Assembly: GCA_944387385.1 (NCBI GenBank)
Contig: CALXES010000005.1
Span: 1 to 64,000 of the forward strand
Length of the DNA: 64,000 nucleotides
DNA from: an uncultured Clostridia bacterium
GTDB lineage: Bacteria; Bacillota; Clostridia; TANB77; CAG-465
Direction: 5' to 3'
Of the stretch, positions 1 to 64,000 are shown in pieces. The translations under genes were made by a program, and so were the position numbers. How positions within the stretch are numbered: position 1 is the first letter of the stretch; every line of letters starts with the position of its first letter. The notes under the pieces are model-generated. The model was not told where the DNA came from. It did not search any database and was given only the letters and a program-made list of their open reading frames with translations.

Positions 1-60
1 TGGTAGAGCATTCGGCTGTTAACCGAAGGGTCGTAGGTTCGAGCCCTACTTGAGGAGCCA
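1..60 (+). tRNA. tRNA-Asn (GTT), 5' end cut by window edge
   Basis: The anticodon arm, T arm, acceptor 3' strand and encoded CCA are present; the anticodon loop reads CTGTTAA, so the anticodon is GTT (Asn). The first bases of the acceptor stem and D arm lie outside the window. The visible 60 bases match the tRNA at 781-855 except for the first base, which falls in the D loop. Confidence 0.95.
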
Positions 61-64
61 AAGT

Positions 65-90
65 AGCTAGGTTTTTTACCTAGCTTTTTT
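65..90 (+). terminator. Rho-independent terminator of tRNA-Asn
   Basis: An 8-base stem (AGCTAGGT / ACCTAGCT) is followed by a run of T. The same stem core recurs after the second tRNA-Asn at 861-890. Confidence 0.85.
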
Positions 91-98
91 GTGTTTAA

Positions 99-127
99 TT
101 GACTTATATATATAATTATGTTAATAT
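99..127 (+). promoter_or_regulatory. sigma-A promoter for the 165-659 gene
   Basis: TTGACT at 99-104 and TAATAT at 122-127 are separated by 17 bases. A TATAAT at 125-130 is an alternative -10 with a longer spacer. Confidence 0.55.
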
Positions 128-164
128 AATGTAAATAAAAATTTAAAATGAAAGGATGTAAAAT

Positions 165-659
165 ATGGGTGGAGTAAGTGTATTAATACTACTTGGAATT
201 TTATCAGCAATCTTTTATTTTTTTGTTGCAATATTTTTAGTAGTTTTAGTTTATTTATTGGTAACATATGTCTTTGAAAGCATTGCTATTATGAGAGTAT
301 GTAATAATTTAAAATATAAACATCCATTTACAGCTTGGTTTCCATTTTATAATAAATATTTACTTGGAAAGATTGCAAACTTAAAAATCCAAGGTGTAAT
401 ACTTGGTGCAATAAATATTAGTATAGCTATAATGTTTATATATTTTTATTTAGTTGAAAATTTTAATCCTTGGCTATTAGTAATATTTTTTATTTTAATT
501 ATTGTAAGTTTCATATTAAATATTGTAATTTCACATAAAATATTTAAAAAAGCTATGGATAAATATGGCGATATTTTTACTGTATTTAGTGTATTAAGTT
601 TTGGGATATTAAGACCAATATTTTTATTTTTAATCAGAAATAGCAAGAAACTATATTAA
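165..659 (+). CDS. Small multi-pass membrane protein, function unknown
   Basis: 164 residues with about four hydrophobic segments (near 8-36, 78-97, 100-122 and 138-158) and a short polar loop after the first that is rich in Phe, Tyr and Trp (HPFTAWFPFYNKY around residues 50-62). This FxAWxPxYN pattern resembles small DUF5684-type membrane proteins, but I cannot confirm the family. AAGGATGT upstream is a fair ribosome site. The gene sits alone between two tRNA-Asn units with its own promoter and terminator. Function not known. Confidence 0.75.
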   Translation: MGGVSVLILLGILSAIFYFFVAIFLVVLVYLLVTYVFESIAIMRVCNNLKYKHPFTAWFPFYNKYLLGKIANLKIQGVILGAINISIAIMFIYFYLVENFNPWLLVIFFILIIVSFILNIVISHKIFKKAMDKYGDIFTVFSVLSFGILRPIFLFLIRNSKKLY

Positions 660-671
660 ATGTGTTTAAGT

Positions 672-708
672 AAAAAATAAATAAGAAAATTTTCTTATTT
701 ATTTTTTT
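672..708 (+). terminator. Rho-independent terminator
   Basis: A long AT-only stem (arms 672-688 and 691-708) ends in a T run directly after the 165-659 gene. Confidence 0.7.
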
Positions 709-727
709 AATTTTTTATTAAAAAGTA

Positions 728-756
728 TTTACAATTTTGAATAGTAATGATAATAT
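728..756 (+). promoter_or_regulatory. Promoter for tRNA-Asn
   Basis: TTTACA at 728-733, a 17-base spacer and TAATAT at 751-756, ending 24 bases before the mature tRNA start. Confidence 0.55.
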
Positions 757-780
757 ATACATATAAATAATAATAAATAT

Positions 781-855
781 TCCTCAATAGCTCAGCGGTA
801 GAGCATTCGGCTGTTAACCGAAGGGTCGTAGGTTCGAGCCCTACTTGAGGAGCCA
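781..855 (+). tRNA. tRNA-Asn (GTT)
   Basis: Complete cloverleaf: acceptor TCCTCAA pairs with TTGAGGA, then discriminator G and encoded CCA at 853-855. The anticodon loop CTGTTAA gives GTT. It is a near-exact copy of the partial tRNA at 1-60. Confidence 0.97.
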
Positions 856-860
856 CATGT

Positions 861-890
861 AGCTAGGATCTCCCTAGCTCTTTTTCTTTT
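861..890 (+). terminator. Rho-independent terminator of tRNA-Asn
   Basis: Stem AGCTAGG / CCTAGCT followed by a T-rich tract. It shares its stem core with the terminator at 65-90. Confidence 0.8.
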
Positions 891-918
891 TGATTTTTAT
901 AGCATATTGTGTTATAAT
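890..918 (+). promoter_or_regulatory. sigma-A promoter for the 978-1331 gene
   Basis: TTGATT at 890-895 and a perfect TATAAT at 913-918, 17-base spacer. The -35 box lies in the T tract of the preceding terminator. Confidence 0.65.
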
Positions 919-977
919 GCGTATTGAGCAATAATAGTTTGCCTCTTAGTGTTTTTAATAAAAGGGAGGGTTTTAAT

Positions 978-1331
978 ATGAATTTTTTGTATGGTATTAT
1001 AGTAGGACTTATTTTTGGATTTTTAATTTCATATTTTGTTGTTAGGTATAATAGTAGAGAAATAAGAAAATACGTAATTGAGGTGTATAAAACAGAATAT
1101 AATGTAAGTCATTGTTTTCCTTATATCTATAGATGCATAAGTGATAGTTACTTTTATAAAAGATTGCAAAAAATTTTAGATGAAAATGATATTAAGGAAT
1201 ATACAATAAAGATAGAAAATAATGATGCAAATATAAAATTAAAAACTACAAAAGATAAGTTAAAAGAAATAATTAATTGCATAAATGAAAATGAAGAGGA
1301 ATTTTATACAATTAAAATAAAACAGAAATAG
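978..1331 (+). CDS. N-terminally anchored small protein, unknown
   Basis: 117 residues from the ATG at 978, chosen because GGGAGG lies 9 bases upstream; an in-frame non-ATG start further up (924) has no such site. Residues 3-22 form one membrane helix followed by a basic stretch, so the remaining charged domain should face the cytoplasm. That domain is Lys/Glu/Ile rich with no motif I recognise. It is a single-gene unit with its own promoter and a terminator that overlaps the stop codon. Confidence 0.7.
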   Translation: MNFLYGIIVGLIFGFLISYFVVRYNSREIRKYVIEVYKTEYNVSHCFPYIYRCISDSYFYKRLQKILDENDIKEYTIKIENNDANIKLKTTKDKLKEIINCINENEEEFYTIKIKQK

Positions 1332-1357
1332 TATAGCAAATCGCTATACTATTTTTA
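1328..1357 (+). terminator. Rho-independent terminator overlapping stop codon
   Basis: ATAGTATAGC pairs with the following GCTATACTAT and a T run; the 5' arm contains the TAG stop of the preceding gene. Confidence 0.8.
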
Positions 1358-1463
1358 TGTAAACAAAATAAAGTGAAAGTATTGTGAAAAAGCTGGTAAA
1401 ATTTTATCTATAATGTTATAATATTACTTACCGCAAAATAATAATGTAAAGGAGGTAAGTAGT

Positions 1464-2342
1464 ATGAAGTATTTGCAGTCTTTTTGTAATTATATAGAAT
1501 CTGTAACCACAATTAAGAGCAATTACATATATTTAATTATTGTTTCTTTAATAATTATTTTTGTAATTAAGGGAATAAGATACGTTTTACTAAAAATTTC
1601 ATTTAAAAAGAACTTAAATTCTAAAGAAAGGTATATGTATAATAAAAAGGGAAGTGCTATTGCAACGACTGTAACACTTATATTATTATCTTTAGTATGG
1701 ATAGATTATTTAAAGAACTTTATTACTTTTATTACATTTATTTCTACTGCTATAACCTTATCTTTGAAAGATATAATTTTTAATTTCTTTTCAGGAATTT
1801 ATATAAAAACAAGTAAATTATTCTCGTTAGAAGATAGAATAGAGATTAATGGATTAAAAGGAGATGTAGTAAATATAAATAAAACTGGATTTGATTTATT
1901 AGAAATTGGCGATAGAGTTAATGGGGAACAAAGTACAGGAAGAATAGTTCATGTGCCAAATTCAATTGTTTTTACATATCCAGTAAAAAACTACGTTAAA
2001 GCATTCAAATATATTTGGGATGAGATAAAAATTAATATTCCAATAGATGCTGATGTATACAAGACAAAAAAAGAGTTATATAGAATTATAAAGAAAAATA
2101 GTACTGTTAGAAATATTCCAAACAAAATGGAAGATGAAGTAAATGATGCTTCTATGGAATATAGAATATATTTTAATAATTTAGATCCAATTATATATAT
2201 AGATGTAGTAGATGAACATATTGAATTATATTTAAGATTTTTAGTACATCCTAAAAAGAAAAGAAATATTGAAAACTCAATATGGTTAGATATATTAAAA
2301 AGTTATAAAGAAGGAAAAATAGAATTATATAAAAAAGAGTAG
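1464..2342 (+). CDS. MscS-family small-conductance mechanosensitive channel
   Basis: 292 residues. Three hydrophobic helices (about 20-45, 65-85, 87-110) are followed by the MscS beta domain, visible as FSLEDRIEINGLKGDVVNIN and the later VPNSIVFTYPVKNY strand typical of the family. Members form heptameric inner-membrane pores that open under membrane tension. The pore-helix region is less Gly/Ala-rich than in E. coli MscS. GGAGGT lies 9 bases before the ATG. A second, more canonical MscS homologue lies at 2973-4031 on the opposite strand. Confidence 0.88.
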   Translation: MKYLQSFCNYIESVTTIKSNYIYLIIVSLIIIFVIKGIRYVLLKISFKKNLNSKERYMYNKKGSAIATTVTLILLSLVWIDYLKNFITFITFISTAITLSLKDIIFNFFSGIYIKTSKLFSLEDRIEINGLKGDVVNINKTGFDLLEIGDRVNGEQSTGRIVHVPNSIVFTYPVKNYVKAFKYIWDEIKINIPIDADVYKTKKELYRIIKKNSTVRNIPNKMEDEVNDASMEYRIYFNNLDPIIYIDVVDEHIELYLRFLVHPKKKRNIENSIWLDILKSYKEGKIELYKKE

Positions 2343-2385
2343 ATTTTTTTGTATAATTTTGATATAATTTTGCTAGGTGAGATTT

Positions 2386-2931
2386 ATGAAAAAGCAATTA
2401 AAATTAGATAAAAAAAGACTACTAATTTCTATAGCAATAATAGTAATAATAATTGCTGTAGTAGTTTTAATTGTAAAAATAGCTACTAATAATGAAGATA
2501 AAATTACAATAGATGGTAATGCTTCTACAATAGATGGACAAAATATTACTGATGAATCTTCAGAAGTAGAATATGATGGAAATCCATATAATGTTCCACA
2601 AGATTATACACAGACTTTAAATGAGTTTGTAGGAGAAACAGGAGAAACTTTAGATGAAGCTACATTAAATGAAGTAAAAACTAATATAACAAATAAGTTT
2701 AAAGGAATATCTGCTGATAAGCTTGGAATTGATATAGACATGTCTACAATTAAAATAGTTTTTAATCAAGGTACAACAATTATTGCTGATAATACATGTT
2801 TAGTATTTGCTGTATACGAGCAAAAAGACGATACATTAAATTTTATATCTAAATATGCTATGTCTATTGATACAAATGTATTGTATAAATATGATTCACA
2901 AGCTTTGGTATTTAATATGATAGAATTATAA
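2386..2931 (+). CDS. Membrane-anchored extracytoplasmic protein, unknown
   Basis: 181 residues from ATG 2386. A GTG at 2377 is in frame but is part of the AGGTGA ribosome site, so the ATG is preferred. Residues about 12-33 are a single membrane helix after a very basic start (KKQLKLDKKR); no lipobox Cys follows, so it is an anchor rather than a lipoprotein signal. The outside part is acidic and Thr/Asn rich with one isolated Cys near the end. No family recognised. Its neighbours are two MscS genes, but no functional link is evident. Confidence 0.75.
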   Translation: MKKQLKLDKKRLLISIAIIVIIIAVVVLIVKIATNNEDKITIDGNASTIDGQNITDESSEVEYDGNPYNVPQDYTQTLNEFVGETGETLDEATLNEVKTNITNKFKGISADKLGIDIDMSTIKIVFNQGTTIIADNTCLVFAVYEQKDDTLNFISKYAMSIDTNVLYKYDSQALVFNMIEL

Positions 2932-2936
2932 TAAAA

Positions 2937-2974
2937 TAAAAAGTCAAATTGAAGAACAATTTGACTTTTTTTTT
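2937..2974. terminator. Bidirectional terminator
   Basis: AAAAAGTCAAATTG pairs with CAATTTGACTTTTT; A and T runs on both sides allow it to serve both convergent genes (2386-2931 and 2973-4031). Confidence 0.85.
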
Positions 2975-4031
2975 AATCGTTTTTAACATATAGAGTTTGT
3001 GGTCTTGAAGTAAGAGAAACTTTGTTATTTTGTAAAATACTCATTATCTTAAAATTAACTTTATCTTTAAAATCAACATAATCTAAATAATTAATTATAT
3101 TAGTATAGCAAACAATTTCTAACTCTAATCCGTCAGCTCTTATTTCAGATAATTTTACATATATATAGTCATTTAATATATTTGGCTCATTTTCTAAATA
3201 AATAAGAATCTCATTTTGAACATCAGCTATTTTTTTAAGCGAAGTATTAACATCTAAAAGCAAATCTAAAGATATTTTTCTTTTTTGAAGTCTACTCCAG
3301 TTAATTATAACCGAATTTACAATAGTTGAATTTGGTATTGATACCACTGTATTTTCTGATTCTCGAATTCTTGTACTTCTAAATGTAAATTCTTCAACAC
3401 TACCTTCAGAAGTAGTACCGACCTCAATCCAGTCTCCAACTTCAAATGGTTTATCTAATATTATCATTAGTGCACCAATAATATTAGATGCTGTGTCTTG
3501 TGCTGCAAGAGCAATTGCAACACCACCAATTCCTATACCAGCTATTATTCCACTAACATTAAATCCTAATTCACTAATTAATACTACACCACCAATTATA
3601 TATATTAATACTTTTAGTGTTTTACAAATCATTTTAATCATTGAATCATTAGATTTAGTAAGCTTTTTTCTAAGTTGCTTTTCAAATTTTGATTTAGGTG
3701 CAACAAGATTTCCAAGAGCATATGTTGTTAATATTATAATTACAGATCTAAATATTATATTTAATATATTTTTTAAATTTTCAGAAGGACCAAGTATTAG
3801 TATTGCAATATAAAGTCCAAACGTTCCAAAAAATATTTTTAGTGGTTTATAGAAATTATTTGTCTTTACTTTATCTTTTCCTTTTATTTTAAATATTCTA
3901 AGTATTAATTTAGATAAAAGTCCTTTTAATATAAAAAAGCATATTAATACTAATAAAGCTATTATTAGTCTTTTAAATGAGAATAAATTTACATCAAAAA
4001 AAGTACTATATATACTTTTTATTCTTTCCAT
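2973..4031 (-). CDS. MscS-family mechanosensitive channel
   Basis: 352 residues from the ATG at 4031, preceded by AAGGAGG; an upstream in-frame start at 4109 has no ribosome site. Four N-terminal helices lead into the pore helix GIGGVAIALAAQDTASNIIG, an excellent match to MscS TM3 with its Gly/Ala packing and conserved Gln-Asp. The beta domain follows (KPFEVGDWIEVG, FTFRSTRIRESENTVVSIPN), then the alpha-beta C-terminal domain. The role is osmotic downshock relief at the cytoplasmic membrane. Confidence 0.95.
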   Translation of the reverse strand: MERIKSIYSTFFDVNLFSFKRLIIALLVLICFFILKGLLSKLILRIFKIKGKDKVKTNNFYKPLKIFFGTFGLYIAILILGPSENLKNILNIIFRSVIIILTTYALGNLVAPKSKFEKQLRKKLTKSNDSMIKMICKTLKVLIYIIGGVVLISELGFNVSGIIAGIGIGGVAIALAAQDTASNIIGALMIILDKPFEVGDWIEVGTTSEGSVEEFTFRSTRIRESENTVVSIPNSTIVNSVIINWSRLQKRKISLDLLLDVNTSLKKIADVQNEILIYLENEPNILNDYIYVKLSEIRADGLELEIVCYTNIINYLDYVDFKDKVNFKIMSILQNNKVSLTSRPQTLYVKND

Positions 4032-4148
4032 AAAATCCTCCTTTTTTAAAATTATATAGTATAAAAAAATAATTTTCAATAAATAAATTATAATTCTTAA
4101 TTCTAACAAATATATTTTAATAAATACTTAATTATATTTGACATATAA

Positions 4149-4177
4149 TTGAAAAAAAACTAATAATGGTATATAAT
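4149..4177 (+). promoter_or_regulatory. sigma-A promoter for cysS
   Basis: TTGAAA at 4149-4154, 17-base spacer, TATAAT at 4172-4177. The 5' leader is only about 20 bases, so no T-box can be present. Confidence 0.7.
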
Positions 4178-4204
4178 GTATTAGACTAGAAAGGTAGGTA
4201 TAGT

Positions 4205-5599
4205 ATGCTGAAACTATATAATACTCTTACTAAAGAAAAAGAAATTTTTGAACCAATAGACAAAGAAAATAATTTAGTAAGAATGTATTCATGCGGTCTT
4301 ACTGTATATAATTATGCTCATATTGGAAATATGAGAACATATATTTTTATGGACACTTTAAGAAAGGTTTTAAAGTATAATGGATATAATTTATTGCACG
4401 TAATGAATATTACTGATGTTGGGCACTTAACTTCAGATGCAGATGAAGGTGAAGATAAAATGGCTAAATCTGCAAGAGAGCAAAATTTAAGTGTTTATGA
4501 AATTGCTAAAAAATATACAGAAGCATATCAAAAAGATTTTAAAAAGCTAAATATAGAAGATACTGAGATTTTGGCCAAGGCAACAGATCATATAAAAGAC
4601 ATGGAAGAATATGTAAAAAAGATAATTGAAAATGGCTATGCATATGAAACTTCAAAAGGAGTTTATTTTGATACATCAAAACTAGAAAATTATGGAAGAA
4701 TGTTGTCTAATAATAATTTAGAAGAGTTAAAAGCTGGTGCAAGAATTGAAGTTGATAATGAAAAAAGAAACCCACAAGATTTTGCACTTTGGATAAAAGC
4801 TCCTAAAGAGCACATAATGAAGTGGGATAGCTTTATGGGACTGTGTTATCCAGGATGGCATATTGAATGTTCTGCAATGTCAAGAAAATATTTAGGCGAT
4901 GTGTTTGATATACATACTGGTGGAGTAGATCATATTCCAATACATCATGAAAACGAGATTGCTCAAGCTATAGGGGCAACTGGAAAAGTTCCAGCTAAAA
5001 TTTGGATGCACGTTGAATTTTTGCAAATCAACGGCGGTAAAATGTCTAAAAGTTTAAAAAATGTATATACAATTACTGATTTAGAGAATAATGGTATTGA
5101 ACCACTTGCTTATAGGTATTTTACTTTTTCAGCAAATTATAGAACAAAGTTAAATTTTACTTGGGATGCTATAAAATCTGCTCAAGTAGCTTTAAATAGA
5201 TTAAGAGAAGCAACAAAACAGCACAAAAATGGTGATGGTGTAGCAGATGAGAAAAAAATAAAAGAGTATTTAGATAGATTTAATAATGCAATAAATGATG
5301 ATATAAATATGCCACTTGCAATGGCTGTTGTATGGGATGTTGCAAGAGAGCAGACTAAGTCTAAAAAATACTTTGAATTGCTTATGAAATTTGATTATAT
5401 ATTGTCTTTAGATTTAGATAAGAATACTATAATTAAAGATGAGGATTATCCACAAGAAGTAAAAGAATTACTTGAGGAGAGAAAAAATGCAAGACTTAAT
5501 AAAGATTATTCTAAATCAGATGAAATAAGAGATAAAATTTATTCATTAGGGTATGAAGTGAAAGATACAAGAGAAGGACAAATAATTAATAAAATATAG
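4205..5599 (+). CDS. cysS: Cysteinyl-tRNA synthetase
   Basis: 464 residues, normal bacterial length. Class I signature HIGN at residues 39-42 and KMSKS near residue 280; zinc ligands begin with Cys30 in MYSCGLTVYN and continue with Cys in WHIECSAM and the HHENEIAQ segment. It charges tRNA-Cys with cysteine using ATP. AAGGTAGG precedes the ATG. The FemAB-family gene starts 10 bases downstream, and its ribosome site overlaps the cysS stop, so the two are probably cotranscribed. Confidence 0.98.
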   Translation: MLKLYNTLTKEKEIFEPIDKENNLVRMYSCGLTVYNYAHIGNMRTYIFMDTLRKVLKYNGYNLLHVMNITDVGHLTSDADEGEDKMAKSAREQNLSVYEIAKKYTEAYQKDFKKLNIEDTEILAKATDHIKDMEEYVKKIIENGYAYETSKGVYFDTSKLENYGRMLSNNNLEELKAGARIEVDNEKRNPQDFALWIKAPKEHIMKWDSFMGLCYPGWHIECSAMSRKYLGDVFDIHTGGVDHIPIHHENEIAQAIGATGKVPAKIWMHVEFLQINGGKMSKSLKNVYTITDLENNGIEPLAYRYFTFSANYRTKLNFTWDAIKSAQVALNRLREATKQHKNGDGVADEKKIKEYLDRFNNAINDDINMPLAMAVVWDVAREQTKSKKYFELLMKFDYILSLDLDKNTIIKDEDYPQEVKELLEERKNARLNKDYSKSDEIRDKIYSLGYEVKDTREGQIINKI

Positions 5600-5608
5600 G
5601 GGGATAAA

Positions 5609-6664
5609 ATGCCAATATTAGATTTTAATAATAAAGAAGAAGTTAAAGAGTATGAAGATTTTGTATTAAATCGTGTAGGAACAAGTTTTATGCAAGACTT
5701 AAATTGGGGGAAAGTTAAGAATAATTGGAAACAAGAAGCTATATACTTAAAGGAAAACGGAAAGATTGTGGCAGCAATGATGCTTCTTGTTCAAAAAATA
5801 CCTTTAAAATCTACAATTATATACTCACCACGTGGACCAGTATGCGATGTATATGATATAGATTTAGTTAATAGACTTATTAAAGAGGCTAAACCATTAG
5901 TAAAAAAATATAATGCCTGTATGTTAAAATTTGATCCACAAGTGCTATATGATGAAAAATTGGATACAATGTATAGAAAGGCAAAGTATAAGACTACAGG
6001 ATATAAACCAGATCCAGATATTTTAATTCAACCTGGGCATAATATGGTGTTAAATATTGAGGGAAAAACTGAAGAAGAACTTATGAAGAGCTTTGCTGAA
6101 AAGACTAGATATAACATTAGACTTTCAGGAAGAAAAGGTGTAACTGTAAGATACTCAAGAGATGTTGAAGATTTAAAAAAATTTTATGAAATATATAAAA
6201 TAACTACAGAAAGAGATAAGATTGGTCGTAGAGACTATGATTATTTTGAAAGAATGCTTAAAGCATATGATGAAACAAAGCTAAGAATATATATTGCTGA
6301 GCATGAGGGAGAAGCATTGGCTGCAGCAATAGCTACTAATATAGGTGGCGAATTATTTTATGTATATGGAGCAAGTTCAAATGTAAAAAGAAATTTGATG
6401 CCAAATTATGCTATGCAAATGGCAATGATAAGATGGGGACTAGAGACTAATTGTAAAATATATAATTTTGGTGGAGTTTTAAATTTAGATCCAAATAATG
6501 GGTTATATAAGTTTAAAATTGGTTTTTGTAGAGAAAAAGGGCTAGAAGAATATATAGGAGAAATAAATAAGGTGTATAATCCATTTGTATACTATTTGTA
6601 TACAGTTGGAATGCCATTTATGAGAAAACTTGGAAGAAGAAAAAGAAAATTAAATACGCACTAA
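5609..6664 (+). CDS. FemAB/FemX-family aminoacyl-tRNA-dependent peptidoglycan transferase
   Basis: 351 residues covering the two GNAT-like lobes of the Fem family (PF02388-like): an N-terminal lobe with SFMQDLNWGKVK and IYSPRGPVCD, a middle segment TRYNIRLSGRKGV, and a C-terminal lobe ending LYKFKIGFCREKGLEEYIGE, typical of FemX/MurM proteins. Relatives move an amino acid from an aminoacyl-tRNA to the stem-peptide lysine of lipid II at the inner membrane face. The long helical hairpin of staphylococcal FemA is short here. The amino acid used cannot be read from sequence. Coupled to cysS. Confidence 0.9.
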   Translation: MPILDFNNKEEVKEYEDFVLNRVGTSFMQDLNWGKVKNNWKQEAIYLKENGKIVAAMMLLVQKIPLKSTIIYSPRGPVCDVYDIDLVNRLIKEAKPLVKKYNACMLKFDPQVLYDEKLDTMYRKAKYKTTGYKPDPDILIQPGHNMVLNIEGKTEEELMKSFAEKTRYNIRLSGRKGVTVRYSRDVEDLKKFYEIYKITTERDKIGRRDYDYFERMLKAYDETKLRIYIAEHEGEALAAAIATNIGGELFYVYGASSNVKRNLMPNYAMQMAMIRWGLETNCKIYNFGGVLNLDPNNGLYKFKIGFCREKGLEEYIGEINKVYNPFVYYLYTVGMPFMRKLGRRKRKLNTH

Positions 6665-6700
6665 TACATATATGTCAATACTTTGGCATAATAATATAAT

Positions 6701-7243
6701 ATGAAGACATGTAAAGCATTAAAATTATTTAGTAAAGAGTTTTTTATTGATATAGTTGTTGTAAGTATACTTGGTACATTATTACATTTTTTGTATGAGT
6801 TTAGTGGTGGTAATTTACTTGTCGCAATATTTAGCGCGGTAAATGAGAGTATATGGGAGCATATAAAAATTGCTGTTATGCCAACGTATATTGTAGCTAT
6901 ATTTAAAATGTGGATAATAGAAGAGCGAAAATGTAATTTGTGGACATCATTATTTGCAAAGGTTTTAACTTTAATAATAATAATTCCTTTATTATTTTAC
7001 TCATATAAAGCAATAACTAATACAGAAAATCTTATAATAGACATAGCTATATTTTATATTAGTATTATTATTTCTGAATTTATCGAGTATATAATTCAAA
7101 ATAAAGTGGAAGTGTCTGCAAAAGTAGAAGATATATTTAAGTATTTAAATATATTTTTAGTTATTATTTTTGCTTTATTTACATTTTTTCCACCTAAAAT
7201 TGAATTATTTATAGATAAGACAAATAATAAATTTGGAATTTAA
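6701..7243 (+). CDS. DUF6512-like integral membrane protein
   Basis: 180 residues with about five membrane segments. The signature FSAVNESIWEHIKIAVMP (about residues 46-63) recurs in a clostridial family of small membrane proteins that I associate with DUF6512; function unknown. The ATG at 6701 has no visible Shine-Dalgarno site; TATAAT directly abuts it at 6695-6700 and a small hairpin (6671-6690) lies between it and the previous stop, so translation initiation here is atypical. The flavin reductase gene follows after 14 bases. Confidence 0.8.
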   Translation: MKTCKALKLFSKEFFIDIVVVSILGTLLHFLYEFSGGNLLVAIFSAVNESIWEHIKIAVMPTYIVAIFKMWIIEERKCNLWTSLFAKVLTLIIIIPLLFYSYKAITNTENLIIDIAIFYISIIISEFIEYIIQNKVEVSAKVEDIFKYLNIFLVIIFALFTFFPPKIELFIDKTNNKFGI

Positions 7244-7257
7244 AGGAGGAATAAAAA

Positions 7258-7818
7258 ATGTCAAGAAGAACATGGAAACCTGGTACACTAGTATATCCAG
7301 TTCCTGCTGTTTTAATTACTTGTAAGGATGGAGATAGAGAAAATGTTTTTACTGTTGCTTGGACTGGAACAATTTGTAGTGATCCAGCAATGACATATAT
7401 ATCTGTAAGAAAGGAAAGATTTTCTTATGATATAATTAAAAAAAGTGGAGTATTTTGTATTAATTTAACAACAGAGGAGTTAGCTTATGCAACAGATTAT
7501 TGTGGTGTAAAATCTGGAAGAAATGAAAATAAATTTAAAACTTTGAATTTAGAAACAGAGAAGGCCTCACAAATTGATGTTCCAATTATAAAGAAAAGTC
7601 CTGTTGTAATAGAATGTCAGGTAGAAGAAATTAAAGAATTAGGTTCTCATGATATGTTTATTGCAAAAGTTTTAGCTATTGATGTTGATGAAAAATATAT
7701 GGACGAAACAGATAGATTTGATATGGAAAAATGTAATTTAATGGCATATTCACATGGACATTATTATAAATTAGGAGATCAAATTGGAAAGTTTGGATTT
7801 TCAGTAAAAAAGAAATAG
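7258..7818 (+). CDS. Flavin reductase-like domain protein (flavoredoxin type)
   Basis: 186 residues: split-barrel FMN-binding fold with LVYPVPAVLITCKDG, FTVAWTGTICSDPAMTYISV and a C-terminal AYSHGHYYKLG motif characteristic of the flavoredoxin/HpaC-like family (PF01613). Such proteins bind FMN and pass electrons from NAD(P)H or ferredoxin. The physiological partner is not apparent from neighbours. AAAGGAGG ribosome site. Likely in one operon with the preceding membrane protein and followed by a terminator. Confidence 0.92.
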   Translation: MSRRTWKPGTLVYPVPAVLITCKDGDRENVFTVAWTGTICSDPAMTYISVRKERFSYDIIKKSGVFCINLTTEELAYATDYCGVKSGRNENKFKTLNLETEKASQIDVPIIKKSPVVIECQVEEIKELGSHDMFIAKVLAIDVDEKYMDETDRFDMEKCNLMAYSHGHYYKLGDQIGKFGFSVKKK

Positions 7819-7827
7819 AAAAGTAAT

Positions 7828-7863
7828 AAAGCACTTAAAACGTTAAGTTTTAGGTGTTTTTTT
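7828..7863 (+). terminator. Probable Rho-independent terminator
   Basis: GCACTTAAAAC pairs with GTTTTAGGTG (two G-T pairs) followed by a T run. Confidence 0.6.
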
Positions 7864-7896
7864 ATATTTAGAAACTTAAATATAATATGTAGATTA

Positions 7897-7925
7897 TTGA
7901 AAAAGTAAAAAATATACATTATAAT
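7897..7925 (+). promoter_or_regulatory. sigma-A promoter for 7954-9380 genes
   Basis: TTGAAA at 7897-7902, 17 bases, TATAAT at 7920-7925; the start codon follows 28 bases later. Confidence 0.7.
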
Positions 7926-7953
7926 ATAATTATATAAAGTTGGAGGTTTATAT

Positions 7954-8499
7954 ATGGGGATTTTGGGATTAATTGTAGGAATACTTTCTATAATTATGTG
8001 TTTCTTTTTTCCAATTGTAGCAATAATTTTGGCTGTAATAACATTAATTTTAGGAATTGTTGAGATAGTAAGAAGAAAGAAAAATAAAACTCAATTAGGA
8101 CTTGCTATTGGTATAATAATTGTAGCTGTTATAGCAATACCATTTTCAATTGTTAATACTTTACCATTAACAAATTCATTAAATAATGAACTTATTGGAA
8201 AGTGGTACGATAGCACAAATAAAATTGGACTTGTTATTAATGAAGATGGAACAATGGAGTTATTTACAGATGATAGGACAACCCTATATATTAAAGGAAA
8301 TTACACTTTAGCAAAAGACGAAGAAACACCAGAATATAGAGAGTATATATTTACTGTTAGTACTACGGATAGAGTACTATTAAATGAAAAGAATAATGAA
8401 TTATATACAACTCAATTTAGTATGGTTACCGATGGAAAAAATACAGTTATGATGAATGTTATAACATATAGCATGTATTATTTTACAAAAGTTAATTAG
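7954..8499 (+). CDS. Membrane protein with C-terminal lipocalin-like domain, unknown
   Basis: 181 residues. Two N-terminal hydrophobic hairpins (about 2-34 and 50-70) separated by a basic RRKKNKTQ loop resemble DUF4190-type membrane modules. After residue 84 comes a beta-rich domain beginning LIGKWYDSTNKIGLVINEDGT, the pattern of small lipocalin-like or DUF5640-type domains in Firmicutes. Function unknown. TGGAGG ribosome site. The next gene starts 11 bases downstream with its own AGGAGG, so the two form an operon. Confidence 0.75.
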   Translation: MGILGLIVGILSIIMCFFFPIVAIILAVITLILGIVEIVRRKKNKTQLGLAIGIIIVAVIAIPFSIVNTLPLTNSLNNELIGKWYDSTNKIGLVINEDGTMELFTDDRTTLYIKGNYTLAKDEETPEYREYIFTVSTTDRVLLNEKNNELYTTQFSMVTDGKNTVMMNVITYSMYYFTKVN

Positions 8500-8510
8500 G
8501 AGGTAAATTT

Positions 8511-9380
8511 ATGAGGAGAAGTAGTATAATAACTATAATAATATTAATATTAGTAATAATTGGTCTTATAGTTGCTTTAGTAATTACGAATTTACCAAAA
8601 ACAGAAGAAAATAATGATACAATTATAGAAAATAATGAAAATTTAGAAGAAAATCAGGAAGAACAAGAAGAACCAGAGACTCCTACAAGTGTAGCTTTAG
8701 ATAGTGAAATTGTAGAAGAGATGTATATGCTAGTAAATGGAGCAACTGGCGATATATTTCATTGGTTAAAAAAGGGAGAGTTAACTGTTGACGACTTATC
8801 AAATGAGTATATTCAGACTATTGCATTTTTTTATGATGCAGCCAAGAATATCGAAGAAATTGAACCTGATGATCAAATGAGAACTGGTAAATTAGAAGTT
8901 AAATATATGGATGAAGCTATAAAAAAAGTATTTGGAGATGTTGAGTATGAGCCAACATATGTATTATATCAAGCTGGTGGAGGTAAAATCTTAAAGTATG
9001 ATTCAAGTGAGGATATATATTATGTTTATGGTGGTTTTGGTGGTGGAACAAATCAGTTTATTCACACTGGTATAACAAATGTAGAAGAGTATAGTGATAA
9101 ATATATAGTTACAGAAAAAATGTTAATAGATAGTTATGAATATGGATACCACAACATATCATCATATTATGGACAAGGATATAGATTTACAAGTTCATTG
9201 GGTCATATCTCAGATTCAGAAGTTGATAGTATTAACATTACGCAAGATATGTATTCATATAATGATACGAACAAAAAAATTCTATCAAAATACTATGATG
9301 ATGCTACAGAATATAGACATACATTTATAAAAAATGAAGATGGAAGTTTTTATTGGCAAAAGACAGAAATTGTAAAATAG
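8511..9380 (+). CDS. Membrane-anchored extracytoplasmic protein, unknown
   Basis: 289 residues: a basic start MRRSS, one membrane helix (about 5-26), a low-complexity acidic linker (Glu/Asn, about 30-58) and a folded domain with many Tyr and Gly (for example YVYGGFGGGTNQF around residues 170-182). No family recognised. The spacer-domain architecture suggests a protein displayed outside the membrane. Coupled to the upstream gene and closed by a terminator. Confidence 0.75.
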   Translation: MRRSSIITIIILILVIIGLIVALVITNLPKTEENNDTIIENNENLEENQEEQEEPETPTSVALDSEIVEEMYMLVNGATGDIFHWLKKGELTVDDLSNEYIQTIAFFYDAAKNIEEIEPDDQMRTGKLEVKYMDEAIKKVFGDVEYEPTYVLYQAGGGKILKYDSSEDIYYVYGGFGGGTNQFIHTGITNVEEYSDKYIVTEKMLIDSYEYGYHNISSYYGQGYRFTSSLGHISDSEVDSINITQDMYSYNDTNKKILSKYYDDATEYRHTFIKNEDGSFYWQKTEIVK

Positions 9381-9391
9381 AAGATTATTTT

Positions 9392-9423
9392 AAAGATATC
9401 TCATTATTTTGAGGTATCTTTAT
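9392..9423 (+). terminator. Rho-independent terminator
   Basis: AAAGATATCTC pairs with GAGGTATCTTT. Confidence 0.65.
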
Positions 9424-9458
9424 TTATTTAATAGTAAATAATAATATTGGTGAGTTAT

Positions 9459-9896
9459 ATGTCAGAAGAAATAGAAGTGATAAAGTATTTAATGACTAAT
9501 ATTGAACTTCATAGAAGAATGTTAAAGCAACTTTGTAAAAATAAGGAGACAAAAGATAATATATATATTTATATAAAATATCAATTAAGGGAATACGCAA
9601 GGTTTAACGTATCTTTAAGAAGAATGCTTGAAACAAGAACACAAAAGCTTAATGGAACTAAAAATGCAATATTAGATATTGCTACAAGTATAGGAAATAA
9701 TATGTTTAAATTAGAAAAAATAGATGATTATTTGAAGTTTTTTGAAGAGTCTGCTAAAGTAAATATTATGGATTTAAAAAGAATAAAAGATAACTATAAG
9801 ATAAAGAGCAAAAATGTACAAAAAATAATAAATAGATTAGAAGATTTTGAAGAGAGAAATTTAAATAATGCCTTAATGTTTATTGAAAATGAGTAA
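9459..9896 (+). CDS. Small helical protein, unknown
   Basis: 145 residues from ATG 9459; in-frame TTG/GTG codons at 9447 and 9450 form part of the GGTGAG ribosome site. The sequence is highly charged and predicted mostly helical, with no Cys-rich or membrane segments. No family recognised. It stands alone between a terminator and the rimP promoter; a role tied to the ribosome-maturation operon is not supported by anything beyond position. Confidence 0.65.
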   Translation: MSEEIEVIKYLMTNIELHRRMLKQLCKNKETKDNIYIYIKYQLREYARFNVSLRRMLETRTQKLNGTKNAILDIATSIGNNMFKLEKIDDYLKFFEESAKVNIMDLKRIKDNYKIKSKNVQKIINRLEDFEERNLNNALMFIENE

Positions 9897-9952
9897 CATA
9901 ATAAAAAAATGTAATTATTTTTATAATTATGTATAAAAATTTGTGTAAAATG

Positions 9953-9981
9953 TTGCATTTTTAAAATAATTATAGTATAAT
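9953..9981 (+). promoter_or_regulatory. sigma-A promoter of the rimP-truB operon
   Basis: TTGCAT at 9953-9958, 17-base spacer, TATAAT at 9976-9981. No other good promoter is seen before truB. Confidence 0.8.
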
Positions 9982-9998
9982 ATAATCACTGTGAACTG

Positions 9999-10029
9999 AA
10001 GTGAGAGGGTGGCTAAAATCCTCTCACTT
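9999..10029 (+). promoter_or_regulatory. rimP leader hairpin
   Basis: A perfect 10-base-pair stem (AAGTGAGAGG at 9999-10008 with CCTCTCACTT at 10020-10029) encloses an 11-base loop GTGGCTAAAAT. It starts about 12 bases after the likely transcription start and ends about 10 bases before the ribosome site. No T run follows, so it is not an intrinsic terminator. Clostridial rimP operons commonly have a similar hairpin leader; I infer a regulatory or mRNA-stability role. Confidence 0.6.
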
Positions 10030-10051
10030 ATGTTTAGAAGCGAGGTAATAA

Positions 10052-10573
10052 ATGAAAGTAGAAGTCAAAGTAGAAGAATTAATTGAACCAATAGTAAATA
10101 ATTTAGGATTTGAAATTGAATATGTAGAATTTGTTAAAGAAGGTTCAAACAATGTTTTAAGAGTGGTTATTGATAGAACTGGAGAAAAAATGTGGGTGGA
10201 TGACTGCGAAAAAGTAAGTAGAGCAATTGAGGATGTTGTAGATAAAAATATAAATCAAGAATATGTTTTAGAGGTGTCATCTCCAGGACTTGAAAGGCAA
10301 CTAAAAAATATTAAATTATATAAAAAATATAATGGAAAAGAAATACATATTAAACTTTTTAAAAAGCAAGACGACTTGAAAGAATTTAATGCCTTTATTT
10401 GTGGCGTAAATGAAGATGAACAAAGTATAATTGTTAAAACAGAAGATGAAAAAGAAATAAAAATTGCTTTAAAAGATATAGCAACTGCATATACTACTTA
10501 TGACTTTAATGCAGCATTAAAAGGAAATACAGATAATGTTAATTTAAATAAACTAAACAAATTTAATAAATAG
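10052..10573 (+). CDS. rimP: Ribosome maturation factor RimP
   Basis: 173 residues. N-terminal alpha-beta domain with LGFEIEYVEFVKEGSNNVLRVVIDR and the conserved VDDCEKVSRAIEDVVD and EVSSPGLERQLKN blocks, then an Sm-like C-terminal domain. It assists late 30S subunit maturation. First gene of the rimP-nusA-ylxR-infB-rbfA-nrnA-truB operon. The C-terminal tail is Asn/Lys rich and variable. Confidence 0.97.
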   Translation: MKVEVKVEELIEPIVNNLGFEIEYVEFVKEGSNNVLRVVIDRTGEKMWVDDCEKVSRAIEDVVDKNINQEYVLEVSSPGLERQLKNIKLYKKYNGKEIHIKLFKKQDDLKEFNAFICGVNEDEQSIIVKTEDEKEIKIALKDIATAYTTYDFNAALKGNTDNVNLNKLNKFNK

Positions 10574-10590
10574 ATGGGGGAATTAAAAAA

Positions 10591-11772
10591 ATGAGAAGTG
10601 AAAAAATAAGTTCAAAGGAATTATTTAATGCGATTGATCAAATTTATGAAGAGAAAGGAATAACAAGAGAATATTTAATTGATTCTTTAAAATCTGCTCT
10701 AAAAGTTGCATATAAAAGAGACTTTATTAATACACATTGTTTAGATGAAAGAGAAGAAAGAAAAAATTCTAAGGAAGATGATTTAGTAAAAGGAAACAAT
10801 GCCGAGGAGAAAAAAGAAACTAAAAATGGATATTTAATACCACAAGATATTGATGTAGATATTACTGAACAAGCAATAAAGGTATACTGTGTAAAGGAAG
10901 TAGTAGAAGAAGTATCTGAAAAGGAACAAGGAGTAAAAATTTCATTAGAAGATGCAAAGAAAATATCTAAGAAAGTTAAAGTAGGTGATTTAGTAAAAGT
11001 TGAAGTAACACCAAAAAACTTTGGAAGAATAGCAGCTTCTACAGGAAAAAATATTTTAATTCAAAAAATAAATGAAGCAGAAAAGAATCTTGTATATACA
11101 CAATATGCAGATAAAGTTGGACAAATAATTTCTGGAACAGTGCAAAAGACTGAAAAATATGGAATTATTGTTGATCTTGGTAGAGTAGAAGCTTTGATAC
11201 CAACAACTGAGCAAATAAAGACAGAAAAATTACAACCACATCAAAAAATTAAAGCTTTAGTAACAAATGTTGTAAATGAAACTGGTATTTCATCACCTAA
11301 AATTACATTATCTAGAAAAAGCGAAAATTTTGTAAGAAAATTATTTGAAAATGAAGTGCCTGAAATAATGGATGGAATAGTAGAAATTAAAGATATAGCT
11401 AGAGAAGCTGGAAGTAGAACTAAGCTATCTGTATGGTCAAATGATGAAAATATTGATCCTGTTGGAAGTTTAGTAGGAAAAAAAGGTATGAGAATACAAC
11501 CAATTATTGATGAATTAAATGGAGAAAAAATAGATGTAATTCCATATAGTGAAGATGTTCCAAGTTATATAATAAATGCTATTTCTCCAGCGCCAATACT
11601 TGCAATAGATATAAATGATGAAGAAAAAATTGCAACAGTAGTTGTACCGGATGACGCTTTAGTGTTTGCAATTGGTGCAGGTGGTCAAAATGTTAGACTT
11701 GCAGCAAAATTGACTGGTTGGAAAATAGATATAAAAACAGAGACACAAATTAAAGAAACAGTAGTTGAATAG
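10591..11772 (+). CDS. nusA: Transcription termination/antitermination protein NusA
   Basis: 393 residues: N-terminal RNA-polymerase-binding domain, S1 domain (VGQIISGTVQKTEKYGIIVDLG), then KH1 and KH2 with GSLVGKKGMRIQPIIDEL and FAIGAGGQNVRLAAKL. No C-terminal acidic repeats, as usual in Firmicutes. Within the N-terminal domain, residues about 45-85 form a hydrophilic, Glu/Lys/Asn-rich insertion replacing the usual short loop before the VKEVVEEV strand. NusA modulates pausing and termination. GGGGG ribosome site 17 bases after rimP. Confidence 0.98.
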   Translation: MRSEKISSKELFNAIDQIYEEKGITREYLIDSLKSALKVAYKRDFINTHCLDEREERKNSKEDDLVKGNNAEEKKETKNGYLIPQDIDVDITEQAIKVYCVKEVVEEVSEKEQGVKISLEDAKKISKKVKVGDLVKVEVTPKNFGRIAASTGKNILIQKINEAEKNLVYTQYADKVGQIISGTVQKTEKYGIIVDLGRVEALIPTTEQIKTEKLQPHQKIKALVTNVVNETGISSPKITLSRKSENFVRKLFENEVPEIMDGIVEIKDIAREAGSRTKLSVWSNDENIDPVGSLVGKKGMRIQPIIDELNGEKIDVIPYSEDVPSYIINAISPAPILAIDINDEEKIATVVVPDDALVFAIGAGGQNVRLAAKLTGWKIDIKTETQIKETVVE

Positions 11773-11786
11773 AAAAAGGTGATTTG

Positions 11787-12056
11787 ATGAAGCCTATTAG
11801 ATGCTGTGTGGCATGTAAGAGTAGAAAGAATAAAGAAGAGTTTTTTAGAATTGTAGCAGATAAAAATAATAATGCTATAATAGATAAAAATCAAAATATA
11901 AATACAAGAGGAATATATGTTTGTAAAAACAAACAATGTATAACAAATTTAGAAAAAATCATCTTAAAAAATAGGATGAAATTGAAAATAAATGTAGAAA
12001 ACGAGAGTATGTTAGAAGTATTAAGAGAATTGGGGGAAGAAATTTGGGAAAATTAA
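11787..12056 (+). CDS. ylxR: YlxR/RnpM family RNA-binding protein
   Basis: 89 residues from ATG 11787, with AAAAGGTGAT upstream; a TTG at 11784 is in frame but less well spaced. The conserved core is [17 protein letters not shown] and the TRGIYVCKN block with surface Arg/Lys. The family member RnpM binds RNase P RNA and modulates its activity. The ylxQ (L7Ae-like) gene that often follows is absent here; infB starts inside the 3' end of this gene. Confidence 0.95.
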
Positions 12057-14944
12057 AAGTATATGAATTAGCAAAAGAGATGAATTTATCTAATACAGAG
12101 ATGTTAGAAAAATTAAATAAGATGGGAATTGAAGCGAAATCTCATCTATCAACACTTGAAGAAAGCGATGTAAGTAAAATAAAAGGAAATGTGTCAAAAA
12201 AGAGTGTAAAAGAAGATAAAAAACAAGAACAAGTTCATATTATTAGAAGAAACGTTAGAGTTATAAATACTACCAATGAAGGTAAAGAAGTGAATGAGAT
12301 TGTATCAAATGCATCAGGAGAGATAAAAAAATCTCATCAAAGTATTACTCAAAAGACTTCAGGTAATAGAACAAACACTCAAAATAAGAATAGAAATAAT
12401 TCTTATGATAGAAGAAACAGATTTCAAAATAATAGGAGTAATATAGTTATAACAAGAAATGGAAAACCGATAGAGAAGGTTGAACCTGTTAAAGAAGAAC
12501 CAAAAGTAGAAACACAAAAGGTAGAAGAAGTGAAAAAAGAAGTAGAAAGTGTTGAAATAAAAAATGAAGTAAAAGAAAGTGGTAATAATATGGAAAAAAA
12601 TGCTACTAGAGAAACAAAAATAAATGAAAATAACAATTTTAAAAATCAAAACAATAGAACTAATAATTATAATAGAAATAGTAGAGAAAATAACTATAAG
12701 AAGAATAATTATAATTCCCAAAATAACCCAAATTATAATAGAAATTCAAATGATAATAAAGATTTTAAGAGAAATAATTCTAAATTTAATAATAATCAAA
12801 ATGGTGATAGACCACAAAGAAATAACTTTAGAAGAGATCAAAGACAAAATTCAGATAATACTTCTTATCAAGTAAATAAATTTATAAAACAAGCTGAAAA
12901 ATCTCCTTTAGAGCAAAAAGAAAGTAGAGAGTATAGCTCTGTAAATATTGATAGAGATAAAAAGAAATATAATGATAAAAACAATTCTAATATGGAGAAT
13001 AGAAAAGAAAAAATAGATAAGAATAGATTAAGAGAAGAAAACTCAAGAGTATCTACTGGAAAATTAAGAGGAATGGAGATTAGTCAAGAAGGCTTAATGG
13101 ATCTTTACGAAAGAGATAGTGATTTATCTAGAAAAAGCTATTCAAAGAAGAAAAATAAAGCTCCAAAGGTTGAAATGAAACAGACAAAAATTATTCCAAT
13201 GACAGAAGTAAAACTACCAGAGACTATGACAGTTAAAGAGTTTGCTGAAGCAATAAAAAAACAAGCTTCTGAGGTCATAAAGAAACTATTTTCTATGGGA
13301 ATAATGGCTACAGTAAATCAGGATATAGATTTTGATACAGCTTATTTAATTGCAGCTGAATTTGGAATAACAGCGGAAAAAGAAGTTGTTGTTACAGAAG
13401 AGGACATATTATTTGACGATAGTGAAGATAAAGAGGAAGATTTAGTTCCAAGACCTCCAATAGTTGTTGTAATGGGGCATGTTGATCATGGCAAAACTTC
13501 ACTTTTAGATAGATTAAGAAAGACAAATGTTGTTGAAGGTGAAGCTGGTGGTATTACACAACATATTGGTGCATATAAAGTTAAGGTAAAAGATAGAGAA
13601 GTATGTTTCTTAGATACACCAGGACACGAAGCATTTACTGCAATGAGAGCAAGAGGAGCTCAGATTACAGACATTGCAATTATCATAGTAGCAGCAGATG
13701 ATGGAATAAAACCTCAGACAATTGAAGCTATAGATCATGCTAAAGCTGCAGGTGTAAGTATATTGGTAGCAATTAATAAAATAGATAAGCCTGGTGCTAA
13801 TGTTGAAAGAGTAAAACAAGAATTATTAGAATATGGACTTGTTCCTGAAGAGTGGGGTGGAGATACTATTTGCGTTCCAATTTCTGCAAGAACAGGTGAA
13901 GGTATAGATACACTTCTTGAAATGTTACTTTTAATTGCTGATATGAAGGATTTAAAAGCAAATCCAAACAAGCAAGCTAAAGGTACTGTTATAGAAGCAA
14001 GACTAGATAAAACAAGAGGAACTGTAGTATCAATGCTTGTTCAAAGAGGACAATTAAATGTTGGAGATACAATAGTTGTTGGAGATATGGTATCAAAGAT
14101 ACGTGCTATGAAAGATGATAAGGGTAGATCTGTAAAAAGTGCAGGGCCATCTACACCAGTTGAAATACTTGGATTATCTCACGTACCACAAACAGGTGAA
14201 GTATTCTATGAAGTTGAAAATGAAAAAGTTGCAAAACATTTAATAGAAAAAAGAATTGCAAAGCAAAGACAAGAGCTTATAAAACAAGGAAGCAAAATTA
14301 CACTTGACGATTTATTTGGTCAAATAAAACAAGGTAAAATAAAAGAATTAAATATTATAATTAAAGCAGATGTTCAAGGTTCTGTTGAGGCTCTTAAAGA
14401 TTCATTATTAAAACTATCTAATGATGATGTTAGAGTAAGAATTATACATGCATCAACAGGAGGAATTAAAGAGTCTGATGTTACTTTAGCCTCAGTATCA
14501 AATGCTATAATTATTGGATTTAACGTTAGACCAGAAGCGGCTGCCGAGCAACAAGCTAAAAAAGAAAAAGTCGATATGAGACTATATAGTGTTATATATG
14601 ATGCAATAAATGATGTTGAAACAGCACTTAAAGGTCTAATGCCTAAGAAGTTTAAAGAAGTTAAATATGGTGTTGCAGAAGTTAGAAAAATATTTAAAAT
14701 TACAGGTGTTGGAATTGTAGCTGGATGCTATGTAAAATCTGGAAAGATAATTAGAGGAGCTATGGTTAGACTTGTAAGAGATAATATTGTTTTACTAGAA
14801 ATAAAGATAGATTCTTTAAAAAGAGAAAAAGATGATGTAAAAGAAGTAAATGAAAATTATGAGTGTGGTATTAAATTAGAAAATTATAGTGATATTAAAG
14901 AAGGAGATATCTTTGAATGCTTCGTAATGGAGGAAGTAAAATAG
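12044..14944 (+). CDS. infB: Translation initiation factor IF-2
   Basis: 966 residues starting at TTG 12044, which overlaps the ylxR end by 13 bases and is preceded by GGGGGAAG. The first about 50 residues are the IF2-N fold ([19 protein letters not shown]). Residues about 60-340 are low complexity, rich in Asn, Arg, Lys and Glu, unusually long and repetitive. A second IF2-N segment ([20 protein letters not shown]) precedes the GTPase: G1 GHVDHGKT near 478, [17 protein letters not shown]. Domains II-IV follow. It delivers fMet-tRNA to the 30S subunit. Confidence 0.98.
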
Positions 14945-14954
14945 GAGGACTATT

Positions 14955-15308
14955 ATGCAAAGACACGAAAGATTAGAACAAGATGTGAAAATTGCGCTAA
15001 GTGATATAATAATGAATGAAGTAAAAGAACCATCAGTTACAGGATTAATTTCTGTAACTGATGTTAAAATTACTCCAGATCAAAAATATGCCAAAGTATA
15101 TGTTAGTATATTTGGAAAGGAAAATAAAAATAAAGTAATAGAAGCTTTAAAAAAGGCTACTGGATTTATAAAAAGAGAACTTGGAAGAAGAGTTAGAATG
15201 AGAAATATGCCAGATATTACTTTTGAGTTAGATAATTCAATGGAATATGGAGAGCATATGGATAAGGTTATTAAGGAAGTTATGGAAAAAGATAATATGA
15301 ATAAGTAG
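14955..15308 (+). CDS. rbfA: Ribosome-binding factor A
   Basis: 117 residues with the KH-like RbfA core: RHERLEQDVKIALSDII, VSVTDVKITPDQKYAKVYVS-like central strands and GRRVRMRNMPDITFELDNSM. It binds the 30S subunit during cold-sensitive 16S rRNA maturation. AGGAGG lies 5-10 bases before the ATG. Part of the rimP operon. Confidence 0.97.
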   Translation: MQRHERLEQDVKIALSDIIMNEVKEPSVTGLISVTDVKITPDQKYAKVYVSIFGKENKNKVIEALKKATGFIKRELGRRVRMRNMPDITFELDNSMEYGEHMDKVIKEVMEKDNMNK

Positions 15309-15334
15309 ATATTATTATGTTTGGGGGGATTGTA

Positions 15335-16282
15335 TTGTTTAAAGAGGCAAAAGAAATACTAAATAAATCAAATAAAATATACATATCAGCACATATTAAT
15401 CCTGATGGTGATGCAATTGGTTCAACACTTGCAATATATTTTGCACTAAAAAAACTGGGAAAAGATGTACATGTTGTTATGCCGTCGTATTCTAATGTAT
15501 TTAGTTTTTTACCTGGTGTTAATCTTTGTGTTGATGCAATAGAAAATAAAGAATATGATTTATTAATAGCTTTGGATTCTAGTGACAATACAAGACTTGC
15601 TATTTCAGAACAAGAGTATAAATTGGCCAAAAAAGTAATTATGCTTGATCATCATCAGATTTCTAAGCCTTATGGGGACTTTAGATATATAGATGACACT
15701 AAATCATCAGCAAGTGAGATAGCTTATCTATTTATTAAATATTTAGATATAGAAATAGATAAGGATATGGCAACATTATTATATGCTGGAATAATGACAG
15801 ATACAGGAAGCTTTAATTATAATAATACAAGTTCTGATACACATAGAATTGTAGCTGATTTAATTGATTATGGTGCAGAGACTGTTATGGTTTGTAAGAA
15901 ATTAAATGATACAATTAAAGAATCAAAGTTAAAGCTAATTGCTAAAGCTATAGATAATATGGAAGTATTTTATAATGGTAAAATGAGATATTCATATATT
16001 CCATATGATGATATAAAAAATCTTGGCATTGATGATGAAGATGCTGAAGGTATGACAAACTATTTAAGATCTGTTGAAGGAACAGAAGTTGCTGTTTATG
16101 TTAGAGGAAAAAGTGATGGAACGAATAAAGTAAGTATGCGATCAGGAGGAAATGTAGATATTTCTAAGATTGCTATCTCTTTTGGTGGAGGCGGACATCC
16201 AAGAGCTGCAGGATACACTATGAAAGAGAGTGAAGAAATAGAAAAACAAAAGCTAATTAAAGTAGTAGGAGAGATGTTATAA
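15335..16282 (+). CDS. nrnA: DHH/DHHA1 phosphoesterase, NrnA-like oligoribonuclease/pAp phosphatase
   Basis: 315 residues from TTG 15335, chosen because GGGGGG sits 7 bases upstream; ATG 15317 (321 residues) lacks a ribosome site but cannot be excluded. DHH motifs are clear: AHINPDGDAIGS, LIALDSSD, LDHHQISKPYG and GIMTDTGSFNY; the DHHA1 domain ends SFGGGGHPRAAGYTM. Family members degrade 2-5 nt oligoribonucleotides and dephosphorylate pAp, using manganese. The stop overlaps the truB start by one base (TAATG). Confidence 0.95.
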   Translation: MFKEAKEILNKSNKIYISAHINPDGDAIGSTLAIYFALKKLGKDVHVVMPSYSNVFSFLPGVNLCVDAIENKEYDLLIALDSSDNTRLAISEQEYKLAKKVIMLDHHQISKPYGDFRYIDDTKSSASEIAYLFIKYLDIEIDKDMATLLYAGIMTDTGSFNYNNTSSDTHRIVADLIDYGAETVMVCKKLNDTIKESKLKLIAKAIDNMEVFYNGKMRYSYIPYDDIKNLGIDDEDAEGMTNYLRSVEGTEVAVYVRGKSDGTNKVSMRSGGNVDISKIAISFGGGGHPRAAGYTMKESEEIEKQKLIKVVGEML

Positions 16283-17160
16283 TGATAGTACCACAAGTAA
16301 AAAATGGAATTTTAAATATAGATAAGCCACAGTGTATTACATCTCATGATGTGGTTGATGCAATAAGAAAAATTTTTCCTGATCAAAAAGTTGGACATAC
16401 AGGTACACTAGATCCACTTGCAACTGGAGTTTTACCAATTTGTATTGGTGAAGCTACAAAATTAAGTGAAAAGTTAGTAAGTGAAGTTAAAAAATATAGT
16501 GTAAAAATGCTTCTTGGTGTAGAGACAGATACATATGATATTACAGGTAGAATTATATTTGCTAGTGTTGTTGATAAAGATGAAATATATATAAAAGAGA
16601 GAATAAAAAGATTTATAGGTAAACAACAACAAATGCCACCCAAGTATTCTGCAATAAAAGTTGAGGGAAAAAAATTATATCAATATGCTAGAGAAAATAA
16701 AGATGTTGAGATTAAACCTAGAGATATAGAAATTTTTAATATAGATAATATTAAGATAGATTTAGTTTCAAAAGAGGTATCTTTTGATGTAGAATGTTCA
16801 AAAGGAACATATATAAGAAGTTTAGTAAATGATATAGGTAAAAAAATTGGGTGTGGTGCTACTATGACGGAACTTAGAAGAACACAAACAGGAAATTTTA
16901 AGATCGAAGATAGTATTCCTCTATATGATTTTTTAAAGCTAGACTATTTAAATATGTTAGATAGGATAATAACAATAGAAGAATATTATGAAGAAAGTAA
17001 AAAAATTACTCTTACAGATGACGAATTAAATAAATTTTTAAATGGAGTATTAATAGAAGTACAATCATCAAATCAAATTGTAAGAGTGTATAATAAAGGA
17101 AAATTTATAGGACTTGGTACAGTAGAAAATAAAAATTTGAAAAGGTTTATAGTTGAGTAA
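16282..17160 (+). CDS. truB: tRNA pseudouridine-55 synthase TruB
   Basis: 292 residues. The catalytic motif is GHTGTLDPLATGVLPI with the nucleophilic Asp in TLDP; KPQCITSHDVV and the RIKRFIGKQQQMPPKYSAIKVEG-type segment match TruB. A C-terminal PUA-like remnant is present. It forms pseudouridine 55 in the tRNA T loop. Last gene of the rimP operon, translationally coupled to nrnA and closed by a terminator. Confidence 0.97.
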   Translation: MIVPQVKNGILNIDKPQCITSHDVVDAIRKIFPDQKVGHTGTLDPLATGVLPICIGEATKLSEKLVSEVKKYSVKMLLGVETDTYDITGRIIFASVVDKDEIYIKERIKRFIGKQQQMPPKYSAIKVEGKKLYQYARENKDVEIKPRDIEIFNIDNIKIDLVSKEVSFDVECSKGTYIRSLVNDIGKKIGCGATMTELRRTQTGNFKIEDSIPLYDFLKLDYLNMLDRIITIEEYYEESKKITLTDDELNKFLNGVLIEVQSSNQIVRVYNKGKFIGLGTVENKNLKRFIVE

Positions 17161-17190
17161 AAAAAATAGCACTTTTTAGTGCTATTTTTT
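17161..17190. terminator. Bidirectional terminator
   Basis: AAATAGCACT pairs with AGTGCTATTT around a TTTT loop, with A and T runs outside. It ends the truB operon and overlaps the stop of the minus-strand gene at 17182. Confidence 0.85.
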
Positions 17191-18000
17191 ATTAGTTTTT
17201 TCTTTAATATCATTTCGTATTTTTTGACTTTTTTCTCGTATTTCTTGTTTTTTTATATTTATTTCACCACGAATTTTTTTTAGTTCTAATTTAAATTCAT
17301 TGATTTGAGATTTTAAGCCATTAAATTCAAAATCTGGAAAAGCTTCTAATAGTCTTTTTATTTGAAAGTTTCCTTTAGTTGCTAAATTTTTTCTAAGATC
17401 ACTTAATTGATTATATAAATAATTTTCAGAAAGCTTTTCTTGAAATGTATTTTTTTCCATTAGTTTTTCTGCGGATTCTCTTAATGTTATTAATTTTTCT
17501 TTTAGATTTAGTAGTGTTGAAATTGTAAATCCAATATCAATTGCCATAATAGTAATAAGAACAATTGATATTAATTGAATTAAATCTAAAGGAATTTTTA
17601 ATATTACGTCAGAAATTGCAGGATGAATAACATAAGTTAAAACTACACCTAAAAAAGCAAATTCAAGTGAGTTTAATAAGCAAATTCTTCCATTTAAGTT
17701 AAATTTCATTTTTGAATAATCCCACCATTTTGCATCAAATAATTTTTCAAGCAAAAAACTAGTTAGATATTCAAGAGCTGATGTAAAAATCATTCCTAAA
17801 AAGAAAACAGCAATCAATGATGATTTAAAGTTTTGTAAAAATGCAATTATAATTAATGCACCAAAACCATAAATTGGACAATATGGACCAAATAAAAAAC
17901 CTCTATTAGTCCATTTCCCATCCAGTGTCCTGCAATAAAGAGTTTCAACTATCCATCCGAGTACACTATATATAAAAAAATACATAAAAAAGCTTTCCAT
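17182..18000 (-). CDS. PF06541-type putative ABC transporter permease / membrane protein
   Basis: 272 residues from ATG 18000 (GTG 18003 is also in frame; AGGTGA precedes both). The N-terminal half has the family signature LGWIVETLYC followed by NRGFLFGPYCPIYGFGAL and a later WWDYSKMKFNLNGRICLLNS block, spread over about five membrane helices. The C-terminal about 90 residues form a long charged helical, probably coiled-coil, tail. The family is annotated as putative ABC-transporter permease, but the biochemical role is unproven. Two other members occur in this window (43722-44405, 54055-55656). Confidence 0.9.
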   Translation of the reverse strand: MESFFMYFFIYSVLGWIVETLYCRTLDGKWTNRGFLFGPYCPIYGFGALIIIAFLQNFKSSLIAVFFLGMIFTSALEYLTSFLLEKLFDAKWWDYSKMKFNLNGRICLLNSLEFAFLGVVLTYVIHPAISDVILKIPLDLIQLISIVLITIMAIDIGFTISTLLNLKEKLITLRESAEKLMEKNTFQEKLSENYLYNQLSDLRKNLATKGNFQIKRLLEAFPDFEFNGLKSQINEFKLELKKIRGEINIKKQEIREKSQKIRNDIKEKTNKK

Positions 18001-18130
18001 CACATCACCTTTAGAAATATTATAGTAAATAGATTTATAAAAGTCAAACTAAAAATTGGATAAAAATATTTGTATAAAAAAAAACCTTCGTGAAAAAATA
18101 ATAATAAAGTAAAAAATTGGAGGAAAATGT

Positions 18131-21100
18131 ATGAAAACTAGGAAATATTTTTTTATTATAATTTTGTTTTTTTTACTTATATTAGCTCCAAAAAGTGCTA
18201 TAGCACTTACTTCTGGAGCAGATAAGTTTGATACATTATATGTAGGTGTACCAGAGCATGACTCTGTTTATGGATACCCAGCTTTATATTACTATACATT
18301 AGATGGTGCAAGAGCATATTGTATTGAAATGGCTACAAGAATATATAAAACTGAGTATGCTGGATATGCATATAGTGATCCAAGAATTGGTTATGCTTTA
18401 ATAGCAGATCATGGTTATACATGGAATGATGCTGCAGACTTCCAAATTAGGCAGGCAGTTATATGGGCATTACTTGGTCAAATTAATATTGAAAACCTAT
18501 ATGCAGGTGATGCAGGGTGTGTTCAAGCTGCAAAAAATTTATATTATGCTGCAGCTTCATATAGTGGAACTGTTGGAAGTCCTAACATTTCAACAAGTTC
18601 AGTAGATTTTAATATAGAAGGAATGCAATATGTATCTAATCCAATATCAATAAGTAAAGCTCAAGGAAATGATTATTATGATATAACTCTTGGTGGATTT
18701 CCAGAAGGAACTTACCTTACAGATATGAATGGAAATATTATGCAGGCTAATGGTATTACTTGGGATAGTACTTTTCAAATAAGAATACCACTTGAAGTTA
18801 TAAAATATGATATAACAAATATAGATATGAAAGCAAATGGTGTTGGAAATGTATATAATACTACAACTGCATACTATTCTGTAGGCAGACCATCTCAACA
18901 GCTTCTTTCATCTCAAGCAAGTTCTTCAACAGGAGTTAGTTCATCAACATTTTATTTGGTTAAGCCAATAATAGCAAAAGGAAATTTAGAGGTAAAAAAA
19001 TCAGATGAGTATGGAGAACCAATTCCAGGAACTACATTTCAAATTACTAATGGAACAATAACTCTTACACAGGTTACAGGTGAAGATGGTATTGCAAGAT
19101 TTACAGATTTGCCAGCAGGCGAATATACTATAACTGAAACTAGTGCTGCTGAAGGATATTTTAATGACAGAACAAGTGTAAGCGCAAATGTAATAACTGG
19201 AATAACTGTTAATGCACAAAAAACAAATAAAGAAAGTAAAGGAAATGTTAGAATAATAAAGAGAGATTCAGAGACTGGTGAGACACCACAAGGTGATGCA
19301 ACATTATCTGGAGCAGTATATAAACTATATGCAAGAGAAGATATTTATGCGGCAAATAAAACGACTAAACTATTTTCTAAAGGCGATGAAGTTGGAACTT
19401 GTACTACAGGAGAAGATGGGGTTACAAACTATGTTGAGCTACCTTTAGGAAAGTATATGTATAAAGAGATTTCTGCATCTGAAGGTTATGTTTTAAATGA
19501 TGAAGAAGTGGATTTTACAATTTCTTATGATAATCAAGATGTAGAATTAATAGATAAGACATTTACAAGCAAAGAAGATGTAAAGAAAAATAATATAGAA
19601 ATTATAAAAAAATTACAGGCAACAGATTCTACGCCACAGCAAAATCTTGCAGGTGCAAAATTTTCTGCTACTTTAAAAAGCGATAGAAGTAAAGTTTACT
19701 ATTCAACAGTAACTGATAGCAGTGGATATTGTGTAATTGAAAATTTACCTTATGGTACATATGAAATCGAAGAAATTGAAGTACCAGCAAATGCTCTTAA
19801 AATAGATAATTTTGATGTATTTGTTGAAGAAGATTCAACAGAAAGAGAACCATATAGATATACAAAAGAAGATGTTGCTAAGAAAATGCAGATAACTATA
19901 TATAAAGAAGATAGAGAAACAGGAACAGCTACACAAGGTGATGCTAGACTTGAAGAGGCAGAATATACAATATATAGAGATGAAGCTTTAACAGATGCAG
20001 TTGAAACTGTAAGAATTGAAAAACAAGATGATGGTACTTATAGTGCAAAAACAGGATATTATTTAGTTGGAAAATATTATATTAAGGAAACAAAAAGACC
20101 AGAAGGGTATTTGGCAGATGAAGAAGTTCATGTTGTTGAGCAACTAGGAGAAAATCAAACAGAAGAAATATCTTATCATGAGATTACATCTACAGAGCTT
20201 GTAGAAAGAGGAAATATCTATATCGTAAAATATAAAGATAATAATACAAACTTTGATGAAGGATCAACAACAAAAGAGCCAGCTACTGGAGTTGAATTAA
20301 CACTTACTTTAAATTCAAATCCTTCAGTTACATATAAATCTGTAGTAAATGAAATAGGTTATGCAGAATTTATAGATATACCTTATGGTTGGTATACAAT
20401 TACAGAGACAAAAAGTTTAGAATTTGTTGATATTATGGATCCGCAAGAAGTATATATTTCAAAAGATGAGCAAAAATTATACTATATTGTTCAAGATCCA
20501 AGAAATGAAAGAAAGCTAAAGATAGTAAAAAAAGATGCAGAGACAGGTAATACTATTCCTCTTGCTGGAGCTACATTTAAAGTTTGGGATGTAGCAGAAA
20601 AAAGATATATTAAACAAAGTTTTGATTATCCAACTCAAACAGAAATTGAAGAATTCGTAACAGCAGCAGATGGTACATTGGTATTACCAGATGGATTAAT
20701 TCCAGGAGAATATGAACTTGAAGAGGTTACAGCACCATATGGATATACAATAAATGAAACTAGAATTCCTTTTACCATAAATGCTACAACACCTGAAAAT
20801 CCAGAACAAGAGGAAATAATTACTGTAGATTTTCCAGATACAGCTCAAAAAGCAAAAGTTGTTGTATATAAAAAAGGAGAAATACTTACTGGTACAACAA
20901 AAGAAGGTGAGATTACTAGACCTGTTTATGAAGAAAAAGGATTAAAGGGAGTAGAATATACAATAACAGCTAAAGAAGATATAGTTACACCAGACGGAAC
21001 AGTTAGAATGAAAGCAGGAGATACAGTTTCATTTAGAACAGATGAAGATGGTATTGGAATATCTCCAGAATTATATTTAGGTGAATATACAATAAAAGAA

Positions 21101-22606
21101 ACAGATACATTAGATGGATTATTAATTCAACAGAATGAAATATCTTTTGTTCTTGAATATAAAGGTCAAGATATAGATATATATGAAAAAAATATGGACT
21201 TTATTGATGTAAGACAAAAATTGAATTTAAAAGTTATGAAGAATATGCAAGAGCCAAAATATGATGATATATTAAATAATGCTTATGTAGATATAAGACT
21301 TGGTATTTATACAAGAGATGATTTGGCAAATGTAAATGGTGATATAATTATTGCAAAAGATACTTTAGTTGATATTTTAACTATTAGCGAAGATGGAATT
21401 TCAAGTCAAAACTATGATTTACCACTTGGAAAATATTATATAAAAGAAATTGAAACAAACGATAATTATTTAATAAATGAAAAGGAATATGATTTTGAAT
21501 TCAAGCCAAATGATAATACAACACCTGTAATAGATGTTATATTATCTAATGAAATAAATAATGATTTAACAGAACTAGGTAAATTTGAATTATATAAATA
21601 TGCAGAAGAAGATAAAAATATAATAGAAAGAATAGGTGATTTTTTTAATGGTGATAATCAAGATAGAACGCATGCTTTAGCTGGAGCTAAATTTAAATTT
21701 TATTACGATAAAAACGGTGAACCAGTAGAGTTAGTCTCTAAAACAGGTGTATCTGAATATGTTACTGATGAAAATGGTACTATTAGTTTAGATGAATTAC
21801 CATTTGGTAAATACTATTATAAAGAAATTGAAGCTCCAAAAGGATACGAACTTGATGATACAATGTACTCTTTTGAGATTACAAAATCTCATGTAAAAGA
21901 GCCATTAAGAATTGAAGTTTCAAATAAGCTTATAGATATAAAATTATTTACAAAAACAGATGCTTTTAATTCAGAAGTCATTCCAGACTGTGAATTTGAG
22001 ATACTAGATAAAGATCAAAATGTAATATATAAAGATAAGACTGATGAAAATGGTGAATTTTATATGCCTATTGATTTATTGACACCAGGAGAGATTTATT
22101 ATTATAAAGAAATAAGTGCACCAGATATATATGAGCTAAATGAAGACCCTCATGAATTTATATTAAATGAAGATCAAACTGTAAGTATAACAGAAGTAGA
22201 GAATTTAAGAAAATCTTCTACAGTAAAAATTAACAAGTCAGACTTCTTAGGAGGAGAAAAAATCCCTAACTGTACATTTAGACTAGAAAGTTTAGAAACA
22301 GACTTCAAAGTGGAAGGTACAACAGATGAAAATGGAGAATATTACTTTGAAAATATTCCTTATGGTGAATATACTTACACAGAAATAAGTGCACCAGAAA
22401 ATTATAGGATTGATACAACTCCACATAGAATAACTATTGATGAAGAAATGGAAGAAATAAATGTTAGTAATGAATTAATAGTAAATACTTCGGATATAAA
22501 TGTAATGTTATTTAGTGTTATATTGATAGCAAGTGCAATAGGAATAACTTTAATTGTATATAAGAATAGAGATAAAATAAGAGAATCTTTAATAAATAGA
22601 AAGTAA
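18131..22606 (+). CDS. Giant thioester-domain/CnaB-repeat surface adhesin
   Basis: 1491 residues. A signal peptide (about 1-25) is followed by a thioester domain: Cys64 in ARAYCIEM and Gln108 in FQIRQAVIWALL match the Cys-Gln pair that forms an internal thioester in Gram-positive adhesins. From about residue 275 there are about eleven CnaB-type beta domains, each with a lysine near the start and a YxxxE box such as YTITETSAAEGY or YYYKEIEAPKGY, the elements of intramolecular isopeptide bonds. The end has a hydrophobic helix and basic tail, but the sorting motif position reads VNTSD. No sortase gene lies in the window. TTGGAGG ribosome site. Confidence 0.93.
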   Translation: MKTRKYFFIIILFFLLILAPKSAIALTSGADKFDTLYVGVPEHDSVYGYPALYYYTLDGARAYCIEMATRIYKTEYAGYAYSDPRIGYALIADHGYTWNDAADFQIRQAVIWALLGQINIENLYAGDAGCVQAAKNLYYAAASYSGTVGSPNISTSSVDFNIEGMQYVSNPISISKAQGNDYYDITLGGFPEGTYLTDMNGNIMQANGITWDSTFQIRIPLEVIKYDITNIDMKANGVGNVYNTTTAYYSVGRPSQQLLSSQASSSTGVSSSTFYLVKPIIAKGNLEVKKSDEYGEPIPGTTFQITNGTITLTQVTGEDGIARFTDLPAGEYTITETSAAEGYFNDRTSVSANVITGITVNAQKTNKESKGNVRIIKRDSETGETPQGDATLSGAVYKLYAREDIYAANKTTKLFSKGDEVGTCTTGEDGVTNYVELPLGKYMYKEISASEGYVLNDEEVDFTISYDNQDVELIDKTFTSKEDVKKNNIEIIKKLQATDSTPQQNLAGAKFSATLKSDRSKVYYSTVTDSSGYCVIENLPYGTYEIEEIEVPANALKIDNFDVFVEEDSTEREPYRYTKEDVAKKMQITIYKEDRETGTATQGDARLEEAEYTIYRDEALTDAVETVRIEKQDDGTYSAKTGYYLVGKYYIKETKRPEGYLADEEVHVVEQLGENQTEEISYHEITSTELVERGNIYIVKYKDNNTNFDEGSTTKEPATGVELTLTLNSNPSVTYKSVVNEIGYAEFIDIPYGWYTITETKSLEFVDIMDPQEVYISKDEQKLYYIVQDPRNERKLKIVKKDAETGNTIPLAGATFKVWDVAEKRYIKQSFDYPTQTEIEEFVTAADGTLVLPDGLIPGEYELEEVTAPYGYTINETRIPFTINATTPENPEQEEIITVDFPDTAQKAKVVVYKKGEILTGTTKEGEITRPVYEEKGLKGVEYTITAKEDIVTPDGTVRMKAGDTVSFRTDEDGIGISPELYLGEYTIKETDTLDGLLIQQNEISFVLEYKGQDIDIYEKNMDFIDVRQKLNLKVMKNMQEPKYDDILNNAYVDIRLGIYTRDDLANVNGDIIIAKDTLVDILTISEDGISSQNYDLPLGKYYIKEIETNDNYLINEKEYDFEFKPNDNTTPVIDVILSNEINNDLTELGKFELYKYAEEDKNIIERIGDFFNGDNQDRTHALAGAKFKFYYDKNGEPVELVSKTGVSEYVTDENGTISLDELPFGKYYYKEIEAPKGYELDDTMYSFEITKSHVKEPLRIEVSNKLIDIKLFTKTDAFNSEVIPDCEFEILDKDQNVIYKDKTDENGEFYMPIDLLTPGEIYYYKEISAPDIYELNEDPHEFILNEDQTVSITEVENLRKSSTVKINKSDFLGGEKIPNCTFRLESLETDFKVEGTTDENGEYYFENIPYGEYTYTEISAPENYRIDTTPHRITIDEEMEEINVSNELIVNTSDINVMLFSVILIASAIGITLIVYKNRDKIRESLINRK

Positions 22607-22616
22607 AAAATAATGT

Positions 22617-22652
22617 AAAGAGAATATCCATAATATATTGGTATTCTCTTTG
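22617..22652 (+). terminator. Probable terminator between the adhesin genes
   Basis: AAAGAGAATA-C pairs with G-TATTCTCTTT around an AT loop; the T tract is short (TTTGTTATTT). Confidence 0.55.
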
Positions 22653-22739
22653 TTATTTATAGTGTGAAATATTTGTGAAACTTATTTGTAATATTAAGTA
22701 ATAAAAAAAGGTATTTTGTAGTTTTTTAAAAAATTGTGG

Positions 22740-22768
22740 TTGAAATTAAAAATTCTTAATGATATGAT
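22740..22768 (+). promoter_or_regulatory. sigma-A promoter of the second adhesin gene
   Basis: TTGAAA at 22740-22745, 17 bases, TATGAT at 22763-22768. A hairpin AAAATAAAA / TTTTATTTT follows in the leader at about 22780-22802. Confidence 0.6.
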
Positions 22769-22835
22769 TTTATTATCAGAAAATAAAATACGTTTTATTT
22801 TTTGTGAGAAAAATAAAAGGAGAGGGAGAGATTAT

Positions 22836-25800
22836 ATGAAAATAAGTAAGCTTAAATACGTATTTGCTTTTGTACTTTTAGTTGCAGTATCAGTAGTATG
22901 CACAAACGTACAAGCAGCTACAATGCCTAATAATGGACAAATTAAATTAAGCACTATTATAGCATCTCAACTTGCCGCAATTGAAGATGGTGATGAAGAT
23001 CCATCTACACCTGTTCTTGATAAAGTAGTTAAGAGTTTTAATACTCCATATCAAGCTACTGTATTAGGTACAACTATGAATCCAGTACAATTTTATACTT
23101 TAAAAGTAAAAAGTTCTGGAGCAAACATTAAAGCTTATAGCTTAAATGTTGGTAATATTGTAGGCGATGAAGTTGAATTTGATTATGCTGGGACTTCTTC
23201 AAATGTAAGAGTTGGTCTTGGTTTGGCATTTGGTCTAAATTCTCTAACACTAGATCAATTAGAAAACCAAGCTAATTTAGACAGCTATAATAGCGAATAT
23301 TCATTAGCTACACAAATGTATATTTGGTTAGCAAACGCTAATGCTTTAGGAACAGCACAAGAAACTGATGCAATTTCAAGCTTAAGTGGAGTTGCAAGAG
23401 ACAGATATACATATATAAGAAATGGTGTAGAACAAGCATTATTAAAACCTTCATATGCATATAATTCACAAGGTGAAGCAACAGCTCAACCAATTGAAAT
23501 GGGATGGAGCGAAGCAAACCAAAGATATGAAGTAACATTAACAGATAGTAATGCTCTTGATACAATGGCTTTAGTTAACTTAGCAATTGAGCCAGGTTCA
23601 GGAATAAGCTATAGTAAATCAGGAAATAGTATAACATTCTTTACTACAGAACAAATTGGATCAATAAGCAATCCAGCAACTGTAGTTGTAAGAAAATCAA
23701 TAAATGGTGGAAGATATGTTGCTGGAGTTGCAACTCTTAAAGATGGTTCTAAATCTTTAACATATCTTACAGGTTCATCAGTAAATAATGATACTTACTA
23801 TGTAAGTTTCTATACTAATGCATTAAGAGTTAGAGTTCAAAAGACTTTAAATCCAAGTGATGCAAATCCAAATACTGGTGATGCAACTGTAGAAGGAGCA
23901 AGATATGGTGTATATTCAGATCAAGGATGTACACAATTAGTTCAAGAGATAGTAACTGATGCAAATGGTATTGCTATAACAAATCCACTTGAATATAAAG
24001 ATTACTATGTAAAAGAACTAGCTGCTTCTGAGGGATGTAAACTAAATGATGCAGTTGTTACAGCTTCTGCAGGTTCAGCAAAAGATGAAAATGGACAAAG
24101 AGTAGTAACTGTTGAGTCTAAAGAAAATGTGATTTATGGTGGATTTAGAATGATAGTTTCTAATAGCCCAGATTTAAGTGGAAATACAACAAAAGTTCCA
24201 TCTGTTGGATCTGAGATTACAGTAACATTAGACAGTCGTCCAGAAGAAAAATATGTTGCAGAAGTTAATGAAGATGGTTATGTTGAATTTAAAAACTTAC
24301 CATATGGACAATATACATGTACAGAAACAAAAAGACCAAATGTTGACGGTAGTGATAAATTAGATCTTATGGATCCTATGTCAATAACTATAGATCGTGA
24401 AGAAGAATTTATTTACTCTAAAATAGTTAACACAGAGGTTGCTCAAAGATATGTAAAAATTGAAAAAAGAGATGCTGAAACAGGAAAACTTGTTACAGGA
24501 ACTCCAACTACATATCAAATAAAAAATTCAAAAAATGAAATAATTACTCAAAAGAATATGTATCCAAATGTTGTAGAAATGGATCAATTTGTAACAGCAG
24601 ATGAGGATGCAATTTATGGATATGCTGTATTACCAGAAAAATTACCTGCTGATACATATACTGTTTATGAAATAACTGCTCCAGAGGGATATTACAATCA
24701 ATCAGTTGCAGAAAATAAACCAATAGCAACATTTACAGTTGAACCAAATTCAACAGAAGACTATGACAGAGATGAAATAGTTGTTGTACCAACTGAAAAT
24801 ATTGCTCAAAAAGGTATAGTAAACATTAGTGTTAAAGGTAATGTTCTAACAGGAGTAAATACTGAGGATGCTTATGGTCAATCTAATGTTAATCGTCCTG
24901 CATATACTTCACAACCAATTCCAGGAGCTAAATTTGAATTAATAGCTAATGAAGATATAGTAACTGGTGATGGAACAGTAAGAATGAAAGCTGGAGAAAA
25001 ACTTGAGTTAACAAGTGATGAAAGTGGTAAGATTCAAACAAAATTATATATAGGAAGCTATACATTAAGAATGGTTGAAGTACCAGAAGGATATGTATTA
25101 GATACTGAAGATAGACCAATAACAGTAGAAGCTCAAAAACAAAAAGTTAAAGAGTATACTTTACCTACTGAAAACTATACATTAACAAGACAAGATTATG
25201 ATTTAGAAGTAACTAAAACATTTAGTGGATTAAACTTCTATAAACAAGATGAATTAGATAATGTTGAATCAATAGATTCAGATGCATATGCTGATGTAAT
25301 AGTTGGTATATATGCTTCAGAAGATATAACAAATGTTAAAGGAACAGTAGTTATACCAAAAGATACTTTAGTTGATGTTGTAATCTTTGATAAAGATGGA
25401 AAAGGTTCATTTGAATCTGAATATCCAATGGGTAAATTCTATGCAAAAGAACTAGCAACAAATGTAAATTATGAGTTATCTAATGAAAAATATGAATTTG
25501 AAACAAAACCAACAGATAACACTACAGAAAGATTTAGTGTTAATATTGGAGAAATAGTAAATGAAGCATTAAAAGTAACTAAATTCAACTTTACAAAAAT
25601 TGAAGAAGTTATGGTAGATGATGAAAATGGTGATACTGAAGTATCATTAATTGAAAGAGTAGAACAATTTATGGAAGGTATTCTTGATGGTATTTTAGCA
25701 GATGTTGAGAAAACAACTTCTGTTACTAGACTTGAAGGTGCTGAATATAAAGTGCTATACTTAGATGAAGATGGACAATATTATCCATTACTTGAAAAAG

Positions 25801-26627
25801 TAGATGATGAGTATGTTGAAGTTGTTCGTACTACAGATGAAAATGGTGAATTTGTAATTGAAGGACTACCATTTGGTAGCTATGCTGTTCAAGAAACAAA
25901 AGCTCCTAGATATTATAATTTAGATGAAAAAAGCTATGGATTTGTATTAAGTACAACTGAGACTGAAAAAGAACTTGTACTACAAGATGTACGTACAAAA
26001 GTTGATGTTAATATTGCTGTTGTAGATGAAGACGGTAATAAATTAGAAAAAGCTATGGTTCAATTAGTTGATCCAGATACAAAAGAAGTTGTATACGAGG
26101 CTGAAACTAATGAAGAAGGCGTAGCAAGCTTTACAGATATTAGAGCTGGAAGATATATTAGACAAGTTACAGATTTAGCTGAACAATATGTTGTTCCTGC
26201 TGCTAAAGAATTATATCTAGAAGAAGATAACGAATTAGTTGAAACAGTTACAGTTAAATATATTACTGGTAACATCTTAATAAATAAAACAGATGATGAA
26301 ACTGGTGAAGTTGTTCCTGGATGCTTATTCAGAATAACTAACGAAGCTGGTGAAGTTGTTGCAGAAGAAAGAACAGATGATAATGGTCAATTATTAGTAG
26401 CTGGTCTAAGATATGGTGTATACTATGTTGAAGAAGTAGAAGCTGCTGAAGGATATGATAAATCTGATTTAGTATTTGAAGTAACAATTACTGAAGATGG
26501 ACAAACATATGTAGTTGACTTTACAAATGTTCCAACTGGAGATATTGCAGTAGCTTTATATGCAGTAATTGCACTTATTTCTGTAGGAGCTATAGCATTA
26601 ACAGTTAAAAAATTAAGAATGAACTAA
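22836..26627 (+). CDS. CnaB-repeat surface protein with degenerate thioester domain
   Basis: 1263 residues from ATG 22836, preceded by AGGAGAGGGAG; the longer frame from 22734 lacks a ribosome site and would put a leader before the signal peptide. The signal peptide (about 1-28) ends NVQAA. The N-terminal domain is homologous to the thioester domain of the upstream protein, but the cysteine position is Ser102 (KAYSLN) while the glutamine is kept as Gln160 in ATQMYIWLA. About eight CnaB domains follow. The C-terminus has VPTGD, a hydrophobic helix and a basic tail, a plausible variant sortase signal. Likely tandem paralogue of the previous gene. Confidence 0.93.
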   Translation: MKISKLKYVFAFVLLVAVSVVCTNVQAATMPNNGQIKLSTIIASQLAAIEDGDEDPSTPVLDKVVKSFNTPYQATVLGTTMNPVQFYTLKVKSSGANIKAYSLNVGNIVGDEVEFDYAGTSSNVRVGLGLAFGLNSLTLDQLENQANLDSYNSEYSLATQMYIWLANANALGTAQETDAISSLSGVARDRYTYIRNGVEQALLKPSYAYNSQGEATAQPIEMGWSEANQRYEVTLTDSNALDTMALVNLAIEPGSGISYSKSGNSITFFTTEQIGSISNPATVVVRKSINGGRYVAGVATLKDGSKSLTYLTGSSVNNDTYYVSFYTNALRVRVQKTLNPSDANPNTGDATVEGARYGVYSDQGCTQLVQEIVTDANGIAITNPLEYKDYYVKELAASEGCKLNDAVVTASAGSAKDENGQRVVTVESKENVIYGGFRMIVSNSPDLSGNTTKVPSVGSEITVTLDSRPEEKYVAEVNEDGYVEFKNLPYGQYTCTETKRPNVDGSDKLDLMDPMSITIDREEEFIYSKIVNTEVAQRYVKIEKRDAETGKLVTGTPTTYQIKNSKNEIITQKNMYPNVVEMDQFVTADEDAIYGYAVLPEKLPADTYTVYEITAPEGYYNQSVAENKPIATFTVEPNSTEDYDRDEIVVVPTENIAQKGIVNISVKGNVLTGVNTEDAYGQSNVNRPAYTSQPIPGAKFELIANEDIVTGDGTVRMKAGEKLELTSDESGKIQTKLYIGSYTLRMVEVPEGYVLDTEDRPITVEAQKQKVKEYTLPTENYTLTRQDYDLEVTKTFSGLNFYKQDELDNVESIDSDAYADVIVGIYASEDITNVKGTVVIPKDTLVDVVIFDKDGKGSFESEYPMGKFYAKELATNVNYELSNEKYEFETKPTDNTTERFSVNIGEIVNEALKVTKFNFTKIEEVMVDDENGDTEVSLIERVEQFMEGILDGILADVEKTTSVTRLEGAEYKVLYLDEDGQYYPLLEKVDDEYVEVVRTTDENGEFVIEGLPFGSYAVQETKAPRYYNLDEKSYGFVLSTTETEKELVLQDVRTKVDVNIAVVDEDGNKLEKAMVQLVDPDTKEVVYEAETNEEGVASFTDIRAGRYIRQVTDLAEQYVVPAAKELYLEEDNELVETVTVKYITGNILINKTDDETGEVVPGCLFRITNEAGEVVAEERTDDNGQLLVAGLRYGVYYVEEVEAAEGYDKSDLVFEVTITEDGQTYVVDFTNVPTGDIAVALYAVIALISVGAIALTVKKLRMN

Positions 26628-26640
26628 TAAGTTATATAAT

Positions 26641-26706
26641 AAAAGAAGGTCTAAAATATGAAGTGAACCCCAAAAAGTACACTTCAAAAAAGACCTTCTT
26701 TTTTTG
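26641..26706 (+). terminator. Strong terminator with nested hairpin
   Basis: Outer stem AAAAGAAGGTCT / AGACCTTCTTTT followed by a T run; inside, TGAAGTG pairs with CACTTCA around a loop containing ACCCCAAAAAGTA. It ends the second adhesin gene. Confidence 0.85.
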
Positions 26707-26710
26707 TTAT

Positions 26711-26740
26711 AAAAAAATAAGTAGTTATTACACTACTTAT
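26711..26740 (-). terminator. Terminator of the 59-residue gene
   Basis: On the minus strand ATAAGTAGT pairs with ACTACTTAT and is followed by a T run; the stem overlaps the stop codon at 26733-26735. Confidence 0.7.
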
Positions 26741-26912
26741 ATTCTTTAAAAAGCTTTCTATCTTCAAGTTTTTGGGCTTGACGATTAAAATCCTTTTTAC
26801 TTTTATGTGCTCCAGCACCAGTCATTTTAACTGTTGCAAAAGGTGAACGAACTCTTTTTATAGCATCATATGTTGTAAAAGGAATTTCAATTCGAAGCTT
26901 TTTCTTTGCCAT
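26733..26912 (-). CDS. 59-residue basic protein, unknown
   Basis: A complete small gene: ATG at 26912, AGGAGGTG ribosome site 5-12 bases upstream, a sigma-A promoter and an own terminator. The protein begins MAKKKLRIEIPFTTYDAIK, carries a central GAGAHKSKKD segment and ends DRKLFKEYK; it is strongly basic with no Cys or membrane segment. Basic composition suggests nucleic-acid or ribosome contact, but this is inference. No family recognised. It lies convergent to the second adhesin gene. Confidence 0.75.
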   Translation of the reverse strand: MAKKKLRIEIPFTTYDAIKRVRSPFATVKMTGAGAHKSKKDFNRQAQKLEDRKLFKEYK

Positions 26913-26963
26913 AGTAACACCTCCTAAATTATTTTTTGGTTATATTATTGTATAATATATAAA

Positions 26964-26992
26964 ATTATAACATAATGTTTACATAAAGTCAA
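26964..26992 (-). promoter_or_regulatory. sigma-A promoter of the 59-residue gene
   Basis: On the minus strand TTGACT (26987-26992), 17 bases, TATAAT (26964-26969). Confidence 0.75.
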
Positions 26993-27104
26993 ATGCATAT
27001 AAAAAATATAATTAGCAATATTTGAATTTTAGCGACTAAAAAAGCTTAGAAGTAAAATTAATAACAATTTAATTAAAAATCTAAATAAAGCTAAATATGA
27101 AGCA

Positions 27105-27845
27105 TTAAAAACAGTTTTTATCAATATAATCAAAAACAAATCCTAACGAATCGTTTATAACTAGATTTGCCTTATTATCAAATGGAGTTTTTTCTTTATT
27201 TATAAGGACTAAATATTTACCTTTAAAGTAATTTATAAGATATGATGCTGGATACACAGCAAGAGAAGTGCCACCTATTATTAACATATCACAATTTGAT
27301 ATTGCATGTAGTGCGTTCTTATAAATATCATTATCTAAGGGCTCCTCGTATAAGACAACATCTGGCTTTATTATTCCACCACAGCTACATTTAGGAATCA
27401 TACTTTTAGAATTAAATACATATTCTGCATTATATTCTTTTCCACAATTTAAGCAATAATTTCTAAGTACACTACCATGTAATTCATATACTACTTTAGA
27501 ACCTGCTTTTTGGTGTAGACCGTCTATATTTTGAGTAATAATTGCCTTAAGTTTTCCTTTCTTTTCAAGTTTAGCTAAAGTATAATGAGTGATGTTTGGA
27601 GTGTATTTTAAGGAATTCATTTTTTCTTTATAAAATTTATAAAATTCATCTGTATTTGATACAAAAAAAGAATGACTAAGTATTTTTTCTGGAGAATATT
27701 TATATTTCATATTGTATAGACCATCCTTACTTCTAAAGTCTTTTATACCACTTTCTGTTGATACTCCGGCTCCACCAAAAAAAACAATTGAATCAGAGCT
27801 CAAAATTATACTTTTTAATTCATTAAGTTTTTCATAATTATTCAT
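27105..27845 (-). CDS. cobB: SIR2-family NAD-dependent protein deacylase (sirtuin)
   Basis: 246 residues. NAD-binding GAGVST at 25-30 with ESGIKDFRS, QNID at 105-108, the catalytic His123 in ELHGS, a four-cysteine zinc site (CLNC and CSC plus neighbours) and GTSLAVYPA near the end. It removes acyl groups from protein lysines using NAD. GGTGAT precedes the ATG. It is divergent from cysE; roughly 190 bases between it and the 59-residue gene hold that gene's promoter and nothing else I can identify. Confidence 0.95.
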   Translation of the reverse strand: MNNYEKLNELKSIILSSDSIVFFGGAGVSTESGIKDFRSKDGLYNMKYKYSPEKILSHSFFVSNTDEFYKFYKEKMNSLKYTPNITHYTLAKLEKKGKLKAIITQNIDGLHQKAGSKVVYELHGSVLRNYCLNCGKEYNAEYVFNSKSMIPKCSCGGIIKPDVVLYEEPLDNDIYKNALHAISNCDMLIIGGTSLAVYPASYLINYFKGKYLVLINKEKTPFDNKANLVINDSLGFVFDYIDKNCF

Positions 27846-27910
27846 ATTATCACCAAACTAATTATATCACATAACAATAATATTATCATAACATATAGTA
27901 GGTGATATGT

Positions 27911-28456
27911 ATGAAAAAGAAAGAAAATATATTTGTTTCACTTTATAGGGATGCTAAAAATATTAAGCAAAAAGATCCTGCAACAAAAAATATTTTTGAA
28001 GTTGTTTTATTATATCCAGGATTTCATATATTAATTTTTCATAGAGTTGCACATTTTTTGTATAAAATTAAATTAAAATTATTTGCAAGGATTATATCTC
28101 AAATAGGAAGATTCTTTACTGGAATAGAAATACATCCGGGTGCTCAAATAGGTAAAAGACTTTTTATAGATCATGGAATGGGAATAGTAATAGGTGAAAC
28201 TGCAGAAGTTGGGGACAATTGTACAATTTATCATGGTTCAACACTTGGAGGAACCGGAAAAGATAAAAATAAAAGACACCCAACAATTGGAAATAACGTA
28301 TTAGTTGGTGCTGGAGCAAAAATTTTGGGACCGATATTAATAGGGGACAATGTTAAAATAGGAGCAGGTGCAGTTGTTTTAAATAATATAAAAGCTAATA
28401 CTACTGTTGTTGGTATTCCAGGGAAAATTGTAAAAGAAAAAGCAGTTCAAAATTGA
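27911..28456 (+). CDS. cysE: Serine O-acetyltransferase
   Basis: 181 residues from ATG 27911; GTG 27902 is in frame but forms part of the AGGTGAT site. A short helical N-terminus is followed by left-handed beta-helix hexapeptide repeats: [50 protein letters not shown] (split here by position only) and VVGIPGKIV. The DHGMG His and acetyl-CoA loop are intact. It makes O-acetylserine for cysteine synthesis. No T-box or S-box leader is seen. The stop is TGA, showing TGA is a normal terminator codon here. Confidence 0.95.
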
Positions 28457-28462
28457 ACTGCT
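28431..28462 (-). terminator. Terminator for the DUF4230-like gene
   Basis: GCAGTTCAA pairs with TTGAACTGC; on the minus strand a CTTTTTCTTTT tract follows. The stem lies inside the end of cysE. Confidence 0.65.
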
Positions 28463-28466
28463 AATA

Positions 28467-29114
28467 TTATTTTTGCAAAATTTTAATTTTTACATTAAAA
28501 TTACTTGCTAGTGCATGGAAATAGGATTCTAAATTTAATTGCGCTTGTCTTTGATTTGCTTCTGTGTCAACTTTTTCAAGTATTTTATTTCTGGCTATTT
28601 GTTCAAACGCTGCTACTTGCTCAGGTGTATAAGAGCTACCAAAAATACTTTTATTTTCTGATGTAGAAAAATCTGTAATATCAACAGATGAAACAGTGAT
28701 ATCTCTAGGATCATAAAGAATTATTACAGTTGCATCTTCTGAAATACTAGTTTTAATGTTATTCATTTCTATAGTTGTTGATGTAGTATAATTTGCATAT
28801 ACTTTTATATCAGAGTTAAATAACCATTCAGTCCAACCATTATTCTCAGGTGTTTTATCATGTGATAGTGTGATTTTTCCACTAGTTCTTAGTATTGTTA
28901 ATGCAATATTATTATCTATATTATTAATATAATTTTGAGCGTTTTCTATTTCTTTATCTAATAATTCTTGTTCTAGGTCAGCTTCGTCTTGAGCTTGTAC
29001 TTCTCTTTTTAGATCGTCTACTTCTCTATTTTTGTACTGAATAAATTGATATCCTGTAAAAACAATTGCACATAGTAAAAACAAAAATAGAATCCTTTTT
29101 AACATTTTTTTCAT
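28467..29114 (-). CDS. DUF4230-like membrane-anchored protein
   Basis: 215 residues: basic start, a membrane helix (about 6-25), a charged coiled-coil segment (about 30-60), then a beta-rich domain containing DIKVYANYTT and ISEDATVIILYDPRDITVSSVD, followed by a helix with many Ala and Glu (SYTPEQVAAFEQIARNKIL). This layout matches DUF4230 proteins, whose function is unknown. AAAGGAGGT ribosome site. Single-gene unit. Confidence 0.78.
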   Translation of the reverse strand: MKKMLKRILFLFLLCAIVFTGYQFIQYKNREVDDLKREVQAQDEADLEQELLDKEIENAQNYINNIDNNIALTILRTSGKITLSHDKTPENNGWTEWLFNSDIKVYANYTTSTTIEMNNIKTSISEDATVIILYDPRDITVSSVDITDFSTSENKSIFGSSYTPEQVAAFEQIARNKILEKVDTEANQRQAQLNLESYFHALASNFNVKIKILQK

Positions 29115-29254
29115 AATATCAATGACCTCCTTTTAAAATTTTAAAAAAATATAATATACAAGCACAATTATATTATAGCATACTTTACATAAAAAGTAAA
29201 CAAAAATACTTTTTTTGCTGTTGTGAAATTTATGTAAAATCTAATTAAAAGTAA

Positions 29255-29283
29255 TTGATTAATTTTTTTTTTATTGATACAAT
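29255..29283 (+). promoter_or_regulatory. sigma-A promoter of the FIST-ALDH-ADH cluster
   Basis: TTGATT at 29255-29260, 17 bases, TACAAT at 29278-29283. Confidence 0.6.
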
Positions 29284-29320
29284 TTAATTGTAAAAGTTTT
29301 TTTACAAAGGGGGAGATTGT

Positions 29321-30487
29321 ATGTTAAAATCAAATGTTGGTTGGAGTATAGCTAAATCAAGCAAAGATGCTGGTAAAGAAGCAGCTCAAAAGGCTATAGC
29401 TAATCTAACACAAACAAAAGTAGCTTTACTTTATACTTCTGTAGACAATAATGTAGAGGAAGTATTAGAAGGAGCAAAAGAGGCCCTAGGTGAAGTTCCT
29501 ATTGTAGGATGTACTTCAAGTGGCGGAATTATTGTACCAGATGGATTCATTACTTCAGAAAATGGTTTTGTAGGTGTTATGGCTCTATCTGATAGTGCAA
29601 TGAGTGTAGGAGTTGCAGGAAGTGCGTTAGATAAGGATGCAAGAGAGACAGGAAGAAAAATCGCAGAAGAAGCAATGAAAAAAGCAGGAAAAACATGTGC
29701 ACCTTCATATTTTTATATGGCAGCTTCACCAAAAGAAGAAGAAGATTACTTAAAAGGTATTGAAGATGTTATAGGTAGAGTACCAATGTTTGGAGGCTCA
29801 GCTGCAGATAATACTGTTGAAGGACTTTGGTCATTATATACAGATGATGTTGTATTTAATGATGGATGTGTAGTTGCATTTTTCTACACAGATAAACCTT
29901 TATCTAATGTATATACTGGTGCTTATAGAGAAACAGATGACGTTGGAATAATTACAAAAGTTGAAGGAAAAAGAAAACTAGTTGAAATAAATGGAATGCC
30001 AGCATTAGAGCAATACTCTAAATGGACTGGTAAGAAGATAGACGATCTTAAAGGAGGAAATCTTTTAGTTGAGACTATTCTTTCACCACTTGGAGTAAAA
30101 GATAGACTTGGAGATTTAGTAGCAATTCGTCATCCAATGGCTGGAAATGATGATTTATCTATGAATATTGGAAACCAACTTGCTGAGAAAACTGCAATTG
30201 TTCGTATGGAAGCAACTGTAGATGAACTTATTCAGTCAACTACTGATGCAATGAAATCAGTAAAAGAAGGATTACCAAATGGTGTTGGAGCATATTTACT
30301 TGTTCATTGTGGAGGAAGAAAACTTGGAATTGGAGATAGAATAGATGAAGTATCAAAAAGGTTAAAAGACGAAGCAGGAGATACTCCATTTATGACTATA
30401 TTTACATTTGGTGAGTATGGTTCAAATAATAATGATAGAAATACTTGCGGAGGACTTATGCTATCATTTACTGGTCTTGGTAAATGA
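29321..30487 (+). CDS. FIST domain-containing protein
   Basis: 388 residues: FIST_N (LTQTKVALLYTSVDNNVEEV, VPIVGCTSSGGIIV, FGGSAADN) and FIST_C (AVYTGAYRETDD-like turn, LVHCGGRKLGIGDR, PFMTIFTFGEYGS). FIST domains are predicted ligand sensors; here the domain stands alone with no kinase or GGDEF output. GGGGGAG ribosome site. Its stop overlaps an ATG of the aldehyde dehydrogenase (ATGA at 30484-30487), indicating a translationally coupled operon with the dehydrogenases. It may sense an aldehyde-related or amino-acid ligand, which is inference. Confidence 0.92.
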   Translation: MLKSNVGWSIAKSSKDAGKEAAQKAIANLTQTKVALLYTSVDNNVEEVLEGAKEALGEVPIVGCTSSGGIIVPDGFITSENGFVGVMALSDSAMSVGVAGSALDKDARETGRKIAEEAMKKAGKTCAPSYFYMAASPKEEEDYLKGIEDVIGRVPMFGGSAADNTVEGLWSLYTDDVVFNDGCVVAFFYTDKPLSNVYTGAYRETDDVGIITKVEGKRKLVEINGMPALEQYSKWTGKKIDDLKGGNLLVETILSPLGVKDRLGDLVAIRHPMAGNDDLSMNIGNQLAEKTAIVRMEATVDELIQSTTDAMKSVKEGLPNGVGAYLLVHCGGRKLGIGDRIDEVSKRLKDEAGDTPFMTIFTFGEYGSNNNDRNTCGGLMLSFTGLGK

Positions 30488-31942
30488 AGAGCTCCACAGG
30501 GTAATCCAAAAAATTTAATTGGTTATGAATGGAAGGAAGCTAAAGATGGAAAATATATTGAGGTAGATAACCCTGCTACTCAAGAAATAATAGCTAAAGT
30601 TCCAAATTGCTCAGATGCAGATGTTGATGAAGCTGTAAGAGTTGCTCAAATTGAGCAAAAGAAATGGGCTAAGATACCAATGCATCAAAGAGGAAGAATA
30701 CTAAATAAATTTGTAGAGCTAGTAGAAGAACATGCAGATGATCTTGCATGGCTACTATCTAGTGAAACAGGTAAACCAATTAAAGAGGCTATAGCAGAGA
30801 TAGGAAATTGTAGAAATTTTGTAAATGGATATGTTGAAAAGGCAAAACATTTATATGGAGAAAGTCTTATAGGAGAAGCAGAACCAGGACAAGAAAAATG
30901 TATGCAAATAACAGTAAGAGAGCCAATAGGTGTTATTGCTGCAATTATCCCATTTAATTTCCCTTGTGATTTGTTTGGTCAAAAAGTACCATCTGCTTTA
31001 ATAATGGGAAATGCTGTTATTGTTAAACCATCTAACTATAATCCTCTTACACTTATAGAGTACGTAAGGTTAATGGTAGAAGCTGGTGTTCCAGCTGGAT
31101 GTATTCAAGTGTTAACTGGAGACGGACCAACTTGTGGGCAAGCTTTAGCAAGACACCCAGGTGTTCATCTTGTATCACTAACAGGAAGTACTGCAGCAGG
31201 TATGCAAACAATGGCTACTTGTGCACAAAACTTAACACATGTACTTTTAGAACTTGGTGGAAATGATGCCTTTATTATGCTTGAAGACGGTGATATGGAT
31301 TTAGGAATAAAAGAAGCTATGTGGGGAAGATTATATAATGCAGGACAAGTATGTTGTGCAAGTAAAAGATTTTTAATCCATAATTCAAGAAAACAAGAAT
31401 TTATAGATAGAATGAAAGAAGTTATATCTAAACTTAAAGTTGGAGACCCATCATCATTTGATACAGATATGGGACCATTAATTAACATATCAGCAGCTAA
31501 AAGAGTTGAAGAATATGTAAATAAAACAGTTGAACAAGGTGCAAAAATAGTGTGTGGAGGAAAAAGATATTCTGCATATTATGGACCTACAATTTTAGAT
31601 AATGTAACAAAAGATATGGATGTTGCAAAAGATATGGAAATATTTGGACCTGTTATTCCAGTAATCGGATTTGATACAGTAGAAGAAGCAATTGAAATTG
31701 CAAATCAATCATCTTATGGTTTATGTGGTTGTGTAATAACAAAAGATTATAAGCTTGGAATTCAAGTTGCATCAAAACTTGAATGTGGAGGAGCAATTGT
31801 AAATGGTGCAAGCTTCTATAGAAGTGCTGAGATGCCTTTTGGTGGATGGAAGCATAGTGGTATCGGAAATGAGGGTATTGCAACAACACTTGAAGAGGTT
31901 TCAAGACTTAAAACAATAGTACTTAAAGATGTACTTGAATAA
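30484..31942 (+). CDS. NAD(P)-dependent aldehyde dehydrogenase, apparent frameshift near start
   Basis: The enzyme has all class motifs: LLELGGNDAF with the catalytic Glu, NAGQVCCASKR with the catalytic Cys, and FGGWKHSGIGNEG near the end. The first ATG in the main frame is at 30680, but about 64 codons upstream encode a canonical N-terminus (NLIGYEW, EVDNPATQEIIAKVP, DVDEAVRVA) without any ATG, GTG or TTG. The natural start is the ATG at 30484, overlapping the FIST stop; reaching the main frame requires loss of one G from the GGG at 30499-30501, giving MKSSTGNPKNLIGYEW. It oxidises aldehydes to acids or acyl products. The conservative call is 30680-31942, 420 residues. Confidence 0.85.
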
Positions 31943-31993
31943 TAAAATTAAAAATGCAAATAATATTTATAGTATAATTAGGAGGTATTAGTA

Positions 31994-33145
31994 GTGGCAA
32001 AAAAATTTGTATTAAATGAGACATCATATTTTGGAATTGGTGCAAGAGAAGTTCTTGCAGATGAGATTAAAAAAAGAGGATATAAAAAAGTATTGGTAGT
32101 TACAGATAAATCATTATTTGATTGTGGAGTAACTACTAAAGTTACAGATGAATTAGATAAAGCAAAAATTGCTTATAGTGTATATTCTGATGTAAAACCT
32201 AATCCAACAAAGGCAAATGTATGGGATGGTCTTAAAGCTTGTAAAAAAGCAGAAGCAGATGTATTAGTTGCAGTTGGTGGTGGATCAAGTATTGATACTG
32301 CAAAGGCAATAGGAATTATAATGACAAATCCAGATAAAGAGGATATTGTGTCACTTGAAGGAGCAGTTAATACTAAGAATAAATCTCTGCCAATAATTGC
32401 ATTGCCTACAACAGCAGGTACTGCTGCAGAAGTAACAATAAATTATGTTATTACAGATGAAGATAGAGAAGTAAAAATGGTATGTGTTGATCCACATGAT
32501 ATTCCAGTTTTGGCAATCATAGATACAGAATTAATGGCTTCAATGCCAAAATCTATTGCAGCTTCTACTGGTATGGATGCTTTAACTCATGCTGTTGAAG
32601 GATATATTACTAAAGCACACAATACGATGTCAGATATGTTTCATATGCAAGCAATTAAATTAATTTTTGAATATTTACCAGCAGCAGTTAATGATAAAGA
32701 TTCTGATGCTATAGATAAGATGGGACTTGCACAGTATATAGCTGGTATGGGATTTTCAAATGTTGGACTTGGTATTGTTCATTCAATGGCACATCAATTA
32801 GGTGCTGTATATGATACACCGCATGGACTTGCAAATGCTATCTTACTTCCAACAGTAATGAGATTTAATGGTGAAGTTTGTTATGAAAGATTTAGAGAAA
32901 TTTTAATAGCTTTGGGTGTAGATGCAAAATCTATGAATAAAAATGAAGTTATAGATAAATTTGTTGAAATGATTGAAGAATTATCTAGAAAAGTTGGAAT
33001 TACTCAAACAGTTAAAGATACAGGATGTAAGGAAGAAGATTTTGAAATGCTTGCTCAAAAGGCAATGAACGATGCTTGTAAGCCAGGAAATCCAAGAGAA
33101 GTAACTAAAGAAGATTTTATTGAATTATATAGAAAAGCAATGTAA
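31994..33145 (+). CDS. Iron-containing alcohol dehydrogenase
   Basis: 383 residues from GTG 31994, with GGAGGT 7 bases upstream. NAD-binding GGGSSIDTAKAIG, PTTAGTAAEVT, and the metal ligands Asp/His in ALTHAVEGY, HSMAHQLGAVYDTPHGLANA mark group III (FucO/1,3-propanediol dehydrogenase type). It interconverts alcohols and aldehydes, so with the adjacent aldehyde dehydrogenase it could form a two-step alcohol-to-acid module. The substrate cannot be assigned. Confidence 0.95.
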   Translation: MAKKFVLNETSYFGIGAREVLADEIKKRGYKKVLVVTDKSLFDCGVTTKVTDELDKAKIAYSVYSDVKPNPTKANVWDGLKACKKAEADVLVAVGGGSSIDTAKAIGIIMTNPDKEDIVSLEGAVNTKNKSLPIIALPTTAGTAAEVTINYVITDEDREVKMVCVDPHDIPVLAIIDTELMASMPKSIAASTGMDALTHAVEGYITKAHNTMSDMFHMQAIKLIFEYLPAAVNDKDSDAIDKMGLAQYIAGMGFSNVGLGIVHSMAHQLGAVYDTPHGLANAILLPTVMRFNGEVCYERFREILIALGVDAKSMNKNEVIDKFVEMIEELSRKVGITQTVKDTGCKEEDFEMLAQKAMNDACKPGNPREVTKEDFIELYRKAM

Positions 33146-33149
33146 AAAA

Positions 33150-33182
33150 TAGCAGCAGCTCTTATAAAGAGCTGCTGTTTTT
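33150..33182 (+). terminator. Rho-independent terminator
   Basis: An 11-base-pair stem CAGCAGCTCTT / AAGAGCTGCTG with an ATA loop and a T run ends the FIST-ALDH-ADH operon. Confidence 0.92.
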
Positions 33183-33198
33183 AGGTACAGGCAGTAGA

Positions 33199-33876
33199 TT
33201 ATTGTTCCTTTTTTTCTTTCCGCTTTCTTAGTAAACCATCTATTTTTACAAGTAGAAAACTTATCGTTATAAAGCCGATAGTAAAAAGTAAAAGATAGCC
33301 TATTACACCATCTACGCCTATTTTGTCTATATCTAAGAAAAAATAAGCATACTTGTTAGAACCACCGACTCCAAAGAAACGACCACCAAAATAAGCATAT
33401 GTATAAACATATATAGGGTATAGAGCAGGGAAAATACACCAAATAGGAATATATTTTGGTTTGAATTTTCCTTTTTCATCAAATATAATATAATCCAAAA
33501 AAACAAGTATTGGCGTTATAAAGTGAACAAAAAGGTTCGAAAAATTTAATATATTTGATGAAGAAGTTCTTACATCCATCATAAAATCAAGCTTTTGAAG
33601 TGATATATTATATACTATGAATGTAAGAAGTATGGCCATTATTATAGCTCCCTTTAATATGTAATACATGTTTGTGCTATCAAAATTTGGCTTGAATTTC
33701 TTAGCGATAAAAAATCCAACGTAAAAAACTAAAACAAGCAAGTTACTTTGCATTGTATAAAATGAAAAAATACTTGCAAGTGATGTCGTCTTAATTAGAT
33801 TAGACAAAATCCCAATTAAGCAACACAAAATTATGGTTACTTTAAAAGCGAAAGAAAATCTTCTTTTGCTATTCAT
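33199..33876 (-). CDS. Pr6Pr-like integral membrane protein
   Basis: 225 residues from ATG 33876 (a TTG at 33885 abuts the GAGGTG site). Six hydrophobic segments; FYTMQSNLLVLVFYV, a VHFITPILVFLDYIIFDEKG block and WCIFPALYPIYVYTYAYFGG match the Pr6Pr/FAR-17a-like membrane family. Function unknown. It converges on the alcohol dehydrogenase. Confidence 0.82.
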   Translation of the reverse strand: MNSKRRFSFAFKVTIILCCLIGILSNLIKTTSLASIFSFYTMQSNLLVLVFYVGFFIAKKFKPNFDSTNMYYILKGAIIMAILLTFIVYNISLQKLDFMMDVRTSSSNILNFSNLFVHFITPILVFLDYIIFDEKGKFKPKYIPIWCIFPALYPIYVYTYAYFGGRFFGVGGSNKYAYFFLDIDKIGVDGVIGYLLLFTIGFITISFLLVKIDGLLRKRKEKKEQ

Positions 33877-34017
33877 ATTCAACACCTCACAATAAAAACC
33901 ATTATACTATATTTTGACTTATTTTTCAATCTTATAGTTTACAATAATTTAAAATATACTTGACATTATATAAATATAATGATAAAAAATAAGTAAAAAG
34001 GGGAAGAGGAAAAATAT

Positions 34018-34773
34018 ATGAAAGCTTTAGTAACTGGAGCATCTTCTGGTATTGGATATAGCATAGCTAGATATCTTAGCAAAATAGGGTATGATCTAAT
34101 AATTGTTGCAAGAAGAAAAGATTGTCTAGAAAATCTTAAAAGAGAGTGTAATACCAAAGTTAAAATAATAGATTTGGATTTGAGCATAATATCCAATATG
34201 TATAAGCTATATGAATTAACAAAAGAAGATGATATAGATCTTTTAGTAAATAATGCAGGAGTAGGAATTTATGGTGAATTTTATGATATAGATGTTAGTA
34301 AAGAAATTGGAATGCTCAATTTGAATGTAATAGCTACGGATGTTTTAACAAAACTATATTTAAAGGATATGGTAAGTAAAAATAGTGGAAAAATACTTAA
34401 TGTATCTTCAGTTTTAGGCTTTATGCCAGGACCACTAATGAGTTCATATTATGCAAGTAAAGCATATATAACAAGTATGAGTAGAGCAATTAATACAGAA
34501 CTTAAAATGAAAAGAATAAATGTAGTTGTATCAACTCTTTGTGCTGGAGCTGTGGATACTAATTTTAATAGTGATTTAGGAGTAAGTTTTTTTATACCAC
34601 CAAGTAATTCACAAAAAGTAGCAGAATATACAATAGAAAAGCTTATGAAAAATAAAGAAATTATTATACCAGGAGTATTTAATAAATTTACTTATGTATT
34701 AAATAAAATTATTCCAATAAATATATCTAAATATTTGTTATATATTACTCAAAATGGTAAAAGATATTATTAA
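34018..34773 (+). CDS. Short-chain dehydrogenase/reductase
   Basis: 251 residues. Rossmann TGASSGIGYSIARYL at the N-terminus, NNAGVGIYG, the catalytic SSV and YYASKAY (Tyr-x-x-x-Lys) are intact. Length and motifs fit classical SDRs of the DltE/YqjQ type that act on lipids or ketones with NADP; the substrate is unknown. GGGGAAGAGG ribosome site. Single-gene unit with its own terminator. A second SDR starts at 63598. Confidence 0.93.
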   Translation: MKALVTGASSGIGYSIARYLSKIGYDLIIVARRKDCLENLKRECNTKVKIIDLDLSIISNMYKLYELTKEDDIDLLVNNAGVGIYGEFYDIDVSKEIGMLNLNVIATDVLTKLYLKDMVSKNSGKILNVSSVLGFMPGPLMSSYYASKAYITSMSRAINTELKMKRINVVVSTLCAGAVDTNFNSDLGVSFFIPPSNSQKVAEYTIEKLMKNKEIIIPGVFNKFTYVLNKIIPINISKYLLYITQNGKRYY

Positions 34774-34805
34774 GAAGTTATAATCTAATTTATAACTTCT
34801 TTTTT
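34773..34805 (+). terminator. Rho-independent terminator
   Basis: AGAAGTTATAA pairs with TTATAACTTCT followed by a T run. Confidence 0.85.
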
Positions 34806-34854
34806 GTATAAATTTTTTAGTTTTGAATCATAACTATAATAGGAGTAAATATAT

Positions 34855-36333
34855 ATGGAGAATTTAATTGAGTATTTAAAGAGTAGATTAAAAAATTTAG
34901 ATGATATATATTTTAGAGAATTAAATATAAAAAACAAAAAAGTGTTTATTGCTTTTAGTGATGCACTTATAGATTCGAGTTTAGTATCTAATTTTGTTAT
35001 AAGAAGTCTTGTTGATATAATAAGCAGTGATGAACTGGAAGATAAAAATAACTTAAAAAGTAAAATCGAAGAGAAAATAGGAATTAATTCAAAAAAAATT
35101 GACCTTGAAAATAGTATTGCAATAAATAAAATTAAAAAATTAGATAAAGAGAAGGATAACTTGTTTACATATATTTTGTCTGGTTTTGTTTTAATAGTTT
35201 TAGATGAAAATATTTATGCAGTAGAGACAAAAGCATCTCTTATAAGAGGAATTTCAGAGCCTACAAGTGAAAATTCTGTAAGAGGAGCAAAAGATTCATT
35301 TGTCGAAAATATAATGACAAATATTGGACTAATAAGGCGTAGGATAAAAACTGAAAAATTAGAATACAAAGAGACTAAAATTGGGACAAAAACTAATACC
35401 ACTGTAGGAATAATGTATGTATCAAATATTGCTAAGTCAGAGCTTGTTGATTTAGTAGAAGAAAAAATAAATAAAATTGTTATAGATGGAATACTTGATG
35501 TTAATTATATCCAAGAATATATTGAGGAAAAAAATGAATCTGACTTTCCTGTATCTATAAATACAGAAAGACCAGACATTGTCTCATACTATTTATTGCA
35601 AGGAAGAATCGCTGTGTTAGTAGATAATAGCCCATATGTTTTGATTTTACCAGCTTTTTTCGAAGATTTTATAAACAATATAGATGACGTTTATCAAAAA
35701 TCTAAGAACGTAACCATTACAAAAATAATAAGATATATGTGCTTAATACTTACTGTAATGGTTCCTGCTTTTTATCTATCTTTGATAACTTTTGATCAGG
35801 AATCAATACCTACTGAGCTTTTAACTTCATTTGCCGCACAAAGAGAAGGGGTACCTTTTCCAGCTTTTATTGAAGCAATTACAATGGTCTTTGCTTTTGA
35901 AATATTAAGAGAAAGTGATTTAAGATCAAATAAAATATCAGGAAATACTATGTCTATAGTTGGAGCTTTAATATTAGGTGATGCAGCTGTAAGTGCGGGA
36001 ATAGTCTCACCTATAATGATTATTGTAGTAGCTTTAACTACCATTTCTGGTTTAACATTTTCAGATATAAATGTTATAAATGCTCTTAGAAAATGGCGAG
36101 CAATATATATGATTTTTGCAAGTTTATGTGGACTTATTGGTATGGCTATGGCAACTATTTTATTTGTTACAAGTCTTGTCAGCACTAATAGTTATACAAA
36201 ATCATTTACATATCCTGTAGCCCCTTTAAATATGACTCAAGTTAAGAAAAGTTTGTTTACAAGAATGGCAATTCCAAAAGATCATACAAGGCAAAAAATA
36301 CTCACTAATAACTTGACTAGAAGTAGAGAATAG
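34855..36333 (+). CDS. gerKA: Spore germination receptor A subunit (GerA family)
   Basis: 492 residues, PF03323. A cytoplasmic N-terminal domain with the conserved ETKASLIRGISEPTSENSVRG-type segment (about residues 122-142) and RPDIVSYYLLQGRIAVLVDNSP, then five to six membrane helices with REGVPFPAFIEAI and ILGDAAVSAGIVSP. It forms part of the inner-membrane germinant receptor of the spore. A possible forespore sigma-G promoter (TGTATA at 34805, CATAACTA at 34829) precedes AGGAG. First gene of a gerA-gerC-gerB operon. Confidence 0.95.
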   Translation: MENLIEYLKSRLKNLDDIYFRELNIKNKKVFIAFSDALIDSSLVSNFVIRSLVDIISSDELEDKNNLKSKIEEKIGINSKKIDLENSIAINKIKKLDKEKDNLFTYILSGFVLIVLDENIYAVETKASLIRGISEPTSENSVRGAKDSFVENIMTNIGLIRRRIKTEKLEYKETKIGTKTNTTVGIMYVSNIAKSELVDLVEEKINKIVIDGILDVNYIQEYIEEKNESDFPVSINTERPDIVSYYLLQGRIAVLVDNSPYVLILPAFFEDFINNIDDVYQKSKNVTITKIIRYMCLILTVMVPAFYLSLITFDQESIPTELLTSFAAQREGVPFPAFIEAITMVFAFEILRESDLRSNKISGNTMSIVGALILGDAAVSAGIVSPIMIIVVALTTISGLTFSDINVINALRKWRAIYMIFASLCGLIGMAMATILFVTSLVSTNSYTKSFTYPVAPLNMTQVKKSLFTRMAIPKDHTRQKILTNNLTRSRE

Positions 36334-36342
36334 GTGATTTTT

Positions 36343-37410
36343 ATGAGAAAATATGTAATAGCTTTATTAGTATTTGTTATTATATTTAATGGTTTTAGTA
36401 GTATAAAAGAGCTAACAGATTTAGCAATAGTAAAAGCAATGGGAATAGACTTGACTGAAGATGGAAAATATCATATATCTGCTATAGTAATTGATACATC
36501 AGATTCAGAAAATACTAATAGTGGGATAGTGTATGAAGCAATTGGAGATTCTGTACATGATGCTGCAAGAAATATAGTTGGAATTTCTCCTAAAAAGTTA
36601 TATTTAGCTCATATGGAAACACTAGTAATATCAGAAGAAGTAGCTAAAACTCAAACAGAAAATGTATTAGACTTTTTTATAAGGGATAATGAGGGAAGCA
36701 ATGCATTTTATTTATTTATTGCAAATGGTGCTAAATCAAGTGAAATAATAGATATAATAAATACTGAAAAAATTGATATGGTATCATTTTTGCAAGCTAC
36801 AGAAAAATATAGAGGAATAGCAAATTTAAAAAATTTAAATGAAATTATTAAGACGATTTTAAAAGATGGAAATGAAATATGTGCAAATTCTATATCTATT
36901 AAAGACGAAAAAATAGTAATAAATGACATGGCATATTTTAGAGACTGGAATATGGCCGGATACTTAACTTCACAGGAAAGTGTGTTATATAATATACTTA
37001 TTAACGAGATTAGTAATATAATTTTGAGCGTTGATCAAGGAGATAATTTAATAGTTGCAGAGGTTATGGATTCCAAAAGTAAAATAAGTATTGAAAATGA
37101 AGATACTATTAATATTGAGATAAAGATAAAGGCGAATCTATCTGAAACAAGTAAAGATATTAAAATAACAAACAGTGAAAAACTCGAAGAGATAGAAAAT
37201 AATTTTGAAGAAAAAATTAATAATGAGATGCTCGTATTTTATAATAAAATTAAAAATGAATATAATAGTGATATACTTGGCTTTGGTAATTTGCTTTATA
37301 GAAAGAAAAATCAATTATATACTCAAGATAATTACTTGCAAAAGTTAAATGTGAATGTAAATACACAAGTAAACATTTCTAATCAAGGAGGGATAAATAA
37401 AACATGGTAG
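36343..37410 (+). CDS. gerKC: Spore germination receptor C subunit (Ger(x)C family)
   Basis: 355 residues from ATG 36343; GTG 36334 is part of the AGGTGAT site. The family opening KELTDLAIVKAMGIDLTEDG and the middle KLYLAHMETLVISEE segment are clear. GerC proteins are normally lipoproteins, but the position of the lipobox cysteine is Phe18 (FNGFSSIKEL), so this one appears to be anchored by its uncleaved helix or secreted. Sits between gerA and gerB; overlaps gerB by 7 bases. Confidence 0.92.
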   Translation: MRKYVIALLVFVIIFNGFSSIKELTDLAIVKAMGIDLTEDGKYHISAIVIDTSDSENTNSGIVYEAIGDSVHDAARNIVGISPKKLYLAHMETLVISEEVAKTQTENVLDFFIRDNEGSNAFYLFIANGAKSSEIIDIINTEKIDMVSFLQATEKYRGIANLKNLNEIIKTILKDGNEICANSISIKDEKIVINDMAYFRDWNMAGYLTSQESVLYNILINEISNIILSVDQGDNLIVAEVMDSKSKISIENEDTINIEIKIKANLSETSKDIKITNSEKLEEIENNFEEKINNEMLVFYNKIKNEYNSDILGFGNLLYRKKNQLYTQDNYLQKLNVNVNTQVNISNQGGINKTW

Positions 37411-38507
37411 AAAAGGAGTCTAAAGAAATATATAGTTTTGGAGTTAGTTGTATTTTTTTGTCATCATTTTTAGCAATGTTTTTAGGCCTTGGTTCATATA
37501 TAATGTTTAATTTATCTAAAAATGATACATATATTGCAGTGATTGTAGGTTCTGTTATTTCTTTGGGGCTATTTTATATTTTTAATTATATATTTAAAAA
37601 TAATAATACATCAAATTTGATTGAATTAAATAAAAACTTATTTGGAAAAATATTTTCAAAAATATTAAATGGAATGTTATTTATCACTTTTTTTATTATA
37701 GCATGTATTATTGTGTTTAATATATCAAATTTTTTAAATATAGAATATTTGTCAGATTCTTCTATTAATTTTTTTAAAGTACTAGTTTTATTACCTATTG
37801 TGTATATATGTTCTAAAAACTTATCTGTAATAATAAAAGCTAATCAAATATTTACTATAATTAGTATTGTATTTATTTTAATTGATATATTGGGTTTATA
37901 TCCTAAATTTAATATTATAAATATAGAACCTATATTTAATACAAGTGTTCCTGATTTATTTCATTCAATACTAATATATATTATTTTAAGTATTGTTGCT
38001 TTTTGTATGTTATTAGTTACTTCAAGAAATAGAATTAAAGATAAAGATAGAGCCTCATCTATAATATTTAAAATGATTGTATTTAGTAATGTTGTTCAAC
38101 TAGTGATTATTTTTGCAACTATATTGGTATTAGGAGAGGATTTTATCAGTATATTTAGATTTCCGGAATATATAGCTCTTAAACAATTTTCTCTTTTTAA
38201 TCTTTTAGAAAGAGTAGAGAATATCTTAGCTTTACACTTTTACTTTAATTCTTTTTCTTTACTTACGTTTTTATTTTATTATATGATTAATATATTACCT
38301 GGAAAGAGATTTAAAAAGTATTATTCGATTATAATTTGTATTGCCATTTATATTGCTACTTCTTTGATTTTTAAAGAAGGAATTGTATTTTATGAGATAG
38401 TAAATAGTAGTATTATTTATGTAATTCTCATAGGGATGCTACTCCCTATATTACTAATATTCTTTAAAATGATAAAAAATGCTAAAAAATCAAAAATTAA
38501 TGTGTAA
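37404..38507 (+). CDS. gerKB: Spore germination receptor B subunit / endospore permease
   Basis: 367 residues, ten hydrophobic segments, APC-superfamily GerAB family (PF03845). Typical features are the N-terminal SFGVSCIFLSSFLAMFLG helix, IYICSKNLSVIIKAN after helix four and a FPEYIALKQFSLFNLLERVE loop. In B. subtilis GerAB binds the germinant amino acid. AGGAGG lies within the end of gerC; the genes overlap by 7 bases, fixing the operon order A-C-B. No terminator found immediately after the stop. Confidence 0.93.
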   Translation: MVEKESKEIYSFGVSCIFLSSFLAMFLGLGSYIMFNLSKNDTYIAVIVGSVISLGLFYIFNYIFKNNNTSNLIELNKNLFGKIFSKILNGMLFITFFIIACIIVFNISNFLNIEYLSDSSINFFKVLVLLPIVYICSKNLSVIIKANQIFTIISIVFILIDILGLYPKFNIINIEPIFNTSVPDLFHSILIYIILSIVAFCMLLVTSRNRIKDKDRASSIIFKMIVFSNVVQLVIIFATILVLGEDFISIFRFPEYIALKQFSLFNLLERVENILALHFYFNSFSLLTFLFYYMINILPGKRFKKYYSIIICIAIYIATSLIFKEGIVFYEIVNSSIIYVILIGMLLPILLIFFKMIKNAKKSKINV

Positions 38508-38512
38508 AACTA

Positions 38513-38541
38513 TTGTAAAATTACTCAAAAAATGGTATAAT
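38513..38541 (+). promoter_or_regulatory. sigma-A promoter for the 38603-39208 gene
   Basis: TTGTAA at 38513-38518, 17 bases, TATAAT at 38536-38541. Confidence 0.65.
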
Positions 38542-38602
38542 TAATAATGTACCGTTTAACGAGAAAACTCAATTTTATAATATATTTGGAGGATGCAAAT
38601 AA

Positions 38603-39208
38603 ATGGAAAAAAGAAATGTAGTATTAAATGAAGAAAAATTAAAAGAATACAATGCATTAATAAAAATTATAAAAGAGACAGTTGGAAAAGAAGATTTTGC
38701 AAAAATTTGCTTAAATAGTAAAACTCTAAGAGAAAGAGCTGGTTACGAAGGTGATTTAACAGAAGATGAGATTAATCCATATGTAAGAGAGTACTTAGAT
38801 AAGTTAGCATATGATGAGCATAATAAGGAAGTTGAAGAGGCTAAAAAATTAAATGACAAAAATAGATTACAGCTTTTATCTAATAAAATAATGGATATGG
38901 CAGGATATGTAAAAGATGGCAGTTATGCAAAAAGTGGAAGAATTAATAAATATGCTAAGAGTTTTGTGGATAGAACTTTAATAGATAGAGAGTTATCTAA
39001 ATTATATAAGGCTGTTGACAGTAATGATTTAGATACAGTGGATGAAGTCTATAGAAGAATATATCAAATGAGCAGTTATGGAGAAAATCAACCTTTTGGT
39101 GTGGTTAATGAATGTGCACAGGGATTTGTAGATAGTAGAATAGATAGATATATACAAAAAGGTATACATGTTCCTGAACAAAAAATAGATCAAAGATACG
39201 CAATATAG
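38603..39208 (+). CDS. Soluble helical protein, unknown
   Basis: 201 residues, highly charged, predicted helical, one Cys in each half, no signal peptide or membrane segment. No family recognised. GGAGG ribosome site, own promoter and terminator. Being just downstream of the germination operon may be coincidental because the promoter looks vegetative. Confidence 0.72.
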   Translation: MEKRNVVLNEEKLKEYNALIKIIKETVGKEDFAKICLNSKTLRERAGYEGDLTEDEINPYVREYLDKLAYDEHNKEVEEAKKLNDKNRLQLLSNKIMDMAGYVKDGSYAKSGRINKYAKSFVDRTLIDRELSKLYKAVDSNDLDTVDEVYRRIYQMSSYGENQPFGVVNECAQGFVDSRIDRYIQKGIHVPEQKIDQRYAI

Positions 39209-39233
39209 AGACTTTAAAGTCTCTATATTTTTT
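39202..39233 (+). terminator. Rho-independent terminator
   Basis: AATATAGAGACTTT is followed directly by its inverse AAAGTCTCTATATT and a T run; the stop codon lies inside the 5' arm. Confidence 0.85.
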
Positions 39234-39360
39234 GCTTTATTGTGCTATGCGTATAAGTTTTGAGCTGTTTTTCTTGTTATAAAGGCAATAATGTGATAGA
39301 ATATAGAAAAAATGAAAACTTATTCTTTTAAATCGTAAGCGGAAAATGGAGATGATAATA

Positions 39361-41748
39361 ATGTACAAGCTTGGAGATAAAATTATAGATAACTGTGGTA
39401 GTAAAGCAATGTTTTTGTCTTTATTAAAAACTAGAGGATATAATATTCCTTTAGGTGTTGTAATCGATTTTGAAGAATTTAAAAAAATGGTTAAAGATCA
39501 AAATTTAAATTTTGATACAATTAACAATTTAAAAATATCAGATGAGATAATTGATGAGATTTTTAGTGTTATACCTAGTAACAAAATGTTAGCTGTAAGA
39601 AGTAGTGCTAATATAGAGGATGGGAAAAAGTATAGTTTGGCTGGAAGATATGTAACATATTTAAATGTTGCATATGAAAGAGAATATTTAAAGGAAAATA
39701 TAAAAAAATGTTTTTTATCATTATATAGTGAAGAAAATTTAATATATTATAAAAGAAATAATATAGATATAAATAAGATAGAAATGAATGTAATTGTACA
39801 AGAGATGATAGAAAGCAATGTAAGTGGTATATTATTTACAGTTAATCCAACTAATGGAAAAGATACAGAAATAGTAGTTGAGTTTGCAAGAGGATCAGGA
39901 GATGCAGTAAGTGGAAAATCTTTACCAGAGAGAATTGTGTATGATTGGAAGTCTCAAAAATATATAGAAGAACCAAAGATTAATCTACTAGGAGAAACTT
40001 CAATAAGAAGAATTGTAAATATCTCTTTAACTTTACAGCAAGAGCTCGGATTTCCAATTGACTTGGAGTTTGGAGTATATGATTCAAAATTATATATTTT
40101 TCAAATTAGACCTATAACAAAAGTAGAATATAAAGATGTATATTACAGATATAGTAATACTAATTTAGATGGAATTAATATTCTTTCACCATTAATGATT
40201 TCACTAGATGAGCAAATATATACTAATAGTGAAATATCATTTGCTAAATATTTTTTAAACTTTAGTGATAATCAAATTTTAAAACCAGTTGTTTTTTCAA
40301 GATTTTCAAGATTTTATTGGAATTTAACACTTTTAAAAAACATATTAGAAAATGTTCCTGGATATGTTGAAAGGTATCTTGATGATGCTTTAAAAGTTAG
40401 AATAGATTACTTAGATAATGGTAAACAGAACTTATATGAAAAAGATAAGAAAATAAAACTATTTCCTAAGAAAGATATTTTAGATAAGTTGAAAAAGGAA
40501 ATTATTGATGTTGAAGAATATAGAAAAGATGTACTTGTTAGACTAGAGATTATGCATTCTTCAGATGAGGTTTACTCAAAAGTAAATGATGCTTTAAAAA
40601 TATATATGGAAATAAAAAATAAATATGTATGGCAACAATTTGTAAATGCAGTATTTAAGATTAATTTGCATCATAGATTTAATAACATACTTATTAAAAA
40701 TGAGATAGATAATTTACTTTCTGGCATAGAGGATAAATATTCAAGTGCACCATATTTACATATGTGGGATACATCAAGACAGATAAAAAAAGACAAATCT
40801 AAGATGAAATTTTTTGAAGAAAATTTAGATGCAGAAATCTTTTATTTTTATAGGAAAGATAGAAATAATGAAAGCATCAAAACTTTTTTAACAGATTTTA
40901 TTGATTTATTTGGATATCATTCATTTGATGAATCAGATATAATGTTTAAAACTTATGATGAAGAAATTCTTAAAGTTATAAAGACTTATAGAGATATTTT
41001 AGATTTAGATGATATGTATGATCCTTTAAAAGATTTAAAGGAACAAAATAAAGAATATGAAGAAGTACTAGAAAAACTTCAAAAGAATCTAAAAGCATCA
41101 CAATATAAAAATGCTATTAAACATATAGAATTTGTAAGAGAATTACAAAAGAAAGAGTATGCATTAAAAGATTTAGTTTTAGTATGCAGATCTCAGCTTA
41201 GAAAAGTTTTATTACAACTTGGTAAAATATATAAAGATAAATATATAATTGAAAGTGAAGATGATATTTTCTTTTTAGATTATCATGATATTGTTAATCA
41301 AAGAGATATAGATGAGATAAAAAATATAGTAAATAAAAATAAAATTTATTATAATTCATTTAGAAACTATATTCCACAAAGTGATATTTTTCCTTGTCTA
41401 AAGCAGCAAATTCAAATGGATTATAGAAAAAATTTAAAAGGTATAGGTGCAAGCTTTGGAAAAGTTAGTGCAAGAGCTTGTGTGGTAAATTCAAAAGAGG
41501 ATCTAAAGAATTTTAGGAAATCAGATGTTATAGTTACAAAATATGTTGATCAAGAACTATTTAAAAATATAAATTTATCACATGTTTCAGGAATTGTTAC
41601 AGAATTTGGTGGTGTCCTATGTCATTTTGCAATTAATGCAAGAGAAAATAGAATTCCATGTGTTGTTGGAATAAGAGATGTTACTTCAATAATACGAACA
41701 GGTGAAAATGTACTATTAAATGGAGATACAGGAGAGGTTATAATATAA
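39361..41748 (+). CDS. PEP-synthase-like phosphotransferase (rifampin phosphotransferase type)
   Basis: 795 residues from ATG 39361, 9 bases after GGAG; ATG 39346 is an alternative. An N-terminal ATP-grasp PPDK_N domain (GSKAMFLSLLKTRGYNIPLG, VRSSANIEDG, FARGSGDAVSG, DLEFGVYD, IFQIRPIT) leads through a long central region to a PEP-utiliser swivelling domain with the phosphohistidine His755 in FGGVLCHFAINAREN. The domain order matches PEP synthase and rifampin phosphotransferase, which lack the PEP-binding TIM barrel of PEP synthase; no barrel is evident here. The acceptor is unknown; resistance function should not be assumed. Confidence 0.85.
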   Translation: MYKLGDKIIDNCGSKAMFLSLLKTRGYNIPLGVVIDFEEFKKMVKDQNLNFDTINNLKISDEIIDEIFSVIPSNKMLAVRSSANIEDGKKYSLAGRYVTYLNVAYEREYLKENIKKCFLSLYSEENLIYYKRNNIDINKIEMNVIVQEMIESNVSGILFTVNPTNGKDTEIVVEFARGSGDAVSGKSLPERIVYDWKSQKYIEEPKINLLGETSIRRIVNISLTLQQELGFPIDLEFGVYDSKLYIFQIRPITKVEYKDVYYRYSNTNLDGINILSPLMISLDEQIYTNSEISFAKYFLNFSDNQILKPVVFSRFSRFYWNLTLLKNILENVPGYVERYLDDALKVRIDYLDNGKQNLYEKDKKIKLFPKKDILDKLKKEIIDVEEYRKDVLVRLEIMHSSDEVYSKVNDALKIYMEIKNKYVWQQFVNAVFKINLHHRFNNILIKNEIDNLLSGIEDKYSSAPYLHMWDTSRQIKKDKSKMKFFEENLDAEIFYFYRKDRNNESIKTFLTDFIDLFGYHSFDESDIMFKTYDEEILKVIKTYRDILDLDDMYDPLKDLKEQNKEYEEVLEKLQKNLKASQYKNAIKHIEFVRELQKKEYALKDLVLVCRSQLRKVLLQLGKIYKDKYIIESEDDIFFLDYHDIVNQRDIDEIKNIVNKNKIYYNSFRNYIPQSDIFPCLKQQIQMDYRKNLKGIGASFGKVSARACVVNSKEDLKNFRKSDVIVTKYVDQELFKNINLSHVSGIVTEFGGVLCHFAINARENRIPCVVGIRDVTSIIRTGENVLLNGDTGEVII

Positions 41749-41760
41749 AAATAATAAATT

Positions 41761-41797
41761 AAAAAGAAGAGTTGGAGCTTTTATTCCAACTCTTTTT
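41761..41797. terminator. Bidirectional terminator
   Basis: AAGAGTTGGA pairs with TCCAACTCTT with A and T runs outside; the asd stop codon lies inside the stem region. Confidence 0.85.
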
Positions 41798-42764
41798 GAA
41801 GTAATTTTTCTAAAATTTCTACAGCATTTGAAGCAGCTCCTTTTCTTATATTATCTGCTACACACCAGAAGTTAATTCCATTTTCTACTGTGTAATCTCT
41901 TCTTAATCTACCTATATAGACTTCATCAGTTCCACTTACAAACGTATTAATTGGATAAATTTGTCTTTGTGGATCATCCATAACAATAATACCTTCTGAG
42001 TTATTTAGATCTTTTTTAATATCATCTATTTTAAAATTATATTCAAGCTCTACATTTATACTTTCACAGTGACAGTTTAATACTGGAACTCTTACACAAG
42101 TAGCAGTAATAGGAAGCTTCGGCTTTTTTAAAATTTTTCTAGTTTCTTCTATCATTTTTATTTCTTCTTTGGTGTATCCGTTTTCTAAGAAATTATCTAT
42201 ATGTGGAATACAATTGTTAACAATTGGATAAGGAAATTTTTCAGCTTTATTATATAATAAGTCATCAATTCCTTTTTTACCAGCTCCAGAAACTGCTTGA
42301 TATGTAGAGTAAATTACCCTTTTAATTTTATATTTATCATCTAATACTTTAAGTGGTAAAACGGCTTGAATTGTTGAGCAATTTGGATTAGAAATTATAT
42401 TAAAATGGTCATATGCGTCTTCAATATTTACTTGTGGTACAATTAAAGGCACTGTTTTATCCATTCTAAAATATGAGCTATTATCTATTACAATACAGCC
42501 ATTTTGAGCTGCAATTTTTGCATATTTTTCAGAAGTTGAAGCACCTGCAGAAAAAAGAGCATAATTAAATTTTTCATCTTTAAAACTATCTTCAGTTAGT
42601 TCTTTTACCGTATATTCTTGTTGCATAAATGTTATTTTTTTCCCAGCAGACCTTTTGGATGCAAATAAAGTATATTTATCTATATTTAAATTTTTTTCTT
42701 CTAGTACTTTTAAAAACATTTCTCCTACAATGCCAGTTGCACCAACTATTGCAACACTAATCAT
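41781..42764 (-). CDS. asd: Aspartate-semialdehyde dehydrogenase
   Basis: 327 residues. NADP-binding VGATGIVGEMFLKVLEE at the start, catalytic Cys in NPNCSTIQ, and the later GAGKKGIDDL and RVPVLNCHCESI blocks. It reduces aspartyl phosphate to the semialdehyde for lysine/diaminopimelate, threonine and methionine synthesis. AGGTGAT ribosome site. It stands alone, not next to dapA or lysC, and no lysine riboswitch is seen in the about 70 bases before the divergent promoter region. Confidence 0.97.
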   Translation of the reverse strand: MISVAIVGATGIVGEMFLKVLEEKNLNIDKYTLFASKRSAGKKITFMQQEYTVKELTEDSFKDEKFNYALFSAGASTSEKYAKIAAQNGCIVIDNSSYFRMDKTVPLIVPQVNIEDAYDHFNIISNPNCSTIQAVLPLKVLDDKYKIKRVIYSTYQAVSGAGKKGIDDLLYNKAEKFPYPIVNNCIPHIDNFLENGYTKEEIKMIEETRKILKKPKLPITATCVRVPVLNCHCESINVELEYNFKIDDIKKDLNNSEGIIVMDDPQRQIYPINTFVSGTDEVYIGRLRRDYTVENGINFWCVADNIRKGAASNAVEILEKLLQKELE

Positions 42765-42834
42765 AAAATCACCTCATTTAAGTATATTATTTTTTGTCTT
42801 ATTGTATTCAAGAAAAATAATAACAAATCATTAC

Positions 42835-42863
42835 TTTACATAAAAAAGAATGTGTGGTATAAT
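42835..42863 (+). promoter_or_regulatory. sigma-A promoter of the frameshifted gene
   Basis: TTTACA at 42835-42840, 17 bases, TATAAT at 42858-42863. Confidence 0.65.
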
Positions 42864-42918
42864 ATACTTGTTAAATAAAAATATATAAAAAATAATAATT
42901 TATAGGAGGTGTGTAACT

Positions 42919-43765
42919 ATGACTAATGGTTACGAAAATCAAAAAAAGCTTAGCTTTTTTAAAAGGATGTGGAATAATTTATTTCATAAAACAAAAATGT
43001 TAGATGCACCACTTGAATATACTCAAAGGGAGATCAGAGTAAAGATAGATAATATTATAGATTTTCTTAAGACTCGGAGGAGAATTTACTTCAAGGGAAA
43101 TTGAAAGAATATATGAAAATGCAAAGACAATAAATATTTATTTTTATAGTAAAAATACAAAGAGTATAGTCAATACACTAGATACGTATTATTTTACTAA
43201 ATGTAAAAATACAGAGTATGTTGATGGCAATATTAAAATTTCATTTTATGATCCTGTTTGCTATAGGAATAATATTTGTGAGGTTTTTCCAAATCTTAAT
43301 ATAACTAAGTTACCTAAAGATGAGTATTTAATGCAATTATATTATAACTTAGTAAAGGCAATGGCAAGATTTAATGGTCCAAAGCAAACATATAAGAAAG
43401 ATAAAAATATGTTTTTAGTACATTTTTGCAATGGAATAAATATCAGAGATATTACTGTTTCAAACAATAAAATATCGTCTATTAATTCTATTAAATATCC
43501 AGTATTAAATGAAGCATTAGCATATATAGTTGCACAGATATTATATGAAAATATAGAGGATTTACCATTTACTTTAGAACTTGATTTATATAAAGAAAGA
43601 ATAATAAAGCAACTAAAATATTATATTAGTAAATGCTATGAAAGCAAATGGCAAATAGTAAGAGACTATTTAACATGCAATAATGCTAAATTAGAAAAAA
43701 GAATAGTAAGAAATCTTGAATTTAATAATTTAAATGAATTGGAACAAAAAATAAAGAGGATTTAA
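42919..43765 (+). pseudogene. Frameshifted gene, about 281 residues, unknown
   Basis: The frame opening at 42919 (MTNGYENQKKLSFFKRMWNN, with AGGAGGTG upstream) runs to about codon 50 (IDNIIDF) and then stops soon after. The next frame is open from 43061 to 43765 with no start for 270 bases and continues the sense (LRLGGEFTSREIERIYENAK, then YYFTKCKN and ICEVFPNLN). Removing one T from the TTTT at 43062-43065 yields one continuous 281-residue protein. No family recognised; the N-terminus is basic and the rest mixed alpha-beta. This may be a real mutation, a sequencing error, or recoding. Own promoter and terminator are intact. Confidence 0.75.
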
Positions 43766-44405
43766 AATCCTCTTTTTCTTTTTGAAAATTTATATTAATT
43801 GAAGCATTTTCTGGATTAACTAAATTATTTAAAATATTAGGATTAATCCAAATTCTTTTAGTAGAGATAATAAAATCTAGTATAAATATTGCACAAATAG
43901 TTATTGCTACTTTTTTTAACAATATTGGACTAATGTGTCTAACAAGCTTTAAGATAATTGGGTGCAAAAAAAATACATATATTGTTCCAAGTATTCCCCA
44001 ACCAATAAGTATTGGCAAAGTAGTATAGTTTAATATATTTAATGGTTTATCTGAGTAATTCCACATTTCAATGTTAAAAATATATTTAAAAATTAGACCA
44101 CAAATTAGTTCAAACGAGCCAAGTATTAAAGAAGCACTTATAAATATTAAAGGAATATTGACCTTTTTAGCTTTTACGTTATAAAAACATAAATATAATA
44201 TTAATGCACCAAAACCATAGATTGGACAATATGGACCAAGTAGCATTCCTCTTTTTACAACTTTTCCTACACTTAAAAATACATAACCAGTTTCAATTAA
44301 AAATCCTATAATAGATGCTATAGTAAATACTACTATCATTTCTGAAACTGATGGTTTATGTTTCTCAGGAAGAACCAGATGGTATTCTTGAGATGTTCTT
44401 TTCAT
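43722..44405 (-). CDS. PF06541-type putative ABC transporter permease
   Basis: 227 residues, about five membrane helices. The signature IGFLIETGYVFLSVG, KRGMLLGPYCPIYGFGAL and MWNYSDKPLNILNYTTLP match the family of the protein at 17182-18000, but the long coiled-coil tail is absent. The final about 15 codons overlap the convergent gene and its terminator hairpin. The ATG at 44405 lies 11 bases after the rluA stop on the same strand, so rluA and this gene are cotranscribed. Confidence 0.88.
   Translation of the reverse strand: MKRTSQEYHLVLPEKHKPSVSEMIVVFTIASIIGFLIETGYVFLSVGKVVKRGMLLGPYCPIYGFGALILYLCFYNVKAKKVNIPLIFISASLILGSFELICGLIFKYIFNIEMWNYSDKPLNILNYTTLPILIGWGILGTIYVFFLHPIILKLVRHISPILLKKVAITICAIFILDFIISTKRIWINPNILNNLVNPENASININFQKEKEDFKSSLFFVPIHLNY
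43752..43784 (+). terminator. Rho-independent terminator
   Basis: AAAGAGGATTT is followed by AAATCCTCTTT and a T-rich tract; it overlaps the stop of the plus-strand gene and the coding end of the minus-strand one. Confidence 0.8.
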
Positions 44406-44416
44406 AAATTCACCTT

Positions 44417-45310
44417 CTATATTTTATTTTCGTATAAATCTTTGTCAAGACAAATTGATATATTGTTTAAATAATTTAACTTTGAATCTTTTGGAAAATT
44501 AAATGTATATTTAACAGCAAATAATAGCTGTTTGTATTTTCTAAATTTTTTATTTATCTCATTTTTTCCGTATTTGGAATCTCCAATTATTGGATGAGAT
44601 AGGTAAGAAAGTAAAGCTCTGATTTGGTGAGTTTTACCAGTATGAATTATTACTCTTAGTATGGAATAATTTTTTATTTTATATACATTTTCAACATGTA
44701 TATCTGTTATAATTTTTTGAGAATTTTGAACATATTTATTATATATTTTAGAAGTACCAGTTTTTTCATCTTTTAATAGAAAATTTTCATAATGGTAGTT
44801 CATATTTGTAAATTTTCCATATACATATGCCTCATATTCTTTTTTTATGTATCCTTCCTTAAAGGCTTCAAGAAGAAGAGAATAGGATAAATCGTTTTTA
44901 GAAAATATAATAAGACCGGAAGTATTTCTATCTAGTCTATGGCAAATTTTAATATTATCGCCTTTTTCTTTTTTTATAAAATCTTCAAAAGTAGGTTCTG
45001 TTTGTTTTTTAGTCTCATTATTTGAAAGAATACCTTGTGGTTTATATGCAACAAGAATATTTTCATCTTCATACTGTATATTTAATTTCTGAGGAATACC
45101 AAATAGAAAAGAATCATCAATATAAATTTGAATTATATCGTTATTTTTTATTAAATAATTAGAATCGTTTATTCTTTTTCCATTTACTTTTATATCTTTA
45201 TTTCTTAATGCTTTATATAGTATTGAAGAAGAAAGATTAGGAAACTTTTCTTTTATAATATATAATATTTTCTCTTCTTTACTTAAGTTACTTATTTTTA
45301 TCTCTTTCAT
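44417..45310 (-). CDS. RluA-family rRNA/tRNA pseudouridine synthase
   Basis: 297 residues from the ATG at 45310. An N-terminal S4 RNA-binding domain (ILYKALRNKDIKVNGKRIN) precedes the catalytic domain with HRLDRNTSGLIIFSKN (catalytic Asp) and HTGKTHQIRALLSYLSHPIIG. The in-frame start at 45346 would lie upstream of the promoter. No Shine-Dalgarno site precedes the ATG; a 17-spaced promoter ends 7 bases before it, so the mRNA is probably leaderless. Target uridine (RluC/D type) cannot be told. Confidence 0.93.
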   Translation of the reverse strand: MKEIKISNLSKEEKILYIIKEKFPNLSSSILYKALRNKDIKVNGKRINDSNYLIKNNDIIQIYIDDSFLFGIPQKLNIQYEDENILVAYKPQGILSNNETKKQTEPTFEDFIKKEKGDNIKICHRLDRNTSGLIIFSKNDLSYSLLLEAFKEGYIKKEYEAYVYGKFTNMNYHYENFLLKDEKTGTSKIYNKYVQNSQKIITDIHVENVYKIKNYSILRVIIHTGKTHQIRALLSYLSHPIIGDSKYGKNEINKKFRKYKQLLFAVKYTFNFPKDSKLNYLNNISICLDKDLYENKI

Positions 45311-45317
45311 AGACAAG

Positions 45318-45346
45318 ATTATAGTACAATTTGTGAAAAAAAGCAA
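45318..45346 (-). promoter_or_regulatory. Promoter giving a leaderless rluA transcript
   Basis: On the minus strand TTGCTT (45341-45346), 17 bases, perfect TATAAT (45318-45323); the ATG begins 7 bases downstream of the -10 box. Confidence 0.6.
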
Positions 45347-45429
45347 GATTGAGTAGAAAAACTAGGTATTTAGTTATATAATATAGACATAAATGATAAT
45401 ATAAATATTGATGTAAAAGTTTAAAAATA

Positions 45430-45458
45430 TTGAAATCTTCGATAAAATATGTTAAAAT
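45430..45458 (+). promoter_or_regulatory. sigma-A promoter of the nucleoside kinase gene
   Basis: TTGAAA at 45430-45435, 17 bases, TAAAAT at 45453-45458. Confidence 0.6.
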
Positions 45459-45491
45459 GAAATTTAACTTTTTTATGGGAGGCTATGTCTT

Positions 45492-47147
45492 ATGAGAAAA
45501 AAATTAATAAAAGTATCTTTTGAAAATGGTAAGGAAATAACGGTAGAACCAGAAACAAGAGTAGTAGACGCAATAAAAAAAGCAGATATTAATACAGATG
45601 AAGATATTTTGGCAGTAAAAATAAATAATAAAGAAAGATCTATTATGTATCACCTTATAGAAGATAGTAAATGTGATTTTATAACATATAGTACGAGAGA
45701 TGGTGAAAGAATTTATAGTAGAAGCTTAAAATTCATATTTCTTATGGCTTTACATAGACTTAATATTAAATTACACTTTAAATTTTCAAATAAAACAGGA
45801 AGAGATTATTTTGCTTTTGTAAGACCAGATGAAGAAGTTACAAGTGCAATGGTAAAAGAAATAAAAGAAGAAATGAAAAAAATTGTATCTGAAAATATAA
45901 GAATTATGAAAGAGAAAGGAAGCAGTAGAAGAATTGCTAATTATTTAGACAACAGAGAGCAGATAAAAAATATTGTAGATCTTGGTTTAAACGAGAACTA
46001 TACTGTATATTATGCTGAAGATTTTTACACATATTTATATGGATCAGTAGTAATGTATACTGGATGTATTAAGGGATTTGACTTAAGAAAATATAAAAAT
46101 GGTGTTATATTATTACTTCCAGACAAAGAAAATATAAATGAAGTAAAGTATGATATTGAAACTAATAGAATGTTTGAGCTTTCAAATAAGTTTTCAGAGG
46201 TTTGTAAAGTTACTTCTGTTGAAAGAGTTAATGATCTTAATAAAAAGATAGTAGATGATGAAATAGATAGGGTAATTAGACGAGCAGAGCTTTATCATAC
46301 TAATGAATTTTTTGAAATTACTAGAAGAATTACTAGAGCAAATAGCATAAAAATTGTTATGCTAGCGGGTCCGTCATCTTCTGGAAAGACAACTTCTGCA
46401 CAAAGACTTGCAGACACTCTTATGGTAAAAAAGAAAAATGCAATAGTTATAAGTATGGATAACTATTTTAAAGATGCTGGAAATATACCAATTGGAAAAG
46501 ATGGAAAAGAAGACTATGAATGCTTTGAAAATATAGAAATAGAACTATTTAAAAAGCAAATGCTAAAACTTTTAAGAGGACAAAGGGTTGTATTACCAAC
46601 ATTTAATTTTAAATTACAAAAGAAAGAATTTAATAGAGATCCAATTAAACTTGGAGAAAATGATATACTAATAATAGAAGGAATACATGCTTTAAATCCA
46701 AAGGCATCAGATTTTATCCCTAAGGATAAAGTTTTTAAATTATATGTTGCTCCTATGGTAAGTATTAGATTTGATTCATATACAATGTTATCATCTAATG
46801 ATTTAAGAATGATGAGAAGATTTGTAAGAGATAACTCTGTTCGTGGTGTTAGTGTAGAAAAGACAATGGAGTTATGGGAAAAAATTCGTATTGGAGATGA
46901 GCAAAATATTTTTCCATATGTAGATAGAGCAGATTATATTTTTAATACAAGCTTAATATATGAATGGGCCGTTTTAAAACCTATTGCAGAAAAATTATTA
47001 TTAAAAATAAGAGATGATAGTAAGTATTATTCTGAAGCACGTAGATTATTAAATACATTAAGAAATTTTATTGGAATAGATACAAATTTAATACCTAGTA
47101 CATCAATATTAAGAGAATTTATCGGTGGTGGATGTTATTTAAGATAA
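45492..47147 (+). CDS. Nucleoside (uridine) kinase with TGS and SAD-like N-terminal domains
   Basis: 551 residues. The N-terminus (about 1-70) is a TGS-like ubiquitin fold, the next about 120 residues resemble the second additional domain of threonyl-tRNA synthetase (YSRSLKFIFLMALHRL region), and from about residue 285 a P-loop phosphoribulokinase/uridine kinase domain follows with LAGPSSSGKTTSAQRL, MDNYFKD and LIIEGIHALNP. This fusion is frequent in Clostridia and annotated as nucleoside kinase; a translational role of the N-terminus is speculative. GGGAGG ribosome site. Confidence 0.92.
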   Translation: MRKKLIKVSFENGKEITVEPETRVVDAIKKADINTDEDILAVKINNKERSIMYHLIEDSKCDFITYSTRDGERIYSRSLKFIFLMALHRLNIKLHFKFSNKTGRDYFAFVRPDEEVTSAMVKEIKEEMKKIVSENIRIMKEKGSSRRIANYLDNREQIKNIVDLGLNENYTVYYAEDFYTYLYGSVVMYTGCIKGFDLRKYKNGVILLLPDKENINEVKYDIETNRMFELSNKFSEVCKVTSVERVNDLNKKIVDDEIDRVIRRAELYHTNEFFEITRRITRANSIKIVMLAGPSSSGKTTSAQRLADTLMVKKKNAIVISMDNYFKDAGNIPIGKDGKEDYECFENIEIELFKKQMLKLLRGQRVVLPTFNFKLQKKEFNRDPIKLGENDILIIEGIHALNPKASDFIPKDKVFKLYVAPMVSIRFDSYTMLSSNDLRMMRRFVRDNSVRGVSVEKTMELWEKIRIGDEQNIFPYVDRADYIFNTSLIYEWAVLKPIAEKLLLKIRDDSKYYSEARRLLNTLRNFIGIDTNLIPSTSILREFIGGGCYLR

Positions 47148-47165
47148 AATAAGGAGGAAAAAACT

Positions 47166-48755
47166 TTGGCTATAAAAAAACAGTCCTTTATGAAGGGAGT
47201 TTTTGTAATAATGGGCTCCCAAATATTAATAAAAATATTAGGATTTATATATAGAATAATCCAAACAAATATACCTCAATTTTCAGATGTAGGAAACAGC
47301 TATTATGGATCTGGGTATCAAGTATATACATTTATACTTGCAATAGCTACGATGGGTATACCTAACACTATATCAAAGCTTGTATCAGAAAAAATAACTT
47401 TAGGAGACAGAAGAGGTGCACATAAGATATTTAAAACTGCATTTTTAGTATTTGTAAGTATTGCAACGGTATTTGCGTTGTCACTATTTTTTGGTGCAGA
47501 GTTTATATCTAATACTATACTTAATAATCCTGGCGTAAAATATACATTAATGGCACTTTCTCCTGCAATTATTTTTGTATCTATGTCTGCTGTTTTAAGA
47601 GGCTACTTTATAGGAATGGAGAATGTAAGTGAATATAGTAAAGCTCAAATAATAGAGCAAGTAATTAACTGTGTATTTTCTGTTATATTTGTATTGATGC
47701 TTGTTGGAAATAGTCCGGAAATAATGGCTGCTGGATCAACACTTGCAACTACTGTTGCAACATCTACAGCATTTTTGTATTTGGTTAGATATTATAGAAA
47801 AAATAGAGATGAAATTTGGAGTGAAATTAATAAAGCTCAGCAGTTTGCAACAGAATCTAGAAAAAAGATAGCTAAAAAATTAATTTCTTATGCAATTCCA
47901 ATTTCTTTTGGAAGCGTAGTATCAGCACTCTCTGGCTTGATAGATGTTGTTACAGTTGTTAATGGCCTTCAAAAGTATGGATATGATATAGTAACTGCTA
48001 ATGCAAAGTATGGAATACTTTCTGGAAAAGTAGATATACTACTTGCTGTACCTTTATCAATAAATGTAGCATTCTCAGTTGCATTAGTGCCGTTTATATC
48101 TTCTGCAATTGCAAGACATAGAAAAGACGAAGCGTTAAGTAAAATAAAGTATTCTTTAAAAATATCATCACTTATAGCACTACCATGTACATTTGGGCTT
48201 TTTGTACTTGCAACACCAATATTTCAAATGATTTTTCCAAATGCCCCAGAAGGAGCATATTTATTACAAATTGAATGTTGGTTGTTATTTTTCTCAGTAG
48301 TTTGTCAAACAATTACTGGAGCTTTACAAGGAATAGGAAAACTTGCTGTACCTGGATTTGCAATGCTTGCAGGTACACTTGTTAAATATATATTAAATGT
48401 AATATTTATTCCGATTTATGGAGAAGTAGTACCAGCTGTTACAAGTATTGTGTTTAGTGCTACAGCTTGTATAATTTCAGCTATTGTATTATTTAGATCA
48501 CTTAAAGTAAAGATGCCATTAAAGGAAGTTATATTAAAGCCGTTTATAGCGAGTGCTTTAATGGGATTATCTGTTTTTGCATCATATAAGATATTTATGG
48601 CAATTAGTTTAGGAAATACAATTTCTACTCTTTCATCTATTGTAGTTGGAGTAGTTGTATATGGTATTTTAGTTATTGCACTTAAAATACTTAATAAAGA
48701 AGAAATTCAACAGTTACCTTATGGTAACAAAATATGTAAAATGCTTAAAATATAG
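47166..48755 (+). CDS. SpoVB/MurJ-type polysaccharide or lipid II flippase
   Basis: 529 residues from TTG 47166, 8 bases after AAGGAGG. Fourteen predicted membrane segments; MGSQILIKILGFIYRI, GSGYQVYTFILAIATMGIPNT (split only by my reading) and PEGAYLLQIECWLLFFSVVCQT are typical of SpoVB-like MOP-superfamily exporters. These move lipid-linked cell-wall or spore-cortex precursors across the membrane. It follows the nucleoside kinase by 18 bases and is likely in the same operon. Confidence 0.92.
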   Translation: MAIKKQSFMKGVFVIMGSQILIKILGFIYRIIQTNIPQFSDVGNSYYGSGYQVYTFILAIATMGIPNTISKLVSEKITLGDRRGAHKIFKTAFLVFVSIATVFALSLFFGAEFISNTILNNPGVKYTLMALSPAIIFVSMSAVLRGYFIGMENVSEYSKAQIIEQVINCVFSVIFVLMLVGNSPEIMAAGSTLATTVATSTAFLYLVRYYRKNRDEIWSEINKAQQFATESRKKIAKKLISYAIPISFGSVVSALSGLIDVVTVVNGLQKYGYDIVTANAKYGILSGKVDILLAVPLSINVAFSVALVPFISSAIARHRKDEALSKIKYSLKISSLIALPCTFGLFVLATPIFQMIFPNAPEGAYLLQIECWLLFFSVVCQTITGALQGIGKLAVPGFAMLAGTLVKYILNVIFIPIYGEVVPAVTSIVFSATACIISAIVLFRSLKVKMPLKEVILKPFIASALMGLSVFASYKIFMAISLGNTISTLSSIVVGVVVYGILVIALKILNKEEIQQLPYGNKICKMLKI

Positions 48756-48797
48756 CTAAAAAACGATGTTTTTTTGTCAGAAAAAAGAAGAAAACTG

Positions 48798-48826
48798 TTG
48801 ACAATACTAGTCTTTTGTAGTATATT
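48798..48826 (+). promoter_or_regulatory. Strong sigma-A promoter of hup
   Basis: Consensus TTGACA at 48798-48803, 17 bases, TATATT at 48821-48826. Confidence 0.85.
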
Positions 48827-48859
48827 CTAAGTATAATTAAACAATAGGAGGGGATTAAA

Positions 48860-49138
48860 ATGAATAAAGCTGAATTAATCGCTAAAATAGCAGAAGAAAG
48901 CAAACTAACTAAAAAAGCTGCTGAAACTGCTTTAGACGCATTCGTTACTAGTGTTGAAGAAGCACTTAAAAACGGAGAAAAAGTTCAATTAGTTGGTTTT
49001 GGTACTTTCGAAGTAAGAGAAAGAGCTGCTAGAAAAGGTAGAAACCCACAAACTAAAGCTGAAATTAAAATACCAGCTTCAAAAGCTCCAGTATTCAAAG
49101 CTGGAAAAGCATTAAAAGAATTAGTAAACAAAAAATAA
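48860..49138 (+). CDS. hup: HU-type DNA-binding protein
   Basis: 92 residues, full HU length: [24 protein letters not shown], the [24 protein letters not shown] beta-arm (shortened here) with the conserved Arg-Asn-Pro tip, and a C-terminal helix. A dimeric nucleoid protein that bends DNA. Codon use is cleaner and more G/C-containing than in neighbours, consistent with high expression and the strong promoter. GGAGGGG ribosome site. Confidence 0.98.
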
Positions 49139-49151
49139 TTCATTTTGATAA

Positions 49152-49187
49152 TAAAAATCACGAATTTAATTCGTGATTTTTTATTTT
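49152..49187. terminator. Bidirectional terminator
   Basis: AAAAATCACGAA pairs with TTCGTGATTTTT, placed between convergent hup and mscL. Confidence 0.88.
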
Positions 49188-49647
49188 ATTCCTTTTCTTC
49201 TTCTAATATACTTGTACAATGAGCACATCTTGTTGCTTTTATAGGTATTGTACTAAGACAATAAGGACAAGTTTTTGTTGTAATTTCAACTTTTACTTCT
49301 TGTTTTTTATTTGCTTTAGTAAGTGCCTTTACTATGATAAATAATACTAAAGAGATTATTATAAAACTAATGATAGAATTTAGCACAGCTCCATAACCAA
49401 AAGACACACCTTTGATAGTAAAAGTTAAATCAGATAGATCTACGTTACTAGTTAGTGCACCAATAAGTGGAGAAATAAGAGATTGTACTATAGAGTTTAC
49501 TATAGCAGTGAAGGCAGAACCCATAACCATACCAATAGCTAGGTCTAAAACATTTCCTTTCATTGCAAATTTCTTATAATCTTCAAAAGCAACTTTAGCT
49601 TTCTTTCTAGATATATCTTGTAGTTCTTTTGTATCTATTTTTTTCAT
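49186..49647 (-). CDS. mscL: Large-conductance mechanosensitive channel with C-terminal zinc ribbon
   Basis: 153 residues from ATG 49647, after GGTGAT; TTG 49662 is also in frame. The MscL core is clear: FAMKGNVLDLAIGMVMGSAF (TM1 with pore glycines), IVNSIVQSLISPLIGAL and a second helix FIIISLVLFIIVKAL. After residue about 130 comes CPYCLSTIPIKATRCAHC, a CxxC-x10-CxxC zinc ribbon in place of the usual cytoplasmic helix bundle. It opens at near-lytic tension. Confidence 0.95.
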   Translation of the reverse strand: MKKIDTKELQDISRKKAKVAFEDYKKFAMKGNVLDLAIGMVMGSAFTAIVNSIVQSLISPLIGALTSNVDLSDLTFTIKGVSFGYGAVLNSIISFIIISLVLFIIVKALTKANKKQEVKVEITTKTCPYCLSTIPIKATRCAHCTSILEEEKE

Positions 49648-49754
49648 TTTTATCACCAACAAAATATTACTATAAAATTACAATAAAATCAATATTTCAA
49701 ATTCTATTGACAAATATTGTAAATAAATATAATATTAGAGTAGGTGATTTATAT

Positions 49755-50786
49755 ATGGAAAATGAAAATAAAAAAGAATTAATGAAAATATTTTATAAAA
49801 ATAAGCTATTTAATAAAGTAGCAATATGTTTCCTTTTAATAGGTATTTTCCTATTTGCTATGGGGATTATAATAAATTCAAGAGCTTTACCTAATGCTAC
49901 TGCTTTAGAAGATGTAACAAGTAGTAATACATATGTAAAAGAAAATATATATGCTATAACAGACTATTTTGCTACTTATAGTGAGGATGATATAGTAAAA
50001 GACAAATATTATATGGCACTAGGAGAAACAAAACTATATATTATAAACATGGAAGATAGTCAGTATATTGATATATGTAATAATATTGAAGATGAAATTA
50101 TTACAATAAATGGTATGAGTGAAGAAATTTCTGATGAGTTAAAACAGTTTGCCATAGATACTTATAATGAAATTTATGAGACAGATGAATTAAATTTATC
50201 TAATTTTGATCAAGTCTTTTTACCATACTTAATTAATGCTAAAAAAACACCAAATGATGTAGGAATAATATTTGAAGATTTAGGTATAATATCATTAATA
50301 TGTAGTGTTATATTTGTAATTATATACATAGGTATAGTAATGAAAACTAAAAGTAATATAAAGAAAGTTTCAAAAGAATATGATTTATCTCAAATTTCTA
50401 CAGAACTTAGTTTTCCTTCTAAAAAAGAATATGAAAAAACTAAAACTATATTCTTAGATACATATGTTATAGATTATTCTACTGCTTTAGATGTTATAAA
50501 ATACAGTGATATAGTTTGGATATATCCAAATGAGCGTAGAATAAATGGAGTTAAATCTTCAATTCAGATTGTAGTTGTAACTAAAGATAAAAAAAGACGT
50601 TTAATTGCAGAAACTGATGCTTTTGGAAAGAAAAACAAAACACAATTTGAGGAAACATATAAAGAATTAGTTTCTCGTAGACCAAATGCTTTAAATGGAT
50701 ATACTAAAGAAAATATTGAAGCAATGTCTAAGAATAATATAGATGAAACTATAGATAGAATTTACCAATCTGATGTAAGGCAATAA
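49755..50786 (+). CDS. Membrane protein with two TM segments, DUF6709-like
   Basis: 343 residues from ATG 49755, with AGGTGAT upstream; the longer frame from 49629 has no ribosome site and overlaps the mscL promoter region. A TM helix at about 22-41, an acidic extracytoplasmic domain of about 130 residues, a second TM at about 184-206 and a cytoplasmic beta-rich domain containing DIVWIYPNERRINGVKSS. The layout resembles DUF6709 proteins; function unknown. TTGACA at 49707 with TATAAT at 49728 gives a short-spaced promoter. Confidence 0.75.
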   Translation: MENENKKELMKIFYKNKLFNKVAICFLLIGIFLFAMGIIINSRALPNATALEDVTSSNTYVKENIYAITDYFATYSEDDIVKDKYYMALGETKLYIINMEDSQYIDICNNIEDEIITINGMSEEISDELKQFAIDTYNEIYETDELNLSNFDQVFLPYLINAKKTPNDVGIIFEDLGIISLICSVIFVIIYIGIVMKTKSNIKKVSKEYDLSQISTELSFPSKKEYEKTKTIFLDTYVIDYSTALDVIKYSDIVWIYPNERRINGVKSSIQIVVVTKDKKRRLIAETDAFGKKNKTQFEETYKELVSRRPNALNGYTKENIEAMSKNNIDETIDRIYQSDVRQ

Positions 50787-50789
50787 TAT

Positions 50790-50828
50790 AAAAAGAACTT
50801 GAAGTGTTAGTATTTCAAGTTCTTTTAT
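50790..50828 (+). terminator. Rho-independent terminator
   Basis: AAAAGAACTTGAA pairs with TTCAAGTTCTTTT. Confidence 0.8.
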
Positions 50829-50896
50829 GTTTTGTTTATATTGATTTTTAATTAGATTTATAGTAAAATATTTACTAGTGTTTAAAGGAGAGAAAA

Positions 50897-52507
50897 ATGT
50901 TAGGAACAAACGGAGTTACAGTTAGATTTGGAAAAAGAGTTTTATATGAGGATGTAAATGTTAAATTTACACCAGGAAATTGCTATGGAATTATCGGGGC
51001 AAATGGTGCAGGTAAATCAACATTTTTAAAAGTGTTAACTGGAGAATTAGAACCAAGTGAAGGTGAAGTATATATGACTAAAAATGAGAGACTTGGTGTA
51101 CTAAAGCAGGATCATTATATGTATGATGATGTAAAAGTAATTGATACTGTTATACGTGGAAATGAAAGATTATATGAAATAATGCAAGAAAAAGATGCAC
51201 TATATGCAAAACCAGATTTTAATGATGAAGATGGAATAAAGGCAGGAGAACTTGAAGCTGAATTTGCAGAATTAAATGGATGGATGGCAGATACAGATGC
51301 GGCCCAGCTTTTAACAGGTCTTGGAATTGATACGGAATATCATGAATGTTTAATGAAAGAACTTACTGGTCCACAAAAGGTTAAAGTATTACTTGCACAA
51401 GCCTTATTTGGAAATCCAGATGTACTAATACTAGATGAGCCTACAAATAACCTAGATATGGCAGCAATAAGTTGGTTAGAAGAATTTTTAATTAATTTTG
51501 AAAATACAGTGATTGTTGTGTCTCACGATAGATATTTTTTAAACAAAGTATGTACACATATTTTAGACATTGATTATGGAAAAATTAACTTATTTGTAGG
51601 TAACTATGATTTCTGGTATGAATCAAGTCAACTTGCTTTAAAACAAATGAAAGATGCAAATAAGAAAAAGGAAGAAAAGATAAAAGAACTTGAGGAGTTT
51701 ATAAGAAGATTTAGTGCAAATGCATCTAAATCAAAGCAAGCTACATCAAGAAAAAAGACTTTAGAGAAGATACAACTTGATGAGATAAAGCCTTCAACAA
51801 GAAGATATCCATTTATAGATTTTAAACCTGAAAGAGAATCAGGAAAGGAAATTCTATCTGTGGAAGATGTTTCTTTAACAGTAGATGGAGAACAGCTTTT
51901 AAAAAATGTATCATTTAAGATACTAAAAGGAGATAAGATTGCACTTGTAGGTGGAAATGGTCTTGCTAAAACAGCTTTATTTAATGTTATAATGGGAAAG
52001 ATAAAACCAGATACAGGTAAAATTACATTTGGTCAGACAATAACACCTTCATATGTACCACAAGACAATGAAGAATATTTTAATTCAGATAAGAGTATTG
52101 TTGAGTGGATAGCTGATGATTATGGAATTACTGATGAGACTGTTGTAAGAAGTTTTTTAGGAAGAATGTTATTTTCAGGAGATGAAGCTTTAAAGAAGAT
52201 TAGTGTTTTATCTGGTGGAGAAAGAGCAAGATGTATGCTTGCAAGAGCAATGCTTGAAGCACCAAATTTATTATTTTTAGATGAGCCAACAAATCATTTG
52301 GATTTAGAGAGTATTACAGCATTAAATGAGGGATTAATTAGAACAAATGCTGAACTTATGTTTGTGTCTCATGATCATCAATTTGTTCAAACTGTAGCAA
52401 ATAGAATAATTGAAATCACAGATGACGGTATAATTGATAGAAGATGTACATATGATGAATATTTAGAACAAAATATTGATTTGATGAAAAAAGAGACTAG
52501 TTTATAG
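50897..52507 (+). CDS. ABC-F family ATPase (YkpA/YbiT-like)
   Basis: 536 residues, two ATPase domains and no membrane segments. NBD1: Walker A GANGAGKST, signature LTGPQ, Walker B LILDEPTNNLD. NBD2: Walker A GGNGLAKT, signature LSGGE, LFLDEPTNHLD. The linker is a charged helical P-site tRNA interaction motif with KSKQATSRKKTLEK. Members act on ribosomes as translation factors. The degenerate NBD1 signature and the Ala in the second P-loop may be traits of this clade. AAAGGAG ribosome site. The phosphodiesterase gene follows after 9 bases. Confidence 0.95.
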   Translation: MLGTNGVTVRFGKRVLYEDVNVKFTPGNCYGIIGANGAGKSTFLKVLTGELEPSEGEVYMTKNERLGVLKQDHYMYDDVKVIDTVIRGNERLYEIMQEKDALYAKPDFNDEDGIKAGELEAEFAELNGWMADTDAAQLLTGLGIDTEYHECLMKELTGPQKVKVLLAQALFGNPDVLILDEPTNNLDMAAISWLEEFLINFENTVIVVSHDRYFLNKVCTHILDIDYGKINLFVGNYDFWYESSQLALKQMKDANKKKEEKIKELEEFIRRFSANASKSKQATSRKKTLEKIQLDEIKPSTRRYPFIDFKPERESGKEILSVEDVSLTVDGEQLLKNVSFKILKGDKIALVGGNGLAKTALFNVIMGKIKPDTGKITFGQTITPSYVPQDNEEYFNSDKSIVEWIADDYGITDETVVRSFLGRMLFSGDEALKKISVLSGGERARCMLARAMLEAPNLLFLDEPTNHLDLESITALNEGLIRTNAELMFVSHDHQFVQTVANRIIEITDDGIIDRRCTYDEYLEQNIDLMKKETSL

Positions 52508-52516
52508 GAGAGTAAA

Positions 52517-53635
52517 ATGATAAAATATCCAAATTATGACATAAGTATATTATCTGTAATATCTTCAATTTTAAAATATTATGGATATGATAATGGTCAT
52601 AAAAGTTTAGAATTATTAGATAAAAAATTAAAGAATAAATACAACAATATAGTATTAATGATTTTTGATGGAATGGGAGTGTCTTCTGTTAAGAAATTTT
52701 TAAAAAATACAGACTTTTTAATGAAATATTATGTAGGAAATATTTCATCAGTATGTCCATCTACTACTGGATGTGCTATTCCAACTATTGAAAGTGGAAT
52801 GTCTCCAATTGAACATGCTTGGCTTGGATGGGATATGTACTTTAAAGAGTATGATGCCAATATAACAGTTTTTAAAAACACATATCAAGATAGTAATGAA
52901 AAAGTAGAAGATTTTGATGTAGCTAAAAAATATATGGGGTATAAAAATATATTTGATATAATTAAGGAAGTTACAAATGGAGTTGTGACATCTCATGACA
53001 TATCTAAGTATTCAGATACTAATGAGTTTGTATTTAGTTGTGAAGAAATGTTAAGAAAGGTACATTCAATTGCTAAAAATGATGTAGAAGATTTTATTTA
53101 TACCTATCTTGAAGAACCAGATTCTGTTATGCACGCGCTAGGAACAGATCATGAATATGTAAAAGAAAATATTAGATATATTAATAGTTTGGTTTGTGAA
53201 CTTGCAGAAGTTTTAGATGATTCCTTAATAATTGTAATGGCTGATCACGGTCTTGTTAATACTAAGTCTATATATTTAGAAGATTATCCTAAAATACAAG
53301 ATATGTTAATAAGAAGACCAAGTATTGAAAGTAGAGCTGTAAATTTTTACGTTAAAGAAGAATATAAAAATATATTTGAAAAAGAATTTAATAAGTTGTT
53401 TAAAAAAGATTTCTTATTGTTAACAAAAGAGCAAATCTTAGAGAAAAAACTATTTGGTGAAGGAGAGAAAAATCCAAGAATAGATGAAGTTGTAGGAGAC
53501 TATATGGCTTTTGCAATAGGAGATAAAGCTTTAGAATGGGAAAATGATGGATTTATGATGGAAGCTAGACATGCTGGACTTACGAAGGAAGAAATGGAAG
53601 TACCTCTTTTTGTAATAGATACAAATAATCTATAA
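52517..53635 (+). CDS. Type I phosphodiesterase / alkaline phosphatase family protein
   Basis: 372 residues. Metal-binding motifs of the family: VLMIFDGMG near the start, the nucleophile Thr in CPSTTGCAIPT, EEPDSVMHALG, VMADHGLVNT and RHAGLTKEEM. No signal peptide or membrane segment, so it is cytoplasmic. It hydrolyses a phosphodiester or phosphomonoester of unknown identity. TAGGAG ribosome site overlapping the ABC-F stop indicates coexpression. Confidence 0.92.
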   Translation: MIKYPNYDISILSVISSILKYYGYDNGHKSLELLDKKLKNKYNNIVLMIFDGMGVSSVKKFLKNTDFLMKYYVGNISSVCPSTTGCAIPTIESGMSPIEHAWLGWDMYFKEYDANITVFKNTYQDSNEKVEDFDVAKKYMGYKNIFDIIKEVTNGVVTSHDISKYSDTNEFVFSCEEMLRKVHSIAKNDVEDFIYTYLEEPDSVMHALGTDHEYVKENIRYINSLVCELAEVLDDSLIIVMADHGLVNTKSIYLEDYPKIQDMLIRRPSIESRAVNFYVKEEYKNIFEKEFNKLFKKDFLLLTKEQILEKKLFGEGEKNPRIDEVVGDYMAFAIGDKALEWENDGFMMEARHAGLTKEEMEVPLFVIDTNNL

Positions 53636-53652
53636 AAAAATACAAAAAGTAC

Positions 53653-53681
53653 TTGATTTTTTATAAAGACTGTGTTATTAT
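53653..53681 (+). promoter_or_regulatory. Promoter of tRNA-Arg
   Basis: TTGATT at 53653-53658, 17 bases, TATTAT at 53676-53681. Confidence 0.6.
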
Positions 53682-53708
53682 ATTAGAGTACTAAATAATA
53701 GTACAGAT

Positions 53709-53785
<77 letters not shown>

Positions 53786-53792
53786 TAAAAAA

Positions 53793-53825
53793 GAACCTGT
53801 AATTTTAATTACAGGTTTTTTTTTT
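53793..53825 (+). terminator. Rho-independent terminator of tRNA-Arg
   Basis: AACCTGTAATT pairs with AATTACAGGTT followed by a long T run. Confidence 0.92.
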
Positions 53826-53828
53826 GAG

Positions 53829-53910
53829 CTTATTATACAATAAAAAGCTCTCTTTGTAATATAATGTACCTAACCGTAATTTAAACATTATAACAAAGAG
53901 AGCAATAAGT
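53829..53910. repeat. Long imperfect inverted repeat
   Basis: GCTCTCTTTGT-ATATAATG (from 53847) is mirrored by CATTATAACAAAGAGAGC (ending 53903) around a loop with TACCTAACCG; an outer CTTATT / AATAAG pair extends it. No T run follows, so it is not an ordinary terminator. A mini-ORF of 18 codons (MKKIHTLESLTQETSNFK) starts at 53911 directly after it. The remaining stretch up to 54054 has no other feature I can identify. Possibly an insertion-sequence remnant or a leader element. Confidence 0.5.
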
Positions 53911-54054
53911 ATGAAAAAAATTCATACATTAGAGAGTTTAACACAAGAGACAAGTAATTTCAAGTAATATATAATAATATCATTATATATGTCATATTTT
54001 GTTGTGTATTGTATTTTTTAAATACATATGATAGTATTGTTTTAGGAGATTTTT

Positions 54055-55656
54055 ATGAGAAAAAATAAAGAGATTAGAAAACAAGCAAGAAATACAGTAA
54101 AGAAAAATTATTTTACCCTTGTTTTTGTTTGTATTATTATGATGTTTCTTGCAGGAAACTATAATACTTCAATGACTGGAATAAAAAATATAATAAGAAT
54201 GGATTTTGTTATAGAATTTAATAGTAGTTACAATCCAGACATAAGATTAGATTATTTGACAGATACTAACTCAGATATTACAAGCGATGTTTTAAATGAA
54301 ATTTTTAATACAGATGATGTAGAAAAGATAAAATTTAAAGAGAGTGTTACCGGAGGAATATTTAGAACTATATTTGATGGAATAACTCATGCTGAGAGAT
54401 TTGTATTTAAAATACTTAAATTTGTAATGGATTTATTTGTAAATGCTAAACAGACATTAGCTCTTAGCATAATAATTATTCTAATACAATTTTTATATGG
54501 TGTATTTGTACAAAAACCATTAAGAGTGTGTGAATCTAGAATATTTATGGAGTCAAGAATTTATTATAAGACACCATTTAAAAGAATAATTGATATAATA
54601 ACATTAAAAAATTATATTAATGTTGTAAAAGCAATACTTCTTACAGATATATATCAATTCTTATGGAACTTTACTATAATAGGTGGGATAATTAAGAATT
54701 TTTCATATAGATTAGTTCCAATGATTATGGCAGAAAATCCAAATATAAAATCTAAAGAGGCGATAACTTTATCAAGAAGAATGATGAATGGGCATAAATT
54801 TCAGCTGCTTAAGTTAGATTTTTCTTTTTTGCTTTATGAAATGTTAAATATATTTTCATTTGGAATATTTGGAGTATTATTTTCAAATCCATATTACACA
54901 GCAAGTATTGTAGAGTTTTATACAGATGTTAAAAAGCAATATATAAAAGAGAAAAAAGAAAAATATGAATTATTAAATGATAAAGCGTTATTAGAAAATA
55001 CTAAAAATTTTGAATGCTATCCAGGCGTTAAAAGAAGAGAGATGAAGAAAGCTGACGAGATATTTAATTATTATCAAAAGTACAGCATTACATCATTAAT
55101 TTTAATGTTTTTTGCTTTTTCTTTTTTAGGATGGCTTTGGGAAGTTGGAATATATATTTTTAAATTTGGAGATTTTGTAAATAGAGGAACAATGCTTGGA
55201 CCATGGCTTCCAATTTATGGTACGGGTTGTATAGTAATACTATTTTTACTTTTTTTACCTAAAAAGTATAAAAAAATAACAGATAATCCTATTTTAACAT
55301 TTTTTATAGTAGTGCTTTTATGCGGTACAATAGAATATGTTACTTCTTGGTATTTAGAGTATACTCATGGAATGAGATGGTGGGATTATACAGGGTATTT
55401 TTTAAATATAAATGGTAGGGTTTGTTTTGAAGGACTTGTATTTTTTGGAATAGGTGGATGCTTATGCTTATATATAGCAGCACCATATATGCAAGGAATA
55501 ATTTCTAAAATTCCAAAAAAAGTAAGAGAAGCTATGTGTGTAATATTGGTATTACTATTTTTAGCAGATTTTGTTTATTCTTCTCTAAATCCTAATATAG
55601 GTGCAGGAATAACAGATGATAATATAAAGAATATAATGATAGAAAATAAAGAATAA
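54055..55656 (+). CDS. DUF975 - PF06541 fusion membrane protein
   Basis: 533 residues. The N-terminal about 320 residues match DUF975: EIRKQARNTVKKNYFTLVFV at the start and ENPNIKSKEAITLSRRMMNG with a following helix block ending in NPYYTASIVEFYTDVKKQY. From about residue 345 the PF06541 domain begins: FLGWLWEVGIYIFKFG, NRGTMLGPWLPIYGTG, WWDYTGYFLNINGRVCFEG. About ten membrane segments in total. Function unknown; the fusion links two families often annotated as membrane proteins of uncertain role. TAGGAG ribosome site. Confidence 0.88.
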   Translation: MRKNKEIRKQARNTVKKNYFTLVFVCIIMMFLAGNYNTSMTGIKNIIRMDFVIEFNSSYNPDIRLDYLTDTNSDITSDVLNEIFNTDDVEKIKFKESVTGGIFRTIFDGITHAERFVFKILKFVMDLFVNAKQTLALSIIIILIQFLYGVFVQKPLRVCESRIFMESRIYYKTPFKRIIDIITLKNYINVVKAILLTDIYQFLWNFTIIGGIIKNFSYRLVPMIMAENPNIKSKEAITLSRRMMNGHKFQLLKLDFSFLLYEMLNIFSFGIFGVLFSNPYYTASIVEFYTDVKKQYIKEKKEKYELLNDKALLENTKNFECYPGVKRREMKKADEIFNYYQKYSITSLILMFFAFSFLGWLWEVGIYIFKFGDFVNRGTMLGPWLPIYGTGCIVILFLLFLPKKYKKITDNPILTFFIVVLLCGTIEYVTSWYLEYTHGMRWWDYTGYFLNINGRVCFEGLVFFGIGGCLCLYIAAPYMQGIISKIPKKVREAMCVILVLLFLADFVYSSLNPNIGAGITDDNIKNIMIENKE

Positions 55657-55685
55657 GGCTGAATAACTAATGTTATTCAGCTTTG
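55657..55685. terminator. Bidirectional hairpin terminator
   Basis: GCTGAATAAC pairs with GTTATTCAGC. It follows the fusion gene and overlaps the stop of the minus-strand small gene. Confidence 0.65.
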
Positions 55686-55822
55686 TTAATTTGAGTTTGA
55701 GTATAGTCTTTTAGAGAATTAAATGTACTAATATTTTTTAACAATATAAGTATATTTATTATAATTAATAGTACTAAAACTATGTACAATATTAGTAAAA
55801 CTATTCTATCTTTTTTTTTCAT
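55673..55822 (-). CDS. 49-residue single-pass membrane protein
   Basis: ATG at 55822, GGAGG 9 bases upstream, stop TAA inside the convergent terminator. The peptide has a basic start MKKKDR, a strongly hydrophobic helix (residues 7-28) and a polar tail ending QTQINKAE. No family recognised. Small size and AT-rich composition mean the membrane prediction could arise by chance, but the ribosome site and clean end support a gene. Confidence 0.55.
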   Translation of the reverse strand: MKKKDRIVLLILYIVLVLLIIINILILLKNISTFNSLKDYTQTQINKAE

Positions 55823-55929
55823 ATATTTGCCTCCATATATTTAGTATAGCACTAAAAAAGTAATATGTACACATAAAAGTACACTAATTTTATTACAAAA
55901 ACTGAATATAATAATTACAGGTGATAGTA

Positions 55930-56106
55930 ATGGGAAAATTGAAGATTGTAATAAATAATAAAACTAAGGATAGTATTACTAGAACAATTAGAATGAGCGG
56001 AGATACATATGATAAAATAACAGCTATTGCTGAAAAGAAGGGTATTTCTTTTAATAATGTTATAAATCAATTGATTGAATATGGTCTAGATAATCTAGCT
56101 GAATAA
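55930..56106 (+). CDS. Ribbon-helix-helix (Arc/CopG-like) DNA-binding protein
   Basis: 58 residues from ATG 55930; GTG 55921 lies in the AGGTGAT site. A beta strand (SITRTIRMSGDTYDKI) and two helices (AIAEKKGISFNNVINQLIEYGLDNL) form the typical RHH fold. It is likely a transcriptional regulator. No toxin partner follows, and the next gene on this strand is an O-antigen ligase homologue behind a terminator. Confidence 0.85.
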   Translation: MGKLKIVINNKTKDSITRTIRMSGDTYDKITAIAEKKGISFNNVINQLIEYGLDNLAE

Positions 56107-56108
56107 AT

Positions 56109-56138
56109 TGAAGTTACTTTTAGTAACTTCTTTTTTTC
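56109..56138 (+). terminator. Rho-independent terminator
   Basis: GAAGTTACT pairs with AGTAACTTC around a TTT loop, followed by a T run. Confidence 0.88.
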
Positions 56139-56167
56139 TTGCTAATTACATTAAAATAATATATAAT
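56139..56167 (+). promoter_or_regulatory. sigma-A promoter of the O-antigen ligase-like gene
   Basis: TTGCTA at 56139-56144, 17 bases, TATAAT at 56162-56167. Confidence 0.65.
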
Positions 56168-56194
56168 CTCAATATAGTGTTAAGGGAGATAAAA

Positions 56195-58159
56195 ATGCAA
56201 CTAAATAAAGAGAAAATAAAAAACATATTAGAATATGTTATAATATTTCTAATTTTTTTTGTTGGAATAAGAAAAGGTGGATATTATAAAGAGGATAGTC
56301 TAGTTTTAGTATATATAATACAGCTTGTGTCTTTGTTACATTTAATATTTAGTGACAAAGTAAAATTAAATTATGTAGTTGGTTTAGCTTTAATGAGTCT
56401 TAGTATATCATATTTTTTACCTATCATATTTAATAATGTAGCTTCTGTATCAGGAGCATTAAATATTGCTTTAAGAATATATAGTATGTTTTTAGTATAT
56501 TTGGTTGTTTTAAATTCTAAAAATAAAGAAAAATATATAAAGGCTATAATGTATATTACGTTAATTTATTGTATCTTAGCATTGGATGAAATTTCTTACA
56601 AAATATTTGAAATACCATTAAATTTTTTAGGTGGAGGATATATAGAAGAGACAACATATAGAGTGTCAAGTGTATTGCAGTATGCAAACATACTAGGGCT
56701 TTTGTGTTTACTATCTATGATTTATATATCTAATATATTAGAAAATAGAAAAAATACTAATATAAAAAAAGTAATATTAAGTATTTTATTTTTATTTTTT
56801 ACTATCGTTATGCTGTTAACAGAATCAAAGATGATACTAGTACTATATATTGGATATGGTATTATATCTATAAAAAGAATGGAAAAATTATTTTATTTAA
56901 TATTAAATTTAATAATAGGATTTTTTTCTGTAGCTTTAATTAAGGAAATTAGTGTTATTGTAGTTATACCAATTTTTATTATTTATGCAGGATATATATT
57001 ATTACTATTTAATATAAAAACAAGAAGAAACAAATATTTATTTAGTATTTTATCATTATTACTGTTTATAGCTGTTTGTTTTGTATTTTCTAAATATTTA
57101 CTAAATATTGGGATTATTTCTAGTATAAAAGAATATTTTTTAAATTTTAATAGTACAAAGCTTAGAATAATATATTATAAAGATGCATTAAAACTATTAG
57201 CTGATAATCCTTTAAATTTTGTATTTGGGCTTGGTGGTAATGCTTTTAGGACACTATACGAGACTGTGCAAACTGTGGAATACATATCACTTGAGACACA
57301 TAGTTTATTTGTTCAAGTATTTCTTGAAGCGGGACTTTTAGGGATAATTTCAATTTTAATTGCAGTTGTATATTTATTTATTAAAGCCAAAAATAACTAT
57401 TCAAAGTTAATGCTAGCTGTCATTATTATATTTGCATGTTTTGATATATTTTTAACATATACATTTATGCTATATATTCTAGCAATTGTAATTGCTTTTT
57501 GTGATATAAAGTGTAAAGATGTAGATGTTAAATGGAAAGTTACTAATGGAATATTATATTTAATTGTTTTTATTATATCTACATTACAAGTTGTTTCATT
57601 TTTTATAGAACCCGTTGAAGTTAATAATTTAAACGTAACACTTGAAGCACAAGAAAAGGTTATTAGAAGATGTGAAGTAGCTCTTAAATTTGATCCTTTT
57701 GATATAGAATATATTAGAAATTGTAATGTTGCATATGCATCATATTTAGAACTTTTAGATATTAAAGAAGAACTATATGGATATGATTATACTAATTTAA
57801 AATATGAAGTTATAAATAAAATATATGATAACATAGAAAAAGAGACTTTATATGAAAAAAATAATAAGTATGCTTTAGAGGATAGAATATATTATACTAA
57901 TAATTATGTAGATGAATTAGTATTTTCAAACTATAAAAATGATGTAAAGCAAGGATATGAAAAATATTTAAGTGAAATGTATAATTATCTAAATATATTA
58001 CTAAATGAACATAGCAAAAATGACTATGCGTTAAAAACATATTCTATACTTGGAAACAGTATATATGATAACTATTCATACATTAATTTGACAATTAATA
58101 GTGATGAAGTATATAATATCTTAAATAGCATAAAAGAAAACATAAATATACGCTTGTAA
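56195..58159 (+). CDS. O-antigen ligase/polymerase family membrane protein (Wzy/WaaL-like)
   Basis: 654 residues from ATG 56195 with AAGGGAG upstream; the frame from 56108 has no ribosome site and crosses the terminator. About twelve membrane segments, with the Wzy-C hallmark periplasmic loop (NPLNFVFGLGGNAFRTLYET, ETHSLFVQVFLEAGLLG). The C-terminal about 160 residues are soluble, Tyr-rich and helical, possibly TPR-like. Such proteins polymerise or ligate glycans; with no other glycan genes nearby the substrate is unknown. Confidence 0.85.
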   Translation: MQLNKEKIKNILEYVIIFLIFFVGIRKGGYYKEDSLVLVYIIQLVSLLHLIFSDKVKLNYVVGLALMSLSISYFLPIIFNNVASVSGALNIALRIYSMFLVYLVVLNSKNKEKYIKAIMYITLIYCILALDEISYKIFEIPLNFLGGGYIEETTYRVSSVLQYANILGLLCLLSMIYISNILENRKNTNIKKVILSILFLFFTIVMLLTESKMILVLYIGYGIISIKRMEKLFYLILNLIIGFFSVALIKEISVIVVIPIFIIYAGYILLLFNIKTRRNKYLFSILSLLLFIAVCFVFSKYLLNIGIISSIKEYFLNFNSTKLRIIYYKDALKLLADNPLNFVFGLGGNAFRTLYETVQTVEYISLETHSLFVQVFLEAGLLGIISILIAVVYLFIKAKNNYSKLMLAVIIIFACFDIFLTYTFMLYILAIVIAFCDIKCKDVDVKWKVTNGILYLIVFIISTLQVVSFFIEPVEVNNLNVTLEAQEKVIRRCEVALKFDPFDIEYIRNCNVAYASYLELLDIKEELYGYDYTNLKYEVINKIYDNIEKETLYEKNNKYALEDRIYYTNNYVDELVFSNYKNDVKQGYEKYLSEMYNYLNILLNEHSKNDYALKTYSILGNSIYDNYSYINLTINSDEVYNILNSIKENINIRL

Positions 58160-58182
58160 TTTGAATGTTTTTATGTTATAAT
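58154..58182 (+). promoter_or_regulatory. sigma-A promoter of secG-rnr-trmB
   Basis: TTGTAA at 58154-58159, 17 bases, TATAAT at 58177-58182. Confidence 0.65.
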
Positions 58183-58223
58183 AATCGAGTAAAGATGACA
58201 ATGGATAATAGGAGGAATACAAT

Positions 58224-58463
58224 ATGATGGGATGGATAGACTGGACATTAGCAATAGCAACAATAATAGTAGGATTAATTCTTACAATAGTTGTAATGTT
58301 ACAATCAAGTAAAGATCAACAATCAGCTATTACTGGAAATAATACATTTTATGGTGCAAATAAATCAAAGACTTTAGATGGAATCTTATCTAAATATACT
58401 GTTGTTTTAGCTATAATTTTTGCTATTTTATGCTTTGCTACAACTTTTTCAATAATTAAATAG
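58224..58463 (+). CDS. secG: Preprotein translocase subunit SecG
   Basis: 79 residues, two membrane helices flanking the conserved MLQSSKDQQSAITGNNTFYG loop typical of SecG. It supports SecYEG protein export. AGGAGG ribosome site 8 bases before the ATG; a second ATG follows immediately. First gene of a secG-rnr operon, a common Firmicutes arrangement. Confidence 0.95.
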   Translation: MMGWIDWTLAIATIIVGLILTIVVMLQSSKDQQSAITGNNTFYGANKSKTLDGILSKYTVVLAIIFAILCFATTFSIIK

Positions 58464-58474
58464 GAAAGAAGAAA

Positions 58475-60628
58475 ATGAACGAAAAAAAGATAGTTAATAA
58501 AAAACAGAAAGATAAATATACTACAAGGAAGGAAGTATTAACTTCCTTCTTTTTAAGTAGTGATTATAAGCTTGTAACGAAAAAGCAAATAATAGCTTTA
58601 TTTTCTATACCTAAAAGTGATATAAAACAACTTGATAAGATATTGCAAGAATTAGAAGATACTGGTATAGTGTATTTAGATGATAGTAAAAGATATGTAC
58701 CATATAGTAAATCAAATTTAATAAAATGTAAGTATCAGGCAAAAAGCTCTTCTTTTGGATTTGGAATAGTAGAAGAGGGAGAAGATTTATATATATCCCG
58801 TAAGAATCTAAATGGAGCAATGAATGATGATGATATATTAGCTGAAGTAATTAATACAACAGGAAGAACTAGAGAAGGTAAAGTTGTAAGAATATTAAAA
58901 AGGAATACTACTTCTGTAATAGGAAGATTTTCTAAATCTAAAAATTTCGGATTTGTACTTCCTATAGATGATTCTATAGAAGACGTATATATATCTAAGA
59001 AAAATTCTCAAAATTATAAAGACGGGCAAGTAGTAGAAGTTGTAATTACAAAATATCCAACCGAAAGTACTAAAGCAGAAGGCAAAATAGAGAGAATAAT
59101 AGGAGATTCAAAAGACTCACATATAGATGCTAAATCATTATATATATCATATGGATTAGATAAAATGGAAAAGTTTAGTCCGCTCATTGAAGAAGAATTA
59201 AAAAGTATACCTAGTATAGTTTTAAATGATGAGAAAGTTGGTAGAAAAGATAGAACTGGTGATACTGTATTTACAATTGACTCATCAGATGCTAAAGATT
59301 TAGATGATGCTGTAAGTGTAAAAAAGGTAAAAAATAATTATTTACTTTCAGTATATATTGCAGATGTAAGTCATTATGTTAAAGAAAAAACAGAATTAAA
59401 TAAAGAGGCAATAGCAAGAGGAACTAGTATTTATATACCAGGAAAAGTCATACCAATGCTTCCAAAAGAGTTATCTAATGGTATTTGTAGTTTAAATGAA
59501 GGACAAGAACGTTTGGCACTTGCTGTTGATATGCTGATATCCAATACAGGAGAGGTATTAAATTCAGATGTATTTAAAGCAGTTATAAAAGTAGACAAAA
59601 AAATGTCATATGATAAAGTATATAAAGTTATTTCTAATCAAATGGATGAAAGTTTAGAAAAAGAATATGGAATGTATAAAGATGACTTGCTTTTAATGGA
59701 AGAATTGGCTAAAATATTAAATGAAAAGAGAAAAAAAGAAGGATGTATTAATTTTAATATTCCAGAAACTCATATTGTAATTGATGATAATGGTGATGTA
59801 GTAAATGTAGAGCCTTATCCAATAACTTTTGCAAATCAAATAATAGAAGAATTTATGCTTGTAACTAATATGACTGTTGCAGAAAAATACTTCTTTTTAG
59901 AAATTCCTTTTATTTATCGTATACATGAAAAACCAGATGAAGAAAAACTAAGGGATTTAAATTTAATTTTATCAAATTACAATTTGAGAGTTAAAGGAAT
60001 AAAAGATGTTCATCCTAAAGCATTATCAGATATATTAGATAGTATTGAAAACGAAAGAGATAAGGATATTATTTCTAATTACATGTTAAGATCACTTAAG
60101 CTTGCAAAATATAGTAGTGAGTGTTTAGGACATTTTGGATTAAATGCTAAATATTATTGTCATTTTACTTCACCAATTAGAAGATATCCAGATTTGTTTA
60201 TCCATAGAATTATCTCAAAATCAATTGAGAATAATTTAATGTTTAAAGAAAATGAATTATCTAAATATGAAAAGCAAGCAGAGATATACTCTAAAACTTC
60301 CTCTGAAATGGAAAAAAATGCAACAAAGATTGAAAGAGATTTTGATAGTTTATATTCTACAATTTACATGAAACAATTTATTGGAGAAGAATTTGACGCA
60401 ATAATAAGTTCTATTACATCTTTTGGTATGTTTATTAGATTAGAAAATACAATTGAAGGCTTTGTGGCTTTTAACGATATTCCAGATGATTATTATATAT
60501 ATGATGAATCTAAAAGAATTCTAATTGGAAAAAATACGTCTAATACATATAGAATTGGTGATAGTGTAAAAGTAAAATTAATAAAGTCTGATGTTTTAAC
60601 AAAACAGATTGATTTTAAAGTAGTATAA
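58475..60628 (+). CDS. rnr: Ribonuclease R
   Basis: 717 residues: N-terminal winged-helix region, two cold-shock domains (SSSFGFGIVEEGEDLYIS, SKNFGFVLPIDDS), RNB catalytic domain with TIDSSDAKDLDDAVSV (metal-binding aspartates) and HFTSPIRRYPDLFIHR, and a C-terminal S1 domain (FDAIISSITSFGMFIRL). It degrades structured RNA 3' to 5'. smpB, often next to rnr, is not here. 12 bases after secG. Confidence 0.97.
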   Translation: MNEKKIVNKKQKDKYTTRKEVLTSFFLSSDYKLVTKKQIIALFSIPKSDIKQLDKILQELEDTGIVYLDDSKRYVPYSKSNLIKCKYQAKSSSFGFGIVEEGEDLYISRKNLNGAMNDDDILAEVINTTGRTREGKVVRILKRNTTSVIGRFSKSKNFGFVLPIDDSIEDVYISKKNSQNYKDGQVVEVVITKYPTESTKAEGKIERIIGDSKDSHIDAKSLYISYGLDKMEKFSPLIEEELKSIPSIVLNDEKVGRKDRTGDTVFTIDSSDAKDLDDAVSVKKVKNNYLLSVYIADVSHYVKEKTELNKEAIARGTSIYIPGKVIPMLPKELSNGICSLNEGQERLALAVDMLISNTGEVLNSDVFKAVIKVDKKMSYDKVYKVISNQMDESLEKEYGMYKDDLLLMEELAKILNEKRKKEGCINFNIPETHIVIDDNGDVVNVEPYPITFANQIIEEFMLVTNMTVAEKYFFLEIPFIYRIHEKPDEEKLRDLNLILSNYNLRVKGIKDVHPKALSDILDSIENERDKDIISNYMLRSLKLAKYSSECLGHFGLNAKYYCHFTSPIRRYPDLFIHRIISKSIENNLMFKENELSKYEKQAEIYSKTSSEMEKNATKIERDFDSLYSTIYMKQFIGEEFDAIISSITSFGMFIRLENTIEGFVAFNDIPDDYYIYDESKRILIGKNTSNTYRIGDSVKVKLIKSDVLTKQIDFKVV

Positions 60629-60641
60629 AGAGGTGATATGA

Positions 60642-61358
60642 TTGGAAAATAAAGTACAAAATTCCAACAAAACAAGTAAAAAACAAAAGAATTTTAAAAT
60701 TAATATGAAATCTAAAGAAGATGTTAAGCTACAATTACTGGATTTTTATAATCAAAAATTAAGAAAGCTACATATTATTATTTTAATTATAATGATTATA
60801 TTATATGCAATTTTCTTTTTTACAACATTCTCGTCAGTAAGATCTGGAGCATATACAGTTGCAGAAGGAACTGTAGCATCTGGATTTGTAGAAAATATTA
60901 AGCAAACATTATTATTAGATTTAGTAATTATAATTGCAGGAATAACACCATATTTTTATTTATCAATTATTGGTATTGCACAGTCTCTTGCTTTAGTTAA
61001 TACTTTAGCTATTAGATATGCTTTAGGTGCAAGCTTTATGCCCACATTATTTATTGGTGGACTTATACAAATAATTGCAGTTGCACTATGTATTGCTGTT
61101 GGATTATATTACTGTAGATTATCTACTAAAAAGACAAAATATTATCATCATTCAGATTTTGGACTTGATGATCTAAAGATGCAAGTTTATGAGATAAGAC
61201 AAGATAAGAAAAAAATTGATGAGATAAATAAGAAAAAAGAAGAGAAGGCTAAGAAGATACAAGATAGTAATGTGAAAATACCTTATATGAATTTTGCATT
61301 AGTTTTTGTGGTTTGTTTTGTTATTCAGGTTGTTGGAATTTTAATATCAATGATATAA
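60642..61358 (+). CDS. Four-helix membrane protein with charged loop, unknown
   Basis: 238 residues from TTG 60642, after AGAGGTGAT; an ATG at 60638 is out of frame and stops at once. A Lys-rich N-terminus (about 45 residues), three helices (about 45-64, 86-110, 126-155), a highly charged Lys/Glu stretch of about 45 residues and a final helix. The loose similarity in layout to SpoIIM-type proteins is not enough to assign it. Inserted between rnr and trmB with short spacers, so it belongs to the operon. Confidence 0.72.
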   Translation: MENKVQNSNKTSKKQKNFKINMKSKEDVKLQLLDFYNQKLRKLHIIILIIMIILYAIFFFTTFSSVRSGAYTVAEGTVASGFVENIKQTLLLDLVIIIAGITPYFYLSIIGIAQSLALVNTLAIRYALGASFMPTLFIGGLIQIIAVALCIAVGLYYCRLSTKKTKYYHHSDFGLDDLKMQVYEIRQDKKKIDEINKKKEEKAKKIQDSNVKIPYMNFALVFVVCFVIQVVGILISMI

Positions 61359-61367
61359 GGAGGAATA

Positions 61368-62006
61368 ATGAGAACACGATTTAATCCTAAGGCTATTGAG
61401 CAAATGAATTTGTTTGATAGATATATAAAGGATAAAGAGGCAATACAAAGTATATTGGCAAATAACAAAGGTAAAAAGATATACTTAGAAATTGGAATGG
61501 GAAAAGGAGATTTTATTACACAACTCTCACAGTTAGATAAAGATAATATATATATTGGTGTTGAAGTATCACCGCCAGTTTTAGCATTAGCCGTAAAAAA
61601 GTTACAAAGATATGAGGAAGAAAATAATATAAGACTTAATAATTTATATTTTATGTCTTTTGATGCAATAAAGCTGTCAGATATATTTTATGAGGGGCAA
61701 ATAGAGAAGATATATTTAAATTTTAGTGATCCATGGCCTAAGAAAAAACATGCCAAAAGAAGATTAACTAATGAGAAATTTTTAGAGCAATATAAAAAAG
61801 TACTTAAAAAACATGGTCAAATAGAATTTAAGACAGATAATAGAGAGCTTTTTGAATATAGTCTTGTTAGTATGCAAAACTTTGGACTTAAATTTATAGA
61901 GGTATATTTGGATTTACACAAGACAGACATTTTTAATATTCAAACAGAATACGAGAAAAAATTCTCTCCATTTGGTCCAATTTATAAAATAGTTGTGGAA
62001 TACTAG
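61368..62006 (+). CDS. trmB: tRNA (guanine-N7)-methyltransferase
   Basis: 212 residues. SAM-binding YLEIGMGKGDFI, and the TrmB signature YLNFSDPWPKKKHAKRRL. It methylates G46 in the tRNA variable loop. AGGAGG ribosome site 9 bases after the previous stop. It is followed by a tRNA-His/tRNA-Gln unit with its own promoter. Confidence 0.97.
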   Translation: MRTRFNPKAIEQMNLFDRYIKDKEAIQSILANNKGKKIYLEIGMGKGDFITQLSQLDKDNIYIGVEVSPPVLALAVKKLQRYEEENNIRLNNLYFMSFDAIKLSDIFYEGQIEKIYLNFSDPWPKKKHAKRRLTNEKFLEQYKKVLKKHGQIEFKTDNRELFEYSLVSMQNFGLKFIEVYLDLHKTDIFNIQTEYEKKFSPFGPIYKIVVEY

Positions 62007-62035
62007 GTATTTTTCACAAAATTTTGCATAAAATA

Positions 62036-62064
62036 TTGACAAATAAAGAAAAAGATATTATAAT
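62036..62064 (+). promoter_or_regulatory. Consensus promoter of tRNA-His/tRNA-Gln
   Basis: TTGACA at 62036-62041, 17 bases, TATAAT at 62059-62064. Confidence 0.88.
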
Positions 62065-62080
62065 GGAAAAGTACCTGAAT

Positions 62081-62157
62081 GGTGGATATAGTTCAGTTGG
62101 TAGAGCGCCAGTTTGTGGCACTGGATGTCGTGGGTTCAAGTCCCACTATTCACCCCA
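62081..62157 (+). tRNA. tRNA-His (GTG)
   Basis: Anticodon loop TTGTGGC gives GTG. The extra G at position -1 (62081) pairs with discriminator C73 (62154), the hallmark of tRNA-His; CCA is encoded at 62155-62157. Confidence 0.96.
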
Positions 62158-62173
62158 GTACTTTTATATATAT

Positions 62174-62248
62174 TGGGCTGTCGCCAAGCGGTAAGGCACT
62201 AGACTTTGACTCTAGCATGCGCTGGTTCGAATCCAGCCAGCCCAGCCA
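62174..62248 (+). tRNA. tRNA-Gln (TTG)
   Basis: Acceptor TGGGCTG pairs with CAGCCCA, discriminator G and encoded CCA. Anticodon loop CTTTGAC gives TTG. It is 16 bases after tRNA-His and cotranscribed. Confidence 0.96.
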
Positions 62249-62270
62249 GAAAATAATAGTGTTATTTTTT

Positions 62271-62316
62271 AAAAGAAAGAAAATCCTTGAAATAAAAGGG
62301 TTTTCTTTCTTTTTTT
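62271..62316 (+). terminator. Terminator of the tRNA-His/Gln unit
   Basis: A stem of about 15 pairs (AGAAAGAAAATCC with GGGTTTTCTTTCT) followed by a T run. Confidence 0.85.
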
Positions 62317-62317
62317 A

Positions 62318-62572
62318 ATAAGACTATATTTAGTTTCAAACAAAATAGTAATAACAGAAGATGATAAAAATACAATTAATTATAAATTTATAATACAAAA
62401 TATTTTTGGAAAAAATTCACAAATAGAGTATATGACAAGAATAAACGAAATAAATAACTGCGTTATAAATTTAATGGTTAATGGAAAATGTATAGCCGAA
62501 GGTACTGATGAAAACAGAGATAAAGCAAGGCAAAAAGTAGCAAGAGAAACTTGCTTAAAATATATGAAGTGA
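62318..62572 (+). pseudogene. 5'-truncated dsRNA-binding-domain ORF
   Basis: The frame is open from 62291 to the TGA at 62570-62572 but has no ATG, GTG or TTG until an internal ATG and no ribosome site. The C-terminal half reads as a dsRNA-binding motif: IEYMTRINEINNCVINLMV strands, NGKCIAEGTDENRD and the basic helix KARQKVARETCLKYMK, aligning with the dsRBD of RNase III proteins. A proper terminator follows the stop. It is probably the remnant of a larger gene that lost its 5' part next to the tRNA terminator, or it uses an unusual start codon. Confidence 0.5.
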
Positions 62573-62592
62573 TGTTTTAACATCACTTTTTT
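62567..62592 (+). terminator. Rho-independent terminator
   Basis: AAGTGATGTT pairs with AACATCACTT around TT, followed by a T run; it overlaps the stop of the dsRBD remnant. Confidence 0.85.
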
Positions 62593-62760
62593 CTGTTTAT
62601 AGAAAACCTCTAGCTATGCTGATGGAAATTTATTATGCTCCAAAACTTATGTATGAGGGTAAAGTGCTATAATGAATGAAGTCGAGTTTTAGAGTACTTT
62701 AAACTTAGATTAGTATAAAGTATTTTTATTGTATATATTTTTTATTACTTTATTAATTTC
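62593..62760. other. Intergenic stretch without a recognised gene
   Basis: No ORF with a ribosome site. A weak hairpin TACTTTA / TAAAGTA followed by TTTTTATT lies at 62693-62727 and a TATAAT at 62668-62673, so a short RNA is conceivable. Nothing else is supported. Confidence 0.35.
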
Positions 62761-62789
62761 TTGCAATCAAAATTCTTTAATGATATTAT
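62761..62789 (+). promoter_or_regulatory. sigma-A promoter of the VUT-family gene
   Basis: TTGCAA at 62761-62766, 17 bases, TATTAT at 62784-62789. The leader of about 55 bases shows no preQ1 riboswitch that I can recognise. Confidence 0.6.
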
Positions 62790-62849
62790 AATTAAGTAAA
62801 TTGATTAAATTATTTTGATATATTTTATAGTTAATTAATGGGAGGAAAT

Positions 62850-63653
62850 ATGAGTAAACTAAAAAATGCTATTATAGATGAAATAGAAGACTATAAGATA
62901 TTGCTAAAAAATGTACCAACATTAACTATGATATTTTTTGTCCTATCTGTTATATATATGAATATATTTGCAGGCAAAGAATTGCTAAATATAGAATATC
63001 TTGCTCTTGATTGTGGGTTTCTTCTTTCATGGATTAGTTTTTTATGTATGGACATGCTTACTAAAAGATTTGGAGCTAAAGCTGCAATTAAACTTTCATT
63101 GCTAGCATTAATAATAAATCTAGTATCATGTGTAATATTTTATTTTATGTCGAATATAGGTAATAATTGGGCGGCTTTTTATACATATAATAATGATATT
63201 GCAAATGTAGCGCTAAATGATACTTTTAGCGGAACGTGGTATGTACTTTTAGGATCTACAATTGCAATGGCTGTGGCTTCTATTGTCAATGCAATTATTA
63301 ATCAGGCAATAGGAACTTTGCTAAAAAAGAATAATTTTTTTTCATATGCTATGAGATCATATATATCAACTGCCTTGGGTCAATTTGTAGATAATTTCAT
63401 ATTTTCAATAATTGTATCAGTAACTTTTTTTGGTTGGAATATCACACAAGTTATTCTTTGCTCAATAACAGGAGCTTTAGCAGAATTATTAGCTGAGGTT
63501 GTATTTTCATCTATAGGATATAAAGTTTGTAAAAATTGGGAAGAAAGTGGAGTAGGTAAACAATATTTAGATTATTTAGAAAGGAAAAGTGAGAAAAATG
63601 AGAGTATTAGTAACAGGAACATCAAGTGGAATAGGAAAAGCAATAGCAAATAA
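62850..63653 (+). CDS. VUT-family (YhhQ-like) transporter, queuosine-precursor type
   Basis: 267 residues from ATG 62850, behind GGGAGGA; ATG 62838 would overlap that site. Six hydrophobic segments; MDMLTKRFGAKAA after the second helix and AMRSYISTALGQFVDNFIFS match the VUT/YhhQ family, whose characterised members import queuosine precursors. Substrate here is inferred from family only. The last 18 codons overlap the start of the next gene in another frame, leaving a polar tail (ESISNRNIKWNRKSNSK). Confidence 0.85.
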   Translation: MSKLKNAIIDEIEDYKILLKNVPTLTMIFFVLSVIYMNIFAGKELLNIEYLALDCGFLLSWISFLCMDMLTKRFGAKAAIKLSLLALIINLVSCVIFYFMSNIGNNWAAFYTYNNDIANVALNDTFSGTWYVLLGSTIAMAVASIVNAIINQAIGTLLKKNNFFSYAMRSYISTALGQFVDNFIFSIIVSVTFFGWNITQVILCSITGALAELLAEVVFSSIGYKVCKNWEESGVGKQYLDYLERKSEKNESISNRNIKWNRKSNSK

Positions 63654-64000
63654 GTTTATTTTAAATGGGCATGAAGTTATAGGAATGGATATAAAAGATT
63701 CTACTATTAAAAATGATTTGTATACGCATATAAAAAAAGATATATGTTCTAAGAATTTGCCAGATATTTCAGATGTAGATATACTTGTAAATAATGCAGG
63801 AGTTCAAAATACAGAAAATGATATAGACGTTAATTTAAAGGGAACTATTAATATTACGGAAAAATATGGAATACAAGAGAGGATAAAATCTATTGTTTTT
63901 ATTGCTTCTGCAAGTGCATCAACGGGTGCTGAATTTCCAGAATATGCAGCAAGTAAAGGAGGAATGGTTACATACATGAAAAATGTAGCTTTAAGAATTG
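63598..64000 (+). CDS. Short-chain dehydrogenase/reductase, cut by window end
   Basis: The first 134 codons of an SDR: VTGTSSGIGKAIANKF, VDILVNNAGVQN and the catalytic YAASKGG are visible. It begins at ATG 63598 inside the 3' end of the transporter gene (56-base overlap) with only a weak ribosome site (AAGTGAG), suggesting translational coupling. Length up to the Tyr is shorter than in the SDR at 34018, typical of the compact NAD(P)-dependent type. Substrate unknown. Confidence 0.92.
   Translation, partial: MRVLVTGTSSGIGKAIANKFILNGHEVIGMDIKDSTIKNDLYTHIKKDICSKNLPDISDVDILVNNAGVQNTENDIDVNLKGTINITEKYGIQERIKSIVFIASASASTGAEFPEYAASKGGMVTYMKNVALRI

Follow-up and report, generated by a model that had tools for sequence, protein, structure and literature searches.

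The window analysed here, a stretch of 64,000 nucleotides from an uncultured, gut-type Clostridia bacterium (contig CALXES010000005.1 of assembly GCA_944387385.1), carries two adjacent genes for surface proteins, P1 and P2 (Table 1). P1 has a signal peptide, a class II thioester domain (TED), 11 SpaA/CnaB repeats and a C-terminal membrane/sorting segment; SpaA Pfam matches covered 11 stretches (E = 8.5e-136). P2 consists of a signal peptide, a TED-like head without a thioester, 8 SpaA/CnaB repeats, the C-terminal motif NVPTGDI and a membrane helix. The likely start of P2 is the ATG at 22836, which follows a GGAGAGG ribosome site; the mechanically called ORF opens at TTG 22734. The gap between the genes contains a promoter-like sequence, and a codon-bias comparison for higher expression of P2 gave no clear difference. 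The terminal motifs, IVNTSDI in P1 and NVPTGDI in P2, differ from the LPXTG wall-sorting motif of class II TIE proteins, yet are conserved as xT[GSA]DI, and this non-canonical VPTGD-like end suggests that both proteins are anchored at the surface by sortase.

Table 1. Features of the P1/P2 locus (coordinates in the window)
Feature	Position	Strand	Basis or remarks
P1 surface adhesin	18131..22606	+	1491 aa; ORF, SpaA profile matches, Foldseek of N-terminal model
P1 thioester domain, residues 25-288	18203..18994	+	9-orthologue alignment
P1 Cys64, thioester nucleophile, codon TGT in ARAYCIEM	18320..18322	+	Cys in 9/9 orthologues
P1 Gln108, helical TQxxPhiW motif (RQAVIW), not bond partner	18452..18454	+	literature and alignments
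P1 Gln256 (PSQQLL), predicted true thioester partner	18896..18898	+	alignment; 9/9 orthologues
P1 C-terminal IVNTSDI, membrane helix and basic tail, sorting-signal-like	22469..22603	+	sequence, orthologues
Promoter-like TTGAAA-17-TATGAT, extended -10, P1-P2 gap	22740..22768	+	consensus match only; regional site numbers at chance
P2 surface protein	22836..26627	+	1263 aa; ORF and profile matches
P2 TED-like head, residues 28-336	22917..23843	+	14 orthologues, one clade, support 100/100
P2 Ser102 at thioester-Cys position, codon AGC	23139..23141	+	Ser 9, Gly 3, Ala 2, Cys 0 (n = 14)
P2 Gln160, TQ-motif Gln (ATQMYIW), structural	23313..23315	+	kept in 14/14
P2 Lys306 at true thioester-Gln position	23751..23753	+	Lys 6, Glu 3, Gln 5 (n = 14)
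P2 C-terminal NVPTGDI, membrane helix and basic tail, sorting-signal-like	26490..26624	+	sequence, orthologues

When the structure model of the P1 N-terminal domain (mean pLDDT 73.8, the first 50 residues being poorly modelled) was searched with Foldseek against 350,542 PDB chains, the top four matches were the class II TEDs 6fwy and 6fwv, with E values of 5e-9 to 2e-7 and modest TM-scores of 0.30–0.44. By fold, the P1 head resembles the class II TIE TEDs (BaTIE, 6fwv; EfmTIE86, 6fwy; SaTIE), in which the Cys strand is likewise followed by the TQxxPhiW helix, the beta-sandwich insert and the Gln strand; a CnaB stalk is a further shared feature. Three features expected of a class II TED of PF08341, namely the fold, a cysteine in [YFL]C-Phi and a glutamine in strand Q, were all present in P1.

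The first-pass annotation had located Cys64 and Gln108 in P1, and Ser102 and Gln160 in P2. These residues were found where it had placed them, and the Cys/Ser and TQ motifs of the two proteins occupied the same columns when P1 and P2 were aligned jointly with 11 paralogues and two TIE proteins from Bacillus (TIEpLS20 being taken from plasmid pLS20). Its pairing of Cys64 with Gln108 as the thioester was mistaken. In published structures, the bond-forming glutamine lies in beta-strand Q, far downstream of the helices, with Cys and Gln at 71/266 in BaTIE, 296/467 in SaTIE and 88/292 in EfmTIE86; the TQxxPhiW glutamine is dispensable for the thioester by mutagenesis and, in the structures, is hydrogen-bonded to main-chain atoms of the Cys (PMC4450167; PMC6194298). 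The pair in TIEpLS20 is 68/256, by model. Cys and Gln are described in the TED literature as the sole universally conserved TED residues.

The two glutamines could be separated directly by 14 Cys-bearing TEDs of the same order, in which ATKxAxY (ITK in one) replaces ATQ and thus puts Lys in place of the TQ glutamine; all 14 keep the Cys and the strand-Q glutamine, the latter 205–212 residues past the former. Gln108 of P1 and Gln160 of P2, both in the helical TQ motif, were rejected as bond partners on the basis of the literature, the joint alignment and this ATK control. For annotators, the easily spotted TQxxPhiW glutamine is not the thioester glutamine and is uninformative on whether a TED is active.

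Gln256 is predicted to be the partner of Cys64 because it has class II spacing (192 residues, compared with 171–204 in class II TIE TEDs) and shares a column of the joint alignment with Gln256 of TIEpLS20, the Cys68 of which aligns with Cys64. The same column holds the QP glutamine of 11/11 Cys-bearing paralogues and Lys306 of P2. In the Cys column, Cys was found in all P1 orthologues (n = 9), all paralogues (n = 11) and both Bacillus proteins, and Ser, Gly or Ala in all P2 orthologues (n = 14). Another candidate in P1, Gln216 (FQIRIP), which lies 152 residues after the Cys as in class I, was rejected because its aligned counterpart in 6fwy lies in a strand of the beta-sandwich and the fold of P1 is that of class II. 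The side chains of Cys64 and Gln256 would form an internal thioester in a head carried by a C-terminally anchored stalk of 11 CnaB/SpaA repeats. Most likely, by analogy with known TEDs, this buried thioester would acylate an amine on the target, a reaction shown in the literature for SfbI.

Neither the thioester Cys nor the strand-Q Gln of PF08341 was present in P2, in which the latter position is Lys306. The first-pass annotation had regarded the domain as incapable of making a thioester, and had named as counter-evidence another cysteine at the site or orthologues carrying Cys. No other cysteine was found in the mature P2 head, and none of the 14 orthologues had Cys at residue 102; the head is thioester-incapable. 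The description of a serine with a retained glutamine was not supported. Ser was found in 9/14 orthologues, but the retained glutamine is the TQ-motif residue of nearly every TED, and it was kept in all 14 because the TQ helix, which belongs to the fold, is packed against the backbone of what was once the Cys strand. At the true position, Lys, Glu and Gln were found in an alignment of strand Q that may be shifted by one position (the G004 sequence is GEQF); HHalign paired KSLTYL of P2 with QPLTRL of the paralogues independently of the joint alignment. Gln273 (TTEQIG), invariant in a 12-sequence alignment, was also considered as a partner and rejected, as it lies in the beta-sandwich and the Cys-bearing paralogues have no Gln there.

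With Ser at residue 102, it is conceivable that the head has exchanged the thioester for another internal bond, an ester between Ser and Gln or Glu. Engineered ester domains tolerate Ser with Gln or Glu (PMC12679949), and Ser and Glu occupied the two bond positions in 3/14 orthologues. However, residue 102 was Gly in three orthologues and Ala in two, so the conserved serine that the first-pass annotation would have taken as support for a functional variant was not observed. Ser together with the true Gln occurred in 0/14, and the P2 of the window pairs Ser with Lys306, which offers no electrophile; six of the nine Ser-bearing rows have Lys at the other bond position. Known ester domains require a base and buried acids besides, and P2 lacks the mark of such domains, a nucleophilic hydroxyl residue that is conserved and paired with Gln or Glu. 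Domains of the Cpe0147 type (Thr-Gln) share with P2 the idea of a hydroxyl nucleophile, Ser/Gln and Ser/Glu being reactive when engineered, but differ in fold and site, and the P2 bond positions have no conserved Ser or Gln. A Ser-Gln ester in P2 was rejected on the residue states of the orthologues; any ester bond in the head is highly improbable, and most likely none is formed at the P2 bond site. Ser was always accompanied by Lys or Glu, and Gly or Ala always by Gln. This association had no exception among the 14 rows, but as few as two switches along the tree (possibly one) suffice to produce it, which makes it weak as evidence of covariation.

HHalign aligned P2 with the Cys-bearing paralogues at 99.8% probability (E = 4e-28) over 214 columns that span the helices and the beta-sandwich. 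These same-genus paralogues (n = 11) are the closest relatives of the P2 head that carry Cys, and all of them have YC, ATQ or GTQ, and QP[LMIV]; the 14 P2 orthologues formed a single clade beside them, with support of 100/100. The curated cut-off of PF08341 was reached by some orthologues only (G006, 23.8 bits), the P2 of the window itself giving no match. When the P2 model (pLDDT 84.4) was searched with Foldseek, no TED was among the PDB matches listed, the best being Ig-like domains with E values of at least 0.09, and neither the P2 profile nor those of the paralogues retrieved a TED when PDB sequences were searched. The fold of P2 therefore rests on sequence homology, by which the head appears to keep the class II TED fold. 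The homology of the P1 and P2 stalks (31% over about 960 aa) suggests that the pair arose by an old tandem duplication, but the two heads are distant from each other (hhalign E = 0.009).

The first-pass annotation had also allowed that the P2 domain might be decayed. In such a reading, the head would be a TED that has lost its chemistry and is now drifting. The variation at residue 102 (Ser, Gly or Ala) and in the Gln column (Lys, Glu or Gln) could be read in this way. Against it, the reading frames were open over the stretches covered in 14/14 orthologues, dN/dS of the head was 0.13–0.24 between close species and no higher than that of its own stalk, and dozens of head columns were invariant in 12 orthologues, including the TQ-motif Gln, Tyr and Trp. 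These dN/dS values indicate that P2 is not decayed, and a pseudogene was rejected on them; ongoing drift of the head is very unlikely.

Orthologues of P2 were confined to the genus, being found in 14 of 28 genus genomes and in none of 163 other genomes of the order; the genomes of the relatives are probably mostly metagenome assemblies. The gene order truB, ABC-permease-like gene, P1, P2, Sir2 and/or cysE was conserved. P1 adjoined P2 in 10 of the 14 genomes, and every P1 orthologue detected lay next to P2. Together with the homology of the stalks, this adjacency favours the earlier suggestion of a division of labour, in which P1 would be placed at the tip and P2 would form or support a shaft. 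However, P2 occurred at the same chromosomal place with no P1 alongside in four genomes (G003, G006, G009, and G041), so a strict division of labour is unsupported. Both proteins have the same head-stalk-anchor architecture, a pilin motif was not demonstrated, and none of the six sortase genes of the genome adjoins the pair. A role for P2 as shaft partner is thus unlikely.

A PF08341 search of the genus exposed a second pair of this kind, designated b and s. Protein b is an intact TED adhesin (AYC[IVM]DY, ATQxALW, and QDYV). Directly downstream, s is a type II membrane protein of approximately 470 aa with AYSLTY, ATQLAVY, and KKKYVVL; its Cys position was Ser in 13/14 and Ala in 1/14, and the strand-Q Gln was replaced, mostly by Lys. 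In the genome of the window, b opens contig C2 and s opens contig C8. Outside the genus, s was found in G045, with Ser and Lys. A second Cys-to-Ser TED directly downstream of an intact one means that the pairing arose at two loci, which would fit an accessory role of P2 as decoy, chaperone or regulator, its TED-like head making contact with the P1 head or with some other TED. Such a role is nevertheless unlikely, since P2 persists without P1 in the four genomes above and the s-like proteins of other genera occur singly in the regions covered.

Profile searches of other genera detected Ser together with the true Gln in five TED proteins (two in G160 and one each in G221, G373, and G375), so that the combination claimed for P2 was absent there but does exist in these proteins. 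The spacing was 213–216 residues in the three measured, equal to TED spacing, and the one compared was 55% identical to Cys-bearing b. As P1/P2 and b/s are unrelated loci, bond-dead TEDs might constitute a recurrent, selected class beside intact adhesins, and the sister form in related genera, with Ser and the true Gln, may be ester-bonded; this proposal is tentative and somewhat doubtful. If true, Ser and Gln TEDs with a hydrolysable Ser-Gln ester would represent reversible covalent adhesins.

The best explanation of the locus, with a probability of about 0.7, is that P1 represents a typical covalent adhesin of the TIE type with a class II TED, and that P2, beside it, bears on its CnaB stalk a class II TED head that selection has kept without the thioester. 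For P2, this explanation starts from direct observations of residue states and their conservation, purifying selection, restriction to the genus and conserved gene order. Its head has lost both bond residues found in class II TIE TEDs (Cys to Ser102 and Gln to Lys306); the packing of the TQxxPhiW helix would be retained, and selection would keep it as a non-covalent head on the 8-repeat stalk, either as a non-covalent adhesin or as a structural cap. In TIEpLS20, also a class II TED, the engineered change C68S abolishes function (PMC8092201); P2 carries this Cys-to-Ser change naturally and must therefore work otherwise.

The literature searched, which did not extend to subscription journals, yielded no report of a TED without a thioester. 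Among other thioester proteins, complement C5 and the thioester-less members of the TEP family have retained their fold but no longer have the bond; the complement/TEP fold is unrelated to that of TEDs, and only the chemistry is convergent. A conserved TED lineage without the Cys and Gln would mean that the fold is useful without the bond, and P1 and P2, whose stalks are related, would provide a natural setting in which to compare adhesion with and without a covalent bond.

Besides P1 and P2, the thioester domain (TED) adhesin and the thioester-less TED-like protein of the window, a second pair, conserved within its genus (relatives' loci, L133-L146), consisted of an intact TED adhesin (b) followed downstream by a Cys-to-Ser TED membrane protein (s). 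In s, the Cys position was occupied by Ser at 13 of the 14 genus loci, and the strand-Q position, where the true thioester partner Gln would lie, was Lys in most. The s gene was unbroken in most relatives, in contrast to genomes G014 and G020 (L136, L137), in which it was frameshifted or interrupted.

Location of the genes and C-terminal motifs
Feature	Location	Locus
P1	window 18131-22606	
P1 C-terminal segment with non-LPXTG motif IVNTSDI	window 22469-22603	
P2	window 22836-26627	
P2 C-terminal segment with non-LPXTG motif NVPTGDI	window 26490-26624	
b, intact TED adhesin	G000:C2:539-3520	L147
s, Cys-to-Ser TED membrane protein	G000:C8:1-1086	L146

Between close species, synonymous divergence was 2-3 times lower in P2 than in the adjoining P1 (approximately 0.25 and 0.59-0.78, respectively, between the window species and G019), and codon bias differed little between them. 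The C-terminal motifs of both shared the pattern xT[GSA]DI across orthologues; the six sortases of the genome were encoded away from these sites.

In a small TED protein common at the order level (approximately 430 aa; L183-L199), the helical motif read TK rather than TQ, and both Cys and the strand-Q Gln were kept. Outside the genus, five TED membrane proteins (L200, L201, L202, L203, and L228) had Ser at the Cys position together with the true Gln and are candidate Ser-Gln ester formers.
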